The translations under genes and the position numbers were made by a program. DNA of 64,000 nucleotides from an uncultured Phascolarctobacterium sp. (GTDB lineage: Bacteria > Bacillota > Negativicutes > Acidaminococcales > Acidaminococcaceae), in the NCBI GenBank assembly GCA_949295115.1, contig CASFJU010000002.1, positions 1-64,000 on the forward strand, in the 5' to 3' direction. Positions 1-64,000 of this stretch are shown in pieces (the stretch's first letter is position 1; every line of letters starts with the position of its first letter). A model generated the notes under the pieces. That model did no database searches and was not told the origin of the DNA. It worked only from the letters and a program-made list of their open reading frames with translations.

Positions 1-24
1 CCAGGATCAAACTCTCCAATATAC
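1..24 (-). rRNA. 16S rRNA gene, first bases only
   Basis: The first bases are the reverse complement of the universal 16S 5' segment GAGTTTGATCCTGG. The gene therefore runs leftward out of the window and only its first ~20-25 bases are present. The exact mature 5' end is estimated from the E. coli alignment of this segment. An excellent promoter lies about 165 bp upstream. Confidence 0.9.
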
Positions 25-186
25 CTTATTGAAGAACCGATTGGCTCTTAATTATTTAATCCAGAATTTTGTTTGTTTTGGCTCGTTTCCTTTCCGCTTT
101 CGCTTTAAGGAAACTCGCCCGCACATTCGCTTTTACTTGGTTCTTGTTCAGTTTTCAAGGTGCTGCCGTTTTCCGGCGACTTGTAT

Positions 187-215
187 AGTTTATTACACTT
201 TTTCAGGTTTGTCAA
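187..215 (-). promoter_or_regulatory. rRNA operon promoter
   Basis: On the minus strand TTGACA (210-215) is followed after exactly 17 bp by TAAACT (187-192). An A/T-rich stretch resembling an UP element lies just upstream (216-250). Position and strength fit a promoter for the 16S gene at 1-24; the ~165-nt transcribed spacer has no coding potential that I can support. Confidence 0.85.
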
Positions 216-307
216 GCGCTTTTTTAATTTCTTTTGAAAAATTTTCAGGCGTTTGTTAAATCTAAGTTATGCAATAGACTGTATTAAGTATGATAGCAGA
301 TTTTACC

Positions 308-350
308 GCAAAAAGCAAGAGGTTTGCAGCAAAAATTTTGCAAACCTCTT
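308..350 (-). terminator. terminator after scfB
   Basis: A 12-bp perfect stem (arms 317-328 and 339-350, AAGAGGTTTGCA) with a 10-nt loop is followed on the minus strand by a short U-run. It sits 13 bp after the scfB stop and separates it from the rRNA promoter. Confidence 0.85.
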
Positions 351-363
351 ATACTTTTTATTG

Positions 364-1764
364 TTATTCGGTTTCAAATTTAAAATTGGTGATATGCGGA
401 CGGTTATCCTCGCCCTGCTGCGCTTCGGCAGTTAAAATTGCCTGCAGAATAATGGCACATTCAAGGCGTTTTTTCTGCAATTTGCAGCCGTATTCATACG
501 GAATGGTAATATCGCCGTTAATTAAATCCGCATTGGCGTGGCAGCCGCCGCTGCAGAAGAACCTTGCCCAGCATTCACGGCAGGCGGGTTTCGTCATAAC
601 ATGGGTATGGCGGAACTTCTGTACCAACTCCGGTTTAATAACACCGGTATCCAGCGTGCCCAGTTTATACTGCTCGCGCCCTACAAACTGGTGGCAGGGG
701 TAAATATCGCCCTCCGGCGTGATGGCAAAATATTCGTGCCCAGCGCCGCAGCCTGCCAGCCTTTTGGCAACGCACGGGCCGTTATCCAGCGCCACGTTGA
801 AGTGGAAGAAGTCAAACGGATCGCCTTCGTGGCGTTTTTGCAGGTATGCGCGCGCCAGCTTGTCGTATTCTTCGTAAAGAACAGGCAAATCTTCTTCGGT
901 CAGCACATAGGGTTCATCAGTTCCGACAACCGGCTCCACGGAAATTTCCTTGCCGATTTTCGTCATATCCAGCGTATCCTCGCAGAAATGCGTGTTGTAA
1001 TGCGTATAGGTGCCGCGCAGATAGTAATTTTTGCCGTTGCGGCTTTCGATTACTTTTTTAAATCCGCGCACAGCGGCATCGTAGCTTCCGGTATGGTTCG
1101 GGAACGGACGCATTCTGTCGTGCGTTTCCTTTTTGCCGTCAAGGCTTAAAACCAGCATTACGCGGTTATCGTTTAAAAATTTAATGTTGTCGTCGTTAAG
1201 CAGCGTGCCGTTGGTAGTCAGCGTCAGCTTGATGTTTTTGCCGGTTTCTTTTTCGCGGCGGCGCACATAGTTGATAACGTGCTCTACCACAGGCCAGTTC
1301 ATCAGCGGCTCACCGCCGAACAAATCCAGTTCCAGATTGTGGCGTTTTTTGCTGCCGGTGATGGCAAATTCAACCGCTTTTTCGGCAACTTCCTTGCTCA
1401 TCAGCGCGCGGCAGCCGCCAAAATCGCCGGTGCCGGCAAAGCAGTAGCCGCAGCGCAGGTTGCAGTCGTGCGCGATATGCAGGCAAAGGGATTTTAATAC
1501 CGGCGTTTCGCTGAAGGTAGGCGGTACTTCAAATTCGGGGCTGAACAAAAGCCCTTCGTTTTTCAGTTCCGTCAGTTCTTCCACAGCTTCACGCAGTTCG
1601 GCTTCGTCGTAACGGTCTTTCATGGCAGCGATTGCTTCTTCGCCGTTATCGCCGTTAAAAACATCCAGCAGGTCGTAAATCAAATCGTCCACCAAATGCA
1701 CCGCGCCGCTGTTAACGTCCAGCACAGCCTTGTAATCGTCAAGGCGCATTTTATGTATCAGCAT
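364..1764 (-). CDS. scfB: SCIFF peptide maturase, radical SAM/SPASM
   Basis: Radical SAM enzyme expected to form a thioether cross-link in the six-cysteine SCIFF precursor encoded just upstream. The 466-residue protein has the CxxxCxxC cluster at C101, C105 and C108, and a Cys-rich SPASM region towards the C-terminus (GPCVAKRLAGCGAG, then CRECWARFFCSGGC and a final YGC) for auxiliary Fe-S clusters. The N-terminal ~90 residues resemble the peptide-recognition (RRE-like) domain of this family. The start at 1764 is preferred over the upstream in-frame ATG because AAAGGTGG lies 7 nt before it. Family identity rests on motifs plus the scfA neighbour; the product's role (ranthipeptide, possibly signalling) is inferred from relatives. 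Confidence 0.93.
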   Translation of the reverse strand: MLIHKMRLDDYKAVLDVNSGAVHLVDDLIYDLLDVFNGDNGEEAIAAMKDRYDEAELREAVEELTELKNEGLLFSPEFEVPPTFSETPVLKSLCLHIAHDCNLRCGYCFAGTGDFGGCRALMSKEVAEKAVEFAITGSKKRHNLELDLFGGEPLMNWPVVEHVINYVRRREKETGKNIKLTLTTNGTLLNDDNIKFLNDNRVMLVLSLDGKKETHDRMRPFPNHTGSYDAAVRGFKKVIESRNGKNYYLRGTYTHYNTHFCEDTLDMTKIGKEISVEPVVGTDEPYVLTEEDLPVLYEEYDKLARAYLQKRHEGDPFDFFHFNVALDNGPCVAKRLAGCGAGHEYFAITPEGDIYPCHQFVGREQYKLGTLDTGVIKPELVQKFRHTHVMTKPACRECWARFFCSGGCHANADLINGDITIPYEYGCKLQKKRLECAIILQAILTAEAQQGEDNRPHITNFKFETE

Positions 1765-1790
1765 CAAATTCCACCTTTCAAAGCATAAAA

Positions 1791-1815
1791 CAGCCCCCTG
1801 CAAAACAGGGAGCTG
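1791..1815 (-). terminator. hairpin between scfA and scfB
   Basis: The 82-bp scfA-scfB spacer contains a 10-bp stem (CAGCTCCCTG / CAGGGGGCTG, one G-U pair) with a 5-nt loop and a short UUUUAU tail. This looks like a leaky intrinsic terminator that would give more precursor peptide message than maturase message. Confidence 0.6.
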
Positions 1816-1846
1816 TAAAAGTTTTGCTTAAATTATCCCAAAAGGA

Positions 1847-1990
1847 TTATTTGTGTTCGCAAACCTGGTTGCCAACGGTGCAGGAAGTTTTGCATGCAGA
1901 CTGGCAGGATGCCGGGCATTCGCCGCAGCCGCCGGTTCTTAAGGTTTTGTTGAGCATTGCTTTATTTACGGTAGTAATGTGTTTTTTCAT
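1847..1990 (-). CDS. scfA: SCIFF ranthipeptide precursor
   Basis: A 47-residue peptide with exactly six cysteines (C22, C25, C29, C33, C37, C44) in the pattern CGEC-x3-C-x3-C-x3-C-x6-C, the hallmark of the 'six cysteines in forty-five residues' family. The core CQSACKTSCTVGNQ matches known members closely. In characterised homologues a Cys attacks a Thr five residues downstream; here C33 and T38 have that spacing. A perfect GGAGG precedes the ATG, and a good promoter lies at 2024-2052. It is the substrate of ScfB, encoded 82 bp downstream. Confidence 0.93.
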   Translation of the reverse strand: MKKHITTVNKAMLNKTLRTGGCGECPASCQSACKTSCTVGNQVCEHK

Positions 1991-2023
1991 CGTTCATTCC
2001 TCCAAAAAATCATTATTTATTTT

Positions 2024-2052
2024 ATTGTACCGTGTTTTGCGCAAATCCGCAA
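2024..2052 (-). promoter_or_regulatory. scfA promoter
   Basis: TTGCGG (2047-2052), a 17-bp spacer and TACAAT (2024-2029) on the minus strand, about 30 bp before the scfA start codon. The -35 box nearly abuts the stop of the deacetylase gene upstream. Confidence 0.65.
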
Positions 2053-2058
2053 GCCTTA

Positions 2059-2889
2059 TCAGTAAAAAAACAGGCTGCCGAACACTACGCTTTTTAAATA
2101 ACCCAAAAGATACGAGCGTTCCAGCTTATCGGCAAAGGCTTTTTCGTCCATGTCGCCCTTAACAATTACGCGCCCGATTTCCATCGGATGGTTCAGCACC
2201 CAGTTTTTATCAACGGCGCCGTTTTTGCCAGTAACGGCATAATTGTAGCCGTATTTTTGGGAAGCGGCAATGACTTCATCGTCGTACTGGCCGTTGGGAT
2301 AGGAAAGCAAATGCACGTAGTACATATCAAACTCTTTTTTCAAAAAGAATTTGGAACTTGAAAGCTCCCACGCAAAATATTTGGGGTCGATATCCGTCAG
2401 AATGTGGTGGTTGATAGTGTGCGAACCCAAATCGTTGCCCGCGCGGATTAAATCCATAATTTCATCGTGCCCCATGTAGTTGGGCTTGCCGATTTTAGAC
2501 TGCACAATAAAAAACGAAGCGTTGGCGCCGTATTTTTGCAGCAGCGGGAACACGTTGGTGTAATTATCCATGTAGCCGTCGTCAAAGGTCAGCACCACAG
2601 CCTTGCCCAAATCCTCGTTATTTTTAAAACCGGCAATCATTTGCTCCATGCTTATCATGCGGTAGCCGTTTTTTTGCAGGTAGGCAAGCTGCTGTTCAAA
2701 AGCGTCTTTATCTATAATTATTTCCGCAGGCCAGTCGCTGCTGCCGCCGACGGAATGGTATTCCAGCACCGGCACAGCCGTTTTGCGGTATTCCGTGTAG
2801 CCGTCATAAAGCGGTTTATAAGCTGCCGCAGCGGCGATAACCAGCACCGCCAGCACAATTTTCAGCCATTTACTCTTTAGGATTTTCAT
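2059..2889 (-). CDS. membrane-anchored polysaccharide deacetylase
   Basis: A 276-residue NodB-fold (CE4) deacetylase acting outside the cytoplasmic membrane, probably on peptidoglycan or another envelope glycan. After a cytoplasmic KILKSKWLK there is one hydrophobic anchor (about residues 9-25). Catalytic motif 1 is LTFDDGY and the metal-binding motif 2 is SHTINHH. A start at 2889 is chosen because it begins directly with the Lys-rich anchor and has GGA 7 nt upstream; it overlaps the whiA stop by 20 bp, so translation is probably coupled to whiA. Substrate is not readable from sequence. Confidence 0.85.
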   Translation of the reverse strand: MKILKSKWLKIVLAVLVIAAAAAYKPLYDGYTEYRKTAVPVLEYHSVGGSSDWPAEIIIDKDAFEQQLAYLQKNGYRMISMEQMIAGFKNNEDLGKAVVLTFDDGYMDNYTNVFPLLQKYGANASFFIVQSKIGKPNYMGHDEIMDLIRAGNDLGSHTINHHILTDIDPKYFAWELSSSKFFLKKEFDMYYVHLLSYPNGQYDDEVIAASQKYGYNYAVTGKNGAVDKNWVLNHPMEIGRVIVKGDMDEKAFADKLERSYLLGYLKSVVFGSLFFY

Positions 2890-3817
2890 TGATTTCCAGT
2901 CCCATTTCCTTTGCAATCTGCTGTAATTTTTTCAGCCTGTGGTTAAGGCCGGATTTGGTTATTTTGCCGCTCATAATGCGCGCCAGCTCCGCCAGCGAAG
3001 CGTCCGGATGTTCCAGGCGCAGCTCCGCCGTTTCGCGCAGCACAACGGGCAGCCTGCCGAAATAACCGATTTTTTCCAGATAACGGATACTTTCAAGCTG
3101 TTCCACCGCTGCCTGCACCACCTTGTTTAAATTGGCGGTTTCGCAGTTTACCACGCGGTTTACGTTGTTGCGCATTTCTTTAACAATACGCACGTTTTCA
3201 AACTCCATCAGCGCATTGTGCGCGCCGATAACGGACAGAAAATCCGTAATGGAGTTGCCTTCTTTCATATAAACAATAAAATCGTTTTTGCGGTCGGTAA
3301 TTTTTGCGGGCAGCGAAAAGCCGTGCAGCACCTTAACGATACTTTTGGCAAGCTCCTCGTTTTCCGTCACCAGTTCCAGATGATAATCGCTGGAAGGCTT
3401 GCTTACCGAGCCGCCAGCCATAAACACGCCGCGCAGAAACGCACGGCGGCAGCAGGATTTTGCCAGCAGTTTGTGCCGTTCCGCAGCGTCGCTGTAAGGC
3501 AAAAGCTGCAATTCATGCAGAGCCTTGCCAGCTTCTTTGGAAGGGATAACGCGCACCTGATAGCGGTTGTTCTTTTTTAAACGGCGCGAGCGGGTGACGA
3601 GCACCTCCGTCTGCACGTTGTAGTTGGTTTTAAGCATTTGCAGCATGCGGCGTGCCAAAGCGGCGTTTTCCGTGGAAAAATTAATGCCCATGTTGCGCCC
3701 CTGCAATATAACCGCGCCGCTCATGCGCAAAAGCCCTAAAAGCTCTGCCTTTTCGCAGCATTTTTTCTGTGATTCTATTCTTGCGAGTTCATTTTTGACT
3801 TCGTTTGAAAATGACAT
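2870..3817 (-). CDS. whiA: WhiA DNA-binding regulator
   Basis: A 315-residue WhiA homologue: N-terminal LAGLIDADG-like fold (two repeats spanning about residues 20-200) and a C-terminal helix-turn-helix (LAELARIMSGKITKSGLNHR). WhiA occurs across Gram-positive-type bacteria, where it influences cell division and chromosome handling. It is the third gene of the conserved rapZ-yvcK-whiA cluster, 3 bp after yvcK. Confidence 0.95.
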   Translation of the reverse strand: MSFSNEVKNELARIESQKKCCEKAELLGLLRMSGAVILQGRNMGINFSTENAALARRMLQMLKTNYNVQTEVLVTRSRRLKKNNRYQVRVIPSKEAGKALHELQLLPYSDAAERHKLLAKSCCRRAFLRGVFMAGGSVSKPSSDYHLELVTENEELAKSIVKVLHGFSLPAKITDRKNDFIVYMKEGNSITDFLSVIGAHNALMEFENVRIVKEMRNNVNRVVNCETANLNKVVQAAVEQLESIRYLEKIGYFGRLPVVLRETAELRLEHPDASLAELARIMSGKITKSGLNHRLKKLQQIAKEMGLEINENPKE

Positions 3818-3820
3818 TGC

Positions 3821-5194
3821 TTACCCTTCTGCCGAAGATTTATTTTTCAGCTTGCGCATACTCTGGCGCATAAAAAAGTAGTCGAAAAAGCGGAAGCCCT
3901 TGCCGAACAGCCGCAGCCTGTAAATAAGCGAAATAACCGCCTGCGCCAGCTTCTGCGGGTTGTGGCGCACCAAATCCTTGTTGCTGATAAGGCTTTTTGG
4001 CACAACCTTAATGCCAAGGCGTTCAATCTTTTTAATATCCGGCGTAACCGGGATAGAACCTTTAAGCTGATACTGCGCCAGCTGCGTTTCCGTTACGTTC
4101 TGGTCGTTGACGATGACGTAATCAAGGAACTGCGCACCCGCGTGGGTAATCAGCGCCTGCACATGTTCAAACGCGCCGTAGCCGTCGGTTTCGCCCGGCT
4201 GCGTCATAACATTGCAGACGTAAATTTTAACGGCGTCGCTGCGCAGTACCGCCTCGCGGATACCGTCCACCATCAGGTTGGGGATAACGCTGGTGTACAG
4301 GCTGCCAGGGCCTAAAATCAAAACGTCGGCCTTCATAATCGCTTCAACCGCGCTGTCCGTTGCCTGCACGTCGGCAGGTTCAACACTGACGCGGCGGATG
4401 CGTTTATGCGCCTTCGGTATTTCCGATTCGCCTTCAATAAAAGTGCCGTCCGTCATCTCCGCCTTTAAGCGGATATCGCTGAGCGTGGACGGAATAACAT
4501 TACCGCGCACGTTCAGAATCTGGCTTGTTGCCGCAAGGCCCGCTTCCATGCTGCCTTCGGCTTCCGCCATGGCGGCGATGAAAAGATTGCCGAAATTATG
4601 ACCTGCCAGCGGCGAACCGTCGTTAAAACGGAACTGCATAATGCGTTCCATCAAAGGCTCGCGGTCGGCCAGCGCAACAAGGCAGTTGCGCAAATCGCCC
4701 GGCGGGATGATGCCCATTTCCTTGCGCAGACGCCCGGACGAACCGCCGTCATCGGCAACCGTAACAACTGCGTTGCAGTTGCTTGTAATATACTTCATGC
4801 CGCGCAGAAGCGTAGAAAGCCCCGTGCCGCCGCCGATAACGGTAATGGCAGGGCCGCGCCCCAGTTTACGCTGCGTAAAAATCTTTTCCATCAGCGACGA
4901 ATTATTGTCCGGCAGCACCGCTTCCACAACGGAACGGATAACGCGGCGCGTAGCGTAAACCATAACAAAGCCGCCAACACACAAAAACAAAAAGCCGCCC
5001 AGCATCGAAACCGTGTTGGAATACTTGCCGGTGGTTAAATAAGTCATGCGGAACATCAATTCTTCCACATAACCCATGAACTGATAATTAAAAAATAGTG
5101 CCAGCCCAAGTGCGCAGCATAAAACGCCCACTGTAAAAAGCAGCAGCCAGCGTTTTAAATTCATGCCCGGGCAAAGCCAGCTAATCCAGCCCAT
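3821..5194 (-). CDS. yvcK: YvcK family gluconeogenesis/morphogenesis factor
   Basis: A 457-residue member of the CofD/YvcK family. The N-terminal ~85 residues form two membrane segments (around 15-33 and 65-82), an extension not found in the shorter B. subtilis protein. The soluble domain begins with the nucleotide-sugar-binding GGGTGLSTLLRGMK and VADDGGSSGRLR motifs. YvcK binds UDP-GlcNAc in B. subtilis and supports growth on gluconeogenic carbon and cell shape. A strong AAAGGAGG precedes the ATG. It lies 12 bp after rapZ. Confidence 0.93.
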   Translation of the reverse strand: MGWISWLCPGMNLKRWLLLFTVGVLCCALGLALFFNYQFMGYVEELMFRMTYLTTGKYSNTVSMLGGFLFLCVGGFVMVYATRRVIRSVVEAVLPDNNSSLMEKIFTQRKLGRGPAITVIGGGTGLSTLLRGMKYITSNCNAVVTVADDGGSSGRLRKEMGIIPPGDLRNCLVALADREPLMERIMQFRFNDGSPLAGHNFGNLFIAAMAEAEGSMEAGLAATSQILNVRGNVIPSTLSDIRLKAEMTDGTFIEGESEIPKAHKRIRRVSVEPADVQATDSAVEAIMKADVLILGPGSLYTSVIPNLMVDGIREAVLRSDAVKIYVCNVMTQPGETDGYGAFEHVQALITHAGAQFLDYVIVNDQNVTETQLAQYQLKGSIPVTPDIKKIERLGIKVVPKSLISNKDLVRHNPQKLAQAVISLIYRLRLFGKGFRFFDYFFMRQSMRKLKNKSSAEG

Positions 5195-5206
5195 AAGCTG
5201 CCTCCT

Positions 5207-6076
5207 TTAACGGTTTTTAAGCCTTAAATCGCGGTGGCTTAACAGAACTTTGTAGCCTTCCTTACGCAAAAACGCAGCAATCCGGTTTGCTACATACACG
5301 CTGCGGTGCTGGCCGCCCGTGCAGCCCACGCTGATAACCAGCTGGCTTTTGCCTTCCGCCACGTACTGCGGCAAAAGCATTTCCAAAAGTTCTTCTTCCT
5401 TGGATAAAAACTGCTGCGTCTGCGGATAACGCTCGATAAACTGCGCCACGGCATCATCGTTGCCGGTCAGCATGCGCAGGTCGTCCTCATAAAACGGGTT
5501 CGGCAAAAAACGCACATCCAAAACCATGTCGCTATCCAGCGGCAGGCCGTGCTTAAAGCCGAAGGACTGCACCGTTACCGACATCTGTTCGCTGCTGCCG
5601 CTTACGCAGAACAGCTCGCGGATTTTGTTTTTCAGCGCATCGGCGCGCATATCCGTCGTGTCGATAATATAGGTTGCCCTGTCCTTGATTTTTTGCAGGC
5701 TATTGCGCTCGTAGGCAATGCTCTCGCTTAAAGTGCGTCCCTGCCCCAGCGGGTGACGGCGGCGCGTTTCTTTATAACGGCGGATAAGCACCGCGTCCGA
5801 AGCATCTAGGAACAGCACCTCGTAAGCATAGCCGTTCAGGCGCAGTTCGTCCAGCACCTCTGCCAGCTTGTCAAAAAAGCGCCCGCCGCGGATATCGACG
5901 ACAATCGCCGTGTTGCGCGGCGCAGATGCCTGGCGCGAAAGCTCCGCAAATTTGGTAATCAGCGCCGGTGGCATATTATCGACGCAAAAATAGTTCATGT
6001 CCTCCAGCGTGCGGATAGCCTGTGTTTTGCCCGCGCCGGACATGCCGGTTATTATTAAAAATTTAGATTCTTCCAT
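5207..6076 (-). CDS. rapZ: RapZ/YvcJ RNase adapter-type P-loop protein
   Basis: A 289-residue homologue with Walker A GMSGAGKT (residues 11-18), the conserved DNMPP segment and the C-terminal SVGCTGGQHRSVY motif. In E. coli RapZ controls GlmZ decay and GlcN6P synthesis; in Firmicutes YvcJ is a nucleotide-binding protein of less clear function. The start at 6076 (MEESKF) is preferred because the protein aligns from there; an ATG two codons upstream is also possible. First gene of the cluster, behind a promoter at 6117-6122. Confidence 0.92.
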   Translation of the reverse strand: MEESKFLIITGMSGAGKTQAIRTLEDMNYFCVDNMPPALITKFAELSRQASAPRNTAIVVDIRGGRFFDKLAEVLDELRLNGYAYEVLFLDASDAVLIRRYKETRRRHPLGQGRTLSESIAYERNSLQKIKDRATYIIDTTDMRADALKNKIRELFCVSGSSEQMSVTVQSFGFKHGLPLDSDMVLDVRFLPNPFYEDDLRMLTGNDDAVAQFIERYPQTQQFLSKEEELLEMLLPQYVAEGKSQLVISVGCTGGQHRSVYVANRIAAFLRKEGYKVLLSHRDLRLKNR

Positions 6077-6116
6077 AATCATCACCGCCAAAACTGCTGT
6101 GTTTTGTATTAGTAAT

Positions 6117-6122
6117 ATTATA
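6117..6122 (-). promoter_or_regulatory. rapZ cluster promoter (extended -10)
   Basis: TGTTATAAT on the minus strand is an extended -10 box. The -35 region is poor (TTGCAA at 19 bp spacing). About 40 bp upstream of the rapZ start. Confidence 0.5.
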
Positions 6123-6146
6123 ACACAAGCCTGCAACAAAATTGCA

Positions 6147-6174
6147 AAAATAAAAAGCGCCCACAGCGGGGCGC
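6147..6174 (-). terminator. terminator of the biotin operon
   Basis: GCGCCCC / GGGCGC stem (6157-6174) followed on the minus strand by TTTTTATTTT. It lies just after the bioA stop. Confidence 0.85.
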
Positions 6175-6190
6175 CGAAATGGAGGCAAAA

Positions 6191-7582
6191 TTAAAATGCA
6201 CAGGGGTCGGAAAATTCTGTTTTACTTCCGGATTCAATTTCCGCAAACACTTCCAGCATTGCCTGCTCCAACCTGCCGAGCATGGCTTCAATCTCAGCTG
6301 CCGTACCGGCAAGCGGCGGCATAAAGATAATGACATCGCCGATGTTTCGCACAATTAATCCGTATTTGCGTGCTGTCTGGCAAATACCACCGGCAATCAA
6401 CAGCCCCGGTTTAAACGGTATTTTCCTTTCCTTATCGTACATCAGCTCTATGCCCGCAAGCATACCGCACTGGCGCGCATCGCCGACGTAACGCATTTTG
6501 TTAAAACGCTTCATGTATTTTTCTATAACTGCCATCTTGGGCGGCAAACCGGCAATAACATCGTCTTTGGCAAAAATTTCCAGTCCGGCTAACCCTGCCG
6601 CGCACGCCAGAGGATTACCCGTATAGCTGTGTCCGTGATAAAAAGTTTTATATTCGTCCGGTTCGCCTAAAAAGGCATTGTAAATTTCGTCCGTCACCAT
6701 TGTTGCGCCAAGCGGCAGATAACCGCCGGTAATGCCTTTGGACAGGCACATCATATCAGGCAGCACTCCTTCGTGCTCGCAGGCGAACATTTTGCCGGTA
6801 CGCCCAAAACCGGTTGCTACTTCATCAACAATTAACAGTACATTATATTTTTTCGTCAAATCACGTACGCCTTTAATATAACCCTTCGGTTGCATAAGCA
6901 TGCCTGCTGCCGCCTGCACTAAAGGCTCGATAATCATTGCGGCAACTTTACCGGCATTCTGTGCCAGATATTCATCCAGTTCTTTTAAAAGATAATCCAA
7001 AAATTCCTGCTCGGTTTTAAAACTCAGCTTGCTGTGATAATAGGACGGACATGTCATTTTTTTAGTGCCGAACAACAGCGGCTTGTAAACCTTGTGGAAG
7101 ACATCAATGTTGCCAACGCTGACCGCACCTACCGTATCGCCGTGGTAGCTGTCGCCCAAGTTAATAAACTGCTGCTTTTCGGGTTTGCCCTTAAACTGCC
7201 AGTATTGAAAGGCAATTTTCACCGCCGCTTCTACCGCCGTAGATCCGTCGTCGCTATAAAATACCTTATTCAGCCCCTGCGGCGTAATTTCCACCAGTTT
7301 TTCCGCAAACTCTGCCGACGGCTGATTAATAAGCCCCAGCAAAGTGGAATGGGAAATTTTATCTATCTGCGCTTTGATGGCATCGTCAATTTCACGGCGG
7401 CAGTGACCGTGAATATTAACCCACAGGCTGGAAATGCCGTCATAATATTCGCGCCCTTCAGTATCATACAGCTTCACGCCGTCGCCGCGTTCAATAACCA
7501 GCTGCGGATTTTCCACCCAGCCTTTCATCTGTGTAAACGGGTGCCAGATATATTTTTTGTCAAGCTCTTCCCATTTATTCAT
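6191..7582 (-). CDS. bioA: adenosylmethionine-8-amino-7-oxononanoate transaminase
   Basis: PLP-dependent class III aminotransferase of 463 residues that makes 7,8-diaminopelargonate in biotin synthesis. Recognisable are the family N-terminus KYIWHPFTQMK, the DDGSTAVEAAVK cofactor loop, VDEVATGFGRTG and the PLP-lysine motif SKGITGG. The ATG at 7582 is chosen over longer in-frame options because GGAGG precedes it and the protein aligns from MNKWEELD. It overlaps bioD by 8 bp and is the last gene of the operon. Confidence 0.95.
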   Translation of the reverse strand: MNKWEELDKKYIWHPFTQMKGWVENPQLVIERGDGVKLYDTEGREYYDGISSLWVNIHGHCRREIDDAIKAQIDKISHSTLLGLINQPSAEFAEKLVEITPQGLNKVFYSDDGSTAVEAAVKIAFQYWQFKGKPEKQQFINLGDSYHGDTVGAVSVGNIDVFHKVYKPLLFGTKKMTCPSYYHSKLSFKTEQEFLDYLLKELDEYLAQNAGKVAAMIIEPLVQAAAGMLMQPKGYIKGVRDLTKKYNVLLIVDEVATGFGRTGKMFACEHEGVLPDMMCLSKGITGGYLPLGATMVTDEIYNAFLGEPDEYKTFYHGHSYTGNPLACAAGLAGLEIFAKDDVIAGLPPKMAVIEKYMKRFNKMRYVGDARQCGMLAGIELMYDKERKIPFKPGLLIAGGICQTARKYGLIVRNIGDVIIFMPPLAGTAAEIEAMLGRLEQAMLEVFAEIESGSKTEFSDPCAF

Positions 7583-8315
7583 TGCCGCCATCCTCCAATG
7601 CTTTATAAATACGCGCCAAATCAATGTTGGCAGCGGCAATTCTTCCTGCCTCCGCCATATCTGCACCACTCAGCAGCGCTTTATTTAAAACGGGCAGCTT
7701 GCCCAAAACAGGCAGCCCCGTAAGTCTTTCATAATAATACAAATTACTGCGCTCCAACACACCGGCATGCGTTTCATCCCAGCCATTAACAACAAAGCCA
7801 AGTACTTTCAGCCCTTCATGCTGCGCGTAATACGCGGATAATACAGCATGGTTAACATTGCCAAGCAAAGGTTTAACCACGATAATTACCGGCAAATGCA
7901 GCGCCTTAAAAAAATCTTTAACAAGATAATCGTCCGTCAGCGGCGCAGAAATACCGCCAACACCTTCCACGACAGTCACTTCGTGTTCGTTTATCATATT
8001 ATGTGCTGCCTGTTCCATTATTTTACTATCAAGCCTTATGCCAGCCAATTTGCTTGCTTCTGCCGGTGCTAACGCCGCTTCCAAAACGTAGGGCACAACT
8101 TTATCATGCTGCTCAACCGGCATACCTGCGCCTTTCATTAAAAGTTCTGCGTCCTCGCTTACAAGTTTGCCGTCTGCCCTGCGCACGCAGCCGGAAGCTG
8201 CCGGTTTAAACACGCCTGTATCGAGCCCCATCTGTTTAAAACCCGCTGCCATGCACGCACTGACTACCGTTTTGCCAAATTCCGTATCCGTTGCCGTTAT
8301 GCCTATCGCCTTCAT
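7575..8315 (-). CDS. bioD: dethiobiotin synthetase
   Basis: A 246-residue ATP-dependent carboxylase forming dethiobiotin from diaminopelargonate. The P-loop-like ITATDTEFGKTVVS is at the N-terminus, and VEGVGGISAPL is the typical second motif. The start at 8315 has AAGGATA 6 nt upstream and lies 2 bp after the bioF stop. Confidence 0.95.
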   Translation of the reverse strand: MKAIGITATDTEFGKTVVSACMAAGFKQMGLDTGVFKPAASGCVRRADGKLVSEDAELLMKGAGMPVEQHDKVVPYVLEAALAPAEASKLAGIRLDSKIMEQAAHNMINEHEVTVVEGVGGISAPLTDDYLVKDFFKALHLPVIIVVKPLLGNVNHAVLSAYYAQHEGLKVLGFVVNGWDETHAGVLERSNLYYYERLTGLPVLGKLPVLNKALLSGADMAEAGRIAAANIDLARIYKALEDGGNE

Positions 8316-8317
8316 CA

Positions 8318-9505
8318 TTATCCTTCTTTCACTTCTGCGTTCATCTTCCGCCATATTTTGCCCATAGTATGTGCTGCAAATTCAATTTCTTCCGCACTGT
8401 GCGCTGCCGTTACCGTTACGCGCAGGCGGCTTGTACCTTCGGGCACTGTCGGCGGGCGGATACCGGAAACCATAATGCCCGCATCCATCAGCGCCGCCAT
8501 AAACTGCATGGTTTGCTGTGTGCTGCCCGTAAGCACAGCCACGATGGGCGTTACGCCATCTATAACATTCAATCCTTCTTCTCTCAGCAATCTCCGCATC
8601 AAAAGCGTATTTTCCTCTAACCTGCCCAAATATTTTTGCGGCTGCGCTTTTAATAAACGCAGCGCTGCCAAAGCCGATGCTGTTACCATATCCGGCAGTG
8701 CCGTAGAAAAAATAAACGGGCGTGATTTGTTGATAAGATAATCTATAATCGTGCTGCTCGCCGCCACATAACCACCTTCTGCCGCCAGCGCCTTACTGAG
8801 CGTACCGATTTGCACATCAACCTTGCCCTGCAAGTTGTAATACGCAGCCGTGCCGCTACCGTCGCCGCCGATAACGCCGACAGCATGGGCATCGTCAACA
8901 ATCAGGCAGGCATTGTACTGTTCTTTCAGCTCTACCAGCTGCGGCAGGTCGGCAATATCGCCGTCCATGCTAAACACGCCATCGGTAACGATAAAACGCA
9001 CGCCCTGCGCTGGCGTTGTTTTTAGCAGCTCCTCTAAATGCTGCATGTCGTTATGCCTGTACACCACAACTTTGGCGCGCGTAATGCGGCAGCCATCAAT
9101 AATGCTGGCATGGTTAAGTTCATCGCTGAACACAACATCGCCCGACTTTACCAGTGCATACAAAACGCCAAGGTTCGTCATATAACCTGTGTTAAACACC
9201 AGCGCCTTTTCGGCGTGCTTAAATTCTGCCAGTTCACGTTCCAGTTCGCCGGTGGCAAAAGCAGCTCCCGTTGTTAAGCGGCTGCCTGTACTGCCTGTAC
9301 CCCAGCAAACGGCGTCGCGTGCCGCCTGCATAACTTCCGGTTCATGCGTAAGCCCAAGATAATTATTGCTGGCAAACACCAGATATTCCCTGCAGCTTCC
9401 ATCCTCCGCGCGGACGGCTGTTTTAAAGCGCAGCCCGTCTACCGTACGCCGCAGGCCTTTGGCATAAACTTCCGTCAGTTCTTTTTCCAAACGTTCTGTC
9501 AGCAT
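8318..9505 (-). CDS. bioF: 8-amino-7-oxononanoate synthase
   Basis: A 395-residue PLP enzyme of the alpha-oxoamine synthase family, condensing pimeloyl-CoA with alanine. The glycine-rich GSTGSRLTTG, the IVDDAHAVGVIG segment and the PLP-lysine region GTLSKALAAEGG are present. It overlaps bioW by 7 bp. With BioW as neighbour, pimeloyl-CoA rather than pimeloyl-ACP is the likely substrate. Confidence 0.95.
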   Translation of the reverse strand: MLTERLEKELTEVYAKGLRRTVDGLRFKTAVRAEDGSCREYLVFASNNYLGLTHEPEVMQAARDAVCWGTGSTGSRLTTGAAFATGELERELAEFKHAEKALVFNTGYMTNLGVLYALVKSGDVVFSDELNHASIIDGCRITRAKVVVYRHNDMQHLEELLKTTPAQGVRFIVTDGVFSMDGDIADLPQLVELKEQYNACLIVDDAHAVGVIGGDGSGTAAYYNLQGKVDVQIGTLSKALAAEGGYVAASSTIIDYLINKSRPFIFSTALPDMVTASALAALRLLKAQPQKYLGRLEENTLLMRRLLREEGLNVIDGVTPIVAVLTGSTQQTMQFMAALMDAGIMVSGIRPPTVPEGTSRLRVTVTAAHSAEEIEFAAHTMGKIWRKMNAEVKEG

Positions 9506-10269
9506 GTCAATGCCTCCTGCGGTTTTATTAAAACCACCTGTTCTTCAAGATAGTTAATCAGTTTTGCCACATCCGTATTGGAGCGCACAAAAAATATTCT
9601 CCCGCCGACGCCGTTACCACGTTCTTTCATTACCGGTATGCGGCGGTAGCCGTAAAGTGGCGAGGCCACATAGCCTGTAACATAATTGGGGTCATCCGAC
9701 CAGCACAGCTCCGCAACCATACCTTCCGCGCCGGCAACCTTGCTTGCCAGCACCAGTGCCTCACGTACATGGTCGCCCGTCAGCCCGGTCCGCTGCAAAT
9801 AATCATCGTAACCGCGGCTGTCAACGCAATCCATCTTGCTGGCACGTACGCCGCGCTCACCCATGCCGTCAATGCGCAGCCCGCTTTCAGCATCCAGCAC
9901 CATCGCTCCGCGCATACTGTCCGTCAAACCATTAAGCATTGCCAGCCCGCGTGCCGCTGCATTAATGCTTACACCGGCACGCACCAGTTCATCAATGGCA
10001 GCCCTGTGTCCTTCTGCCGCCGTTGCCGCTTTGCATGTGCTGAATGCCAAAAGCGGCTTATAAATAATCTCCTGCGGTTTAATTTCTTCAACCTTCAGGC
10101 TGATAAAATCAGCACAGCCGCGTTCATGTTCACGCGCCCGGTGCAGCATCGTCAGCACGGCGTAATCAAGCTGGTCTCCCGGCAAAATCCTTTCCGCGCC
10201 GCTGATATGCCTACCGCCAAGCTCATGCGCTCCGCCCTGTGCCGACCTCATTTTTACACTGTAAAGCAT
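9499..10269 (-). CDS. bioW: 6-carboxyhexanoate-CoA ligase (pimeloyl-CoA synthetase)
   Basis: A 256-residue BioW: N-terminal YSVKMRSAQGGAHELGGRHISGAE and C-terminal GGRIFFVRS are family signatures. It activates free pimelate with ATP and CoA. No bioC or bioH is seen here, so this operon appears built for pimelate activation. It lies 11 bp after bioB. Confidence 0.93.
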   Translation of the reverse strand: MLYSVKMRSAQGGAHELGGRHISGAERILPGDQLDYAVLTMLHRAREHERGCADFISLKVEEIKPQEIIYKPLLAFSTCKAATAAEGHRAAIDELVRAGVSINAAARGLAMLNGLTDSMRGAMVLDAESGLRIDGMGERGVRASKMDCVDSRGYDDYLQRTGLTGDHVREALVLASKVAGAEGMVAELCWSDDPNYVTGYVASPLYGYRRIPVMKERGNGVGGRIFFVRSNTDVAKLINYLEEQVVLIKPQEALTC

Positions 10270-10280
10270 TGCTGCACCTC

Positions 10281-11267
10281 TTACAAAACCGGGTGCGTTA
10301 CCGTGCGCCCTAAATCTTTAATCATTACTTTATCGGCTTGCGGGCTGCGCCCGCCGGTGGTTAAATACCCGCCCACCATAATGCCGTTCAGCCCGCCGTT
10401 AAGCGCCATGCACTGCAAATCGCGCAGGTTAACCTCGCGTCCGCCCGCCGTGCGGATAAGGGCCTTGGGCAGCACAAAACGGAATACGGCATAAGCGCGC
10501 AGAATTTCCAGCGGTTTCAACGGTTTATTATTTTCAAACGGTGTGCCAGGTATCGGCGTTAAAAGATTTAAAGGCACGCTGTCGATGCCGAGGCGTTTTA
10601 ATTCAAACGCCATTTCCACGCGCTGCTCCGGCGTTTCGCCAAGCCCGAAAATACCGCCGCTGCACACACGCAGCCCTGCCTTTTGCGCATTGTGAATGGT
10701 AAACATTTTGTCCTCATAAGTGTGCGTGCTGCAAATATCGGGGAAGTGGCTGCGCGCCGTTTCCAGATTGGAATGGTAGCGCGTAACGCCCAGCTCTTTC
10801 AGCTTAAAAGCCTGCTCCTCCGTCAAAATGCCAAGCGAACAGCAAACTTCAATGCCAACTTCTTCCTTAATGCGTTTCAGCGCCTTACAGATGTTTTCAA
10901 AATCATCAGCCTTGCTCTGCCCTCTGCCGCTCGTCACAATCGAAAACCTTACCGCACCGGCAGCTTTTGCTTTTTGGGCAGCGTCAACAAATTCCTGCTC
11001 GCTCAAAAGCGGATATTCCTTAACGCCGGTATGGTAATGCGCCGATTGTGCGCAGAACTTGCAGTTTTCCGGGCAGCGCCCGCTGCGTCCGTTAACAATT
11101 GCGCAGCAATCAACGGCGTTACCGTTAAACTTCTGGCGGATTTTGTCTGCCATCGCCAGAAGCAGCATCGTATCGTCGTCGCTTACATTTATCAGGCGCT
11201 CGGCTTCTCCGCGCGTCACCTCGCCGCCGTTTAAAACTTTATCTGTCAATTCAATAATCCAGTTCAT
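10281..11267 (-). CDS. bioB: biotin synthase
   Basis: A 328-residue radical SAM enzyme inserting sulfur into dethiobiotin. The CxxxCxxC cluster is C65, C69 and C72 (RCPENCKFC); the [2Fe-2S] site ligands and YHSNLETA segment are conserved. It is the first gene of bioB-W-F-D-A, about 40 bp downstream of the BirA-type operator. Confidence 0.96.
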   Translation of the reverse strand: MNWIIELTDKVLNGGEVTRGEAERLINVSDDDTMLLLAMADKIRQKFNGNAVDCCAIVNGRSGRCPENCKFCAQSAHYHTGVKEYPLLSEQEFVDAAQKAKAAGAVRFSIVTSGRGQSKADDFENICKALKRIKEEVGIEVCCSLGILTEEQAFKLKELGVTRYHSNLETARSHFPDICSTHTYEDKMFTIHNAQKAGLRVCSGGIFGLGETPEQRVEMAFELKRLGIDSVPLNLLTPIPGTPFENNKPLKPLEILRAYAVFRFVLPKALIRTAGGREVNLRDLQCMALNGGLNGIMVGGYLTTGGRSPQADKVMIKDLGRTVTHPVL

Positions 11268-11304
11268 AATGCCCTCCCATTTGGTAAACCGTTTAATTTT
11301 ATTT

Positions 11305-11346
11305 GGTTAACAATCACATTATACATCGTTAACCTTTATTTGTAAA
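11305..11346 (-). promoter_or_regulatory. bio promoter with BirA-type operator
   Basis: On the minus strand TTTACA (11341-11346), a 17-bp spacer and a perfect TATAAT (11318-11323) form the promoter. A palindrome with arms GGTTAAC (11328-11334) and GTTAACC (11305-11311), 16 bp apart, covers the -10 box. Arm sequence and spacing match the Firmicutes BirA operator type, so biotin-dependent repression is likely. A further GGTTTAC-like half-site lies upstream at 11349-11355. Confidence 0.85.
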
Positions 11347-11359
11347 TAGGTTTACTAAA

Positions 11360-11404
11360 AGAATAAAAAGAGAAACGGCTTCTGCTTTTGCAAAAACCGT
11401 TTCT
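11360..11404 (-). terminator. terminator of trxA-trxB
   Basis: AGAAACGG / CCGTTTCT stem (11371-11404) followed by CTTTTTATTC on the minus strand, just after the trxB stop. Confidence 0.85.
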
Positions 11405-11409
11405 GTAAA

Positions 11410-12324
11410 TTATCCTATATATTCGCTAGCAGCAAGTGCCGCTATGGTGCCGTCCGCCGCTGCTGTTGTAAGCTGGCGCACTTTTTTGGTGCGTCCGTCG
11501 CCCGCCGCAAAAATGCCGGGGCAGCTGGTATGGCAATCCTCACCGGCAACAATGTAACCGGCAGAGTCAACCTCTACCACATTTTTAAATACATCATTTT
11601 CCGGCATTTGGCCGATGGCAACAAACACGCCGTCCACAGCCAGTTCCGTTTTTTCGCCGGTAACTTTGTTTTGCAGCTCCAGCGCTTCCAAACGCTTGTC
11701 GCCTTTAATGCCGGTAACAACGGTGTCGAGAATAAATTCGATATTATCAGGCTTATGCACCTTTTCTACCAGCTGTTTTTCTGCACGGAACTCCTGACGG
11801 CGGTGAATAAGGTAAACCTTTTCGGCAAGCTGCGAAAGCACAACCGCATCATCCAGAGCCGTATTGCCGCCGCCGATAACAGCCACCGTTTTGCCTTTGT
11901 AAAAAGCGCCGTCGCAGGTAGCGCAGAAGGAAATGCCCCTGCCGACGAATTTTTCTTCACCGGCAACGCCAATCGGCCGCGGGCGCGCACCGGTTGCGAT
12001 AATCACGGCTTTGGCATCGTAATGCCCGTTTGCCGTCAGCACGCGTTTGATATCGCCGTCAACTTCAATGCCGGTAACTTTTTCGTACACAAATTCCGCA
12101 CCGAATTTAACCGCCTGGTCGTACAGCGCCGTTGCAAACTCAAAACCGGCAATGTTATCAAAACCGGGGAAGTTCTCCACATGCGAGGTATTGATAATCT
12201 GCCCGCCGTGGATAGTCTGCTCCAGCACCTTCACACTGCGTCCAGCACGCCCGGCGTAAACGGCCGCCGTCATACCGGCAGTGCCGCCGCCGATGATAAT
12301 AATATCCGTTACTTTATCAGCCAT
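11410..12324 (-). CDS. trxB: thioredoxin reductase
   Basis: A 304-residue FAD/NADPH flavoprotein that reduces thioredoxin. It has the FAD motif GGGTAGMTAAVYAGRAG, the redox pair C134-A-T-C137, the NADPH motif GGGNTALDDA and the C-terminal AAGDGR FAD motif. It follows trxA by 9 bp, so the pair forms one transcription unit. Confidence 0.96.
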   Translation of the reverse strand: MADKVTDIIIIGGGTAGMTAAVYAGRAGRSVKVLEQTIHGGQIINTSHVENFPGFDNIAGFEFATALYDQAVKFGAEFVYEKVTGIEVDGDIKRVLTANGHYDAKAVIIATGARPRPIGVAGEEKFVGRGISFCATCDGAFYKGKTVAVIGGGNTALDDAVVLSQLAEKVYLIHRRQEFRAEKQLVEKVHKPDNIEFILDTVVTGIKGDKRLEALELQNKVTGEKTELAVDGVFVAIGQMPENDVFKNVVEVDSAGYIVAGEDCHTSCPGIFAAGDGRTKKVRQLTTAAADGTIAALAASEYIG

Positions 12325-12333
12325 AAAAACACC

Positions 12334-12642
12334 TTATTTCAGCATGTCCAAAATTACTGGTTTCGGCATTACGCCGCTGGCGCTTTTTACAACCTCGCCG
12401 TTTTCAAAAACAATCAGGGTCGGCACAACTTCAACGCCATATTCCGCTGCCAGCGCTTCTGCCTTGTCGATATCAACCTTGCAAACCTTAACGTCCGCTA
12501 CTTCATCTGCCAGCTGGTCGATAATCGGGCTGAGCATACGGCAGGGGCCGCACCAGGTTGCAAAAAAGTCAACCAGAACTTTGCCTTTCGATTCCAGAAC
12601 TTCCTGTTTAAAATCAGCTGCTTCCAAATGTAATGCTGCCAT
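12334..12642 (-). CDS. trxA: thioredoxin
   Basis: A 102-residue thioredoxin with the active site WCGPC (C31, C34) and the cis-proline segment VPTLIVF. It is the electron donor system with the downstream trxB. AAGGAG precedes the ATG. Confidence 0.96.
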   Translation of the reverse strand: MAALHLEAADFKQEVLESKGKVLVDFFATWCGPCRMLSPIIDQLADEVADVKVCKVDIDKAEALAAEYGVEVVPTLIVFENGEVVKSASGVMPKPVILDMLK

Positions 12643-12785
12643 TTATATCACTCCTTAAAAAATTTATTACTGCTTGTAGCTTAATCATAGCATTTCCGGC
12701 AGGTTAATTCAAGGCAAAACGCCGCTCAACGGATAAAAATTACAAAGAATTTACAATTTCAATAGAAAATTTTTATTAAAATCGG

Positions 12786-12822
12786 CGTAAAAATAAACCC
12801 CAAAGCGTTAAGCTCTGGGGTT
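12786..12822 (-). terminator. terminator after rpmA
   Basis: Stem AACCCCAGAGC / GCTTTGGGGTT (12796-12822) followed by TTATTTTTAC on the minus strand. Confidence 0.85.
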
Positions 12823-12831
12823 ATGTGCAAA

Positions 12832-13122
12832 TTACATTGCTTCTTCAACCGGATATACGCTGATCTGGCGTTTGTCGCGGCCTTTGCGTTCAAATTTAAC
12901 GCGGCCTTCAACTTTAGCGTAGATGGTGTAATCTTTACCCATGCCTACGTTGTTGCCGGGATAGAAGCGGGTACCGCGCTGACGCACGATGATGCTGCCT
13001 GCGGTAACGAGCTGGCTTTCATGCGCTTTGGTGCCCATGCGCTGAGAGTTGGAGTCACGTCCGTTGTGGGAGCTGCCGGTACCTTTTTTATGTGCATGTA
13101 ATTGAAGAATCAGTTCAAACAT
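12832..13122 (-). CDS. rpmA: ribosomal protein bL27 with cleavable N-terminal extension
   Basis: A 96-residue bL27. As in other Firmicutes it starts with a short extension ([10 protein letters not shown]) before the conserved [14 protein letters not shown], which must be removed by Prp to free the N-terminus near the peptidyl-transferase centre. The usual cleavage box is LQFFA; here it reads LQLHA. prp is the adjacent upstream gene, 6 bp away. Confidence 0.95.
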
Positions 13123-13128
13123 CGGTAT

Positions 13129-13455
13129 TCACCTCCTGATGGCTTTTACCCTGACGAACTGCGGAAACTGCCGCTCTACGCTTAAAAGAGCAAGATACAT
13201 TGTTTCAAGTATCGCCTGCGTATTCGCGTCCGCTTCGTCAAGCTTTAATGTAAAGATGCCGCTTTCTTCGTCAACTGTGTAATGCGGCTTAAGTTTCAAG
13301 TAACGCTCCATGCCGATAAGCGGGGCCTGCGTAAGTACGGAAACCGAATTGCAGACAAGGTCGTAACCGTCCTCATCTTCGCATCCGGCGTGCCCGGCTA
13401 CCCGGTAGGAGATAATATTCCCGTTTTCGTCACGGTAAATATCTACTTTAACCAT
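13129..13455 (-). CDS. prp: Prp, L27-processing cysteine protease
   Basis: A 108-residue YsxB/Prp protease with the catalytic dyad H22 (GHAG) and C35 (CNSVS). It cleaves the N-terminal extension of L27, encoded next to it. Its ATG overlaps the rplU stop by one base (TAATG). Confidence 0.94.
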   Translation of the reverse strand: MVKVDIYRDENGNIISYRVAGHAGCEDEDGYDLVCNSVSVLTQAPLIGMERYLKLKPHYTVDEESGIFTLKLDEADANTQAILETMYLALLSVERQFPQFVRVKAIRR

Positions 13456-13766
13456 TATGCTTCGATTTTGGAGATTTCTACTTTGGTAAACGGCTGACGA
13501 TGGCCCTGACGTTTACGGTAGTTGGATTTAGCTTTGTATTTGAAAACGAGGATTTTTTCGCCTTTGCCCTGCTCAACAACTTTAGCAGTAACTTTTGCGC
13601 CTTCAACTACAGGCTGGCCGATTTTAACATCAGCGTCGTTAACTACGGTAAGAACTTCGTCAAATACAACTTCGCTGCCAGCTTCTGCATTGAGTTTTTC
13701 AACGGTCAATACATCGCCTTCGGCAACGCGGTACTGTTTACCGCCGGTTTTAATAACTGCGTACAT
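13455..13766 (-). CDS. rplU: ribosomal protein bL21
   Basis: A 103-residue bL21 of normal length, starting [14 protein letters not shown] and containing the C-terminal [12 protein letters not shown] signature. First gene of rplU-prp-rpmA, preceded by GGGAGG and a structured leader. Confidence 0.97.
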
Positions 13767-13868
13767 TCTATTTGCACCTCCCTTGTAATATACTCGCCAA
13801 ATACGGTACTCCTTCGGAGTTTACGGAACCTCTCTGTGCGGTTGGGGACAGACTCAATCAGTCTATAC
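13767..13868 (-). ncRNA. L21 leader-like 5' UTR
   Basis: The ~100-nt untranslated leader of rplU contains a stable hairpin ACTCC-GAA-GGAGT (13808-13820) flanked by CCGTAA and ACCGTATTTGG. Position and motifs resemble the Rfam L21 leader, thought to give autogenous control by r-protein binding. This is a recollection-based match; a covariance search would settle it. Confidence 0.6.
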
Positions 13869-13874
13869 TGGAAT

Positions 13875-13903
13875 AATTTACCACAACCGGCGTCATTTGT
13901 CAA
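13875..13903 (-). promoter_or_regulatory. rplU promoter inside the end of rng
   Basis: TTGACA (13898-13903), 17 bp, TAAATT (13875-13880) on the minus strand. The -35 box is formed by the last codons of rng (Val-Asp-Lys), so ribosomal-protein transcription starts within the end of the ribonuclease gene. Confidence 0.8.
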
Positions 13904-15311
13904 CACCGGTGTTGTCCAAAAGCGAAAAAGTTTCCAGCTGCAAACGCGGCTCTGCCGTAACGGCAAGCGTGCAGTTCAGCTCTTTTTCCCAGTCCTTCAG
14001 CAGCCTGTGGTTCAGCCATTCAGCCAGCCACGGGCTGACCATAATTAAAATGCTGCGCGGCGCGGATGGTTTGGCAAGCAAAGTGCGCAGGCGGCGTTTT
14101 ATCTCAAGCCCTACCGTTTCCTGCGACTGCACCCGCCCGCTGCCCTGACAGACCGGGCACGGCGCATACAGCACCGCCGATAAGTTCTGCCGCGCTTTTT
14201 TGCGGGTAATTTCCACCAAATTCAGCACCGTCATATCCTGCACGCAGGGTTTCATTTTATCAGCACGCAGTGCTTCTGCCAGCAGCGACATAATTTCTTC
14301 GCGGTATTCTTTCTTATCCATGTCGATAAAATCAACCACAATAATGCCGCCGATATCGCGCAGGCGCAGCTGACGGGCAATTTCCGCCGCCGCCTCGCGG
14401 TTAATCTGCATTACGGTTTCGGCAAGGCTTTCGCGCCCGCTGAAATGCCCGCTGTTCACGTCGATAACCGTCATCGCTTCGGTGTAATCAATAATCAGGT
14501 AGCCGCCGCTCGGCAAATCAACACGCCTGTCGCTGATGGAAGCAATATCGTCGCTGAGGCGGTAATAAGTAAAAATGTCCGTCTGCTTATCGTGCAGCGT
14601 CAGCTTGCAGCCTTCCGCCATGCCGCTTAAAAGCTCCTCCAAACGCTTGTAAACAGCGGCGTTGTCCACAATCACTTCATCAATATCCGCGTTTAAATAA
14701 TCGCGCACAATGCGGATGGAAATATCCAGTTCGCGGTGCAGCACCTGCGGATTTTTGGCAAGCTTGGCACGTGCCTGAATAACCTGCCAGTCTGCCATCA
14801 GCTGCTGTAAATCGCGTTTTAACGCTTCTTCCGCCACGCCTTGCGCATTGGTGCGGATTACCACGCCTGCCGCGCCGCCGGTAACGGCTTCCACTATTTT
14901 TTTCAGGCGCGCACGCTCGGCATTATCCGTAATTTTGCGCGAGATACCGACATAGGCAGCGCCCGGCAACAGCACGGCATAACGCCCCGGCAGCGATAAA
15001 TCCAGCGTCGCCGTCGGCCCTTTGGTGCCGCGCGCGTCCTTGGTAATTTCCACCAGCAATCTTTGCCCTTCGGTAATGCCCGCTTTATCGCCCATGTACA
15101 AAAAAGCGTTTTTATCAAGGCCGATGTCGATAAACGCAGCCTGTATGCCGCGCACCACATTGCACACCCGCCCCGCAAAGATGCTGCCGACAAGCTGCGA
15201 GCCGCTGCTGCGCTCAACGATATATTCCATTAACCGGCCGTTTTCCGCAATGCCCATGCGGGTTTCTTCCGGATTCAGTGCCGAAATAATTATCTTAGCC
15301 GTCGCAGTCAC
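13893..15311 (-). CDS. rng: ribonuclease G/E family endoribonuclease
   Basis: A 472-residue Rne/Rng catalytic-core protein without the long scaffold tail of E. coli RNase E. It has an S1 domain (about 35-120, GSIFAGRVCNVVRGIQAAFIDIG), a DNase-I-like domain with IDVNSG and IIVVDFIDM for the catalytic Mg2+, and the Zn-link motif CPVCQGSG. It acts in rRNA 5' maturation and mRNA decay. The start codon is GTG at 15311, with GGAAAGAAG just upstream. Confidence 0.95.
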   Translation of the reverse strand: MTATAKIIISALNPEETRMGIAENGRLMEYIVERSSGSQLVGSIFAGRVCNVVRGIQAAFIDIGLDKNAFLYMGDKAGITEGQRLLVEITKDARGTKGPTATLDLSLPGRYAVLLPGAAYVGISRKITDNAERARLKKIVEAVTGGAAGVVIRTNAQGVAEEALKRDLQQLMADWQVIQARAKLAKNPQVLHRELDISIRIVRDYLNADIDEVIVDNAAVYKRLEELLSGMAEGCKLTLHDKQTDIFTYYRLSDDIASISDRRVDLPSGGYLIIDYTEAMTVIDVNSGHFSGRESLAETVMQINREAAAEIARQLRLRDIGGIIVVDFIDMDKKEYREEIMSLLAEALRADKMKPCVQDMTVLNLVEITRKKARQNLSAVLYAPCPVCQGSGRVQSQETVGLEIKRRLRTLLAKPSAPRSILIMVSPWLAEWLNHRLLKDWEKELNCTLAVTAEPRLQLETFSLLDNTGVDK

Positions 15312-15331
15312 CTTCTTTCCTTAATATAAAA

Positions 15332-15685
15332 TCAATGCGTGCCGTGCACCACGTTAATACCGGCCGCCGTAAATTCATCTTCAAGTTCTTTAATCACCGG
15401 GCAGATGACGCGGTTGCCGTCCTCATCCTTCGGCATGGTGCAGTTGCTTAAATGCAGCGCGTCCAGGTTCAGCTTTTTAATGCGCTCCACCTTTTTAGCC
15501 ATGCCCTCCTGATTGGGCAGCTTGTTTTCCTTGCAGCCGTTGCAGGTAAAAAACGCCACCGCCTGCAAATCCTCATTCCCGTAACGCTCAAATGCGCCCG
15601 TTTTTTCATTCATCGCCCGCAGGCATCCGCTGCCCGCACAGCTTGCGCTGACCCTCAAGCAGCGCAGAACCGCAATTTTCTTCAT
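15332..15685 (-). CDS. CGGC-type putative metal-binding protein
   Basis: A small 117-residue cytoplasmic protein with eight cysteines: C9, then CAGSGC near residues 16-21, TCNGC around 48-51, SNC and ICP. The pattern matches CGGC domain proteins, predicted metal or Fe-S binders of unknown function. GGAGG precedes the ATG. It lies 19 bp after the AI-2E permease gene. Confidence 0.7.
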   Translation of the reverse strand: MKKIAVLRCLRVSASCAGSGCLRAMNEKTGAFERYGNEDLQAVAFFTCNGCKENKLPNQEGMAKKVERIKKLNLDALHLSNCTMPKDEDGNRVICPVIKELEDEFTAAGINVVHGTH

Positions 15686-15704
15686 CTATTATTCCTCCAT
15701 AAAG

Positions 15705-16826
15705 TTAAATGTCATTTAAATTTTTTGCCGCCAGCCTGCGTTTTACGGCATCGGCAAGCACTACATAGCACACCGAACACAGCGGCACGCTGATAATCAT
15801 GCCCGTAATGCCGAACAAACCACCGCCGACAGTTACTGCCGCCAGCACCCATAAGCCGGAAAGCCCGACCGATTTGCCAACGACGCGCGGGTATAAAATA
15901 TCGCCTTCAATGCGCTGCAATATGATAAAGAAGATAATGAACAGCAACACTTTTTCCGGCTGCGAAATTAAAATAAAAATGCAGCCGATAACGGCGCTTA
16001 TCATCGTACCGATAATCGGCACCAATGCCAGAAAAGCCACCAGCGCGGAAATAACCAGCGCGTAAGGCATGCTTAAAATAAGCATACCGGCAAAGCACAT
16101 CAGCCCCAGTAAAAAGGCTTCCAAAAGCTGACCGCCGACAAAACCGGCAAAAATTTTCTTTGAAAGCGCGGCCGCGTTCAACAGATATTCGGCGTCAGCC
16201 CTGCTGCAAAAAGCGTACACCACGCGGCGGCAGTTGCGCGCCAGCCGTTCCTTGTCCAGCAAAATGTAAATGGCAAACACCACGCCGATAACGATATTGG
16301 TAACAGTACCGACGAAGGATGTCGTCATGTTCCATGTGCGCGAAAGCAGCGTGCCCTTGTTGCTCTCCCAAAAGGCAATAGCGGCAGTGGTCAGTTCGCG
16401 CCATTCCTGCTGAATGTAGGCAATGTCGCTGTCCGATAAATCCCACACCGCAATCCGCTCGTGCAGATAAACATTAAAGCGTGTCAGCGCCTCCGGCACT
16501 TTGGCCGCCAGCACTTTAAGGCTGTTATGCAAATCCGGCACTACGTTAATAAACAGCAGCGCAACTACGCCGGTAATCAGCGCAAGGCTGAGCGTAACGC
16601 AAACCGGTCGTTTGGCAGCGGCAAATTTATTTTTAAATACAAACTGCCAGCCGTTTTCCAGCCTGTCCAGCAGCACGTTAACCACAAAGGCAATCGCGCA
16701 GCCAAGGATGAACGGCATTAAAATGTTCAGCGCGCCGCCCAGAAGTTCCAGCGTCAGCTCATAATTCCACAGTGCCCATATTAAAATAATAGCGGCAAAA
16801 ATTTCCTGCCATCTTGTTTTTTGCAT
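15705..16826 (-). CDS. AI-2E family transporter (PerM/YtvI-like)
   Basis: A 373-residue membrane protein with about seven or eight hydrophobic segments and a soluble stretch around 90-150. The C-terminal LVPIIGTMISAVIG and GDILYPRVVGKSVGLSGLWV motifs identify the AI-2 exporter/PerM family. Members include Na+/H+ antiporters and proteins of unknown substrate, so no specific cargo can be given. Confidence 0.88.
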   Translation of the reverse strand: MQKTRWQEIFAAIILIWALWNYELTLELLGGALNILMPFILGCAIAFVVNVLLDRLENGWQFVFKNKFAAAKRPVCVTLSLALITGVVALLFINVVPDLHNSLKVLAAKVPEALTRFNVYLHERIAVWDLSDSDIAYIQQEWRELTTAAIAFWESNKGTLLSRTWNMTTSFVGTVTNIVIGVVFAIYILLDKERLARNCRRVVYAFCSRADAEYLLNAAALSKKIFAGFVGGQLLEAFLLGLMCFAGMLILSMPYALVISALVAFLALVPIIGTMISAVIGCIFILISQPEKVLLFIIFFIILQRIEGDILYPRVVGKSVGLSGLWVLAAVTVGGGLFGITGMIISVPLCSVCYVVLADAVKRRLAAKNLNDI

Positions 16827-16914
16827 AATAAACTCCGTTTAAATTTAATAAGCTAATTGTAACACAAAAAGCGCTTTATGCAAAATAAAAGCTGTTAACC
16901 CCGCCCGCGCGTGA

Positions 16915-16943
16915 TTGTACAATTTTGCCAATTGTGGTATAAT
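16915..16943 (+). promoter_or_regulatory. tRNA-Arg promoter
   Basis: TTGTAC (16915-16920), 17 bp, TATAAT (16938-16943) on the plus strand, 15 bp before the tRNA. Confidence 0.8.
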
Positions 16944-16957
16944 GCAAATGTTATAGT

Positions 16958-17032
16958 GCGCCTGTAGCTCAGTGGATAGAGCGGCGGCCTCCGGAGCCGT
17001 GTGCGGTGGTTCGATTCCACTCAGGCGTACCA
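16958..17032 (+). tRNA. tRNA-Arg (anticodon CCG)
   Basis: A complete cloverleaf can be drawn: acceptor GCGCCTG / CAGGCGT (G1-U72 wobble), D-arm GCTCAGTGGATAGAGC, anticodon loop with CCG, T-arm GGTTCGATTCC, and an encoded CCA. It decodes CGG. It marks the left edge of the AT-richer defence block, but I found no copy of its 3' end further on. Confidence 0.96.
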
Positions 17033-17047
17033 ATCAAATAAAAAATT

Positions 17048-17087
17048 AAGCCTGCCTCTCAATACAGGGGCAGGCTTTTTGTTTTGT
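17048..17087. terminator. bidirectional terminator
   Basis: AAGCCTGCC / GGCAGGCTT stem with T-runs on both sides. It serves the plus-strand tRNA and the converging HipA-like gene, whose stop codon lies at its edge. Confidence 0.85.
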
Positions 17088-18256
17088 TATTTAACCGACA
17101 AATCTTTAATTTTTTGCAATTTTAAAACCTGCTCTTTAGCAGCTTTGGCAACAGCCTCTATACGGTTATCAGGCAGGTTTTCATTCTTACCCAAAACATC
17201 AATTATAAGCTCATCAACATTTTTAAGCTTTGTTAAATCAAGCAGTTCAAAATGTGTAATTAATTTTGCCACATCATCCTGATTATGCAAAAAGGCACGC
17301 GCCTCAAATTTTTTGCCGATATCGGCAAATTTATCCTTGTTCCAAAGGCTTGTACCATTGTCATAAACAGGTGCTACACCCTCAAACTGCAAAGTTTCAA
17401 CATTTCTTATAAAGCCAAAATTACCATAATGCCTGTCGGTATTGCAAATAATAAAATCAACCGCCAGCATCACGTCAAGCTGCTCTTTAACTTTAGGTAT
17501 ACCATACGCACGGCAGCACTGCAAAAGGTAATCATACTCATTATCGGCCTTAAGCAATAATGGCGATTGCGTCATGCGCATGCTGGCAGCCGTCACCAGT
17601 TCGGTACTATCTGTAACAAAGTTCTCGCAGGCACTAAAATATCTGCCGCCATCATGCACCACATTATATTTTACATAATGCGCTGTATCAAGCAGTTCAA
17701 AAATTTTAGTAGCAATCAGCTCATTAAAAGGTTCCTGCTCAAACGGGCCGCTGCCGGCTTTATACAAATACAGCCTGCCATTTACTTTATCTCTCACCCA
17801 TTTTTTTGGCAGCATACCGTCGGACGTACTGTCCGGCGACATATAAAAATCTCTGTCCTGCGATACATACGACTCATCAAAAAATGCCTGCCCAAGCGCA
17901 CCGCTGAATTCGTTATGGAAAAAATTAATGTCTTCCCATTTTTTGCTTTCTGCCCCTTGCGGATTAAGCCAGTATTGGTCGGTAAGGCTCAAACCGTAAT
18001 TTTTAAAAGGCAAAGCAGCCAGTTTAACCGCATATCTGCGCTCAAAACTTGCCGCACCGATACGGCTGCCCGGTATAGCACGCCCAGCCCACCATTTGGC
18101 AAGGCTCTTTTTTTGCGGCTTTCCGCCGATAAAATCCACACCTACGGGGAACGCTTTTTGATTAAAAACTTCAAGAATATCGTCGATGACATAGTTTTCC
18201 ATATCAATGGAAAGCCTGCACAACGGTTTATTCTTATTCATAAGTACATAATCCAT
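17087..18256 (-). CDS. HipA-like kinase
   Basis: A 389-residue protein related to HipA-fold Ser/Thr kinases. LYLYKAGSG (about 169-177) resembles the ATP-binding lysine segment, DFIICNTDRHYGNFG has the catalytic Asp/Asn pattern of HipA, and VAPVYDNGTSLW carries the metal-binding Asp. The short N-terminal HipA subdomain seems reduced, and no hipB-like HTH partner adjoins it. It sits between tRNA-Arg and the hsdR remnant, transcribed the same way, behind GGAGGAAA and an extended -10. Role in persistence, phage response or regulation is open. Confidence 0.75.
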   Translation of the reverse strand: MDYVLMNKNKPLCRLSIDMENYVIDDILEVFNQKAFPVGVDFIGGKPQKKSLAKWWAGRAIPGSRIGAASFERRYAVKLAALPFKNYGLSLTDQYWLNPQGAESKKWEDINFFHNEFSGALGQAFFDESYVSQDRDFYMSPDSTSDGMLPKKWVRDKVNGRLYLYKAGSGPFEQEPFNELIATKIFELLDTAHYVKYNVVHDGGRYFSACENFVTDSTELVTAASMRMTQSPLLLKADNEYDYLLQCCRAYGIPKVKEQLDVMLAVDFIICNTDRHYGNFGFIRNVETLQFEGVAPVYDNGTSLWNKDKFADIGKKFEARAFLHNQDDVAKLITHFELLDLTKLKNVDELIIDVLGKNENLPDNRIEAVAKAAKEQVLKLQKIKDLSVK

Positions 18257-18290
18257 AAAGTTTCCTCCTGTAAGTTAATTGGTAACATTA

Positions 18291-18296
18291 ATTATA
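18291..18296 (-). promoter_or_regulatory. promoter of HipA-like gene (extended -10)
   Basis: TGTTATAAT on the minus strand, 35 bp before the start codon. No convincing -35; the extended -10 may compensate. Confidence 0.5.
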
Positions 18297-18312
18297 ACAC
18301 AGGCTTTTTACA

Positions 18313-18930
18313 TTACGCCACTTTATACCTCGTATAAACATATTCGTAAATACGCTGGCGATAGGTAGAAATGCTTATCTCGTCATAACACTCCGGCAGT
18401 TCCTGCCAAAGCGTGTCGCGTATCAGATTATCAACCGCAGCTTTGGTTTCCTGCTTATCGGTCCAGTGGTCATATTGGGCAATAGCTTCTTTAATTTTGC
18501 ACAGCAGGTCAACAGCGACCTCTTTTATTTTTTTAATATCGTTCTTACTCAAATTTTCGCGGAACAGCATATCATAAAGCGAAAGTTCCTCATCGCTTTT
18601 AAAACCTTCGCGCACATAGCGCTGTTCTTCCTCATCCAGATTATTGGCCAGGTTCATTAAATCCATAAAAGTCTTTTCAATGGTTGCCCTGTCCTGTTCT
18701 TTGTTATAATCTTCAATAATCCGCTGATAATGTTCATAATAATTAATGCGCCGCGGATTTTCAAACAGCAGTCTGTCCAGCTTCTGCCGGATTATTTCTT
18801 CCAAATCGCGCATTAATAAATTTTTATTTTTAGCTTTGGCAAACTCACGGCGCAGCAAATCAAAATCAATGGCGCTGATGTCAAAACGCGTTCCCTCACG
18901 CACAGTGCCGCCAGTTTGTTCAATTTCCAC
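18313..18930 (-). pseudogene. hsdR: HsdR C-terminal part, separated by frameshift
   Basis: A 205-residue reading frame that corresponds to the C-terminal domain of type I restriction subunits (EcoEI_R_C-type, IDFDLLRREFAKAKNKNLLM, YRQRIYEYVYTRY). It starts on a GTG with no proper ribosome site, overlapping the end of the main hsdR frame by 11 bp. Together the two parts give about 1050 residues, the normal HsdR length. In this frame the sequence immediately upstream reads ISIISSYVEIEQ, a natural continuation of the DLMVEIN in the other frame, so one gene has been broken. This domain contacts the methyltransferase core, so restriction is probably impaired. Confidence 0.85.
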
Positions 18931-21451
18931 ATAACTGCTGATAATAGAAATTAATTTCTACCATTAAATCCGTTGTATCAACATGCCTGCGTTTTTTCTG
19001 AAGCTCCGCATAAATAGCCGCTATCGCTTCATATTCTTTGCGGGTACCAGCGCTTATATCATCCCGGTCTGCATATTTCATCAAACGGTTCAGTTCGGCA
19101 GCATAAGTTGCAAAAGTCTTTTTGGTTTCCAAAGCAGCACAAACGGCGTTAGCTGCTTTTTGCAGATACGCAATCTTTGCAAAATCAACAACGTCAATCA
19201 GCATTTGCAGTTCAATACCCTGCTCTGCCAAAAAGTTTTTAGCTTTACCGGTTGTTTCTAAAATACGCGCAATAAGTTCAGCCTTATCAACCGTCGGGTC
19301 AGCACCGGCAACGCCGCCTACATTCGCCGTATAATCGGCAAGGGCTTTGCGCAGCGCTTTTACAATGCCAACATAATCAACAATCAACCCATTGCTTTTG
19401 CCTTCTGCCACACGGTTGGCACGCGCAATGGTCTGCATAAGCGTGTGTGCTTTCAGCGGCTTGTCCAGATACAGGCACGACAGGCATTTAACATCAAAAC
19501 CGGTCAGCCACATAGCGCAAACAAATACCACCCTCAAAGGATTTTTAGCGTCTTTAAAATCCTTATCCAGCTCGCGCTTTTCCATTTTGCGACGGTGATA
19601 ACGGATATCCAGCCCCCATTTATTAAAGGTCTGTATCTCATTCTGCTGCTGCGAAATAACAACAGCCATTTCCGTTTCCTGCATCCACTCAAGCTTACGG
19701 TTAAGCTCCTGCGCTTCCTGCTGATGGCTGGTATGTTTTATTTTATCCTTAAGATTTTTAATTTCTTCCTTCCAATATTCCTGCACATAATTGTACATGC
19801 GCACACAGGTAACTTTGTTCAGGCACACAAACATCGCCTTGCCGCTCGTCCACAAATCGGAATAATGCCTTACAAAGTCACGCGCGATAGATTTCAGCCT
19901 CGGTTCGGCAATTAACAAATGTATCTCCTTACCAAATTCGGCTTCCAGTTTTTCCTGCTGCGCTTCATCCATATCTGCATTTTCAATAGCGTCCAAAATT
20001 TTATCGGTAATTTCAGGGTTATGCAGGTCAAGGATTTTCTCGCCCCTGTTTTCATAATACAGAGGCACAGTTGCGCCGTCCTCCACGGCACGGCGGAAAT
20101 CATATACCGAAACATACTTGCCGAAAGTACGTACTGTAATATCATCGTCAGAAAACAGCGGTGTACCGGTAAAACCAATACGCGCCGCTGTCGGCAGCAG
20201 CTTCATCATATTAGCGGCAAAAAGGCCATACTGGCTGCGGTGCGCCTCGTCCGACATAATGATAATATCATGGTCAGGGTAAATCGGTTCAGCGTCAGGC
20301 TTATTAAATTTATGTATCAGCGTAAAAATAAAACTTGGGTTGCCCTTCAGTTTCTGTATAAGGTCATCGCCGCTGGTAGCAATAAACTGCGATGTTTTGC
20401 CCTCGCCCAACAAGCCGCAATTTTCAAAAGTTTCGCTTATCTGCTTGTTCAGCTCATCGCGGTCAGTTAAAACCACAAAAGTGGGTGAACCGGCAAATTT
20501 GCGGCGGATTTTCTGCGCAAAAAATACTATAGAATAACTTTTGCCGCTGCCCTGCGTATGCCAGAACACACCCAGTTTACCGTTATTCAGCTTGCGTTCC
20601 GTGTAAGCCTTTACAGCCTCGTTAACACCAAGGTACTGATGATTGCGCGCTAAAATTTTTGCCGTATGCCCGCCGGATTTATCATACAAAATAAAGTTTT
20701 CCAGCAAATCCAAAAAGTTTTCCTTTTTGCAAATGCCGCGCAGCATTGTTTCCAACGCAACGCTGCCCTGCTCCTGTTCCGCAAGGCGTTTCCATTCGTG
20801 GAAAAACTCATACTTGCTGCCCAGCGTACCTACTTTTGCCTCCACACCGTTAGAAATCATTAAAAACGCATTGTAATAAAATAAATGCGGAATCGTATCC
20901 AAATAATCGGTGTAATTATCATCATAAGCATTACGCACATCAACCGTTGTCTTTTTAAGTTCCTCAAACAAAAGCGGTATGCCGTTAACAAAACCTACTA
21001 TGTCGGTGCGGCGGCGGTATAAATCGCCGTGTATTTTCAGTTCCTTAACAGCTAAAAAATAGTTGTTTTCAGGGTTTTTAAAATCAATTACGGCAGCCGT
21101 TTGTTTTTCGGTTTCGCCATTAGGCTTTTTAACCGTAACCTTAATGCCGTCGCGGATAAGAAAATACTTTTCTTCGTTTATCTGCAAAAGAGATGAGGTA
21201 GAGAGCCTGTTTTCCAGAATATTCTGTGCTTCTGCAATCTGCTCAGCGTTAATCCAAGGATTGAGTTTTTTCAGCGCAGCACGAAAATAACGCTTCAGCA
21301 ATATTTCGTTGTAGCTTGTTCTGCCCAAAGTGCCATCAGTGCCTAAAACTTCCTTATTATAGGCAAACTTAACGTCCCAGCCCAATTCGTTTTGCAGCAA
21401 ATTACCGGCACTTTCCTGCACAAGAATATTTTCTGAATAATCGTAGCTCAT
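18920..21451 (-). pseudogene. hsdR: HsdR type I restriction subunit, N-terminal 843 residues
   Basis: Motor/nuclease subunit of a type I restriction enzyme. The N-terminal nuclease has the PD-(D/E)xK pattern (DIVGFVNGIPLLFEELK), followed by SF2 motor motifs HTQGSGKS (Walker A), MSDEAHRSQYG (DEAH) and GFTGTPL. The frame stops after QQLCGN because of a one-base shift; removing one T from the TTT at 18948-18950 restores EINSIISSYVEIEQ and joins it to the C-terminal frame at 18313-18930. Start 21451 has GGTGAG 7 nt upstream. A sequencing error cannot be excluded. Confidence 0.85.
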
Positions 21452-21459
21452 AAACTCAC

Positions 21460-21684
21460 CTACTTTAATAAATTCCATCTTTTCTTAAATTTTAAAACAT
21501 AATTAGACTTAGCTGGATTATAAATACATTTAGCACTTGTAATACAATCAGTTCCAACAAAATACATATACTCTAACCAATCATTCAAGTCAATTCTATA
21601 TAAAATTTTATTTCTATCATAATCCGATGCAACGTAAAAACTATCTATTACATCGTTTTCATTGTAAGAAAAATAAAAAAACAT
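21460..21684 (-). pseudogene. small gene between hsdS and hsdR, 3' part
   Basis: A 74-residue frame (MFFYFSYNENDVIDSF...) with no recognised domain and no ribosome site at its ATG, which falls inside a T7 run. It continues the 21659-22027 protein: deleting one T from that run fuses NWLIHSYVF to YFSYNENDV. It is best read as the C-terminal half of a ~195-residue protein. AT-rich like hsdS. Confidence 0.6.
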
Positions 21685-22027
21685 ATGAATGAATTAACCA
21701 ATTACAAACATTTTTGCCTAAAACTGTTTGTTGCTTTTCATTTTCCCAATCATGGCTATTTTCATCCGGCCATCTATCCAATAACCCCATCGATTTAAGA
21801 GGCTTTACTGCATGAACTTTTAATGTATAATTATCTACTTCATCACTAACTTTTAAAATACAATCAATAAGTTTTCTTATTATAAAAGCCGAATAGAAAA
21901 CAGCTTTTTCTATAATAGTAGTTGCTCTATCATAATTTGTATCTAACTGCTCTTTGGTATTATATTTTTTTATTAAATACCTTCGCCTTATCAAATCTTG
22001 TTTCCAAGGATAGCTCTCAAAAATCAA
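21659..22027 (-). CDS. small gene between hsdS and hsdR, 5' part
   Basis: A 122-residue frame with no family I recognise, predicted mainly helical and soluble (YPWKQDLIRRRYLIKKY..., then LKVHAVKPLKSMGLLDRWPDENSHDW). It begins 2 bp after the hsdS stop, so it is coupled to the methylase operon. The last residues VFLFFLQ come from reading through a T7 run in the wrong frame, and the following 74-residue frame looks like its true end. Function unknown; its position suggests an accessory of this R-M locus. Confidence 0.6.
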   Translation of the reverse strand: MIFESYPWKQDLIRRRYLIKKYNTKEQLDTNYDRATTIIEKAVFYSAFIIRKLIDCILKVSDEVDNYTLKVHAVKPLKSMGLLDRWPDENSHDWENEKQQTVLGKNVCNWLIHSYVFLFFLQ

Positions 22028-22029
22028 AG

Positions 22030-23274
22030 CTACACCTCCAATTCTCCACTCATTAATTTAGGTAGCAAACGGTCACGAGCTTGTTTTAAAATTTTTATTA
22101 AAACAGATTTACATAAAATTTGGTTATAAAAATTACCAGCTAATTCATTATAAGATTCTAAAATTTTTATATCTGGAAGTAAAATATCTTGCTGTTCTAA
22201 AAAATCTTTCCATCGATAATTGACAATACTGCTGGCACTTTTTTTATCAAATTCAGATGTTTTTCCAGAATTTCTTAAATACTTAAAAGTATCGTACATA
22301 TATTGTGCAATTTCCAAAGAATTAAATCTAATAAGTTTACAAAAGCTTGCACACATAACAGGTTCATTAAACGTTTCAAGCAATTTTGAACGAATTAATG
22401 CAGTGCGTGCTACACCTTCATTTTTACTTCCGCCAGATACTTCAAAAATTATATCTCCATCAACCAATTTTCGTGCTTGCAAATTAGCTTCCGAATGAAA
22501 CCGACAAGGTATGTTCTCGAAGTCACCATGTGTTAATCCATATAAGTCCGTTCCGCGTATTACATACGCAGAATTTTCAAATTTTTCTTTTATAAATTCT
22601 TCTCCCCAACCACCACCAATTTCATATTGAATAAGTCCACCAACATTTTTCTTTTCCCACCCTTCCGGCACGCCGTCAATAATTGGCGTGGTTTCGTAAC
22701 CCGGAAAGCGCAAATCAACAAACCATTCTTTATACAAACGCTGTGCAGCTTCTTCTAAAAGTTTAATTTGTTTTTGGTTGTTTTCGATAAGGTCATTATA
22801 CGCATTTAATATTTCAACTATATTCTTCTGTTTATCTATAGGTGGCAACAAAATCTCAATAGAACTAAATGCACTATGGGGTAAATCTGGCTGTGCTGCA
22901 CCAGTTGCTCGACTTAAAGCTTCTTCATAAAACGATTTTTCTTGTAAAACGTAGTACAAAAACTCCTGTATTAAAATGCTTTCATCTTTTGAAGATACTG
23001 TAAAACAATTATTATGTATAACGCCATATTGTTTTCTAAACACTAACCCAACTTTACCAGTTCGTGTATAAATAATATCGCTTTCTTTTGCTATAAATTT
23101 TTCTGGAACAGAATCGTTTATAAATACATTAAAATTTCCATCTTTCATATCACCAATTCTTAAAAGTGGTAAATATGTTACTTCATTAGATAGATATTTT
23201 TGAGTGCTTTTATTAATTGCTAATCCCTGACGTAATTCAACAAAATTTCCTATCTCAAATTTTTCCCACGTCAT
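22030..23274 (-). CDS. hsdS: HsdS type I specificity subunit
   Basis: A 414-residue DNA-recognition subunit with two target-recognition domains (about 1-150 and 205-370), each followed by a conserved helical spacer: LPPIDKQKNIVEILNAYNDLIENNQKQIKLLEEAAQ after the first (interrupted here at 20 residues would be IEILL-PPIDKQKNIV) and a related KILKQARDRLLPKLMSGEL at the end. Its start overlaps the hsdM stop by 4 bp (ATGA). The coding sequence is clearly more AT-rich than the housekeeping genes, usual for exchanged specificity genes. Confidence 0.92.
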   Translation of the reverse strand: MTWEKFEIGNFVELRQGLAINKSTQKYLSNEVTYLPLLRIGDMKDGNFNVFINDSVPEKFIAKESDIIYTRTGKVGLVFRKQYGVIHNNCFTVSSKDESILIQEFLYYVLQEKSFYEEALSRATGAAQPDLPHSAFSSIEILLPPIDKQKNIVEILNAYNDLIENNQKQIKLLEEAAQRLYKEWFVDLRFPGYETTPIIDGVPEGWEKKNVGGLIQYEIGGGWGEEFIKEKFENSAYVIRGTDLYGLTHGDFENIPCRFHSEANLQARKLVDGDIIFEVSGGSKNEGVARTALIRSKLLETFNEPVMCASFCKLIRFNSLEIAQYMYDTFKYLRNSGKTSEFDKKSASSIVNYRWKDFLEQQDILLPDIKILESYNELAGNFYNQILCKSVLIKILKQARDRLLPKLMSGELEV

Positions 23275-25091
23275 AACCCCATCTCCTTTAAGTGTTTCGA
23301 GATGGTTTCCATTAAATCGTTGGATTCTTTTTGCAGTGTCAAAAGTTCCTGATGTATTTCTTTCATGCGCTGCTCAAAATCGACTCCGTCATCTTCAACC
23401 GGCGCAACGCCTACATAAGCGCCCGGCGTCAGCGACCAGCCCTTGGCTTCAATATCCGCCTTATCCGCAATTTTGCATAACCCGGGAACATCGGCATAAA
23501 TGCCTTCGCCAAATTTTTCATACAGCCAGTTTGCTTCTTTGGCAGTGGTAAGCGTATCGTTAAGTTCAGCCAGTTTTTCATCAAATTCTGCCTGTACTTT
23601 TTTCTTGTCGCGTTTTTCTGCCGCGTCCACCGCAACTTTAGCTTCGGCGCGCAGGTCTTTAATTTTTGCTTCCAATTCTGCTATCTGTTCCGTAAACGGT
23701 TTATCACTGCCAAGCGCATGGCGGTATTCTTCCAGCAAAGCAGTATATTTGGCAAGCTCGCCGCGATACAGCCACACAATAGCGTTAAGGTTTTTAAGCT
23801 GCCACTCGCTCCATTCGTTAAGCGTGCGGTCTACAACGGTATAATAGTTACGTGCGTCTATAAACAACACTTTGTTTTTAAGGCCTTCGGCTTTGCCTTT
23901 ATTAAAAAACCACAGGGAACACGGCAGGCTTTTGGTGTAAAAAAAGTTGTTGCCGACGCTTATCATTACATCAACATGGCCGGTTTCTACAAGCTGTTGG
24001 CGTATATCCTTATCCTTGCCCTGGCTATCCGTAGCGGAGGACGCCATAACAAAACCGGCGCGTCCACGCTCGTTAAGGTAACTGTAAAAATAAGATATCC
24101 ACAAATAGTTAGCGTTGCTTACTTCTTTCTTTTTGTTAAGGCTTGGCATACCAAAAGGCAACCTCTTTGCACTTTGGCAGCTTTCGGATTTTACTTTATC
24201 AACATTAAACGGCGGATTTGCCATTACATAATCGCAGCGCCCATCAAGCCCAAAAGCATCGTTATAAAAAGTATTGGCTTCATCGCCGGATTTTATCTGT
24301 CCGGTTAAGCCGTGCACAGCCATGTTCATTAAGCAAAGCTGGGCATTGTATTCTACCTTTTCCTGCCCGTAAAAAGTCATGGCACTGTTGGCATTCATGC
24401 CGCTTTGGTTTACAAAATCACCGGACTGTATAAACATGCCGCCGCTGCCGCAAGCAGGGTCTAAAAGCATGCCGCTTTGCGGTTCGATGATATTTACTAT
24501 CATTTTTACCAGCGATTTGGGCGTAAAGAACACACCGTCATCAGAGGCGATGTTTTTGGCAAATTTATTTAAAAAGTATTCATAAATACGGCCGATGATG
24601 TCGCCGCCGATTTCATCAAGCGCGCTGTTATTAAAAATACGCAGCAGTTCGGCAAGGATAGTATCCGAAAAATCGGTATAGCTTTTGGGCAAAACGCCTT
24701 TAAGCTGTTCGCTTTGTTCTTCAATAAGCGACATGGCATTGTTTACCGCTTCGCCAAGGCTGTTGATAACATGCCCTTCCTTATTGGTTATACCGGCAGC
24801 AGCAATATTTTGCGGCAAGTTCAGCAAATAATCATATTGAGCTTCTTTTGGTAAAAACAAAGCGCTTTTTGCTGCAAAGTCACTTGCTTCCACCGGTAAA
24901 ACCCTGCCGCCGCGCGATGGGCGGTTTTTCATAATTTCTGCTTCAACAAGTTTAAAGCGGCTGTAAGCGTAGCGCAAAAAGATAAGCCCCAGCACCGGCA
25001 TACAATATTGGTTAGATGTTAAATTTGAACCGGAACGCAATAAATCTGCGGATTCCCATAATTCAGCTTCCAGTTTTCTGATATTAATCAT
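23271..25091 (-). CDS. hsdM: HsdM type I DNA methyltransferase
   Basis: A modification subunit of about 606 residues: N-terminal helical domain, SAM-binding motif I DPACGSGGMF and catalytic motif IV NPPFNV mark an N6-adenine methylase. A long charged, likely coiled-coil stretch (LEAKIKDLRAEAKVAVDAAEKRDKKK) precedes the C-terminus. A start at 25091 is preferred over the ATG at 25109 because GGTGAAAC precedes it. With HsdS this is probably a functional methylase even if HsdR is broken. Confidence 0.93.
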   Translation of the reverse strand: MINIRKLEAELWESADLLRSGSNLTSNQYCMPVLGLIFLRYAYSRFKLVEAEIMKNRPSRGGRVLPVEASDFAAKSALFLPKEAQYDYLLNLPQNIAAAGITNKEGHVINSLGEAVNNAMSLIEEQSEQLKGVLPKSYTDFSDTILAELLRIFNNSALDEIGGDIIGRIYEYFLNKFAKNIASDDGVFFTPKSLVKMIVNIIEPQSGMLLDPACGSGGMFIQSGDFVNQSGMNANSAMTFYGQEKVEYNAQLCLMNMAVHGLTGQIKSGDEANTFYNDAFGLDGRCDYVMANPPFNVDKVKSESCQSAKRLPFGMPSLNKKKEVSNANYLWISYFYSYLNERGRAGFVMASSATDSQGKDKDIRQQLVETGHVDVMISVGNNFFYTKSLPCSLWFFNKGKAEGLKNKVLFIDARNYYTVVDRTLNEWSEWQLKNLNAIVWLYRGELAKYTALLEEYRHALGSDKPFTEQIAELEAKIKDLRAEAKVAVDAAEKRDKKKVQAEFDEKLAELNDTLTTAKEANWLYEKFGEGIYADVPGLCKIADKADIEAKGWSLTPGAYVGVAPVEDDGVDFEQRMKEIHQELLTLQKESNDLMETISKHLKEMGL

Positions 25092-25201
25092 TCGTTTCAC
25101 CGTTTTCATTTTATTTTAATTTAGTTTTAAAAAATTTTTAAATACTAATTAAATTGTACCATATTTTTGCCGTATACTTGAAGAATTTTTTGTACATCGT
25201 A

Positions 25202-25230
25202 TTAGCAGAACAAAAATCATATGTTATATT
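25202..25230 (+). promoter_or_regulatory. possible promoter for a small RNA
   Basis: TTAGCA (25202-25207), 17 bp, TATATT (25225-25230) on the plus strand, ending 6 bp before a long hairpin. No plus-strand gene follows. Confidence 0.4.
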
Positions 25231-25310
25231 ATAAAAAAGATGCTTGCTGCTTTTCTCCACCGGAACTTGAAATCCCGGGCTCAGGAATTGCAGCAGGCAT
25301 CTTTTGGTTT
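25229..25310. terminator. long-loop hairpin: terminator and possible sRNA
   Basis: Arms GATGCTTGCTGC (25239-25250) and GCAGCAGGCATC (25290-25301) close a 39-nt loop with an internal CCCGGG. U-runs follow on both strands. On the minus strand it ends the VWA gene transcript; on the plus strand a promoter-like element ends just before it, so a ~70-nt RNA is possible. I do not recognise the loop as a known RNA family. Confidence 0.6.
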
Positions 25311-25954
25311 TATTTCTTCCTTTTCTTATAGTCTTCGTCGATTTTCTTTTTCCAGTCTGCTTTTAAAGGCTTATCAGCACGCAAACAGGATACGGCTTCG
25401 CTGACTGCCGCAAAATTAAGGTTAATGCCTTTGGCGTCGTTGTTAAAATTTGCCACGCGCTCTTTGGCAATGCCCAAATCGCAGCCAACATCAACAGCGT
25501 CGATATTTGCGCCAAAGAACAAAAACTCCCAGCCGCGTTCTTTCTGCTGCTCAATCAGGCGCTTAACCTGCGCGCAGCTGTATTTGGTGCTGACGTTTTC
25601 CATACCGTCAGTTGTAATAACAAACAGCGTATGCTGCGGTACATCCTCCGCCCGCGCGTATTTGTGGATGTTTTTAATATGCACCACCGTTTCGCCGACA
25701 GCATCCAACAGCGCCGTGCAGCCGCCAACACAGTAGTCTTTTTCCGTCAGCAGAGATACTTTATCAATCGCCACGCGGTCGTGGATGGTTTTGCTTTCAT
25801 GGTTGAACAGCACCGTCGTTACCAGCACTTCGCCCTCCGCCTTTTTCTGCTTTTGCAGCCTGGCGTTAAATCCGCCGATAGTGTCCGCTTCAAGCCCCGT
25901 CATTGAGCCGCTGCGGTCAAGGATAAATACGAGTTCCGTCAGGTTTTGTTTCAT
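25310..25954 (-). CDS. von Willebrand factor A domain protein
   Basis: A 214-residue cytoplasmic VWA protein that is essentially one domain: MIDAS motif D13-R-S-G-S17, a conserved Thr in VGGCTALLDAVG and the Asp of VITTDGMEN. No signal peptide. The start at 25954 is chosen for the GGAGGG upstream; the longer in-frame version would run through a hairpin. It follows the macrodomain gene and may work with it. Such VWA proteins usually scaffold metal-dependent complexes; the partner here is unknown. Confidence 0.82.
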   Translation of the reverse strand: MKQNLTELVFILDRSGSMTGLEADTIGGFNARLQKQKKAEGEVLVTTVLFNHESKTIHDRVAIDKVSLLTEKDYCVGGCTALLDAVGETVVHIKNIHKYARAEDVPQHTLFVITTDGMENVSTKYSCAQVKRLIEQQKERGWEFLFFGANIDAVDVGCDLGIAKERVANFNNDAKGINLNFAAVSEAVSCLRADKPLKADWKKKIDEDYKKRKK

Positions 25955-25967
25955 AATAATGCCCTCC

Positions 25968-26009
25968 AAAATAAAAATATGGCTGTAAACATTTCTGCTT
26001 ACAACCATA
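25968..26009 (-). terminator. hairpin between macrodomain and VWA genes
   Basis: ATGGTTGTAAGC / GTTTACAGCCAT stem followed by ATTTTTATTTT on the minus strand, immediately before the ribosome site of the VWA gene. It could end the macrodomain transcript or attenuate the VWA gene. Confidence 0.6.
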
Positions 26010-26055
26010 TTGTAAAATTTTTGGCGGCGTTTTTGGTCGCCCGCAAGGCGACATT

Positions 26056-27054
26056 TTATGCACCCAGTAAAGGCTGCTCAAAGGCAAACAGTGCGGTATT
26101 GATTTCGTAAATATCGTACCTGCCGTTGATAATGAAAAACTCAATAATCCTGTCAAACACCTGCGACGGCGACAGTGCAAAGCCTGCTTTCGTCAGCAGC
26201 TCCTTGGCTTCGTCAAGCGGCAGCTTCAGCGCGATAGCAAAAGCAATGGCAGTTTGCTTGCTGGGGCGGTAATTTTTATCCTTGCGGATTTTATAAAACA
26301 GCCTGCGGTCGATGTTAGCCAAATGGTAACACTCGGCGTCAGTCATGCCTTTTTCGTCAATTTTGCGCAAAAGCATTTCCGTAAAACTTTCGTCGATGTA
26401 GCTTACAAATTCTTCAAGGTCTCTGTCTGCACTTTCATATTTGCAGCATTTTTCGGCAAGCGTCGCATTAAGCAGCTTTTTGCTTATTTTTAAAGGCGGC
26501 AGATTACTCAGGCGCGGCGCTTCTTCAACAATTTCGCTTTCGTCAAGATATGTTTCGATAGCATCATACAACGCACCGGCAATGCGGTAAGCCTTGCGGT
26601 CGAAAATAACAATATGTACCGTCAGGTCATGCGTGCGCAAAAATTCTTCCGCCGTTTGCACAGCCACTTCCAGCGCTTTATCCTTGGGATAGCCATATAT
26701 GCCGGAAGAAATCAGCGGAAAGGCAACGCTTTCGCAGTCATACTCAACTGCCAGTTTCAGGCTTTCGCGGTAGCAGGAAACAAGCGCTTCCTTCTCACCG
26801 GCAGTGCCGCCCATCCAGCGCGGGCCAACGGTGTGAATAATATATCGTGCGGGCAGGTTGTAGCCTTTGGTTATTTTTGCCTGCCCCGTTTTGCAGCCGT
26901 TCAGCTTCAGGCACTCCTCCAAAAGCTGCGGCCCCGCCGCTTTGTGAATAGCACCGTCCACCCCGCCGCCACCAAGCAAACTATTGTTGGCAGCGTTAAC
27001 AATGGCATCAACTTTCATTTTGGTAATATCGGCAGCAACAATTTGTAACGGCAT
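26056..27054 (-). CDS. macrodomain protein with C-terminal HTH-like domain
   Basis: A 332-residue protein. Residues 1-170 are an ADP-ribose-binding macrodomain of the O-acetyl-ADP-ribose deacetylase type: [20 protein letters not shown] and [11 protein letters not shown] are the substrate loops. After a linker, residues ~215-332 form a helical XRE-like domain ([33 protein letters not shown]-like) ending in [13 protein letters not shown]; this module recurs in Firmicutes proteins of unknown function. The combination suggests removal or reading of ADP-ribose linked to a regulator. The VWA gene lies directly downstream. Confidence 0.85.
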
Positions 27055-27083
27055 AGTTAAACCTCTTTCATAATCTTTTTATT

Positions 27084-27089
27084 ATTATA
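27084..27089 (-). promoter_or_regulatory. -10 box of the macrodomain gene
   Basis: A perfect TATAAT on the minus strand, 30 bp before the start codon. The -35 region is weak. Confidence 0.45.
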
Positions 27090-27112
27090 CCAAAATTCAA
27101 CCGCCCATGCAG

Positions 27113-27148
27113 ATAAAAAAGCCCTTCCCGTAAAGGAAAGGGCTTTTT
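27113..27148. terminator. terminator after nucleoside hydrolase gene
   Basis: AAAAGCCCTTTCC / GGGAAGGGCTTTTTT stem, with a U-run on the minus strand. It also would work on the plus strand. Confidence 0.85.
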
Positions 27149-27161
27149 GTTTCAGCAATTT

Positions 27162-28199
27162 TCAATTATCAATTTCAGTCTTGCCAAGATTATGCATTAA
27201 AAGTTCTACAAATTTATGGGCATCTGCATTTAAAGCAACCTTTGCGGTTACAGGCGCCTGCGATTTTTTGGTATTATGGAAATCAGCTACCATTCTGCCA
27301 TCGCAAATACCGCCACTGATATCAATATCTACATTAGCATCGGCAAGTTCAGTAATAACAGAAGGATCAATTAAATATGCCACGGCCAAGGCATCATGAA
27401 TAGGTGCCATGTGGTTTTCATAACGGTAAAGAACCTTTTCACCAACAGTGCCAAAAGTATGGCGAAGCTGATAATTTTCTTCCGATACATCATTTACCTT
27501 CAAATTGGCAATACGCAGTTTTTGCAGTTTTGCCGCAGTTTGTGCTGCAGGTGTGCCCAGAGCCATCAGCTTATCACATTCTTCGTCAGTAATGCAGGCA
27601 CGCCATGTTGCATCAAGCGGCAAAATAACTTTGGGTATTTTACTATCCATAACAATTTTTGCTGCTTCCGGATCGGCATAAAAATTAAATTCTGCGGAAG
27701 CGCTGGCATTGCAGCCGGTATGTCCGCCACCCATAATAATCAGTTGTTTGATTTTATCTTCCAGACGCGGTTCAATGCGCAGAGCCATAGCAACATTTGT
27801 TAAAGGGCCAACGGAAACAAGTGTAATATCTCCTTCGGACTTCATAAAAGTATCTACCAGATAAAATACAGCGTGCTGTGGCTGCGGTTTAATAGTTGCT
27901 TCCGGCAGCGGCAAAAAGTCGCCATGGCAGTCATTTAAAGTAACACGCGGAAGATTAGGCTTGCGCCCGGGCACATTATTGCAGATGATAGGATTTTCAC
28001 AGCCACGGTAAACAGGCACATCCGATTTTAAAAATTCAATCAAGCGCAGGGCATTTTCCGTCGTTTTCGGCACAATGCGGTTACCGTTAACAGTAGTAAT
28101 ACCCAAAAGCTGTAATTTTTCGCTGTACAGTGCCAACATAATGGCAATAGCATCATCAGAACCGGGATCACAATCAAGCACAAATTTTTTCTTATCCAT
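27162..28199 (-). CDS. inosine-uridine preferring nucleoside hydrolase
   Basis: A 345-residue nucleoside hydrolase: the Ca2+-binding DCDPGSDD (residues 9-16) is exact, and VGPLTNVAMAL and EFNFYADPEAAK are further family motifs. It splits a ribonucleoside into base and ribose. It follows a carrier gene by 15 bp, which suggests the carrier imports its substrate. Base preference cannot be read from the sequence. Confidence 0.9.
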   Translation of the reverse strand: MDKKKFVLDCDPGSDDAIAIMLALYSEKLQLLGITTVNGNRIVPKTTENALRLIEFLKSDVPVYRGCENPIICNNVPGRKPNLPRVTLNDCHGDFLPLPEATIKPQPQHAVFYLVDTFMKSEGDITLVSVGPLTNVAMALRIEPRLEDKIKQLIIMGGGHTGCNASASAEFNFYADPEAAKIVMDSKIPKVILPLDATWRACITDEECDKLMALGTPAAQTAAKLQKLRIANLKVNDVSEENYQLRHTFGTVGEKVLYRYENHMAPIHDALAVAYLIDPSVITELADANVDIDISGGICDGRMVADFHNTKKSQAPVTAKVALNADAHKFVELLMHNLGKTEIDN

Positions 28200-28214
28200 A
28201 AATACGCTCCTTTG

Positions 28215-29582
28215 TTAAATAGTAAAAATATAAGAGGCAACAATGTTAACAATAAACGCTAAAATTAAAAGCGGCGCACTGCGCTGAACAAGTTGCATAG
28301 GTTCTACACCAGCGACACCGGCAATAGCAATTACCGCACCGCAAACAGGAGAACAAGCACGTCCGAGCGCTGTACTAAGTTCCATAGGCAGAATTAAAGT
28401 TACTGCCGGGATGCCAAGTTTAGCCGCAATATCAGGCATCAGCGGTCCAAAAGCAAAGAACGGTGCCGCACCACTGCCCATAATAACAGCAAATGCAAAA
28501 GTAATAAATGATAAGAACGCCATAATTAAAAATACTGCGCCTTCCATTTCAGAAATATAGTTAGCAAAAATAGTAATGCCGCCAAGCGTTTTAATACCTG
28601 CCGCAAAAACTGAAGCAGAAATAATAATCGCTACAACCGATACAAAAATATCTGCCATAGCACGCAAAATAACAACTATATCTTTAGGTATTTCATTGCG
28701 GTCGCTGCGGCGGATAAATTCAATGACAAACGTAAAAAACATGCCCAAAATATTTGCTGTAATAACATCAATTTTGGTTTCCGGCACAAAATAATCAATA
28801 AAAATAATTGCTAACGGTACTACCGGTAAAAGAGCGTAACCAACAGGAACATCCGGGTCGCTGATGACAGTTGCTTCCTGAGCCTGATATGTGCCTTTAT
28901 TACGGTCACGGTTATCCATATATTTGTAATAGAACGGTATGCACAAGGCTATAACAGCAATAATGCAAAGAGTAACAGCAAATTGATAGTTGATAAATAA
29001 ATCAACTACATTCATTTTTAAGACACCGGACATAAAAATCGTGGAACCATCATTCGGCCCGTAATCGATACAAATAAGCGCCAATACAGAAGCTGCTGTC
29101 AGCGGACTAATCTGTATTGCCATCAACACAGGGAAAACCGTTGCCAGCATTAAAACAGCAAGCCCTGCCTGACTGGTAATAACCAGCTTTAATGCCATGC
29201 CAATAATGAACATACCGCTTAAAACAAGATATTTATTTTGTATTTTGCTCAGCGGCTTGCTGGCAAGGTAAGCCAGTTTTGTAGAAGCCTGTATATGCTT
29301 CATGTAGGCAGCATAACCGGTTACAATCATAATAATCATGCCTATATTGGCAAGATTAGTTTTAAAGCTGTTGCTGATAAAGCCGAAAGTATCCAGAAAA
29401 ACATTGCCTAAAGTAGTTTTGCCCAAAATAGGAGTGCCTGTCCATAAGCTGGCGCCCATAAAAATAACAATGCCGGATGCGAAAAACACAAAAATAGCAT
29501 TGTACTTTTTCAAGATGAGCTTAGCCACAATTACAGAACAGATAATAGTCAAAGCAATTGATAAAAATCCTGTCATCATCAC
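28215..29582 (-). CDS. DcuC-family carrier
   Basis: A 455-residue inner-membrane protein with about 11-12 hydrophobic segments, related to C4-dicarboxylate carriers of the DcuC type (GSGAAPFFAFGPLMPDIA and ELSTALGRACSPVCGAVIAIAG). DcuC proper moves succinate and fumarate, but pairing with a nucleoside hydrolase points to nucleoside or related uptake for this copy. AGAGGTG precedes the ATG. Confidence 0.8.
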   Translation of the reverse strand: MMMTGFLSIALTIICSVIVAKLILKKYNAIFVFFASGIVIFMGASLWTGTPILGKTTLGNVFLDTFGFISNSFKTNLANIGMIIMIVTGYAAYMKHIQASTKLAYLASKPLSKIQNKYLVLSGMFIIGMALKLVITSQAGLAVLMLATVFPVLMAIQISPLTAASVLALICIDYGPNDGSTIFMSGVLKMNVVDLFINYQFAVTLCIIAVIALCIPFYYKYMDNRDRNKGTYQAQEATVISDPDVPVGYALLPVVPLAIIFIDYFVPETKIDVITANILGMFFTFVIEFIRRSDRNEIPKDIVVILRAMADIFVSVVAIIISASVFAAGIKTLGGITIFANYISEMEGAVFLIMAFLSFITFAFAVIMGSGAAPFFAFGPLMPDIAAKLGIPAVTLILPMELSTALGRACSPVCGAVIAIAGVAGVEPMQLVQRSAPLLILAFIVNIVASYIFTI

Positions 29583-29613
29583 ACCTCTGCTTATAAATTT
29601 TATGAACCATTTT

Positions 29614-29642
29614 ATTTTACAACAAAATTGATATTAAAACAA
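29614..29642 (-). promoter_or_regulatory. promoter of the dcuC-like/nucleoside hydrolase operon
   Basis: TTGTTT (29637-29642), 17 bp, TAAAAT (29614-29619) on the minus strand, ~30 bp before the carrier gene. Confidence 0.5.
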
Positions 29643-29689
29643 TAATTATGGCTTAAAATTTTACAATTAAAAGATTATTACATTTATCA

Positions 29690-29725
29690 CAATACAAAAG
29701 CACCGGCTGTTGTAACCGGTGCTTT
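29690..29725 (-). terminator. terminator after phytase gene
   Basis: AAGCACCGG / CCGGTGCTT stem (29698-29724) with a TTTTGTATT tail on the minus strand. Confidence 0.85.
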
Positions 29726-29728
29726 CAC

Positions 29729-30688
29729 TTATTCCGCCGCTAAGGGCAGGTTGTTTTCCATTGCCCATTGCATCCAGGATTTTTGCAGTTTGGGGTTGGC
29801 TTTTACATACTGGTAAAAGTCTTTTAAAAATTCAATGCGTTCGGTAACGGCTTTTTGCCGCCACACGGGTTTGTTAGGGTTATACGCCGTCAGGTTAATG
29901 CCGCCGATGGCGAACTGGCGCATAACGATATCGTCAAAACTTACCTTGTCCGCATTTTTCAGCATGTCATACATCACCATAAAGGTTGTTGTGCGCCCTT
30001 TGCCCGCAAAGCAGTGGAAGTGCAGCCACGCACCTTTGGGCAGAGTTTTGTAAAAACGCACAAAGCGGTCAACCTCTAAATGATGGGGCGTTAAATGGTC
30101 AGTTAAGGTCAGGCGCAAATATTTTGTGCCGTGCTTCGCCGTCATAGCCTTTTCCGTAACGGCGCTTTCCACCGGCCATGTATAGCATTTATCCGGTACA
30201 ATTTCTTTATTCGCGCCCAAAATGCCGATATTCACAAACGGCACAGCGGCAATTTCATCCAGCATCTGCTGCTCGCTTGCCACAATCTCGCCGTGCGCAC
30301 GCCCTTTGTTGCCCCAGTCGTTGGGCTTGTACCAGCTTGCCGCGCTGCCGTTAATGTAGCCGTGGCTTTCGCCGCGCAGGTCAACATCGTAAATCAGCTC
30401 CGGCTCTGCCGGGATATGCTTTAAAATCTCTGCGTATTCCAGTTCGGAAAACGCCTTGCTGCCGGAGATGCGCAAATTCTCCATGCCGGTGCGCGACGGC
30501 TCTTTGCCGCCGAGCAGATCTTTTTCAAACGCATAATCCGACGTGCGGAAATTATCCGGCAGCATGTCAATGTTTTTGCGGTCCAGCTTCAGCACGCCGT
30601 GTTCATTATCCGTTACGGACGCGGCAAAACCGGTTGCCGCAAAGCACAGCGCCATCAGCACCGCCAAAATTTTGTAAATTGCTTTCAT
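29729..30688 (-). CDS. PTP-like inositol polyphosphate phosphatase (phytase)
   Basis: A 319-residue exported phosphatase. A signal peptide (hydrophobic 8-22, ending GFAAS) directs it to the periplasm. The P-loop is HC226FAGKGR232T, with the cysteine nucleophile and arginine of protein tyrosine phosphatases; DLRGESHG (103-110) and the general-acid region LTDHLTPHH (near D197) match the Selenomonas-type PTP-like phytases. It probably releases phosphate from phytate or lower inositol phosphates. It is the last gene of the run that starts with abgT. Confidence 0.88.
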   Translation of the reverse strand: MKAIYKILAVLMALCFAATGFAASVTDNEHGVLKLDRKNIDMLPDNFRTSDYAFEKDLLGGKEPSRTGMENLRISGSKAFSELEYAEILKHIPAEPELIYDVDLRGESHGYINGSAASWYKPNDWGNKGRAHGEIVASEQQMLDEIAAVPFVNIGILGANKEIVPDKCYTWPVESAVTEKAMTAKHGTKYLRLTLTDHLTPHHLEVDRFVRFYKTLPKGAWLHFHCFAGKGRTTTFMVMYDMLKNADKVSFDDIVMRQFAIGGINLTAYNPNKPVWRQKAVTERIEFLKDFYQYVKANPKLQKSWMQWAMENNLPLAAE

Positions 30689-30703
30689 TATACCGCCACC
30701 TTA

Positions 30704-31261
30704 TCAGCCGCGCACAATAACTTCCAGCCTACCGCTGTCCGGGCAGAACAGCAGGCCATGCACGATAATATCTTTGGGCAGCAGCGGGTTGCTTTTTATT
30801 TCGGCCACCGTTTTTTCCACGTTCTCGCGCGGGTGATGGAACGCGTCCACCCATTTGGCAAACTCGCCCTCCACCGCCGCTATCGCCTCCGGCTTAACGC
30901 CGCGCGCCAGCATGCGCTCCTTCAGCGACGCCGATGTGGAATGCTGCATACCGCAGTCCTCATGCCCCACAACCATAATTTCCGTTACGCCCAGCTCATA
31001 CACCGCCACCATCAGGCTACGGATTACCTCGTCAAACGGGCCTGTAATCATGTTGCCCGCCGCCTTAATAACCTTGGCTTCGCCGCGCGCAATGCCCATG
31101 GCAGGCTCTAAAAAATCTACCAACCGCGTATCCATACAGGTGTAAATTGCCAGCTGCCTGGCAGGATATTTGCTTACCTTTTCGTTGCGGTGCAGATAGC
31201 TTTCCGGCAGCTGCGCCACAAAGCGGGCGTTTTCTTCCAAAATCTGGTCCAACAATGCCAT
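30704..31261 (-). CDS. beta-class carbonic anhydrase
   Basis: A 185-residue cytoplasmic Zn enzyme interconverting CO2 and bicarbonate. The zinc ligands are C42 (YTCMDTR), H100 and C103 (GHEDCGM), with the D44-R46 dyad conserved. The start at 31261 follows GAAGG at 7 nt; the upstream ATG overlaps the asparaginase stop. It lies 17 bp from ansA. Confidence 0.93.
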   Translation of the reverse strand: MALLDQILEENARFVAQLPESYLHRNEKVSKYPARQLAIYTCMDTRLVDFLEPAMGIARGEAKVIKAAGNMITGPFDEVIRSLMVAVYELGVTEIMVVGHEDCGMQHSTSASLKERMLARGVKPEAIAAVEGEFAKWVDAFHHPRENVEKTVAEIKSNPLLPKDIIVHGLLFCPDSGRLEVIVRG

Positions 31262-31278
31262 AATATGGCCTTCTTTCA

Positions 31279-32280
31279 TCAATATTCGTCAAAAATTTGC
31301 TGCAATTTGGCAGGGTCTTTGGTTTCGGTCAGCGCAAGCTGCAATAAAATGCGCGCCTTTTGCGGATTTAAATTGCCGCCGCTGATAAAACCTGCCGCCT
31401 CCCATTTGGGGTTGGCGGGCAAAACGCGTCCTTCGCTGACGCGGGTACTGCGCACAACGGCAATGCCCTGCGCCGCCGCATTTATCAGCGCCTGCTCCGC
31501 ACCCTTGTGGATGCTGCCCATGCCGCTGCCTGCGTACACAATGCCCTGCGCGCCTGCTTTCAGCGACGCTTCAATAAATACGCCGTCGTCGTCGCAGTGC
31601 GTGTAAATAATATCCACGCGGGGCAAAGCGGTGTAGTTTTTACCCGCAAAGGCGGATTGCATGGTATGCCGCTGTTTAACCTGCGCCTCAAAATAAACCC
31701 TGGCGCCTGCGATTGTACCAAGCTGCCCGTAAGGCTGCGCCTGAAAGGCTTCCACCTTGAACGCGCTGGTTTTAGTGGCATAACGCGCCGCCATGATGAT
31801 ATCGTTCATCACAACCAGCACGCCCTGACCGTTGGCATCGGGGCAAGCCGCAGTTTTAACGGCGTTCAGCAAATCCAGCGGGCCGTCCGCACTGATAGCC
31901 GTTGCCGGGCGCATGGCACCGGTAAGCACAATGGGCTTGTCGCCTTTCACCGTCAGGTTCAAAAAGTAGGCGGTTTCCTCCAGCGTATCCGTGCCGTGCG
32001 TTATAACAACGCCGTCCACGTTACTGTCCGCCATCAGCTCGTTGCAGCGCGCCGCCAGCTTAAACCACAAATCGCTGGTAATGTCGCAGCTGTCGATATT
32101 GGCAAGCTGTTCGCCGCTCACTTCGGCAACATCTGCCAGCTGCGGCACAGCGCTGATTAAACTTTCCACGCCCATAGTGCCTGCGGTATAGCCTGTCAAT
32201 TTATCGGCCGCTTCCGCGCTGCCTGCGATTGTGCCGCCCGTTGCTAAAATTTTTATTTTGGGCAAGTTGTTACGCTGCAT
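31279..32280 (-). CDS. L-asparaginase
   Basis: A 333-residue asparaginase with both catalytic threonine motifs: ILATGGTIAG near the N-terminus and THGTDTLEETA in the middle, plus the LTGAMRP segment. No signal peptide, so a cytoplasmic enzyme is expected. Its start lies within the 3' end of the DUF3089 gene (11-bp overlap), indicating one transcript. Confidence 0.94.
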   Translation of the reverse strand: MQRNNLPKIKILATGGTIAGSAEAADKLTGYTAGTMGVESLISAVPQLADVAEVSGEQLANIDSCDITSDLWFKLAARCNELMADSNVDGVVITHGTDTLEETAYFLNLTVKGDKPIVLTGAMRPATAISADGPLDLLNAVKTAACPDANGQGVLVVMNDIIMAARYATKTSAFKVEAFQAQPYGQLGTIAGARVYFEAQVKQRHTMQSAFAGKNYTALPRVDIIYTHCDDDGVFIEASLKAGAQGIVYAGSGMGSIHKGAEQALINAAAQGIAVVRSTRVSEGRVLPANPKWEAAGFISGGNLNPQKARILLQLALTETKDPAKLQQIFDEY

Positions 32281-33259
32281 TTTGCCCCTGCCTTTCTTCC
32301 ATAAAAGTTTTTACGCGCAAATTTACGTTCTGCTGCAAATTGCGGTAAAAAAACTGGTAATCATACAAATGGTAAACACCGTCCGTAAAAACGGACAGCA
32401 CCGGCGGATAATCTTTTTTATCCACGTCCGTCACTTTAAGCACGCCGCGCTCCGTATCGATATAACAGCCCGTAAGCTGCGGCACTTCGCGCGTAATGCT
32501 GCCGCTGTAATCCGTAAAGCACGCACCAGCATTCAGCGTTTTTGCCGCCGGTTTAGCGTCCGTGCGCCAGTTCAGCGGGTTTATGCAAAAGCTTTTTGCG
32601 CCCTGCGGCACCATCAGCGATTCCGTTACCTCCGCTGCTTCGCTGTTAAACATAATCACCGTGCCCAAATCGTCAGCACTCCGCGCCGGGCGGATATAGG
32701 GGTACTGCTCCGCCTCCTGTGGCGTAAAACGCCAGCCGATTGCATAGCAGGCGATCATGTTATCCTGTACAAAATCCGTCTTGCCAAACTCTTTCAGCAA
32801 ACGCAGACACATTTCCGCGCCCTGCGAAAAACCGCTCAGCACAAACGGGCGGCCGCTGTTTTCGTGCTGCATGTAGTGCATAAAGGCCGAGCGCACATCG
32901 CTGTACGCAAAATCAAAATACGGCGCTGCTTCCTGCGCGGGCAGAGTGTAATCCGCAAGCGTCGCCTGGCGGTAATACGGCGCATACATGCGGCAGTCAG
33001 CGTCATAAATGCCGCGCTGCATATTCAGCGCGCCCACAAAATTTGCTTTGGTTTGTTCATCAGCAAGACTCATATTGCTGTGCCCGTCCGTGCCCAAATC
33101 CACCGTCGGGCAAATAATGAACAAATCTGCCGACTTGCCCTTGCCCACACGCCAATATGCCCAGTTAGCGCCGTCGTTATAATCCGGCGTTTGCGCCGCC
33201 GCCAAGCTGCAAACGGCCAGCAGCACAAGCACCAGCACTAAATTACAAAGCTTTTTCAT
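32270..33259 (-). CDS. exported DUF3089 alpha/beta hydrolase
   Basis: A 329-residue secreted protein: signal peptide with hydrophobic core 4-18 and AxA-like site (SLAAAQ). The nucleophile elbow GFSQGAEMCLRLL and the N-terminal DLFIICPTVDLG are typical of DUF3089, a predicted hydrolase/lipase-like family. Substrate unknown. It overlaps the preceding M20 gene by 4 bp. Confidence 0.82.
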   Translation of the reverse strand: MKKLCNLVLVLVLLAVCSLAAAQTPDYNDGANWAYWRVGKGKSADLFIICPTVDLGTDGHSNMSLADEQTKANFVGALNMQRGIYDADCRMYAPYYRQATLADYTLPAQEAAPYFDFAYSDVRSAFMHYMQHENSGRPFVLSGFSQGAEMCLRLLKEFGKTDFVQDNMIACYAIGWRFTPQEAEQYPYIRPARSADDLGTVIMFNSEAAEVTESLMVPQGAKSFCINPLNWRTDAKPAAKTLNAGACFTDYSGSITREVPQLTGCYIDTERGVLKVTDVDKKDYPPVLSVFTDGVYHLYDYQFFYRNLQQNVNLRVKTFMEERQGQNAA

Positions 33260-34434
33260 TTCACATCACTGTTCAAATAATCGTACGCAAACTGCGCGTA
33301 AATTGCCGCGCCGTATTTAAGCTGCTCCTCGTCCACCGCAAATTTGGGGTGGTGGTGCACACAGTTAAGCCCTTTGGCAAGGTTGCGCACGCCGATAAAT
33401 CCATAAACGCCTTTGGTTTTTTCCATAAAGACGGAAAAATCCTCCGCACCGGTCATTTTATCCAGATGGCACAGCGCGTCTTCGCCCATAATTTTTACCG
33501 CCGCATTGCGCGCGATGGCGTTAATTTCACAGTGTTCGTTAATCAGCGGCGCAGGGCCGAAGAAGTAGGTGCTTGTAACCTCGCAGCCGTAAACTGCCGC
33601 TGTTTTTTTAGCTGTTTCTTCAATCAGCTGCGGCATGCCGTTGCGGAACGCCTTGTTAAAGGTGCGCACCGTACCGACAAGCTGCGCTTTATCTGCCACA
33701 GCAGCCTCGCCGCTGCCGCCGTTCATCATGCCCGTGGTTACAACAAGGGTGTTGTTGGGGTCGTTTACGCGGCTGACGATGCTTTGCAGCGCCATAACAA
33801 CCGCCGCTGCCGCCAGCACTGCGTCCTTACCCTGCTGCGGTTTATCCGCCGGTGCGGATTTGCCGGTAATATTAATGGTAAAACGGTCGCTGCACGCCAT
33901 ACGCTCGCCGTCTTCAATGTTTACTTTGCCGCTGTCCATCAGCGACCACACATGCTGCCCAAAAATGGCGTCAACATCATCAAGGCAGCCGTGTTCCACA
34001 TAATGGCGCGATTCCGTGCCGATTTCCTCCGCCATCTGGAACAGCAGCTTAACCGTGCCGTGCAGCTCGTCCTTATGCGCCGCCAGCATTTTGCCAGCCG
34101 CAAGTAACATTGCGGTGTGGCAGTCGTGCCCGCAGGCGTGCATTACGCCGTCGTTCTGCGAACAGAAGCTGCAATCGTTTTCCTCCTGTATCGGCAAAGC
34201 GTCGATATCGGCGCGCAGCATAACCGTTTTGCCGTGGTGTGCGCCCTTAATCGTGCCGACGCAGCCGGTAATATCGTCAAAAGTCTGCACTTCAATGCCC
34301 ATTGCCGCCAATTCCGCAGCAATATGCTCCGTCGTTTTAAATTCTTTGGTGCCCAGTTCCGGGTGTGCGTGCAGCCAGTGGCGCTGCTCAAAAATGTAAT
34401 TTTCAAGCGCTGTTGCCTGTTCCTTAAAATTCAT
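33256..34434 (-). CDS. M20-family amidohydrolase (AbgB/IAA-hydrolase type)
   Basis: A 392-residue M20D metallohydrolase. HPELGTKEF, MHACGHDCHTAMLLAAGKML and MTGAEDFSVF are the metal and active-site motifs, and the inserted lid/dimerisation domain spans about 180-290. Next to an AbgT-type carrier it is a good candidate for hydrolysing p-aminobenzoyl-glutamate or another N-acyl amino acid. It starts 4 bp inside the end of an M20 fragment. Confidence 0.9.
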   Translation of the reverse strand: MNFKEQATALENYIFEQRHWLHAHPELGTKEFKTTEHIAAELAAMGIEVQTFDDITGCVGTIKGAHHGKTVMLRADIDALPIQEENDCSFCSQNDGVMHACGHDCHTAMLLAAGKMLAAHKDELHGTVKLLFQMAEEIGTESRHYVEHGCLDDVDAIFGQHVWSLMDSGKVNIEDGERMACSDRFTINITGKSAPADKPQQGKDAVLAAAAVVMALQSIVSRVNDPNNTLVVTTGMMNGGSGEAAVADKAQLVGTVRTFNKAFRNGMPQLIEETAKKTAAVYGCEVTSTYFFGPAPLINEHCEINAIARNAAVKIMGEDALCHLDKMTGAEDFSVFMEKTKGVYGFIGVRNLAKGLNCVHHHPKFAVDEEQLKYGAAIYAQFAYDYLNSDVK

Positions 34435-34793
34435 TCTGCCGCACCTCCTTCACACTCGCCAAAGTTAAGTTCTGCCGTGCAGCCCAGTGCTGCCGCCGTG
34501 CTTTCGCAAATCGCAGCAAGCTGCGGCTGCATTGCCGTTAAATCTTCTTTGGCTTCGGCATATAAATACGCCGTCATCTTCACCAAATCGGTAATAATGT
34601 TAAACTGAGTGCCGCCGTTTACGCCGCTAAAAGTCAAAACCAGCAGCTTAAGCGGATTATTGACACGGCTGGCTAAAGTCTGCGCGTTTAAAATGATGGC
34701 AGAAGCAGCCACAATGGCATCCTTGCCCAGATGCGGCGTAGAGCCGTGCGCCGAGCTGCCATGAACGGAAATTGCAATTTTTGTATAATACAT
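34431..34793 (-). pseudogene. M20 peptidase fragment, dimerisation domain only
   Basis: A 120-residue frame that aligns only with the dimerisation domain of M20 enzymes (KIAISVHGSSAHGSTPHLGK, ASRVNNP, SGVNGGTQFNII), paralogous to the intact gene downstream. Both metal-binding halves are missing. It nevertheless has a proper GGAG 7 nt before its ATG and ends with an ATGA overlap to the intact M20 gene. It is probably a remnant of a second subunit gene (AbgA-like), possibly retained for translational coupling. Confidence 0.7.
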
Positions 34794-34845
34794 AGCCATA
34801 CTCCTTAAAAGCGGCCGCCATTAGGGCAGCCGCTAAATTAAATAA

Positions 34846-36393
34846 TCAGTTCAGGAAGATACCGCCGCCCGGTCCCAGAGGAATATCGAGGAAAATCCAA
34901 ACCAGCAGCTGAATAATCCAGATAACCGCATAAGTTACGGAGAACGGAACCATGTTGGCGATAACGGAACCAAGTCCCATCTCCGGCGCATATCTGCGTA
35001 CAAAGCCCAAAATAACCGGGCAGTACGGGAACAGCGGGGACAGCGGGTTGGTAATGGAGTCGCCGATACGGTAAGCAACCTGCGTAACCGCCGGGTCAAA
35101 GCCCATCAGCATCAGCATCGGCACAAAAATCGGCGCAAGGATTGCCCATTTTGCAGATGCTGAACCGATAAGGATATTAACAATACAGGATACGAAAATA
35201 AGGCCAATTAACAGCGGCGCGCCGGTAAACTGCATGCTCTGCAAAAATTCCGCACCTTTAATAGCCATAACAATGCCCAGGTTGCTCCATGCAAAATAGC
35301 TGGTAAACTGCGCAATAAAGAAGCACATAAAAATGTAGCTGGCCATATCTTTAAAACCTGCCGTAATATCGGCAAACAAATCCCTGTCGTTTTTATAACG
35401 GCCGCAGCCAAAGCCATAGCATGCACCAACAACAAACAAAGCCACCGTAACAGTTAAAATAATGCCGCTCATAAAAGGCGAACCGTTCGTTAAAACGGAA
35501 TGGGTTTTGGGATCTGCCAGCAGCGGGTCATCACCTATGCAGGCAGCAACCAGCGCGATTACAAACACAACAAAACCAACGGCAGCCCATTTTAAACCGC
35601 GTCTTTGCTCTTCCGTAACTTTGCCTTCCGATTCATCAAAGTTATATTTGGCAAGTTCTTCTTTGCTTACGGGAAAGCGTTTTACCATAAATTTTTCCGT
35701 CAGCAGCGTACCAAAAATAGAAAGTACAAAGCAGGACGCAATCAAAAAGTACCAGTTAATCGCCATTGTAGCGGAATAATTCGGGTCAATCATGCGTGCG
35801 GCGTTTTCCGTAAAGCCGTAAGCCAAAGCGTCCGTCATGCCCAGCATAATGTTGGCGCTAAAACCGCCCGCTACACCGGCATAAGCCACAATCATACCCA
35901 AAACCGGACTGCGCCCCATGCCCATGTAAATAACGGCAGCCAGCGGCGGCATAACAATAAAGCCGGCATCGCCCGCAAGGTTAGCGTTAATGGCAACAAA
36001 AATAATGGCAAAAGTTACAACCCACGATTTGGCGTCGCCCATAACCTCTTTCATCATCGTAACCAAAAAGCCGCTCTTTTCCGCAACGGCCGCGCCGATA
36101 ATGCAAACCAATACCATGCCCAGCGGCGCAAAGCCCGAATAATTGCTTACCGCTTTACTGTACATATCGCGGAAGCCGTCTTTCGTCAGCAGGTTAATAA
36201 CCTGAATGGTTTTGCCCGTACCGGGATGCACCGCACTGTAACCCATGCTACCTAAAATTGCGGAAAGGATTACAACCACAATCGCCAGTATAATAAACAG
36301 GCTGACCGGGTCCGGCATCGCGTTGCCGATTTTTTCGATAAAGTCCATCGCCTTATCGAAAAAGCCCTTTTTCTGAACTTCGTTCTTTTCCAT
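34846..36393 (-). CDS. abgT: AbgT family transporter
   Basis: A 515-residue inner-membrane carrier with 11-13 hydrophobic segments. The family signatures are MPDPVSLFIILA near the N-terminus, NANLAGDAGFIVMPPLAA in the middle and DSITNPLSPLFPY towards the end. AbgT takes up p-aminobenzoyl-glutamate in E. coli, while other members export sulfa drugs. The M20 genes following it favour uptake of a peptide-like amide here. Preceded by GGGGAGGAG and a leader hairpin. Confidence 0.92.
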   Translation of the reverse strand: MEKNEVQKKGFFDKAMDFIEKIGNAMPDPVSLFIILAIVVVILSAILGSMGYSAVHPGTGKTIQVINLLTKDGFRDMYSKAVSNYSGFAPLGMVLVCIIGAAVAEKSGFLVTMMKEVMGDAKSWVVTFAIIFVAINANLAGDAGFIVMPPLAAVIYMGMGRSPVLGMIVAYAGVAGGFSANIMLGMTDALAYGFTENAARMIDPNYSATMAINWYFLIASCFVLSIFGTLLTEKFMVKRFPVSKEELAKYNFDESEGKVTEEQRRGLKWAAVGFVVFVIALVAACIGDDPLLADPKTHSVLTNGSPFMSGIILTVTVALFVVGACYGFGCGRYKNDRDLFADITAGFKDMASYIFMCFFIAQFTSYFAWSNLGIVMAIKGAEFLQSMQFTGAPLLIGLIFVSCIVNILIGSASAKWAILAPIFVPMLMLMGFDPAVTQVAYRIGDSITNPLSPLFPYCPVILGFVRRYAPEMGLGSVIANMVPFSVTYAVIWIIQLLVWIFLDIPLGPGGGIFLN

Positions 36394-36420
36394 AAAACCA
36401 CACTCCTCCCCATCGGGATA

Positions 36421-36456
36421 TTAAAACAAAAGACCCCACAGATACCCTGTGGAGTC
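36421..36456 (-). terminator. terminator-like hairpin in the abgT leader
   Basis: GACTCCACAG / CTGTGGGGTC stem (36432-36456) followed by TTTTGTTTTAA on the minus strand. It ends the DUF3298 transcript and also lies within the abgT leader if the promoter at 36473-36481 is used, where it would act as an attenuator. Confidence 0.75.
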
Positions 36457-36472
36457 TCCGTTGACTACCTTA

Positions 36473-36481
36473 ATTATAACA
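36473..36481 (-). promoter_or_regulatory. abgT promoter (extended -10)
   Basis: TGTTATAAT on the minus strand, with a weak TTTATT -35. The start point would be ~10 bp before the hairpin. Confidence 0.5.
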
Positions 36482-36532
36482 TCTTAAAGCAGTAAAATAA
36501 ACAGATTTGCATTTATTTTTATTAACGCAAAA

Positions 36533-37315
36533 TTAGTAAACCAAAATATCGCTCAGGCTGTCAGCCGGTACGATAAAGCTTACAACGCCTGCTGCATACG
36601 GTGCAACTTCGTACGGTGCATAGGTAACAACCAGCACTTTGCCGTCAAAGTAGAATTTGTCGCCGTCTTTTACTTCAACAGGGCCGAAGAAGGTATCGGG
36701 CTGTGCAGCAACTTTTTCAGCAACAACTTTGTTGATGCGGGCAAGATAATCACTGCCGGGTTTGAACAAATCGCTCAGCTGCAATTCTTTGCCGCTGGTC
36801 AGGTCAAAAGTGGATACATCGTACAGAGTGGTGCCATGAGCGCCGCCGGTGAACAGATAGCCCTGCTGTTCAACGCACAGCAGTTTTTCGCCGCTGTACA
36901 GAACGTCATATTTGCCTTCAAGGCCGTAGCTGTCAACCATGCTGCCGCCCAGTGCTTTAGCTGCCTGCCAGTCGGTGTGCAGGGTGTAGTTTACAAAGCC
37001 GCCAACGTCTTCCAAAAATTCGTGTGCTTCTTTAACGCCGTCTTTGCCGCTAAAGTTCTGTTCAAAGGAAGCGAGCATAGCGTCAGCGCTCTTATCGCTC
37101 TGCGGCAGCGGGGAATACAGCTGCATCAAAGCGTTGAAGCTCAGGGCGTTGTTAATTTTAGCGTCAACATCAGCGCCTGCGCCTTTAACCTGCGGAACTT
37201 CCATTTTTACCCAATCTTCGTTAACGTCGTAGCTTTTAACGGATACGCCTGCAAAAGCAGAAGCGCAAACAGCCATAGCAGCCATAGTCAAAGCAAGAGT
37301 TTTCTTTAATTTCAT
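36533..37315 (-). CDS. exported DUF3298 protein
   Basis: A 260-residue secreted protein. A signal peptide (MKLKKTLALTMAAMAVCASAF) precedes a DUF4163/DUF3298-type fold: GYLFTGGAHGTTLYDVSTF and SGKELQLSDLFK are the DUF3298 signature, as in the extracytoplasmic part of RsiV-like anti-sigma factors. No anti-sigma domain is present, so it is a stand-alone envelope protein of unknown role. Confidence 0.8.
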   Translation of the reverse strand: MKLKKTLALTMAAMAVCASAFAGVSVKSYDVNEDWVKMEVPQVKGAGADVDAKINNALSFNALMQLYSPLPQSDKSADAMLASFEQNFSGKDGVKEAHEFLEDVGGFVNYTLHTDWQAAKALGGSMVDSYGLEGKYDVLYSGEKLLCVEQQGYLFTGGAHGTTLYDVSTFDLTSGKELQLSDLFKPGSDYLARINKVVAEKVAAQPDTFFGPVEVKDGDKFYFDGKVLVVTYAPYEVAPYAAGVVSFIVPADSLSDILVY

Positions 37316-37376
37316 ATAATATCCTCCTTAAATAAAGCTACCTTATTATATCATAAAATTTTAAGAACGCAAACTT

Positions 37377-38561
37377 TTATAAATTATCCGCTGCCTGGCT
37401 CCTGCAAGCTGCCATTGCCGGTATAAAACTGAACACCGCCGCCGCAAGTATTACCGCCAGCACCATAACGCCCTCCTGCGCGGTAAAGCCCGCCGCCATA
37501 TTAACGGCAGTTTTCTGGCGCAGCAAATCAGCCAGCAGGGCAAAAACACCATGCCCCGCCGCAACACCGGCGCCCACGCCGATGCACGACAACAGCATGC
37601 CCTGCAAAAAGTTAATTTTTATAATTTCCTTCTGCCCCGCGCCGATTGCACGCATAATGGCGTTATCGTGCCTGCGCATGGCAGCAGCCCAGTAAGTTGT
37701 AAAGGCAATGATAATCAGCGCCAGCAAAATAACGGCGTAGCTGATAATCTGCAAAACCTTTTCCGCGTCGCCCATAACGGAAAACAGTTCAATAATAATC
37801 TGCGAAGGGAACACGACCTGCATTTCCTTATTATTGCGGTACTGCGAAAGCAGTGCCAGCGCCTGTGCATAGCCGCTCGGTTTAATCAGCACCGAAGTTA
37901 CGCCATGCGCCGCTTCGCCATGCCCTGCGTGCGCCTGCCAGATGCTTTGGATATCCGTTAAAATACTCTGGTCATACGGTCCGTTAACCGGCTGCAAAAT
38001 GCCTACAACTTTATATTCCTGCGCATGCCCTTTGCTGCCGGGTAGCTCAACCATACCGTGCGAAGTTTTAAAGGTATCGCCAACCTTCATGCCTGTCATC
38101 TGCGCCATGCGCGCGCCCAAAACAGCTTCAAACGGTGCTTCAAAAGCACGCCCTTCGGCAATTTGCAGCCACTTGCCGCGCTGCGGGTTAATAACGTAAT
38201 CAAAAATTTCCTTTTCCGTGCCCGCCATGCGGAAGCCGCGGTAATTATCGCCATAGCCGAAAGGAACAGCCATGCCCACGTTTTTGTTGGCGCGCAGCTT
38301 TTTCACTTCCGCATAGCTGATGTTACTCATCGGCGTGTCCTTTAAAAATACCGTATTCAGCACCAGCTGATTAGGGCTGCCTTTACTGCCCGCCACGATG
38401 GGGAAAGGCTCTGCTGCAGAGCTTAAGCCGCTGTGCACGCCGTCTGCCAGCAGCAGCACCAGCACCGCCATGGCAATGCCTGCCGCAACAACAAGGCAGG
38501 CGATAAGGCTTTGCAGGGGTTTAAACATAATGTTGCGGCGTACAATTTTAATTATGCCCAT
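37377..38561 (-). CDS. ABC transporter permease, MacB/FtsX type
   Basis: A 394-residue permease with one N-terminal membrane helix (15-37), a large extracytoplasmic domain (~40-260) and three C-terminal helices, the layout of the MacB/LolC/FtsX family. It begins within the end of the ATPase gene (14-bp overlap). Such systems move lipoproteins, peptides or act mechanically. Cargo unknown. Confidence 0.88.
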   Translation of the reverse strand: MGIIKIVRRNIMFKPLQSLIACLVVAAGIAMAVLVLLLADGVHSGLSSAAEPFPIVAGSKGSPNQLVLNTVFLKDTPMSNISYAEVKKLRANKNVGMAVPFGYGDNYRGFRMAGTEKEIFDYVINPQRGKWLQIAEGRAFEAPFEAVLGARMAQMTGMKVGDTFKTSHGMVELPGSKGHAQEYKVVGILQPVNGPYDQSILTDIQSIWQAHAGHGEAAHGVTSVLIKPSGYAQALALLSQYRNNKEMQVVFPSQIIIELFSVMGDAEKVLQIISYAVILLALIIIAFTTYWAAAMRRHDNAIMRAIGAGQKEIIKINFLQGMLLSCIGVGAGVAAGHGVFALLADLLRQKTAVNMAAGFTAQEGVMVLAVILAAAVFSFIPAMAACRSQAADNL

Positions 38562-39234
38562 GGCTCAGAAACCTCCCGCCTTTAATGTCAAACCACTCGT
38601 CAAACTGCTGCTTTACGCCCTCATCGTGGGTCGAAAGTATCAGCGCCGTGCCGTTTTCGCTGCACAAACCGCGCAGCAGCCCCAGCACAATGCGGCTGTT
38701 TTCAGCGTCAAGGCTCGCCGTCGGCTCATCTGCCAGAAGCAGCACCGGCTTATTGATAACGGCACGCACAACGGCAACGCGCTGCTGTTCGCCGATGCTT
38801 AATTTACCGGGCAGCACGTCCTTTTTGCCTGCCAGCCCCACACGCTCCAGCAAATCATGCGCGCGCCTTTTCAGTTCCGCCATGTCGCCGCCGGCAAAGT
38901 AACCCGCCAGCAAAATGTTTTCTTCCGCCGTCAGCGCTTCAATCAAGTTCAGTTTCTGGAACACATAACCGATATTGCGCGCACGCCACAAATCGCGCTC
39001 ACGCTCCGGCATGTTGTCAATGCGCTCTCCGTTAAAATAAATCTTCCCGCCGCTGGGCGATAACAGCCCCGCAATCATGTGCAGCAGCGTGGTTTTACCG
39101 CTGCCGCTCGGTCCGGTCAAAAGCATCTGCCCGCCGGCATCCAGCGTCAGGTTATCCGCATGGCTGATGGTAATTACTTCGCCCGAAGGCTCAGTTACTT
39201 TTTTAAACACATTTTTAATTTCCAGCAGCATCAC
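38548..39234 (-). CDS. ABC transporter ATPase, LolD/MacB type
   Basis: A 228-residue ATPase with Walker A GPSGSGKTTLLH, signature LSIGEQQRVAVVRA, Walker B LLLADEPTASLD and the H-loop STHDE. It pairs with the overlapping permease gene and overlaps the preceding small exported-protein gene by 4 bp. Confidence 0.93.
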   Translation of the reverse strand: MMLLEIKNVFKKVTEPSGEVITISHADNLTLDAGGQMLLTGPSGSGKTTLLHMIAGLLSPSGGKIYFNGERIDNMPERERDLWRARNIGYVFQKLNLIEALTAEENILLAGYFAGGDMAELKRRAHDLLERVGLAGKKDVLPGKLSIGEQQRVAVVRAVINKPVLLLADEPTASLDAENSRIVLGLLRGLCSENGTALILSTHDEGVKQQFDEWFDIKGGRFLSHGHN

Positions 39235-39728
39235 AAAGCCTCCAGCGATTGCGCCTGTATGCGCACAAGGCTTACAAAGCCGGTTTCGGCGTCAACCTCC
39301 GTGCCTAATTCCAGCGTGCCCGTTACGCTTATCGGCCTGTCAAACGGCAGTGCCACAACAGGCTCGGTTAACTGCACAACCACAATGTCCGCAGGCCAGT
39401 CGGCGTCCGTGCTGCAAAACGGGCAAATGCTCATCGGCTCGCGCGTCAGCACAAAAAAGTTAATGGTCGGCGTAAGCGGCGGCGCCATAAAACCGGCCAT
39501 CTGTACCGTCTGCCCTTCGGCATTTTTCAATTTATCCGAAAAAGTAATGCCCAGCGACGAAACACCGGCATACATCTCGTCAAAAGTCATACTTATTGCT
39601 GCTTCCGCCCTGCTGCACAAAAAAGGCGGTTCGCAGTGAACCGCCTTTAACGGCAAGTCAGCAGCTGTAAACATACCGGCTGCCAGCAGCAGAAGCGAGA
39701 GCAGAAAACTTTTTAATAAGTTTTTCAT
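39231..39728 (-). CDS. small exported protein (DUF3299-like)
   Basis: A 165-residue protein with a signal peptide (hydrophobic 7-22). The SICPFCSTDADWPADIVVVQL segment carries two cysteines in CPFC and resembles DUF3299, a family often encoded beside MacB/FtsX-like ABC genes and, in some genomes, under metal (Zur) control. It is sandwiched between alkaline phosphatase and the ABC ATPase in one transcript. Function unknown; a metal-handling role is only a suggestion. Confidence 0.65.
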   Translation of the reverse strand: MKNLLKSFLLSLLLLAAGMFTAADLPLKAVHCEPPFLCSRAEAAISMTFDEMYAGVSSLGITFSDKLKNAEGQTVQMAGFMAPPLTPTINFFVLTREPMSICPFCSTDADWPADIVVVQLTEPVVALPFDRPISVTGTLELGTEVDAETGFVSLVRIQAQSLEAL

Positions 39729-39749
39729 CTGCCTGCCCCCATGCTTTTA

Positions 39750-41552
39750 TTATTTTGCGTTTTTGGTACCGTCAATGCCCAGCGCCCTTACCATGCCGAA
39801 GAACACTTCGGTGTTATCCATAACGCCGTTGAAGTATTCGCTGCCGGGGCCCATGGCGTTCAGCAGCACATCGTCAGCGGAATGTACTTCCTGAGATTCT
39901 TTGTAAGGAATGTTGCCCGGTGCAAATTCGCCCTTCAGGTTCGGGTTGGCAATGGCTTTGTCGCCAGCCATAATTGCCGGTGCGGTCGGCACTTGTTTAA
40001 ATTTGTAATCAATGTTGGTATCCGGGTGGTTGGCAAAATGTACTGCCAAAGTTACATCCGGGTCCGGGTTATCCGGATAGCCGTCGCCGTCGCGGTCCTC
40101 AAAGGTCGGCCAGCCTGCCGCTGCATAAGTGCGTACAGCTTCGCGGCCGGTTTTGCCGTCCAGTTCGTGATAAGTGCCGGTGATGCTTGCGCCGTGCGCA
40201 TGGTCGGCAACCACGATAATCAGGGTATCGTTGCCGTTTTCAGCGGCAAATTTCTGTGCTACGCCAACAGCCTGGTCAAGTTCGATGTTGTCGTAAGCGG
40301 CGCGCTGCCAGTCCATAACGTGCAGCTGTTTATCAACGCAAGCGCCTTCAACCATCAGGAAGAAGCCGTTTTCGTTTTTGCTCAGCGTATCAATAGCGCG
40401 CTCGGTCATTTCCACAAGGCCCGGCTGATCGTTAAAGCCGCCCAGCACTTTCGGGTTTTTCAGCATGGCGCGGTCAATGTACACGTTCATGTTATCCAGC
40501 TGGTACAGGCCAAGGATTTTATCTTCATCGGCAGGAGTGTTCAAAAGCTCGGTTCTGTTGCCGGAGAAAGTATAGCCCAGATCCTGGAACTTCTCTACAA
40601 CATTTACGTTATCCTTACGTTTGGAACCCGGCGTATCCATCGGGATGAAGTGACGGGAACCGCCGCCCATGATAACGTCCGGACGGTGATAATCTTCGGT
40701 CATCGTTTCAGCGATGAAGTTCTGTTCCGCACGGCGGCGGGTATGGCTCAGCATAGCTGCCGGGGTAGCGTCCGTAATGTTGGAGGTGGAAACAATGCCG
40801 GTTGCCATGCCTTTGGTACGTTTAACCAGTTCGATAATATTCTCAACCTTCGGGTCGTCAAACGGGTCTTTGGTGCTGTTGGCATATACGCCCATAGCGT
40901 TGTTTACGGATTTATGGCCGGTCGCATAAGCGGATGCGCTGTTGGCGGAGTCCGTTACGAGCGAATCATAACCGGAAGTGGTAATAACTGCCATGTGGTC
41001 CATTTTTTCCATGTTCAGAAGGTCGTTGTATTTGCCGTCGCTAAGGCCTTTGGAAAGGATACGTGCCATTTCGCGTGCCTGCAGGCTCATGCCGTCGCCC
41101 ACAAACAGGATTACGTTTTTGGCTTTCTTTTTAGCTTTGGCGTCGGTAACGGTGTAGTTGGCAACATTCTTTTTACCGTCGGCAACAGCTTCAACCTTAA
41201 CGTCGCCCGCTTTGGTAAAAGCAACATCGGGGATGCAGTAAACGGTTACGCCGTCGGCAGTTTTAACAGTGCCGGTTTTGCCAAAATATTTTTCGGCGTC
41301 AACGCCATCCACGGTAACTTTAAAATTATTGGCAACGCCTTTAACTTCAACCTGCAAATCAAAACGCTGGCCTTTTAAAAATTTAGCGCGGTTAATAGGC
41401 ATCAGGTTTACAGGGTTCTTTTCCTGTACGGTGTAACCTGCGGCTTCAACATGCGCGGGCAGATATAAATTGCCGGCCGCGGCACAGCCAAAAATGCTTA
41501 AAAATGCGCAGATAGCGGCAGCAGTTTTTCTTTGTTTGCTGATGAATTTCAT
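39750..41552 (-). CDS. exported alkaline phosphatase (PhoA type)
   Basis: A 600-residue secreted phosphomonoesterase. After the signal peptide (hydrophobic 11-27) there is an extra ~100-residue beta-rich, Ig-like domain (about 40-138). The catalytic domain has D153 (FVGDGMS), the serine nucleophile S202 (TDSANSASAYATG), EGACVDKQLH with the D-K-x-x-H pattern of E. coli PhoA, and ADHAHGAS. A calcium-loop-like DRDGDGYPDNPDPD lies in the C-terminal third. It supplies phosphate from organic esters. First gene of a four-gene run with the ABC system. Confidence 0.92.
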   Translation of the reverse strand: MKFISKQRKTAAAICAFLSIFGCAAAGNLYLPAHVEAAGYTVQEKNPVNLMPINRAKFLKGQRFDLQVEVKGVANNFKVTVDGVDAEKYFGKTGTVKTADGVTVYCIPDVAFTKAGDVKVEAVADGKKNVANYTVTDAKAKKKAKNVILFVGDGMSLQAREMARILSKGLSDGKYNDLLNMEKMDHMAVITTSGYDSLVTDSANSASAYATGHKSVNNAMGVYANSTKDPFDDPKVENIIELVKRTKGMATGIVSTSNITDATPAAMLSHTRRRAEQNFIAETMTEDYHRPDVIMGGGSRHFIPMDTPGSKRKDNVNVVEKFQDLGYTFSGNRTELLNTPADEDKILGLYQLDNMNVYIDRAMLKNPKVLGGFNDQPGLVEMTERAIDTLSKNENGFFLMVEGACVDKQLHVMDWQRAAYDNIELDQAVGVAQKFAAENGNDTLIIVVADHAHGASITGTYHELDGKTGREAVRTYAAAGWPTFEDRDGDGYPDNPDPDVTLAVHFANHPDTNIDYKFKQVPTAPAIMAGDKAIANPNLKGEFAPGNIPYKESQEVHSADDVLLNAMGPGSEYFNGVMDNTEVFFGMVRALGIDGTKNAK

Positions 41553-41656
41553 AAAACTTTCGTCCTCCTTAAAATCAAATTGCTTGTATTGCTTTCATGT
41601 TGGCTTTATTATAATTAAATTGTTTAAAAAACTGACGCTGTTTTAGTAAAAGGCGT

Positions 41657-41699
41657 GTAAAAAACAAACACCGCCCGGTAAATTTACCAGACGGTGTTT
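41657..41699 (-). terminator. terminator after C_GCAxxG_C_C gene
   Basis: Long stem AAACACCGTCTGGTAAA / TTTACCGGGCGGTGTTT (41666-41699) and a GTTTTTTAC tail on the minus strand. Confidence 0.85.
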
Positions 41700-41713
41700 A
41701 AATAAATGTTAAA

Positions 41714-42154
41714 TTATTTTAAAAAGCCCTTTGCTTCAAGGTATTCCGCCAAAAACTTCGCCATGCGGTTAACCAGTTTCAGGCAGTTCAGCAAATGCTC
41801 GCGCGTGTTGAATTCGTAAGGCATCAAATCCTTACATTCGGACGAGCCAAACTCCTTAACAAACAAATCGTGGTATTCCCTGCTGTACGGGTAAACCTCC
41901 GCCAGCGGCTTTTCCTGCGGGCTGGTGCGCCCCACAAAATAGCTGATGACCATAATTGAACCGACCAGCGCGCCGCAAACAGCACGGGCGTGCCCCATAC
42001 CGCCGCCGAACGCCGTCGTCATGTGCAGGGTTTCATCGCTTATTTTTAAGCCGCCCTCGGTGCGGAACGCCTGCAAAATCGCCTCGCCGCAGTTAAACCC
42101 GCTTTTAAAAGCATTACCGGCCGCCATGCCGATTCTTTCACTCAATTCACTCAT
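41714..42154 (-). CDS. C_GCAxxG_C_C family protein
   Basis: A 146-residue putative redox-active protein. The family pattern is seen as NCGEAIL, VCGALVGS (a variant of GCAxxG), SSECKDL and LLNC. Members are small cytoplasmic proteins of unknown function, often near redox or transport genes. Preceded by GGAGGGG. Confidence 0.82.
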   Translation of the reverse strand: MSELSERIGMAAGNAFKSGFNCGEAILQAFRTEGGLKISDETLHMTTAFGGGMGHARAVCGALVGSIMVISYFVGRTSPQEKPLAEVYPYSREYHDLFVKEFGSSECKDLMPYEFNTREHLLNCLKLVNRMAKFLAEYLEAKGFLK

Positions 42155-42250
42155 ATTATCCCCTCCTGCGCGGAAAGTTTTATAAATATATACTTCGGCA
42201 AAGAAAAGGTAAATCCTTTAAAAATATTGGATTATTAAAATTGACTGCAC

Positions 42251-42279
42251 TTGCAAATTTAAATAACAAAAGGTATAAT
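42251..42279 (+). promoter_or_regulatory. antisense RNA promoter, TA module 1
   Basis: TTGCAA (42251-42256), 17 bp, TATAAT (42274-42279) on the plus strand, firing towards the 3' end of the minus-strand toxin ORF. Confidence 0.7.
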
Positions 42280-42283
42280 AAAA

Positions 42284-42316
42284 GCACGAAGATACCGGTG
42301 CGTGGAAACGCCGGTC
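42284..42316. repeat. inverted repeat arm, TA module 1 left
   Basis: GCACGAAGATACCGGT...CGCCGGTCC is the near-identical inverted counterpart of 42493-42521. Each arm sits at the transcription start of one of the two opposing RNAs, so both RNAs begin with almost the same sequence. Confidence 0.6.
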
Positions 42317-42380
42317 CTTCCCTTGGAATTAAAAATTCGTCGAAAGGCCGCGTAACCGCTGCGTTATGCGGTTCTTTTCA
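42286..42380 (+). ncRNA. putative antitoxin RNA, TA module 1
   Basis: The transcript from the promoter at 42251-42279 would run to the hairpin AACCGC / GCGGTT with a CTTTTCATTT tail (42354-42380). It contains a second stem ACCGG...CCGGT (42293-42315). It ends right at the toxin stop codon, so it is complementary to the 3' untranslated part of the toxin message. No protein is encoded. Confidence 0.55.
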
Positions 42381-42381
42381 T

Positions 42382-42459
42382 TTATTTCCTAAATGAAATA
42401 ATGAGTACCACTAAAGTAGCAAAAGCAATCATCAAAGATAACGCTTCGTATACCGTCAC
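42382..42459 (-). CDS. putative holin-like type I toxin
   Basis: A 25-residue ORF with a GTG start: TVYEALSL followed by MIAFATLVVLIISFRK. It is a single membrane helix with a charged end and closely resembles the 'putative holin-like toxin' peptides of Firmicutes type I systems. A GGTGATG stretch lies ~10 nt before the GTG. The gene has its own promoter (42527-42555) in a 47-bp repeat shared with module 2, and an opposing promoter at 42251-42279. Too short for standard gene calling; toxicity is inferred. Confidence 0.7.
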   Translation of the reverse strand: MTVYEALSLMIAFATLVVLIISFRK

Positions 42460-42492
42460 AGCACCATCACCACTCTTTGCAAAAGAGTGAAA

Positions 42493-42521
42493 GAACCGGC
42501 AAATACCGATATCTGCGTGCC
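42493..42521. repeat. inverted repeat arm, TA module 1 right
   Basis: Read on the minus strand this is GGCACGCAGATATCGG then TATTTGCCGGTTC, matching 42284-42316 with a few differences and a shorter middle. Confidence 0.6.
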
Positions 42522-42568
42522 TTATTATAATAACAGAAAAATATAAACCTGTAAAGATACAGAAAGCG
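42522..42568 (-). repeat. 47-bp toxin-promoter repeat, copy 1
   Basis: Nearly identical to 47053-47099 in the same orientation (three or so differences). It contains the toxin promoter TTTACA (42550-42555), 17 bp, TATTAT (42527-42532) on the minus strand. Confidence 0.85.
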
Positions 42569-42606
42569 AAAGACTGTACATTTAATTGTACCTGCCTTTC
42601 GCTTTT
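42563..42606. terminator. terminator of the small HTH gene
   Basis: AAAAAGCGAAAGGCAGGTACA / TGTAC...CTTTCGCTTT stem with an inner GTACA/TGTAC extension. It abuts the toxin promoter repeat. Confidence 0.8.
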
Positions 42607-42618
42607 TATTGTTTTTAT

Positions 42619-42981
42619 TTATTCTGCTTTTACCGTGCTTTTGCCGCTTGTTATAAGCGATACCGAAGGCTGGCTGATATTAAACAACTTACCTAAAAAC
42701 ACCTGAGATAAACCATGCTCGTGATACAAACGGTAAATCTCCTCATTACGCTGCAAACGCGTCTTAAACTCGTTAATCTCAATTACCTCGCCCGTAATGC
42801 TGAAGCCGCTGTCACGCATAACAACAACCTTGCATGTACCGTCCGGGTAGCGCGTTTTAATCTCCCACTTGCGCATGCCCAAATTGCTGCGCGGCATATA
42901 ATTAAAGTCTTCTGCAACGCCCTTACCGGCAATGTGTTTAAACCTTGCCTTGTCAAATGGTAACATTTCCACAATAAACAC
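42619..42981 (-). CDS. small HTH protein
   Basis: A 120-residue protein I do not recognise by family. The N-terminal 80 residues are a small beta-rich domain (KWEIKTRYPDGTCKVVVMRD); the last 35 form a helix-turn-helix (YHEHGLSQVFLGKLFNISQPSVSLI), so DNA binding is likely. The start is either GTG 42981 or ATG 42966; neither has a strong ribosome site. It lies between TA module 1 and the autotransporter, and a possible operator lies upstream at 43049-43072, so it may regulate itself or its neighbours. Confidence 0.65.
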   Translation of the reverse strand: MFIVEMLPFDKARFKHIAGKGVAEDFNYMPRSNLGMRKWEIKTRYPDGTCKVVVMRDSGFSITGEVIEINEFKTRLQRNEEIYRLYHEHGLSQVFLGKLFNISQPSVSLITSGKSTVKAE

Positions 42982-43009
42982 CAGCTTTATTTTAAAATTT
43001 CCTTACTTA

Positions 43010-43072
43010 ATTATAAGCACCCGCCCGCAGAACAGTGTGGGAAAGATTGGACAGACTTCTTTTGTCAATTCC
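43010..43072 (-). promoter_or_regulatory. upstream region of the small HTH gene
   Basis: TATAAT lies at 43010-43015 with no clear -35. Further upstream is an imperfect inverted repeat, GGACA-GACTTCTTTT-TGTCA (43051-43070), nested inside a longer GCCCGC...GCGGGC pair (43022-43078). This could be an operator. Confidence 0.4.
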
Positions 43073-43097
43073 GCGGGCAGTTACTTAACGCATTTAT

Positions 43098-43176
43098 AAA
43101 AAGCGCCTCTCTTTTATTCTAATCTAAGAAGGAAGACTTACGGGGTATTGTTTCTCTCTTTTGAGAGGCGCTTTTT
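43098..43176. terminator. autotransporter terminator with competing hairpins
   Basis: Arms AAAAAGCGCCTCTC (43098-43111) and GAGAGGCGCTTTTT (43163-43176) can pair across a 51-nt loop. The right arm can instead form a small local hairpin CTCTC-TTTT-GAGAG (43154-43167). The T-runs make it a terminator for the minus-strand autotransporter. Confidence 0.65.
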
Positions 43177-43226
43177 AACATATAGTAACTATTTATAAGG
43201 TTCATAAATTTTACTCTTTATTCAAA

Positions 43227-46200
43227 TTAGAATGTCCAGCGCATACCGGCGTTCCATGTCCATTCTTTTTCAAAATCGCCGCCTGCGGTTTTGGCAAGGT
43301 CAAAGTATAAATGGTTGTTTTTGCCGGTTTTTAATGCAGCGCCAATGCCATACTCAAACCATGTATCGTTAAAACTTGCGCTTTCGGCGCGATGGTTGCC
43401 TGCGCTGTCATACATATCAATATCATAATCGCCTGCAAATTCATGCAGCAGGTTGGCTTTGGCATAAATTACGCCGCTGTCACCGATTTGTTTACCAATG
43501 TTGAAGCCTACTCGCCCAAGCACGCTGGCAATGCCGCTCTGGTCTACGCTGATTCCGTTGCTGGTTTCGTATTCGTCACCGCCAAAATAACCCAAAGTTA
43601 ACTGTGCCTGCGGTTCAACATACCAGCCATGTTTCAATTCGTTTTTGCGTCCGTATTCCGCGCTTACGCTGATGCCGGTGTTTTTATATTCACCGCTGAT
43701 TTTGTTGTTGTTGGTATCGTAAACATTAAAGTCGTTATCCATATTGGCATATTTAAATAGCAAATCAAGGTAATGCCCGCTGTTATAAATATCGGTATTA
43801 TAAAATGCTATTGCCTTGCTGTGGTTTTCGCCATTACCGCTTTCATAACCGCTGCTGCCGTCGGTGTAGCTTAATGCCGCGCCGGTGTAACGGGTCATAT
43901 CGTCCTTTTGTTTGGTAATCTGGTCGTAGCCAAGTTCATAAGTAGTGTACTTATTTTCAAAGCTCATACTGTCGTCACGGTTAATTTTGCTGCCGTGTAC
44001 GCGGAACCATGCGCCTTCTTCATCAGCGCCGTTGTTGCGCAGCTCGCCCATACGGCGCATAAGCTGGTCGTTTTCAGCACGCCATGTATGGTAGTTCAAA
44101 GCGTTTGCGCCAAGGATGGTATCGACGGAAGTGGTGCCTTTTTCTTCATCTTTGGTAACTGCGGATAAAATCCAGTCGGCAGTATAACCATCGGTTACAT
44201 TTTCTGTTTCTTTAGTTAATTCATAGCTTTCCCAGAACAGGGCGTTTTCTTTATCATTGGCCACAAAACTGCCGATTTCATTTTCAACACTTGCCAGAAC
44301 AGTACCAACCGCGCCGCTGGTATCGCCATCTTTAATATTTAAATCAATATAGTGCGTACCGCTGTGGTTAGTAATGTGCAAAACATCGCTGTTATTTGTA
44401 TTTGTGCTGGCGTCAATATCCATTTTAAAAGTACCGCTGCCGGTTAAATCCTCACGTACCGTCAAAATACTATAGGCTCCTTCATCGGCAGTCATATCAA
44501 CAACAGCGCCATTACTTAAATTAAGGTCAGTTACATGTGACCTGTCTGTAACCAGCCATTTTGAACCATTATCAAAGTTTAAATTAATACTGTTGCCGTC
44601 ACCAGACTCCTTACCAAATTCAGTTGCGCCTTTAAAATATGAATTTGCTGTATTAAAAGCAACGCTTACATTACCTTTGTTTCCATAAGCACCGACTTCT
44701 CCGGCTTTGATATTACCGTTAAGCTGCACATCTTTATTGCTTTTATTTACAATAACATCAGCGCTGTTTGCAATAATGGAATATACATTTTTACTGTTTA
44801 AATTTGCTTTTAAACCGCCGTTGAAGGTAATACCGGATTTATGCATTTCAGTTGAATTAGCATAAACCGCAGCACTATTTTCTGCACCTTCAACATCACT
44901 TACTACATCACCATAGAAAACTGTTTGTGATGTATTGCTGCCTGAAACACCGTAAGCTGCATTAACTGCCGCCGTTGCATCAAGTTTAACATCGCCGTAA
45001 ACATTTAAAGTACCATTATTGTTATCAAGAGCGGAAGCAGTTTTTGTACCTGTGCCGGTAACGGTTAAATCCAAACCGTTAGTAACGGTCATAGTTGCGT
45101 CACTGTTTGCAAAATACAAACCACTAGTATCAGTTTTACCTGTTACATTTGCTTTTAAGCTGTCCAGCGTTACTTCATATTTGCCGTTTGCCGATATATT
45201 TAATCCTTTAGCAGATTTTTTGTCAGACGTTACAGTAAGGTCAAGTTTTCCCAACTCAACCTTAGAACCATCATTAAACGTACCTTTAACATCTATACCG
45301 GCGCTTTCATTTTTAGCAGTTACAGTTAAATTACTATCCCCAATTTTTAATCCGTCCATATTTTTATCAGTGGTATTTTCATGGACGTTAACGCCATAAG
45401 CATCGCTGTTTGTTGAAGTTACCTTACCGCTTAATCCGTCAATCACAAGTTTTCCATCAGCATTTGTCTTTACGCCATAAGCAAGCCAACCGGCATTTAC
45501 ATCAAGTTCAATATTTCCAATTTTATTTTCGCTATTATCAGCAAAATCACCATCAATATAAATAGCGTTAACATCGCCGGCACCTGTTACAGTCAATTTA
45601 CCATTACCAATCTCAAAATTTTCGGCATTATCATTACCATTACCGTCCAAACATAATCCGTAAGCATAATTGTATTCAGATTTAGTATTTACTTTAATAT
45701 CAAAACCATCGGCAGCTTTAAAAATAAATTTATCTTTTAATCCGGCATCAACACCATACGCAATTCCATCACCGGCTTTTATATCCATAGTAATTTTACC
45801 GCTAAAATCTATTGAAGCCACAGGATCACTGCTAGCATTTGGGCTATTATATCTGCTGTAAATACCTGTTGCAGCGCCTGTTCCGCTAGTAGTATCCACA
45901 TTAATTTCTAATTCTCCACCTTTCACATTACCCTCTAAAACGGCAAGACCATAACCTATATCATTTGTCGTCACTGTTATAACTGATTTTCCGCTACCCA
46001 TAGTAAAAGTCGGCATTCCAGGCCCACTGTGGTCAAGCCATACACCGGCTTTACTATACGCATTATCAACAGCCGTATCATTTATAGTAACGGTTGTAGC
46101 ATTAGTAACATTTATTGCGCCACTGCCATTAAATGAAACACCTTGTGCCCCATAGTTCGTTGTTGGTGTGTTAACATTCATTGTTACGTCCAACGTATCA

Positions 46201-46409
46201 TTAACTGTTAAAGTTGTGCCATTGCCAAGAAGTAAAGCAGTATCTCCACCAGAGGAATTAAGGTCATAATCAATATCTACTTTATCGCGTTCTTCGTCAA
46301 ACGAAATAATATTCCATGCTTCATCTCTTATTTCATCGTTAGCGCCAAACGCCGTTCCCTGTAATAAACTCAGCATTACCAAAGTGGCAAGCATTGTTTT
46401 CTTATTCAT
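43227..46409 (-). CDS. autotransporter adhesin-like protein 1
   Basis: A 1060-residue type V secretion protein. A signal peptide (hydrophobic ~8-22, TAFGAND) is followed by a long Thr/Asn/Asp/Gly-rich passenger (~25-760) with many short degenerate repeats, consistent with a right-handed beta-helix. The last ~280 residues form the outer-membrane beta-barrel, ending in the aromatic C-terminus WNAGMRWTF needed for BAM insertion. It displays the passenger on the surface. The start at 46409 has GGAGTG 6 nt upstream. The promoter contains a G7 run. Confidence 0.92.
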   Translation of the reverse strand: MNKKTMLATLVMLSLLQGTAFGANDEIRDEAWNIISFDEERDKVDIDYDLNSSGGDTALLLGNGTTLTVNDTLDVTMNVNTPTTNYGAQGVSFNGSGAINVTNATTVTINDTAVDNAYSKAGVWLDHSGPGMPTFTMGSGKSVITVTTNDIGYGLAVLEGNVKGGELEINVDTTSGTGAATGIYSRYNSPNASSDPVASIDFSGKITMDIKAGDGIAYGVDAGLKDKFIFKAADGFDIKVNTKSEYNYAYGLCLDGNGNDNAENFEIGNGKLTVTGAGDVNAIYIDGDFADNSENKIGNIELDVNAGWLAYGVKTNADGKLVIDGLSGKVTSTNSDAYGVNVHENTTDKNMDGLKIGDSNLTVTAKNESAGIDVKGTFNDGSKVELGKLDLTVTSDKKSAKGLNISANGKYEVTLDSLKANVTGKTDTSGLYFANSDATMTVTNGLDLTVTGTGTKTASALDNNNGTLNVYGDVKLDATAAVNAAYGVSGSNTSQTVFYGDVVSDVEGAENSAAVYANSTEMHKSGITFNGGLKANLNSKNVYSIIANSADVIVNKSNKDVQLNGNIKAGEVGAYGNKGNVSVAFNTANSYFKGATEFGKESGDGNSINLNFDNGSKWLVTDRSHVTDLNLSNGAVVDMTADEGAYSILTVREDLTGSGTFKMDIDASTNTNNSDVLHITNHSGTHYIDLNIKDGDTSGAVGTVLASVENEIGSFVANDKENALFWESYELTKETENVTDGYTADWILSAVTKDEEKGTTSVDTILGANALNYHTWRAENDQLMRRMGELRNNGADEEGAWFRVHGSKINRDDSMSFENKYTTYELGYDQITKQKDDMTRYTGAALSYTDGSSGYESGNGENHSKAIAFYNTDIYNSGHYLDLLFKYANMDNDFNVYDTNNNKISGEYKNTGISVSAEYGRKNELKHGWYVEPQAQLTLGYFGGDEYETSNGISVDQSGIASVLGRVGFNIGKQIGDSGVIYAKANLLHEFAGDYDIDMYDSAGNHRAESASFNDTWFEYGIGAALKTGKNNHLYFDLAKTAGGDFEKEWTWNAGMRWTF

Positions 46410-46454
46410 AAATCGCACTCCTTATTTTTTGATATAATTTCATAAGATACTGAA

Positions 46455-46482
46455 ATTATATCATACCTTTACCCCCCCGCAA
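46455..46482 (-). promoter_or_regulatory. autotransporter 1 promoter with G7 tract
   Basis: TTGCGG (46477-46482), 16 bp, TATAAT (46455-46460) on the minus strand. A run of seven G (46472-46478) covers the end of the -35 box and the start of the spacer. Gain or loss of a G would change the spacing from 16 to 17 or 15 bp. Confidence 0.7.
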
Positions 46483-46522
46483 GACATTTCAGTTGGCATA
46501 AGTCGTACTTTTTCTGGTCTTG

Positions 46523-46563
46523 GGGAAACTTTTCCCTACCGGTAGTTTATGGTTGGCCAACCA
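46523..46563. promoter_or_regulatory. three consecutive palindromes upstream of autotransporter 1
   Basis: GGGAAA-CT-TTTCCC (46523-46536), CTACCGGTAG (46536-46545) and TGGTTGGCCAACCA (46550-46563) are all perfect. They lie ~40-80 bp upstream of the -35 box and look like regulator binding sites. Confidence 0.5.
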
Positions 46564-46623
46564 CTTTACGGTAATATTTACTCCCCACTATGCGTAATTC
46601 AAACTATCTACCCTAATTTAAGG

Positions 46624-46660
46624 TATAAAAAATCCCCCGTCAGCTAACCTGACAAAGGGG
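46624..46660 (-). terminator. terminator, probably of toxin 2 mRNA
   Basis: CCCC-TTT-GTCAG / CTGAC-GGGG stem (46635-46660) with an ATTTTTTATA tail on the minus strand. The only upstream minus-strand unit is TA module 2, so the toxin message probably ends here. Confidence 0.7.
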
Positions 46661-46724
46661 ACGTAAAAATTTTTTAGTTTTTAAAAACCTGTTATACTTT
46701 TGGCGTTTTGTTCTTTTTCTTTAT

Positions 46725-46752
46725 TTGACTTTTTCTGACTGTTTGCTATAAT
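46725..46752 (+). promoter_or_regulatory. antisense RNA promoter, TA module 2
   Basis: TTGACT (46725-46730), 16 bp, TATAAT (46747-46752) on the plus strand, opposing the toxin gene. Confidence 0.75.
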
Positions 46753-46758
46753 AAATAT

Positions 46759-46860
46759 AGAAATAAAAATGTGCTGCCGATAGACGGTCAGCCCACATCG
46801 TTTAGTTAAATCTTATTAAGAAATAACCGCCCGGTTTTGCAGACACGGCGGTTATTTCTG
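46759..46860 (+). ncRNA. putative antitoxin RNA, TA module 2
   Basis: A ~100-nt RNA is expected from the promoter at 46725-46752. It would contain ATGTGCTGCC...(46769-46788) at its 5' end and finish with the strong hairpin AGAAATAACCGCC / GGCGGTTATTTCT (46819-46859), which also covers the last toxin codons. Its whole length is antisense to the end and 3' untranslated part of the toxin message. Confidence 0.6.
46769..46788 (+). repeat. inverted repeat arm, TA module 2
   Basis: ATGTGCTGCC-GATAG-ACGGT reads almost identically on the minus strand at 47030-47047 (ATGTGCTGCC-ATA-ACGGT). The arms mark the 5' ends of the opposing RNAs, as in module 1. Confidence 0.6.
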
Positions 46861-46950
46861 TTTACTGGCAAAATCCTTGCCCAAGGTATAACCAAGGGCG
46901 AATATCGTTACAGTATAACCTGTTACGGCTATAAACGAAAGGATATCCAT
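46852..46950 (-). CDS. putative type I toxin, module 2
   Basis: A 32-residue ORF: MDILSFIAVTGYTVTIFALG is a membrane helix, followed by a short polar tail ending SKQK. A perfect AGGAGGGG lies 6 nt before the ATG. CCCTCC in the leader (minus strand, 47014-47019) can pair with this ribosome site, the usual way full-length type I toxin messages are kept silent. It has its own promoter in the 47-bp repeat and an opposing RNA promoter. Toxicity is inferred from size, shape and arrangement. Confidence 0.72.
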   Translation of the reverse strand: MDILSFIAVTGYTVTIFALGYTLGKDFASKQK

Positions 46951-47029
46951 TTTATCCCCTCCTTTCGTATCTGCTTATGCAGATTACTTTCAGAGGGTCA
47001 CAGTCCATCCGTTGGAGGGCTAACCGCCT

Positions 47030-47047
47030 ACCGTTATGGCAGCACAT
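47030..47047 (-). repeat. inverted repeat arm at toxin 2 mRNA start
   Basis: Counterpart of 46769-46788. It begins right after the expected start point of the toxin message. Confidence 0.6.
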
Positions 47048-47052
47048 TTGCT

Positions 47053-47099
47053 TTATTATTCTAACAGAAAAATATAAACCTGTAAAGATACAAAAAGCG
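47053..47099 (-). repeat. 47-bp toxin-promoter repeat, copy 2
   Basis: Copy of 42522-42568 in the same orientation. Promoter TTTACA (47081-47086), 17 bp, TAGAAT (47058-47063) on the minus strand. Confidence 0.85.
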
Positions 47100-47125
47100 T
47101 GTTTTGCAAAATGCAAAGCACGCTT
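47090..47125 (-). terminator. terminator of MATE gene
   Basis: AAGCGTG / CACGCTT stem with an inner TTTGCA/TGCAAA extension and a TTTTTG tail on the minus strand, overlapping the end of the promoter repeat. Confidence 0.8.
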
Positions 47126-47131
47126 AATTTT

Positions 47132-48457
47132 TTACTTACTATACCTTTTATACACAAGCTGTGCTGCGATTGCCGTTAAAAGCTCTGCTATCCAGAAGGC
47201 GTGCCATACGCCCTGCGCGCCGAAGTATTTGCTTAACAGCCACGCTGCAGGTATTATTACCACCACATAACGCAGCAGCGATATTACAAGCGACGGCAGG
47301 CCTTTGCCTAATCCTTCCAGCGCGCCGCAGGCAGTTACGCTTACTGCCGATACGATAAACCCTGCGCAGATTATCCGCAGCGCCTGCGCGCCTGCTTCGA
47401 CGCTAACGGCGTTATCCGTAAACATGGCAATCAGCACATCGGGCACCAGCAGGCAAATTGCCGTGCCTGCCAGCATAATGCAGGCGTTCATTACCAGCGT
47501 GGTATTATAAATTGCCTTTACGCGCCCATGCTCGCCCGCGCCGTAGTTAAAACCAATCAGCGGGCGCATGCCCTGAATAATGCCGTTGGCGGGCAGGTAC
47601 AAAAATGTTTGCAGCTTGTAGTAAATGCCCAGCACCACGATGTAGCTTTGCGAAAACGCCGCTAAAATTGTGTTCAGCGAAGATACCAAAAGCGACGGCA
47701 AGGCAAGGTTCAGCGTTGCCGGTATGCCGATGGCATAGAGTTTAAAATCAAGCCCCGCGTCGCGCGTTAAATAGCGGCGGCTTAACTTAATGCGCAGCGG
47801 GTAGTTTTTATACACAAACAGATAAATGGCAAGCGTCGTTATCTGCCCGATGCCCGTTGCCACGGCCGCGCCTTCTATCCCCCATTTGGGGAACGGCCCG
47901 ATGCCGAAAATTAAGAGCGGGTCTAAAATGATATTGACGATGCAGCCAGCCATCAGCGCAATCATCGTTACCTTCATATTGCCGACTGCCTGAAAGATTT
48001 TTTCAAACGCCAGCCCCAGCATGATTATCAGCGAAAAGCTGAACGTAATGTTGGAATAGCGCACGCCCATGTCGATAACGGCGGCGTTATCCGTAAAAGC
48101 GGCTAAAAAATTTGGCATTACGGCAATGCACAGCACCATCAGCACCACGCCGTGCAGGGCAGAAAGCGCCATGCCATGCACAGCCGCACGGTTGGCAGTT
48201 TCGCCTTCGCCCGCGCCGAGGTAGTAAGCAATAAGCGCGTTAATGCCAACGCCAAAGCCGATGCTGACGGCGTTGATGAAGTTCTGCACCGGAAAAACCA
48301 GCGACAGCGCCGTCATAGCGTCCTCGCTGATTTGCGCGACGAAGAAACTATCTACTATATTATAGAGCGAATTGACCATCATGCTGATGACCATGGGCAG
48401 CGCCATGGCAGTTATCAGCGGCAGGACGGGTTCTTCCTTCATAAAATTTTCGTTCAT
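47132..48457 (-). CDS. MATE family efflux transporter
   Basis: A 441-residue, 12-helix cation-coupled multidrug/toxin exporter. The N-terminus LITAMALPMVISMMVNSLYNIVDSFFV and the internal repeat around residue 230-290 are typical of the DinF/NorM superfamily. The start at 48457 has a perfect GGAGG 6 nt upstream. A 26-codon in-frame extension to a GTG at 48535 passes through a terminator hairpin and is not used as the start here. Drug substrates unknown. Confidence 0.92.
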   Translation of the reverse strand: MNENFMKEEPVLPLITAMALPMVISMMVNSLYNIVDSFFVAQISEDAMTALSLVFPVQNFINAVSIGFGVGINALIAYYLGAGEGETANRAAVHGMALSALHGVVLMVLCIAVMPNFLAAFTDNAAVIDMGVRYSNITFSFSLIIMLGLAFEKIFQAVGNMKVTMIALMAGCIVNIILDPLLIFGIGPFPKWGIEGAAVATGIGQITTLAIYLFVYKNYPLRIKLSRRYLTRDAGLDFKLYAIGIPATLNLALPSLLVSSLNTILAAFSQSYIVVLGIYYKLQTFLYLPANGIIQGMRPLIGFNYGAGEHGRVKAIYNTTLVMNACIMLAGTAICLLVPDVLIAMFTDNAVSVEAGAQALRIICAGFIVSAVSVTACGALEGLGKGLPSLVISLLRYVVVIIPAAWLLSKYFGAQGVWHAFWIAELLTAIAAQLVYKRYSK

Positions 48458-48469
48458 AATACCTCCAAC

Positions 48470-48506
48470 AAAAAACCACACAGCGCCCGTTAAGGCGGCT
48501 GTGTGG
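48470..48506 (-). terminator. intrinsic terminator in MATE leader
   Basis: CCACACAGCC / GGGCGCTGTGTGG stem (48476-48506) followed by TTTTTTG, ending 4 nt before the GGAGG of the MATE gene. With the promoter at 48563-48591 this gives a ~100-nt leader, so attenuation is likely. TTGTGG earlier in the leader could compete with the left arm. Confidence 0.75.
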
Positions 48507-48562
48507 CGAAAAGTGGCAGAGCCAGAAAAATCCACAACGAATTTTAGTATTCAGCTTATAAA

Positions 48563-48591
48563 AATATAACATACCCGCCGCAGCCTGTCAA
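48563..48591 (-). promoter_or_regulatory. MATE gene promoter
   Basis: TTGACA (48586-48591), 17 bp, TATATT (48563-48568) on the minus strand. Confidence 0.8.
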
Positions 48592-48594
48592 CGG

Positions 48595-48626
48595 CAAATT
48601 AAAACCCCGGCGGCGGAGCACCGGGG
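48595..48626 (-). terminator. terminator of BASS transporter gene
   Basis: CCCCGG / CCGGGG stem (48605-48626) with a TTTTAATTT tail on the minus strand. Confidence 0.8.
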
Positions 48627-48727
48627 CCGGGGGAGATGATAGCTGCTTAAGGTGCAGCTTTATATGTTTTTAAGTCCGAACAAAATCCCTTATTTTAGGC
48701 TGTGTATCTGCGCCGCGGCGCGATTAT

Positions 48728-49705
48728 TCAGTCAGCAAATTCCGCTTTGGCAAGCGGTGCGGCAGCCTGCTCTTTTTTGGAAGCGCGTGCCGCAAAGACG
48801 GAGGCTAACAGCGAGCCGGTAGTCTGGTGAACAACACCTGCGATTGCGCCCGGGATTGCTGCCATTGCCGTAAAGTGCAGCGTGCCCAGCGAGCAGGCCA
48901 GTGCGGAGTTCTGCATGCCGACTTCCAGCATAACGGTGGTGCGCTGCGCGTCGCCCATGCCCGCCTGTTTGGCAAGCAGCCAGCCAAGTGCGTAGCCGCC
49001 GAGGTTTTGTAGCACAACTGCCATTACCATCACCCAGCCGAGCTCGATGATTTTTGCGCCGTTTAAGGCAACCATTGCGCCCATGATGGACAGTACGCTG
49101 AACGCGGAAACAAGCACGAGCACTTTGGAGAATTTAACAACGAAGTTATCGCCAACCAGTTTGTGAACGAAGATGCCAAGCACGATGGGCACCAGGATTA
49201 CCTGCGCTACGGATTTGAGCATGGCAAGGAAGGAAACTTCTACCCACTGGCCTGCCAGCACCCAGGTAAGGAACGGGGTCAGCACTGGTGCAAGCAGCGT
49301 GGTTGCCGTGGTAAGGCAAACCGACAGGGTAACATCGCCTTTGGCGAGATAAGTCATTACGTTTGAAGCCGTGCCGCCCGGCGTGGTGCCGAGAAGAATC
49401 ATGCCAATGGCAAGTTCGGGCGGAAGCTCAAACGCAACGGTAAGCACATAAGCCAGTGCCGGCATGATAGTGAACTGGCCGACGCAGCCGAAGAACACAT
49501 CTTTGGGACGCTGGAACACAAGTGCAAAATCGCTGGCGCGCAGCGTCATGCCCATGCCGAACATAATTACCGAAAGCAAAAGCACCGTTTTGGAAGCCGC
49601 CCAGGTAAACGCCTGCGGCTGGAAGAACGCGGCCACAACGACCGCAACTACAATGTAAGTAAGGTTTTTGCCAACAAATTCTGCCAGTTTGTTCAGTACA
49701 TTCAT
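48728..49705 (-). CDS. bile acid:sodium symporter (BASS) family transporter
   Basis: A 325-residue membrane protein with ten hydrophobic segments. LLGTTPGGTASNVMTYLAKGD and the MLEVGMQNSALACSLGTLHF region are the two crossover motifs of the BASS fold. Bacterial members move organic anions such as keto acids and pantothenate precursors; human relatives move bile acids. Expression is under a T-box leader, which links it to an amino acid. Confidence 0.9.
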   Translation of the reverse strand: MNVLNKLAEFVGKNLTYIVVAVVVAAFFQPQAFTWAASKTVLLLSVIMFGMGMTLRASDFALVFQRPKDVFFGCVGQFTIMPALAYVLTVAFELPPELAIGMILLGTTPGGTASNVMTYLAKGDVTLSVCLTTATTLLAPVLTPFLTWVLAGQWVEVSFLAMLKSVAQVILVPIVLGIFVHKLVGDNFVVKFSKVLVLVSAFSVLSIMGAMVALNGAKIIELGWVMVMAVVLQNLGGYALGWLLAKQAGMGDAQRTTVMLEVGMQNSALACSLGTLHFTAMAAIPGAIAGVVHQTTGSLLASVFAARASKKEQAAAPLAKAEFAD

Positions 49706-49772
49706 TTTTCATTACTCCTTTGTTGTAAAAAATTTTTGCCAATAACAAACCGGCGATTGTAAGCTTTTTACC

Positions 49773-50072
49773 AACAAAAAAGGCTTTGCCTCTTTTGTAA
49801 GAGACAAAGCCGATAGCTCTGCGGTACCACTCTTATTGCTGCTTAAAAAGCAGCCGCTTTACCGGCATCACCGAAAGCTTCACAGCTGACGTTCAATGCC
49901 TGACGCTGTAACGGTCGTCCTCCGGCCGCGCTTACACAGGTTTACACCCTTCAGGCGGCAGCTCATGGGGGATTTTCATAAAGTGCTTTGATCTTATCTC
50001 TCAGCAAATGATAAGTTCTCTGGAATCTGGGCTTACCTTACTACTTTTCCCAATCAACGCAATTTGTTATTT
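49773..50072 (-). ncRNA. T-box leader
   Basis: The 300-nt leader has the T-box sequence AGAGTGGTACCGC (minus strand, near 49820-49834), an apical stem rich in Stem I features (GGGAAAAGTAGTAA start, AGAGAAC and GATAAGATCAAAGC), and a final intrinsic terminator GGCTTTGTCTCTT / AAGAGGCAAAGCC with a U-run (49777-49812). Uncharged tRNA would stabilise the antiterminator and switch on the BASS gene. The specifier codon could not be fixed; AAT or ATC in the GAAAATCCCCCA segment are candidates. Confidence 0.88.
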
Positions 50073-50081
50073 GATGAGCTT

Positions 50082-50110
50082 ATTATAATAAGCGTTTAAC
50101 GCCTTGTCAA
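50082..50110 (-). promoter_or_regulatory. promoter of T-box/BASS unit
   Basis: Consensus TTGACA (50105-50110), 17 bp, TATAAT (50082-50087) on the minus strand. Confidence 0.9.
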
Positions 50111-50205
50111 CACTTTCCGTACAAAATTTTTACAATTTTATTTTTTATGGTAAATTAAGCGTCAAAAGTGTAACATGCGTTACAGCACGGCAAATTTTAA
50201 GCCTT

Positions 50206-50832
50206 TTAATTTTTAGCGGTGTCCACCGGATTATTTTTTTCTTCGGCCGCTTCTTCCTTCTTTTTGGGCGGCTTTTTGTTGTATTCCTGCATAACGGCGT
50301 CCATATCGCCCTTCAGCCACAGCTCGACGGCGTCCGCCATTTTGCTGACGGCTTCGTCGATAAGCGCCTGTTCTTCCTTGCCGAAGCGGTGCAGCACATG
50401 CCCGATAACGGCTTTGGCGTTGCGTTCCGGGTGCCCTATGCCGATTTTAAAACGCGGGAAATCGCCCGTGCCAAGATGCTGCTGGATGGATTTGATGCCG
50501 TTGTGCCCGCCCGCACTGCCTTTACGGCGCACACGCAGCTGGCCGCAGGGCAAATCAAGGTCGTCCTGAATAACGGCGATATCCTCCGGCGCGATGTTGT
50601 AAAAATTAGCAAAAGCGCCGACTGCTTCGCCGCTTAAATTCATGTAGGTTGTCGGTTTAATCAAAAAAACTTTTTCCGGTGTGCGGTATTCGGCGCACAT
50701 GGCGTTGCGCTCATTCTTCCATGCGGTAATGCCCCAGCGCTTTGCCAGCTCGTCGGCCACCATAAAGCCGATGTTGTGGCGCGTGCCTTCGTATTCCTTA
50801 CCGATGTTGCCAAGTCCTGCAATCAGTTTCAT
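50206..50832 (-). CDS. pth: peptidyl-tRNA hydrolase
   Basis: A 208-residue Pth that releases peptides from stalled peptidyl-tRNA. GLGNIGKEYEGTRHNIGF contains the active-site Asn and His; PTTYMNLSGEAV and DDLDLPCGQLRVRRKGSAGGHNG are conserved. The last ~20 residues (KKPPKKKEEAAEEKNN) form a charged tail beyond the usual end. It follows prs and a hairpin. Confidence 0.95.
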   Translation of the reverse strand: MKLIAGLGNIGKEYEGTRHNIGFMVADELAKRWGITAWKNERNAMCAEYRTPEKVFLIKPTTYMNLSGEAVGAFANFYNIAPEDIAVIQDDLDLPCGQLRVRRKGSAGGHNGIKSIQQHLGTGDFPRFKIGIGHPERNAKAVIGHVLHRFGKEEQALIDEAVSKMADAVELWLKGDMDAVMQEYNKKPPKKKEEAAEEKNNPVDTAKN

Positions 50833-50849
50833 AAAATCTCCTTAATGCA

Positions 50850-50884
50850 AAAATAAGGCCCGCCGCGCCTGCGGCAGGCCCTTT
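50850..50884 (-). terminator. terminator after prs
   Basis: GGGCCTGCCGC / GCGGCGGGCC stem (50856-50884) with a TTATTTTTG tail on the minus strand. pth starts 18 bp beyond it, so some readthrough is probably needed. Confidence 0.7.
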
Positions 50885-50891
50885 GTGTTTA

Positions 50892-51851
50892 TTATTTATG
50901 TTTTTCAAACAGCTGGCTTACAGACCACTGGTTGTAAATGCGCAGAATGGTTTCGGCCAGAATCGGCGCAATGGAAAGCACTTTGATTTTGGGGTGCTTT
51001 TTGCTGGGCGGCAGCGGAATGGTGTTGGTAACAACAACTTCGGTAATATCCGACTGCGCAATGCGGCTTACTGCCGGGTCCGTTAAAATCGGGTGCGTGC
51101 AGCATGCGTAAATTTCTTTAGCGCCGAATTTTTTAACGGCTTTGGCTGCTTCAACCAAAGAACCTGCCGTATCAATCATATCGTCAACAAGCACTGCCGT
51201 TTTGCCTTCAACATTGCCGATGAGGTTCATAACTTCGGCAACACCCGGTTCAGGACGGCGTTTGTCGATAATGGCCATACCGCAACCGAGGCGTTCTGCC
51301 ATTGTGCGGGCACGGCTTACGCCGCCAAGGTCAGGAGATACAACAATGAGGTCGTCTAAATTTTTGCTCTTAATGTATTCCGCCAGAATCGGCTGCCCGG
51401 GCATATGGTCAAACGGTACGTTGAAGAAGCCCTGAATCTGTGCAGCGTGCAGGTCGATGGTAACAACGCGGGTAATGCCGGCGGTTTCCAGAAGGTCTGC
51501 CATCAATTTAGCGGTAATAGGTTCACGGCCGCGGGCCTTGCGGTCCTGGCGCGCATAGCCATAGTAAGGGATAACTGCGGTGATATGTGCGGCGGAAGCG
51601 CGTTTGAAGGCGTCAGCCATAATCAAAAGCTCCATTACGTTATCGTTAACGATAGGGCCGCAGGTCGGCTGAACAATAAAGATGTCCTTGCCGCGGACGC
51701 TTTCGTTAATCATAACCTGCACTTCGCCGTTGTTAAAACGGTTGATAACGGCATCGCCGACGGTAGTACCGAGATTTTCGGCAATCTCGCGTGCCAAATC
51801 GGGGTTGGCGTTACCGGTAAAAATCCTCATTCTGCTCTCATCTGACAACAT
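50892..51851 (-). CDS. prs: ribose-phosphate pyrophosphokinase
   Basis: A 319-residue PRPP synthase making phosphoribosyl pyrophosphate from ribose 5-phosphate and ATP. Motifs: FTGNANPDLA, the ATP loop YYGYARQDRK, the metal site DLHAAQIQGFF and the PRPP-binding DDMIDTAGSL. The ATG at 51851 is chosen for the GGAGG 9 nt upstream; the ATG two codons earlier is too close to it. Confidence 0.95.
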   Translation of the reverse strand: MLSDESRMRIFTGNANPDLAREIAENLGTTVGDAVINRFNNGEVQVMINESVRGKDIFIVQPTCGPIVNDNVMELLIMADAFKRASAAHITAVIPYYGYARQDRKARGREPITAKLMADLLETAGITRVVTIDLHAAQIQGFFNVPFDHMPGQPILAEYIKSKNLDDLIVVSPDLGGVSRARTMAERLGCGMAIIDKRRPEPGVAEVMNLIGNVEGKTAVLVDDMIDTAGSLVEAAKAVKKFGAKEIYACCTHPILTDPAVSRIAQSDITEVVVTNTIPLPPSKKHPKIKVLSIAPILAETILRIYNQWSVSQLFEKHK

Positions 51852-51911
51852 GGTCATATACCTCCAAGTCAATTAGTCTGTACTGCCTGAAATTTTTTAC
51901 CTTATAAATAT

Positions 51912-51941
51912 AGTATACAACTTTTTACTCAGTTTTAACAA
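51912..51941 (-). promoter_or_regulatory. prs promoter
   Basis: TTGTTA (51936-51941), 18 bp, TATACT (51912-51917) on the minus strand, between glmU and prs. Confidence 0.5.
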
Positions 51942-51959
51942 GTCAATTAGCAAAATTTA

Positions 51960-53330
51960 TCAGTCTTCGCGCTGTTTTGCCGCCCAGCCTTCAATGTTTT
52001 TCTGTTTGGCGCGGGCAATGCCAAGCGCGTCGGCGGGAACTTCCTTGGTAATGGTGGAGCCTGCGCCGACATAAGCGCCTTCGCCGATGGTAACGGGCGC
52101 AACCAGATTGCTGTTGCAGCCGATAAACGCGTCGTTGCCGATGGTGGTGCGGTGTTTCTTTTTGCCGTCGTAGTTAACCATAATACAGCCGCAGCCGATG
52201 TTTACGCCGCTGCCGATGTCGCTGTCGCCGATGTAGGAAAGGTGCGGCAGCTTGGTGCCGTAGCCGACGTGGGAATTTTTAACTTCGATGAAGTTGCCGA
52301 TTTTAACTTTTTCTTCCAGCACGGTATCGGGGCGCAGGTGCACATAAGGTCCCATAACAACTTTGTTTTTCACAACGCAGTCGTGCCCGTAGGTAAACTG
52401 CATTTCCACCTCGTCGCCAACTTTTACGTTGGTCAGGCGCACGGAAGGCCCGATTACACAGTCACTGCCGATTTCGGTTGCGCCTTCCAGCCAGGTGTAC
52501 GGGTAAATAACGGTGTCATTGCCGACTTTTACGTCCTCACCCACAAAGGTGCTGGCGGGGTCCATAATTGTTACGCCGCTGTCCATCAATCTGCCAAGCA
52601 CGCGCTCACGCAGTTCCGCTTCAGCTTCTGCCAGCTGGCGGCGGCTGTTTACGCCCATCACCATGGCATTATCCGCCGTAACGGCGGCGCCTACTTTTTT
52701 GCCCATGCCGTTCAGTTTGGAAAGCACGTCCGTCAAATAATATTCGCCCTGAGCGTTGTCGTTGGTCAAAGTGTGCAGCACTTCAAACAGCAGCGGCGCT
52801 TCAAAGCAGAAAATGCCGGTGTTGATTTCGGTAATGGCTTTCTGTTCCGGCGTCGCGTCCTTTTCTTCCACAATGCCTGCCACATTGCCTTCGCTGTTGC
52901 GGATAATGCGGCCGTAGCCGTAAGGATTGGGCATCATGGCGGTCAGTACGGTAGCAGCAGCGCCGCTCTGTACATGTTCTTCGTAAAATTTACGCAGCTC
53001 ACCCGCGTCCAGCAGCGGTGTATCGCCGCACAGCACCATTACAGTGCCGTTCAAATCTTTCAGCTCGTTTTCAGCCTGCATCACGGCGTGGCCGGTGCCC
53101 AGCTGTTCTTTTTGGTATACGCTTACGGCCTGGCTGCCGATGAGTTCGTTAACAAGCTCTGCGCAGTGGCCAGTGATTACTACTTTTTTAGCAGCGCCTG
53201 CGCCGGTCGCAGCGTCAAGCACTCTTTGCAGCATGGCTTTGCCGCCAACCTTGTGCAAAACCTTCGGCAATTTGGATTTCATGCGGGTGCCCATACCGGC
53301 AGCTAAAATTACAGCAACAAGTTCTGACAA
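51960..53330 (-). CDS. glmU: bifunctional GlmU (UDP-GlcNAc synthesis)
   Basis: A 456-residue enzyme with an N-terminal uridyltransferase (LAAGMGTRMKSKLPKVLH) and a C-terminal left-handed beta-helix acetyltransferase built of hexapeptide repeats (about 250-440). It makes UDP-GlcNAc for peptidoglycan and outer-membrane glycans. It lies upstream of prs, the common Firmicutes order, and 17 bp after the GntR regulator gene. Confidence 0.96.
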   Translation of the reverse strand: MSELVAVILAAGMGTRMKSKLPKVLHKVGGKAMLQRVLDAATGAGAAKKVVITGHCAELVNELIGSQAVSVYQKEQLGTGHAVMQAENELKDLNGTVMVLCGDTPLLDAGELRKFYEEHVQSGAAATVLTAMMPNPYGYGRIIRNSEGNVAGIVEEKDATPEQKAITEINTGIFCFEAPLLFEVLHTLTNDNAQGEYYLTDVLSKLNGMGKKVGAAVTADNAMVMGVNSRRQLAEAEAELRERVLGRLMDSGVTIMDPASTFVGEDVKVGNDTVIYPYTWLEGATEIGSDCVIGPSVRLTNVKVGDEVEMQFTYGHDCVVKNKVVMGPYVHLRPDTVLEEKVKIGNFIEVKNSHVGYGTKLPHLSYIGDSDIGSGVNIGCGCIMVNYDGKKKHRTTIGNDAFIGCNSNLVAPVTIGEGAYVGAGSTITKEVPADALGIARAKQKNIEGWAAKQRED

Positions 53331-53347
53331 TTTCTATACCCCTTTTC

Positions 53348-54040
53348 TTATTTTCTCTTGCGCTCTGCGCTTTCCAGCATATCCTTCAGCAGGGTGTGTT
53401 CGGCATTTTCCATATGGATACGCGCCGCGTTCTGCGCCCTGTCAACGTCGTGGGCGGCAATGCTGTCCACCAGCAGGCGGTGTTCCTCCATCGTGTTGCG
53501 CAAACGGCCCGGGTACATCATCGAGCGGCGGCGGATTACGGTAATCTGCTCGCGCAGGTTGTTGATGATGCCTGCTAGGCGTCCGTTGCGGCTTGCCTTA
53601 TACAAAACATCGTGGAAAGCGGTGTCGATTTCTACAATTTTTTCAATGTTTCCGTCTTCAATATGCTGCCCAATTTCCACCAGCAGGCGCTGCATGGTTT
53701 CCAGCTCCTCGTCGCTGATGCGCTCGGCAGCAAGCCCTGCGGCCAAAACCTCAAGGCTGGTGCGGATTTCGTAAACTTCATTGATATCTTTAATGGAAAT
53801 ATCGGCCACATAAGTGCCGCGGCGCGGTATCATTACCACAAAGCCTTCCAGTTCCAGCTTGCGGATAGCCTCGCGCACGGGGGTACGGCTGACGCCCATT
53901 TCGTCAGCAAGCTGAATTTCCATCAGGCGCTCGCCTGGGCTGAAAACGCCGTCAACAATCGCCTGGCGGATGGTTTCACATACCAGCTCGCGCAGCGGTC
54001 TGTAACTGTCAAGCTGAATAGGGCTCAAATGTCCGCTCAT
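53348..54040 (-). CDS. GntR family regulator, FadR/FCD type
   Basis: A 230-residue regulator: winged HTH at about 15-80 (LADEMGVSRTPVREAIRKLELEGFV) and a C-terminal all-helical FCD ligand domain with the metal-binding Asp/His set (DTAFHDVLYKAS and a distal HR/H segment). Its ATG directly follows the ispE stop (TAAATG), and its AGGAG site lies within ispE. The ligand is unknown; control of neighbouring glmU or ispE is only a guess. Confidence 0.92.
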   Translation of the reverse strand: MSGHLSPIQLDSYRPLRELVCETIRQAIVDGVFSPGERLMEIQLADEMGVSRTPVREAIRKLELEGFVVMIPRRGTYVADISIKDINEVYEIRTSLEVLAAGLAAERISDEELETMQRLLVEIGQHIEDGNIEKIVEIDTAFHDVLYKASRNGRLAGIINNLREQITVIRRRSMMYPGRLRNTMEEHRLLVDSIAAHDVDRAQNAARIHMENAEHTLLKDMLESAERKRK

Positions 54041-54904
54041 TTATATTACACTCCTTTGTACTGTATGGGCGATGGCTGTTTCAAGGTCATCTGCCGCAAG
54101 TGTTTTAAGTATTTTTTCCGCCGTCTGCGTATCCTTTGCAATGGCAAACACGGTCGGCCCGCTGCCGCTCATCAGCGCGTAATCCGCACCGGCGGCCAGC
54201 ATTTTTTGTTTTATGGCGTCTACCGCTGGATATTTGGCGCAGGTTACGCCTTCCAGCGCGTTGCCCATGCCGGGCAGCGGCAGTTTGGCATTGCCTTTTT
54301 GCAGCGCTGCGGTTAAGGCTTTAACGTCCGGATGCTGCGGATTTGCCAAAGCGTCAAATTCGCGGTACACCCACGCGGTGGATACGGCAATTTTAGGCTT
54401 GGCCAGAACTATTACCGTTTCTTCCGGCGAAGGCAGTACGGTTAAATCCGTGCCGCGCCCTTCGGATAACTGCGTGCCGCCCGCAATACAAAACGGTACG
54501 TCGCTGCCGATTTCCGCCGCAAGCGCCTCCAGTTCAGCCACGCTTAAACCAAGCTGCCACAAACGGTTCAACCCGCGCAGCACTGCCGCTGCGTCGCTGC
54601 TGCCGCCTGCCAGCCCCGCCGCCATAAAAATGCGCTTATCCAGCGTTATTTTTACATCCGGCTTCTGGCCGAAACGGCTTGCCATTAACATAGCCGCCTT
54701 CCACGCAAGGTTGGTGTCGTCGCCGGGCAAATCGTCCTTACCCGTCACCACGCATAGCCCTTCGTGCGGCTCCAGCATAACGGTATCGGCAAGGCTGACG
54801 CTCTGCATTACCATGCACACCTCGTGGTAACCGTCCGGGCGCGTGCCCAATACGTCAAGCCCCAGATTTATTTTGGCATAAGCTGTTTCTGTAATTTTTT
54901 CCAT
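54041..54904 (-). CDS. ispE: 4-diphosphocytidyl-2-C-methyl-D-erythritol kinase
   Basis: A 287-residue GHMP kinase of the MEP isoprenoid pathway. AYAKINLGLDVLGTRPDGYHE, the ATP loop FMAAGLAGGSSDAAA and the C-terminal ALMSGSGPTVFA are signatures. The ATG at 54904 has GGGA 5 nt upstream and gives the family N-terminus; longer in-frame starts would add an AT-rich leader. Confidence 0.95.
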   Translation of the reverse strand: MEKITETAYAKINLGLDVLGTRPDGYHEVCMVMQSVSLADTVMLEPHEGLCVVTGKDDLPGDDTNLAWKAAMLMASRFGQKPDVKITLDKRIFMAAGLAGGSSDAAAVLRGLNRLWQLGLSVAELEALAAEIGSDVPFCIAGGTQLSEGRGTDLTVLPSPEETVIVLAKPKIAVSTAWVYREFDALANPQHPDVKALTAALQKGNAKLPLPGMGNALEGVTCAKYPAVDAIKQKMLAAGADYALMSGSGPTVFAIAKDTQTAEKILKTLAADDLETAIAHTVQRSVI

Positions 54905-55116
54905 AAACATCCCTGTCAATTCAAAATTCTGTATACAATATATTTTACCATAATTTAAGGCGCTTTGCTTTAGATGAAAGCAAAAAGTTATAAAAAATTT
55001 TAAATCTATTTTAAAATTTCTGTTCTTTTTTGCCAAAATTGCCGCCGTTCAATTCCTTTTTTGCGCAAAAAATGATAAGATTATAACAGTTAATCAAAAT
55101 TTTTAAGGAGCGCACC

Positions 55117-56028
55117 ATGAAGCACAAAATTTACCGTTATACAATGGTGGTTATCGGCTGTTTGATTACGGCCAGCGCCATCAACCTGTTTTATATCCCC
55201 AACATGCTGCTCAGCGGCGGCGTTACGGGCCTTGGCTTTATCATTTACTATCTCAGCGGCCTGCCCATCGGCGTTATGAACCTCGTCCTCAACATCCCGC
55301 TGTTCTATCTGGCGTGGAAGTACATGGACAAAGAATATTTCTTCGGCTCGCTGGCGACGATGACGTTTCTCTCCTTCGCTATTGACGGCCTGCACTTTTT
55401 AACGGCTTACACGCCGGATGTGCCGGAGAAAATGTTAAGCTGCATTACCGGCGGCGTTATGTACGGCCTTGGCATGGGACTTGTGTACCGCGTCGGCGGC
55501 GGCACGGGCGGCATGGATATTATCGGCGGCATCATCAACAAATATTACAGCATCAGCCAGGCGACAACCAATTTTATTTTCAACATCTTCCTGATGATTT
55601 GCGGCACATTCTTCTTCGGTATCGAATCCGTGCTGTACACTATGCTGACCTTTTTCATCGTGTTTAAAGTTACCAACTCCATCACCGTCGGCTTCGATTA
55701 CAAAAAGAATATTATCATCATCAGCGAACACTACGAAGAAATTGCTGAAGGCATTATTAAAATCGTCGGGCGCGGCGTTACTTACCTGTACGGCGAAGGC
55801 GCTTACACCCACCAGCAGCGCAAGGTGCTGTTTGTCGTTGCCAAGTTGACGCAGGTGGCGCGCATCCGCCAGATTGTACGCAAAAAAGACCCCGGCGCGT
55901 TCATGATTATCACTGAAGCAAGCGACGTTTTCGGGCGCGGCTTTACATCCGCCCCCAGCGGCAAACACAAGCAGAAAAAGATTTTTGCCCTGATTAACCA
56001 GTACACAAGCGAGGACGGCGAAAAATGA
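55117..56028 (+). CDS. YitT family membrane protein
   Basis: A 303-residue inner-membrane protein with five to six helices in the first ~180 residues (LLSGGVTGLGFIIYYLSGLPIG; GGGTGGMDIIGGIIN) and a C-terminal cytoplasmic DUF2179 domain (~215-290). Function of the family is unknown. AAGGAG lies 7 nt before the ATG. One of the few plus-strand genes, it diverges from ispE with a ~200-bp AT-rich gap. Confidence 0.9.
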   Translation: MKHKIYRYTMVVIGCLITASAINLFYIPNMLLSGGVTGLGFIIYYLSGLPIGVMNLVLNIPLFYLAWKYMDKEYFFGSLATMTFLSFAIDGLHFLTAYTPDVPEKMLSCITGGVMYGLGMGLVYRVGGGTGGMDIIGGIINKYYSISQATTNFIFNIFLMICGTFFFGIESVLYTMLTFFIVFKVTNSITVGFDYKKNIIIISEHYEEIAEGIIKIVGRGVTYLYGEGAYTHQQRKVLFVVAKLTQVARIRQIVRKKDPGAFMIITEASDVFGRGFTSAPSGKHKQKKIFALINQYTSEDGEK

Positions 56029-56504
56029 TTTTAATAAGCGCGTGCCTGTTGGGACGCAACGTAAAATACAGCGGCGGCAACAATTTGTGCCCGTGGCTGG
56101 CAAAATATTACAATACCGATGATTTTATCGCCATCTGCCCGGAATGCTTCGGCGTTTTGCCGATACCCCGCCCGCCTGCGGAAATACAGGGTGGCAGCGG
56201 CGAGGACGTTTTAAACGGCAGCGCTAAAGTTAGCGATAAGGACGGCAAGGACGTAACGCAAAACTTTATAGGCGGCGCGCAAAAAGCGCTGGCTTATGCC
56301 AAAAAACACAACGCCAATTGCGCTATACTAAAGGCGCGTAGCCCATCCTGCGGCTGCGGCATGGTTTACGACGGCAGCTTCAGCGGCGGCAAAAAAGCAG
56401 GCAACGGCGTAACCGCAGCACTATTTTTACAGCACGGCATTAAAGTTTACACCGAAGAAACCATTACAGAAGAAGAACTAATTAAAATTTTAAAAGAAAA
56501 ATAA
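56025..56504 (+). CDS. DUF523 protein
   Basis: A 159-residue cytoplasmic protein with conserved ISACLLGRNVKYSGGN, CPECFGVLPIPRPPAEI and LKARSPSCGCG. Family function is unknown; the conserved cysteines suggest metal or Fe-S binding. It overlaps the YitT-type gene by 4 bp (ATGA). Confidence 0.9.
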   Translation: MILISACLLGRNVKYSGGNNLCPWLAKYYNTDDFIAICPECFGVLPIPRPPAEIQGGSGEDVLNGSAKVSDKDGKDVTQNFIGGAQKALAYAKKHNANCAILKARSPSCGCGMVYDGSFSGGKKAGNGVTAALFLQHGIKVYTEETITEEELIKILKEK

Positions 56505-56508
56505 AATG

Positions 56509-56548
56509 AACCACGTTAAGCAAAAATGTTTAACGTGGTTTTTATTTT
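56509..56548 (+). terminator. terminator after DUF523 gene
   Basis: AACCACGTTAA / TTAACGTGGTT stem and TTTTATTTTG tail. Confidence 0.85.
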
Positions 56549-56588
56549 GCCGATTTCCCGGGCAATAGTTAATCTGTTTTAAGCCAAT

Positions 56589-56620
56589 ATAAAAACAGGA
56601 CGGATTTTACTCCGTCCTGC
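56589..56620 (-). terminator. terminator of autotransporter 2
   Basis: CAGGACGGA / TCCGTCCTG stem (56596-56619) and TTTTTATA tail on the minus strand. Confidence 0.85.
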
Positions 56621-56632
56621 AAAACATTTTAT

Positions 56633-58726
56633 TTAAAAATGATACGTTGCCAAAATGCTGCCGCTGTAACCGTCACGCTGTCCGCCATAGCCTTTTACCT
56701 TAGCGTCAATGCTCCACGGCGAATTTACCGGCTGGTAGATTACGCCAAGCTCGCCTATTACCGTGCTGCCTTTCAGCGAGGTTTCTTCCAGCTTGTGACC
56801 TTCTGCATAACCGTTGCTGTCGCCGTTAAATTCATATTCCCATGCCGCGCCGTAGTATACGTTAAAGGTTCTGTCCATTCCCTGATTGTAGCGGATACCT
56901 ACACGCAGGCGGTCACTATCGATATCGCCCAGCTCAAATTCGTCACCGTCAATCGTAAAGCTGTCGTCCTTAACAGTGCTGTGATAATATTTAGCATAAG
57001 TATCTACACTTGCACCGTCTTCAAGTTTAAATATCTTGCCCACGCCAAGGTGGAAGCCGTAATAATTGCTTTCGCTTTCATAGCCAAAGGCAACGCCTTT
57101 CTGGTTTTGCAGTCCGTGGTCAAGGTCATTTTTTAATAAGCCTGCGCGCAGGGATGCTTCGCCGTAAACGCCGTTGTCGCCGGTTAAGCGTGCCGCAATG
57201 CCGCCGCCGTTGTAAACTGCGCTGCCGTCGCCATCAAGTCTTACTCCGTTCATTGCTGTGGTTACATCATAATTACCGTAACCGTTTTCAAAGAATGCTG
57301 CCCAGGCAAAGTCGCCGGCTTTGGTTTTGTTATTGCTGCCAACGCCTACCAAACCGCTCCAGCCGTTAATGCTTAAGTCATGGGCAGTACCGCCGTAACG
57401 GCTGTCGTTGCCGTAAACCATAGCAAAGGTTTCAAAACCGTATTTATCTTCAACATTAAGCTGTCCCAACGCTTCGCTGATAAGCTCATCGCCCTGCCAC
57501 AAAAATGCCGCCGCTGCCGCACGCCCTTCGTTAACGACATTGGCCTGCTCGTTAAGGCCAACGGATTTAACGGTGTAATCAATGAATTTATTGTCTACTT
57601 CATCAAAAGACAATTCACCAACAACTTTCTGCGCCACACCTGCGTAAGATACACCGCCGTTGGCAAGTTGAATTTTTTCATCGTTCTTTTCATCAACAAT
57701 AGCAGCACCGTTCTCATTCATCTGTACAAGGCGAATCTTCTCACCGGCTTTAATATCCTGCCCGCCTTCAAAGCTTAAGCCTATGTTGATGTCTTTGCTT
57801 CCAAGGTCTTTGCCATTATGTTCGGTATTATCTGTACCAATAATATTTTTAAAAGAATCATCTTCAGATGTCCCTGTAATTGTTAAAATCGGTTTTGCTA
57901 TACTTTGGTCATTACTTACAAAATCAGAAAGTTTTATATCAAAGAAATTAACATTGTCTGTACTTCTTACCGCTATAACACTGCCGCTCCAGCCCTCCAA
58001 AGTAAGAGTATTATTTTTTTTAGTAAACATGCTTTCAGGAATTACGCCATCATTATCTATAATTACTTGTTCCATTTTATCAGTTATAGATACATAACCG
58101 GTGTAAATTCTAGCACCTTCTAAAGCATTTTCATTAGTATTCTTTTTAACTATTATTGTATTATTATTAGCCCTGCCACTCCAGTCACCTTTATCTTCAT
58201 CTTCCGGCACCATAGAATAGCCGCCATAAATATTACCATTTATATCAGAATCACCGGCAATAATAATCGTATTGCCGATAGCATCTTTATGATGAGCATC
58301 GCCGCCGTAAACATGGGCAATTATGGTACTATTATTTATAACTACAGTATTGTCATTTGCGTTACCATTATAAGAATAGCCGCCCTCTATCCAATTAGCG
58401 GTAATGGTAGAATTATCAATAATAAGTGTATTATTCGAAGTGTCACCGCTGCCACGCCCACCGGCAACGCCAAATCCTTTGCTATCTGTTATATTTTTAA
58501 AGATTACAGTATTGTTACTCCGTTTATCTTTTAATTCAACGTGATGGTCACCATTTTGATTAGCACTTTCAGTATAATTCCATTCATCATTATTCTTTAA
58601 TGCTTCAAACGCCGCGTCTCCATCAATCACCCATTTATCCGCATGTGCATCTCGGGGGGGCATTGTCACTCCATTAAGAACAGCAAATACGCTTAACGCT
58701 ATTAATAATTTAGTTTTCTTAGTCAT
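56633..58726 (-). CDS. autotransporter 2, C7 tract in signal-peptide codons
   Basis: A 697-residue type V secretion protein. Signal peptide: KKTKLLIALSVFAVLNGV then TMPPRDAHA, cut probably before DKW. The passenger (~32-420) has Asn/Ile-rich repeats such as NNTLIIDNSTI and NNTIIVKK, typical of a beta-helix. The barrel (~430-697) ends YSGSILATYHF with a C-terminal Phe. The Met-Pro-Pro-Arg codons contain a C7 run (plus strand G7 at 58654-58660); one base gained or lost would truncate the protein before export. As read here it is in frame. Start 58726 has GGAAGG upstream. Confidence 0.9.
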   Translation of the reverse strand: MTKKTKLLIALSVFAVLNGVTMPPRDAHADKWVIDGDAAFEALKNNDEWNYTESANQNGDHHVELKDKRSNNTVIFKNITDSKGFGVAGGRGSGDTSNNTLIIDNSTITANWIEGGYSYNGNANDNTVVINNSTIIAHVYGGDAHHKDAIGNTIIIAGDSDINGNIYGGYSMVPEDEDKGDWSGRANNNTIIVKKNTNENALEGARIYTGYVSITDKMEQVIIDNDGVIPESMFTKKNNTLTLEGWSGSVIAVRSTDNVNFFDIKLSDFVSNDQSIAKPILTITGTSEDDSFKNIIGTDNTEHNGKDLGSKDINIGLSFEGGQDIKAGEKIRLVQMNENGAAIVDEKNDEKIQLANGGVSYAGVAQKVVGELSFDEVDNKFIDYTVKSVGLNEQANVVNEGRAAAAAFLWQGDELISEALGQLNVEDKYGFETFAMVYGNDSRYGGTAHDLSINGWSGLVGVGSNNKTKAGDFAWAAFFENGYGNYDVTTAMNGVRLDGDGSAVYNGGGIAARLTGDNGVYGEASLRAGLLKNDLDHGLQNQKGVAFGYESESNYYGFHLGVGKIFKLEDGASVDTYAKYYHSTVKDDSFTIDGDEFELGDIDSDRLRVGIRYNQGMDRTFNVYYGAAWEYEFNGDSNGYAEGHKLEETSLKGSTVIGELGVIYQPVNSPWSIDAKVKGYGGQRDGYSGSILATYHF

Positions 58727-58791
58727 TTTGCCTTCCTCCATTCCCCTTCATGCATTTATATATTAATCAAAATTATCCTTGATTTAATAAA

Positions 58792-58820
58792 ATTTTAACA
58801 TATTTTTTACCAATCTTCAA
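58792..58820 (-). promoter_or_regulatory. autotransporter 2 promoter
   Basis: TTGAAG (58815-58820), 17 bp, TAAAAT (58792-58797) on the minus strand, leaving a ~55-nt leader. Confidence 0.6.
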
Positions 58821-58943
58821 GAACACATGCTTACAGTGCAATGTATTCTTTTTGTAATATTGTAATATATCCTATAATTCAGAAAATTTTAAATTAAGTT
58901 TTCGGTTCACCCATTTTTACCACCACACGCAGCAAAGTTTTTA

Positions 58944-58972
58944 TGGCAATCTTTAGCAAAATAGTTTATAAT
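58944..58972 (+). promoter_or_regulatory. promoter of small membrane protein gene
   Basis: TGGCAA (58944-58949), 17 bp, TATAAT (58967-58972) on the plus strand; the -35 is weak. Confidence 0.5.
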
Positions 58973-59013
58973 ATAGTTAAAGATATTTATCTTGCCGAAG
59001 GGGGATTGCTGTT

Positions 59014-59184
59014 ATGGATAATGATTATATTAAACTTGATTATAAACCCAGAAAAAAATCCGCCAAAGAAACTATGACCACTTATGATAAAGCCATTAAA
59101 ATCATGTTTAAGGTTTTAATGTATATGATTTTGTACCTTGTTGTTATGGCAGGCGTAAGTTATCTTTTGCAGTTTACCAAATAA
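59014..59184 (+). CDS. 56-residue single-helix membrane protein
   Basis: A complete small gene: AAGGGGG ~9 nt before the ATG, a basic N-terminal half (YKPRKKSAKE) and one hydrophobic helix near the end (VLMYMILYLVVMAGVSYLL). It has its own promoter and terminator, both on the plus strand, between minus-strand neighbours. I do not recognise the family. Topology would place the basic half in the cytoplasm. Confidence 0.7.
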   Translation: MDNDYIKLDYKPRKKSAKETMTTYDKAIKIMFKVLMYMILYLVVMAGVSYLLQFTK

Positions 59185-59203
59185 CCGCATAATTTTATAT
59201 TTT

Positions 59204-59232
59204 AAGACGCATTAATCTGGTGCGTCTTTTTT
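59204..59232 (+). terminator. terminator of the 56-residue protein gene
   Basis: AAGACGCA / TGCGTCTT stem with a TTTTTTG tail. Confidence 0.85.
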
Positions 59233-59250
59233 GTTTGCCGCTGTAGCAGA

Positions 59251-59286
59251 TATAAAAATAACGCAGATACTTCCGTATCTGCGTTT
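59251..59286 (-). terminator. terminator of CsoR-type gene
   Basis: AACGCAGATA / TATCTGCGTT stem with an ATTTTTATA tail on the minus strand. Confidence 0.85.
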
Positions 59287-59310
59287 ATAATTACTGCTTA
59301 AATTTTTGGC

Positions 59311-59586
59311 TTACGCCATGTTGGCGAAGCGTTCCACTGCTTTGGTAAAGTTTTGGATGGTTTTTTCAGCGTCGCCGTGCTCAATGCCGTCGCGCACACA
59401 GTGCTGGATATGCCCTTCCAGTACAACCTGCCCTACGCGGTGCAGCGCCGATTTGGCGGCGTTAATCTGCATTAAAATGTCCTCGCACGGCACGTCCTCA
59501 TCCACCATCCTGTCGATGGCCTGCACCTGCCCGATGATTTTTTTCAAACGGCGGTGCAGATTGTCAGAATCCATACATTGCTTCAT
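59311..59586 (-). CDS. CsoR/RcnR-type metal-sensing repressor
   Basis: A 91-residue all-helical DNA-binding protein of the CsoR/FrmR family: RRLKKIIGQVQAIDRMVDED and the Cys34-His59-Cys63 set typical of Cu(I)-sensing CsoR. Other family members sense Ni, formaldehyde or persulfide, so copper is likely but not proven. GGAGG precedes the ATG. It lies 37 bp after the SLC13 gene and near no obvious copper pump. Confidence 0.88.
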   Translation of the reverse strand: MKQCMDSDNLHRRLKKIIGQVQAIDRMVDEDVPCEDILMQINAAKSALHRVGQVVLEGHIQHCVRDGIEHGDAEKTIQNFTKAVERFANMA

Positions 59587-59623
59587 CTAATTCCTCCCAT
59601 CCGCCGGCGTGCAAACACCGGCT

Positions 59624-60883
59624 TTAAAAAGGCCAAACCAGCGGTACGATAATGACCGTGGCGGCAAAACACAAAATTATCAGCGGCAGCCCGGCTTTAA
59701 TGTAATCCACAAAGCGGTAATGCCCCGGGCCGACCATTAAAGTACACGGCGGCGTGCCGATTGGCGTTGCAAACGCGCAGGACGACGCCACAGCAATGGA
59801 CATCAGCACCGGGTACGGCGATACGCCCAGCTTTTGCGATACAACAAGCCCGATAGGCGCAAGCAGCGCCGCCGATGCGGAGTTGCTCATAAACTGCGTT
59901 AACAGCGCCGTTACTATAAAAATTACTGCCGTTACAACCAGCGGGCCGGGTGTGCCTCCCAGCATTTCCAGCATCCAGCGCGCCAAAAGTTCGGCCGCAC
60001 CGGTGTTGTACAGCGCATGCGATACCGGCATCATGCCCGCAAACAGAAAAATCGTGCTCCACTCAATGGAGTTATACGCCTGTTTTTCCGTCAGGCAGCC
60101 GGTTAAAACGCAAATCAGCGCGCCAACCACAGCCGCCATCTCAATGGTAATTTTTTCCAAATCAAGGCACATTACCACCATGCAGCCCACTAAAATCAGC
60201 CCGGCAATAACCTGCTTGGGCACATTGTGCTGCATCGGGTCAAGCTCCGCCAAAAACTTTTCTGGCACTTCGCCGCCCTCCGGCAGCAGCCTGCGCCCCA
60301 CAAAATACATATAAACAATGGTGACGAGCGTTATAGGCACGCCAATCCACGCAAATTCAAAAAACTCAAACGGCTGGTAGCCAAAATTGCTCAGCGCACC
60401 GCTGATGATAATGTTCGGCGGCGTACCGACAAGGCTTATCATGCCGCCGCTGCAAACCGCGTAAGCCAGCGGTATCAACTGGCGCGAAGGCGACATTTTG
60501 GCAGCCGCGCAGATGCCCATTACTACCGGCAGCAGACAGGCCGCCGTACCGGTGTTGGAAAGGCACATGCTTAAAACGGCGGCGACAACCATAATGCACA
60601 GCATTAAATTCTTCTGGCTTTTGCCTGCGCGCTTAACAATAAACACGCCGATGCTGTGCGCCAGCCCCGTGTGGAACATGGCCGCGCCCACCACAAACAT
60701 ACCGGCAAACAGCGTCACCGTCGGGTGCGAAAGCCCCAAAAACACGCCGTTATCGGGTATATAATTCAAAAATCCGCAGATAATCGCGCCGCCCATAGCG
60801 GTTACCGCCAGCGGAATCAGTTCCGTAATAAACAGCAGGGCCATCACGCCCAAAAGGATCAGACAGCCAACAGCAGGCTCCAT
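59624..60883 (-). CDS. SLC13/DASS family permease
   Basis: A 419-residue membrane carrier of the divalent anion/sodium symporter superfamily. The two SNT-type motifs of the carrier fold appear as SNTGTAACLLP and SNSASAALLAPIG, with GTPPN and GTPPCTLMVG loops. Likely substrates are dicarboxylates or sulfate. GAGGTGAAGG precedes the ATG. It follows ftsH by 18 bp. Confidence 0.88.
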   Translation of the reverse strand: MEPAVGCLILLGVMALLFITELIPLAVTAMGGAIICGFLNYIPDNGVFLGLSHPTVTLFAGMFVVGAAMFHTGLAHSIGVFIVKRAGKSQKNLMLCIMVVAAVLSMCLSNTGTAACLLPVVMGICAAAKMSPSRQLIPLAYAVCSGGMISLVGTPPNIIISGALSNFGYQPFEFFEFAWIGVPITLVTIVYMYFVGRRLLPEGGEVPEKFLAELDPMQHNVPKQVIAGLILVGCMVVMCLDLEKITIEMAAVVGALICVLTGCLTEKQAYNSIEWSTIFLFAGMMPVSHALYNTGAAELLARWMLEMLGGTPGPLVVTAVIFIVTALLTQFMSNSASAALLAPIGLVVSQKLGVSPYPVLMSIAVASSCAFATPIGTPPCTLMVGPGHYRFVDYIKAGLPLIILCFAATVIIVPLVWPF

Positions 60884-60901
60884 ACCTTCACCTCAATCCC
60901 A

Positions 60902-62875
60902 TCAATTTCGTTCACTATCTTCATTAAGCAAAGCGTCCGGCGCAGCTTGCCCCTGTTCCGCTTTATCATCACAAACACTGCAAACAGGCTTTGTTTCTTC
61001 AGCCGCCTGTGCGGATGTTTCAACAGCTTCTGCCTTTGCTTCGTCCTGTCTGCCATGCTCTAAAATCTGCATAAATTCTTCGCCGGTAATGGTTTCCTTC
61101 TCCAGAAGGTAAGCCGCAAGTTCATGCAGCTTGTCCATATCCGCTTCCAAAATTGCGCGCGCTTTATTGTGTGCTTCTTTAATAAGCTCCAGCACCTTAG
61201 CGTCAATTTTGCCGCTGGTGGTTTCGCTGCATGCCAGCGAAGTATCGCCGCCGAGGTAAGCGTTGGTAACGGTTTCCGTCGCCATCATGTCAAACTCGTC
61301 CGTCATACCGAAGCGTGTAACCATTGCCCGGGCAATACGTGTTGCCTGTTCAATATCGTTGCTGGCACCGGTAGTAATGCTCTTGAAGATAACTTCTTCC
61401 GCCGCACGCCCACCGGTAAGCGTGGCAATTTTGTTGAACAGTTCTTCCTTGCTCATCAGCACATTGTCATCTTCGCTGACCTGCATGGTGTAGCCCAAAG
61501 CACCGCTGGTACGCGGCACAATCGTAATTTTATGCACCGGCGCGCTGTTCTTCTGGCGTGCCGCCACAAGCGCGTGCCCAATTTCGTGGTACGCCACAAT
61601 GCGTTTCTGCTCCTTGGGTATAACCGCGCCCTTGCGCTGATAACCGGCGATAACAACCTCTACCGATTCCTCAAGGTCGCTCTGCGTTACGCAGTCGCGG
61701 TGCATACGCACGGCACGCAAAGCCGCTTCGTTGACGATGTTCGCCAGTTCTGCGCCGCTTGCGCCGCTGGTTGCGCGGGCAATGGCGTTGTAGTCGATAT
61801 CGTCGCAGGTTTTAATGTTCTGCGCATGCACGCGCAAAATTGCTTCGCGTCCCTGCAAATCCGGCAGTTCAACCGGTATGCGGCGGTCAAAACGTCCCGG
61901 GCGCAAAAGCGCTTTATCCAGCGATTCCGGCCTGTTGGTCGCAGCTAAGATTACAATGCCCTTGCTGCCGTCAAAGCCGTCCATCTCACTTAAAAGCTGG
62001 TTTAAGGTCTGCTCGCGTTCATCGTTGCCGCCAAAACGCCCGCTGTCACGTTTTTTGCCGATAGCGTCAATCTCGTCGATAAAAATAATGCACGGCGCTT
62101 TTTCCTGCGCCTGTTTAAACAAATCGCGCACACGGGCGGCGCCCATGCCGACAAACATTTCAATAAATTCGCTGCCGCTGATGCTGAAAAACGGTACTTT
62201 TGCCTCACCGGCAACCGCTTTGGCAAGCAGCGTTTTACCTGTACCCGGAGGGCCTACCAGAAGCGCGCCCTTTGGCATATTTGCGCCGATGGATTTGTAT
62301 TTGTCCGGGTGATGCAAAAAATCCACCAGCTCCATCAGTGCTTCCTTGGCTTCGTCCTGCCCTGCCACATCAGCAAAGGTCTTGCCGGTTGCGGCTTCCA
62401 CATAAACCTTGGCGTTGCTCTTGCCAAAATTCAGCGGGCCGCCTCCGCCCATGCGCCCTGCCATAAAGCGCATAAACAGCTGCCCCAAAGCAAAAAAGAT
62501 GAATATCGGGATAATCCAGTTATACAAAATGTTTTCCAGCGGCGTGTTTTCTTTAGGAATTACCTGCGAAAACTCCACCTTGCTTTCCATTAAGCGGTTA
62601 ACAAGCTGGGGGTCTTCCACCCTGCCGGTAACGTAAATGGATTTATCGTCGCTGTCTTTAGCAAGCACCGCAATTTTGTTGTTGGTAATTTCAACCTTGG
62701 CAACCTTGCCGTCGTCAACCATCTGCAAAAAGCTGCCGTAGGAAATTTCCTGCACCTTCGGGCTGAAGAACATCGGTATGATAACCGTGTTCAGCAAAAG
62801 CAAAATCGCCAGTGCCAGCATATAATAATAATACATTGATTTTTTTGGTGTTTTATCTTGATTTGTATTATTCAT
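60902..62875 (-). CDS. ftsH: ATP-dependent zinc metalloprotease FtsH
   Basis: A 657-residue membrane AAA+ protease. Two helices (about 15-35 and 110-130) flank a small periplasmic domain; then Walker A GPPGTGKT, Walker B IIFIDEID, SRH GRFDRRIPVELPD and the zinc site HEIGH. It degrades membrane and short-lived regulatory proteins. The C-terminal ~40 residues are a Glu/Ala-rich tail with a CSVCDD pair. Start 62875 has GGAGGG 6 nt upstream. Confidence 0.96.
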   Translation of the reverse strand: MNNTNQDKTPKKSMYYYYMLALAILLLLNTVIIPMFFSPKVQEISYGSFLQMVDDGKVAKVEITNNKIAVLAKDSDDKSIYVTGRVEDPQLVNRLMESKVEFSQVIPKENTPLENILYNWIIPIFIFFALGQLFMRFMAGRMGGGGPLNFGKSNAKVYVEAATGKTFADVAGQDEAKEALMELVDFLHHPDKYKSIGANMPKGALLVGPPGTGKTLLAKAVAGEAKVPFFSISGSEFIEMFVGMGAARVRDLFKQAQEKAPCIIFIDEIDAIGKKRDSGRFGGNDEREQTLNQLLSEMDGFDGSKGIVILAATNRPESLDKALLRPGRFDRRIPVELPDLQGREAILRVHAQNIKTCDDIDYNAIARATSGASGAELANIVNEAALRAVRMHRDCVTQSDLEESVEVVIAGYQRKGAVIPKEQKRIVAYHEIGHALVAARQKNSAPVHKITIVPRTSGALGYTMQVSEDDNVLMSKEELFNKIATLTGGRAAEEVIFKSITTGASNDIEQATRIARAMVTRFGMTDEFDMMATETVTNAYLGGDTSLACSETTSGKIDAKVLELIKEAHNKARAILEADMDKLHELAAYLLEKETITGEEFMQILEHGRQDEAKAEAVETSAQAAEETKPVCSVCDDKAEQGQAAPDALLNEDSERN

Positions 62876-63023
62876 TTTACCCTCCATGTAAAAATCAGGC
62901 TAAAAACCGTAAATATATTTTATCGTATCCGGCGGCATAAAACAAGCAAACATTTTGTGTACGGGCAGAAATTTGCAGCTTTAACAAATTTCAATGCAGC
63001 GACGCTAAATCCATTTACGTTAA

Positions 63024-63063
63024 AACAAAATAAAAAACGCACCCCGGTTAAGAGGTGCGTTTT
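63024..63063 (-). terminator. terminator of the ATP synthase operon
   Basis: AAAACGCACC / GGTGCGTTTT stem with a TTTTTTATTTTG tail on the minus strand. Confidence 0.9.
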
Positions 63064-63073
63064 AAAATTAAGC

Positions 63074-63502
63074 TTATCTCATTTTGGCAGCCATGGAAAG
63101 TTCCACGGTTCTGATTCTGCCGAGAGCTCTTGCCTTAGCAGCTTCCGCCCTTTTAATGTTGAGGTCAACAGTAAAATTAGCAATGCGGCTTTCAGCTCTT
63201 TCCAAAGCTGCGTGCGCACGTTCAAGGTCGATATCTTCGGCTGCTTCGGCTAAAATACTGAGAATAGTAATTTTATTTTTTACTATTTCAGCAAACCCGC
63301 CGGATAAATAAATGAAATGTTCTTCATTATTGGAATCCCTGTATTTAAACGGGGCATCTTTAAGCGCTGCAATGGCAGGCATATGGTTGGCGAAAACGCC
63401 AAAACCGCCGTCTAAAGCTTCAAAGCCTGCGTATACAACGTCATCTCTTTTAATGAAGTATTTATCAGGGGTTACAATTTCCAATTGCATTAAATTAGCC
63501 AT
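63074..63502 (-). CDS. atpC: ATP synthase F1 epsilon subunit
   Basis: A 142-residue epsilon subunit: N-terminal beta-sandwich (LEIVTPDKYFIKRDD, GFGVFANHMPAIAAL) and C-terminal two-helix arm rich in Ala/Glu/Arg. It couples rotation and regulates ATP hydrolysis. Last gene of the atp operon, 4 bp after atpD. Confidence 0.95.
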   Translation of the reverse strand: MANLMQLEIVTPDKYFIKRDDVVYAGFEALDGGFGVFANHMPAIAALKDAPFKYRDSNNEEHFIYLSGGFAEIVKNKITILSILAEAAEDIDLERAHAALERAESRIANFTVDLNIKRAEAAKARALGRIRTVELSMAAKMR

Positions 63503-63506
63503 GCAA

Positions 63507-64000
<494 letters not shown>

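Follow-up and report, generated by a model that had tools for sequence, protein, structure and literature searches.

Does a run of seven cytosines in the signal-peptide codons of a surface-protein gene act as an ON/OFF switch, or is it an ordinary run of codons? The question arises from a stretch of 64,000 nucleotides (the window), the whole of the DNA analyzed here, which belongs to a draft assembly (28 contigs, 1.7 Mb) from an uncultured Phascolarctobacterium sp. The preliminary description of this window proposed that the run, in the gene of autotransporter 2 (AT2), is a frameshift switch retained for its variability. The features concerned are:

56,633–58,726, minus strand: AT2, 697 aa, stop included; barrel homologous to that of a PF03797 protein
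58,640–58,726, minus strand: predicted signal peptide, MTKKTKLLIALSVFAVLNGVTMPPRDAHA, with cleavage after AHA and before DKW, placed by eye
58,654–58,660, minus strand: C7 run, CCC CCC C of codons 23–25 (Pro-Pro-Arg, signal-peptide c-region); also C7 in the orthologue L037
58,792–58,820, minus strand: TTGAAG-17-TAAAAT, an AT2 promoter-like site of ordinary type that contains no G run

The AT2 Gene and the Position of the C7 Run

The likely start codon of AT2, from which codons 23–25 are numbered, is the ATG at 58,726, with a Shine-Dalgarno sequence (GGAGG) just 5′ of it, and not the ATG at 58,741 of the ORF list. The 300 bp upstream of the gene are 97% identical to those of its orthologue. By inspection, the protein begins with an N-terminal Sec signal peptide (KKTK, a hydrophobic core, and AHA^D). 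While a Pfam search of AT2 gave no direct match, a family profile built from 26 members matched the last 266 residues (812–1077) of the protein L038 (7.5e-53), and the PF03797 autotransporter beta-domain matched L038 in the same place (818–1053; 1.9e-13). Because the two meet in the same region of L038, AT2 is likely an autotransporter, by homology at one remove. Its AlphaFold model comprises a C-terminal helix followed by about 12 long strands, with low confidence in the barrel region, and a Foldseek search with this model returned no significant match. In the passenger (57,950–58,400), residues 117–137 weakly match the NCBIfam Campylobacter LOFI repeat NF038205, below the cut-off (E 7e-5).

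The plus strand reads tctcGGGGGGGcattgtc at 58,650–58,667 and contains a G7 at 58,654–58,660; the C7 run is thus present where it had been described, ahead of the predicted cleavage site. On the minus strand the AT2 reading is ACA ATG CCC CCC CGA GAT GCA CAT GCG GAT, within an N-terminal peptide that can be written MTKKTKLLIALSVFAVLNGVT-M-PPR-D-AHA^DKW. The run had been presented as the Met-Pro-Pro-Arg codons adjoining AHA. It does exist, but one Asp separates the Arg from AHA, and the run takes in seven of the nine bases of the Pro-Pro-Arg codons CCC CCC CGA.

Slippage at the C7 Run Would Truncate AT2 Before Export

The proposal that a one-base change shifts the frame before export agrees with the alleles that we computed. 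Gain or loss of one base ends translation after 30–32 codons and a change of two bases ends it after 29 or 33, such that C5, C6, C8, and C9 all reach a stop within 29–33 codons. If a slippage locus is taken as a homopolymer in a coding or promoter position in which a one-base change alters expression, the C7 run qualifies in silico by these early stops; its length is within the chance range. The run is a candidate frameshift switch. The main alternative to an ordinary run is a contingency locus, in which slipped-strand mispairing would set AT2 translation ON (C7) or OFF (C6, C8), much as in capD; its placement ahead of the export point and the early truncation suit this reading, which we regard as possible rather than probable. 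Were the run to slip at a useful rate, a surface protein of a common gut commensal lineage would have a frameshift switch.

Known systems offer both parallels and differences. Autotransporters of Campylobacter carry G tracts either in the promoter (capC) or in the coding sequence (capD) (PMC7168839), and the existence of both kinds speaks for a contingency locus. Like AT2, capD is an autotransporter gene with a coding G/C run in which a one-base change truncates the product, a likeness of tract placement; its length polymorphism is documented across many Campylobacter isolates, whereas the AT2 run is represented by two sequences with no variant. All G tracts of over seven bases are reported to be variable in C. 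jejuni (PMC3025981), and the PhasomeIt screen of the Neisseria phasome begins at G9 (PMC5953494). A Bordetella screen used a cut-off of >8, yet a C6 in B. pertussis bvgS was noted as phase variable (PMC1891110). The AT2 run is at or below these usual cut-offs in length, a point in favor of an ordinary run. The bvgS C6 resembles it as a short coding C run and is reported to slip; slippage in bvgS has been demonstrated, whereas that of the AT2 run is hypothetical. The tracts of the Bifidobacterium breve sortase-pilus genes are likewise intragenic and set the frame of a surface structure in a gut commensal, but they are G10–G11 with measured slippage (PMC9187656), in contrast to seven bases in AT2. 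In the literature that we searched for phase variation and autotransporters, titles and abstracts contained no report of homopolymer switching in Phascolarctobacterium, Negativicutes, or Veillonella.

Expectation From Base Composition and Codon Usage

The window contains two G7/C7 runs, fewer than the 4.7 found in dinucleotide shuffles. When synonymous codons were shuffled across the 43 window genes, 0.88 coding G7/C7 runs were expected and one was observed (P of at least one = 0.58); therefore, by itself the AT2 run is no more than chance would produce, which weighs against a contingency locus. Given Met-Pro-Pro-Arg, the probability of C7 is 0.024 with the codon usage of the window, where CCC makes up 17% of the Pro family and CGA, the rarest Arg codon, 1.6% of the Arg family; it rises to 0.14 with the Pro codons of paralogous signal peptides.

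The G runs of the whole genome, listed by pattern search, include six coding G7/C7 runs vs. ~25 extrapolated from window codon usage, a figure that assumes 1.45 Mb of coding sequence of window composition. Coding runs of this kind seem to be under negative selection in this genome. Those that survive thus merit some attention and may be special, a consideration that counts against an ordinary run, as does the precedent of the bvgS C6. On the other hand, the lengths of the 111 distinct tracts of at least seven G in six genomes of the genus fall off steeply (94 of seven, 14 of eight, and three of nine bases), unlike those of genomes with long slipping tracts. This favors an ordinary run, and neither genome nor genus has the excess of long tracts that a contingency locus would lead one to look for.

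Elsewhere in the genus, a response-regulator gene (L014, L106, L126, L158, L159) has a coding G7 in genomes G000, G002, G004, and G005; in G003 (L158) the tract is a G8 and the frame is broken. At two other loci, the G run sits between two frames (L104, G8; L163, G7). Judging from their translations, L104 resembles a polytopic membrane protein and L163 a glycosyltransferase, although these names are guesses. The out-of-frame tracts at L158, L104, and L163 are consistent with a contingency locus in AT2, and the L158 case, one of five species, also counts against an ordinary run; the frame breaks may reflect true changes in tract length, gene decay, or errors in the draft assemblies. As a stable control, the G7 of a tRNA-Ser-like gene (L028, L113, L129, L168, L182) does not vary in five genomes.

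One Orthologue and Many Paralogues

Our orthologue search covered six genomes of the genus, 59 of the family, and the GTDB contig collection. The only AT2 orthologue found was L037 (same locus as G005), in an uncultured Phascolarctobacterium assembly; it is 87% identical and retains the neighboring genes of the window. Weak matches in other genera were rejected as orthologues. Across the six genus and 59 family genomes, AT2 with its own passenger occurs in two genomes only, and both of these species carry the C7, identical in length and in frame. A scan of viral contigs for length variants of the run was empty. The run is thus short, in frame in both species, and seen at a single length, which argues against a contingency locus.

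Conservation of the tract despite codon freedom had been suggested as a check. The lone orthologue does keep C7, but AT2 and L037 use the same codon at 74% of the 4-fold sites of the residues that they share, from which the probability that both free wobble bases of the run remain unchanged is ~0.55. At this level of synonymous identity, conservation of the run in L037 is therefore no evidence for or against selection.

The peptide MPPRDAHADKW is identical in AT2 and L037, while the remaining signal peptide varies. This could suggest that residues or codons matter here, with Pro-Pro-Arg breaking the signal-peptide helix ahead of cleavage and the rare codons CCC and CGA slowing the ribosome as the signal emerges. 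The rarity of CGA in the window and the frequency of Pro at this place in paralogues would be in keeping with such a role; however, the comparison involves two sequences, and the gene average suffices to explain the codon identity at the run. We consider this reading unlikely. A further idea was that AT2 translation is controlled through base pairing between the C run and GGGG/GGAGG of the ribosome-binding site, given that the leader contains GAAGGGGAAUGGAGG about 60–80 nt upstream of the run. Shuffled sequences fold as well as the AT2 5′ region does (z = −0.08), and we rejected such pairing as very improbable.

Pro-Pro-Arg had also been called odd for a signal peptide, hence a sign that the run is kept for its own sake. 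This argument does not survive comparison with the paralogues, which often have Pro close to the cleavage site (NAPAAWA, YLPAYA, VMPQAQA, AASPALA) and encode it by CCC, CCA, or CCG; Arg there may be less usual. Comparison of homologues, suggested earlier as a check, gives a divided answer: the mixed codons of the paralogues speak against a switch, whereas L037 keeps the C7.

Seven related genes (L003, L047, L049, L052, L053, L056, and L060) lack G/C runs of at least six across the upstream 130 nt and of at least five across the first 135 coding nt, which favors an ordinary run. Most other members of the AT2 family bear G6–9 tracts in the promoter or leader, and one paralogue (L128, same gene as L055) has an N-terminal coding G7 at 1001–1007 (codon 51), where a change of one base truncates the product. 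Both observations favor a contingency locus, and the second counts against an ordinary run; the chance of at least one coding G7 in the first 200 nt of ~24 paralogues is ~0.015, a post hoc figure. In another paralogue (G000:C25:5963-7062; L005, L006, L036), the final ~46 residues are encoded in a different frame, through a frameshift or an assembly error.

On balance, we lean toward the C7 being an ordinary codon run in the conserved signal-peptide stretch (MPPRDAHADKW) of a species-restricted autotransporter. Such a run may occasionally slip, like any other C7, and the slipped allele would stop translation before export and abolish AT2; we infer that the site is not under selection for mutability. 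If the run is ordinary, which we judge more likely, then seven bases in a surface gene are not by themselves evidence for a switch.

A Recurrent Promoter Module With a G Run

The second G7 of the window belongs to autotransporter 1 (AT1):

43,227–46,409, minus strand: AT1, with a PF03797 barrel (Pfam match)
46,455–46,482, minus strand: AT1 promoter, TTGCGG-16-TATAAT, enclosing the G7
46,472–46,478, minus strand: AT1 G7, non-coding, in the −35/−10 spacer, 62 bases upstream of the AT1 start codon
46,480–46,522, minus strand: inverted repeat CAAGAC...GTCTTG just 5′ of the G7, common to 41 genus tracts

According to the preliminary description, both surface proteins carry a 7-base G:C tract at a switch position. 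The AT1 tract indeed exists, but it is a non-coding promoter spacer in a context of nearly fixed spacing. No kinship of AT1 and AT2 was detectable by BLASTP or with the AT2 family profile. We rejected the treatment of the two tracts as a single phenomenon and keep them apart because that of AT1 is a promoter element of fixed geometry and that of AT2 consists of codons.

The AT1 arrangement recurs widely. Among the 111 genus tracts, 59 lie 8–13 bases before a TATAAT-like hexamer, where ~9 would be expected, and 41 have the CAAGAC...GTCTTG inverted repeat. A search for GTCTTG-N2-G4+...TATAAT, permitting distances of 27 to 36, found 71 copies in 19 of the 59 family genomes vs. one match of the backward control. 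The distance is 31 in 63 of these copies (89%, TATTAT variant counted), and an extended −10 TG is present in 69. Since runs of seven, eight, and nine G all occur at the distance of 31, a fixed promoter element is favored over a freely slipping tract. The capC gene of Campylobacter likewise has a G run in an autotransporter promoter region (PMC7168839); its tracts range from G4 to G10 or more, in contrast to the near-fixed GTCTTG to −10 spacing and the inverted repeat of the AT1 module. Pure differences in G number are nevertheless found between orthologous or near-identical tracts (L017 with G9, L136 with G8, L115 and L154 with G7; L009 with G8 vs. three G7; L175 with G9 vs. three G7; also the G022 and G024 copies), and slippage therefore happens at least over evolutionary time. 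This recurrent module is of more interest than the AT2 C7.

A broader and rather speculative reading is that Acidaminococcaceae have a surface-protein regulon in which short G runs tune or switch expression from the promoter spacer (with CAAGAC...GTCTTG), from a leader with a hairpin that sequesters the Shine-Dalgarno sequence, or from N-terminal codons, AT2 being the coding variant; we hold this to be improbable. The G-run promoter module would let surface-protein expression in the family be predicted.

Ten AT2 paralogues (L015, L032, L112, L117, L118, L127, L148, L149, L175, and L179) have G7–9 in a probable transcribed leader, 65–77 nt before the ATG. When the leaders of L015 and L117 were folded, a strong hairpin, CCUCCCUCG...CGAGGGAGG, covered the Shine-Dalgarno sequence (z −3.0 and −3.7); in these predictions, the G run forms base pairs with a C run farther downstream.

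The module at 46,455–46,522, with copies in its own genome at L009, L012, L022, L024, L025, L027, L030, and L031, can be written as CAAGAC-N~30-GTCTTG, G7–9, and an extended −10 TGnTATAAT, and it is found upstream of genes for autotransporter-like and other surface proteins. In a related form, the module precedes the gene of an SLH-type surface protein (L029) and sugar-transferase-like genes (L105, L171).
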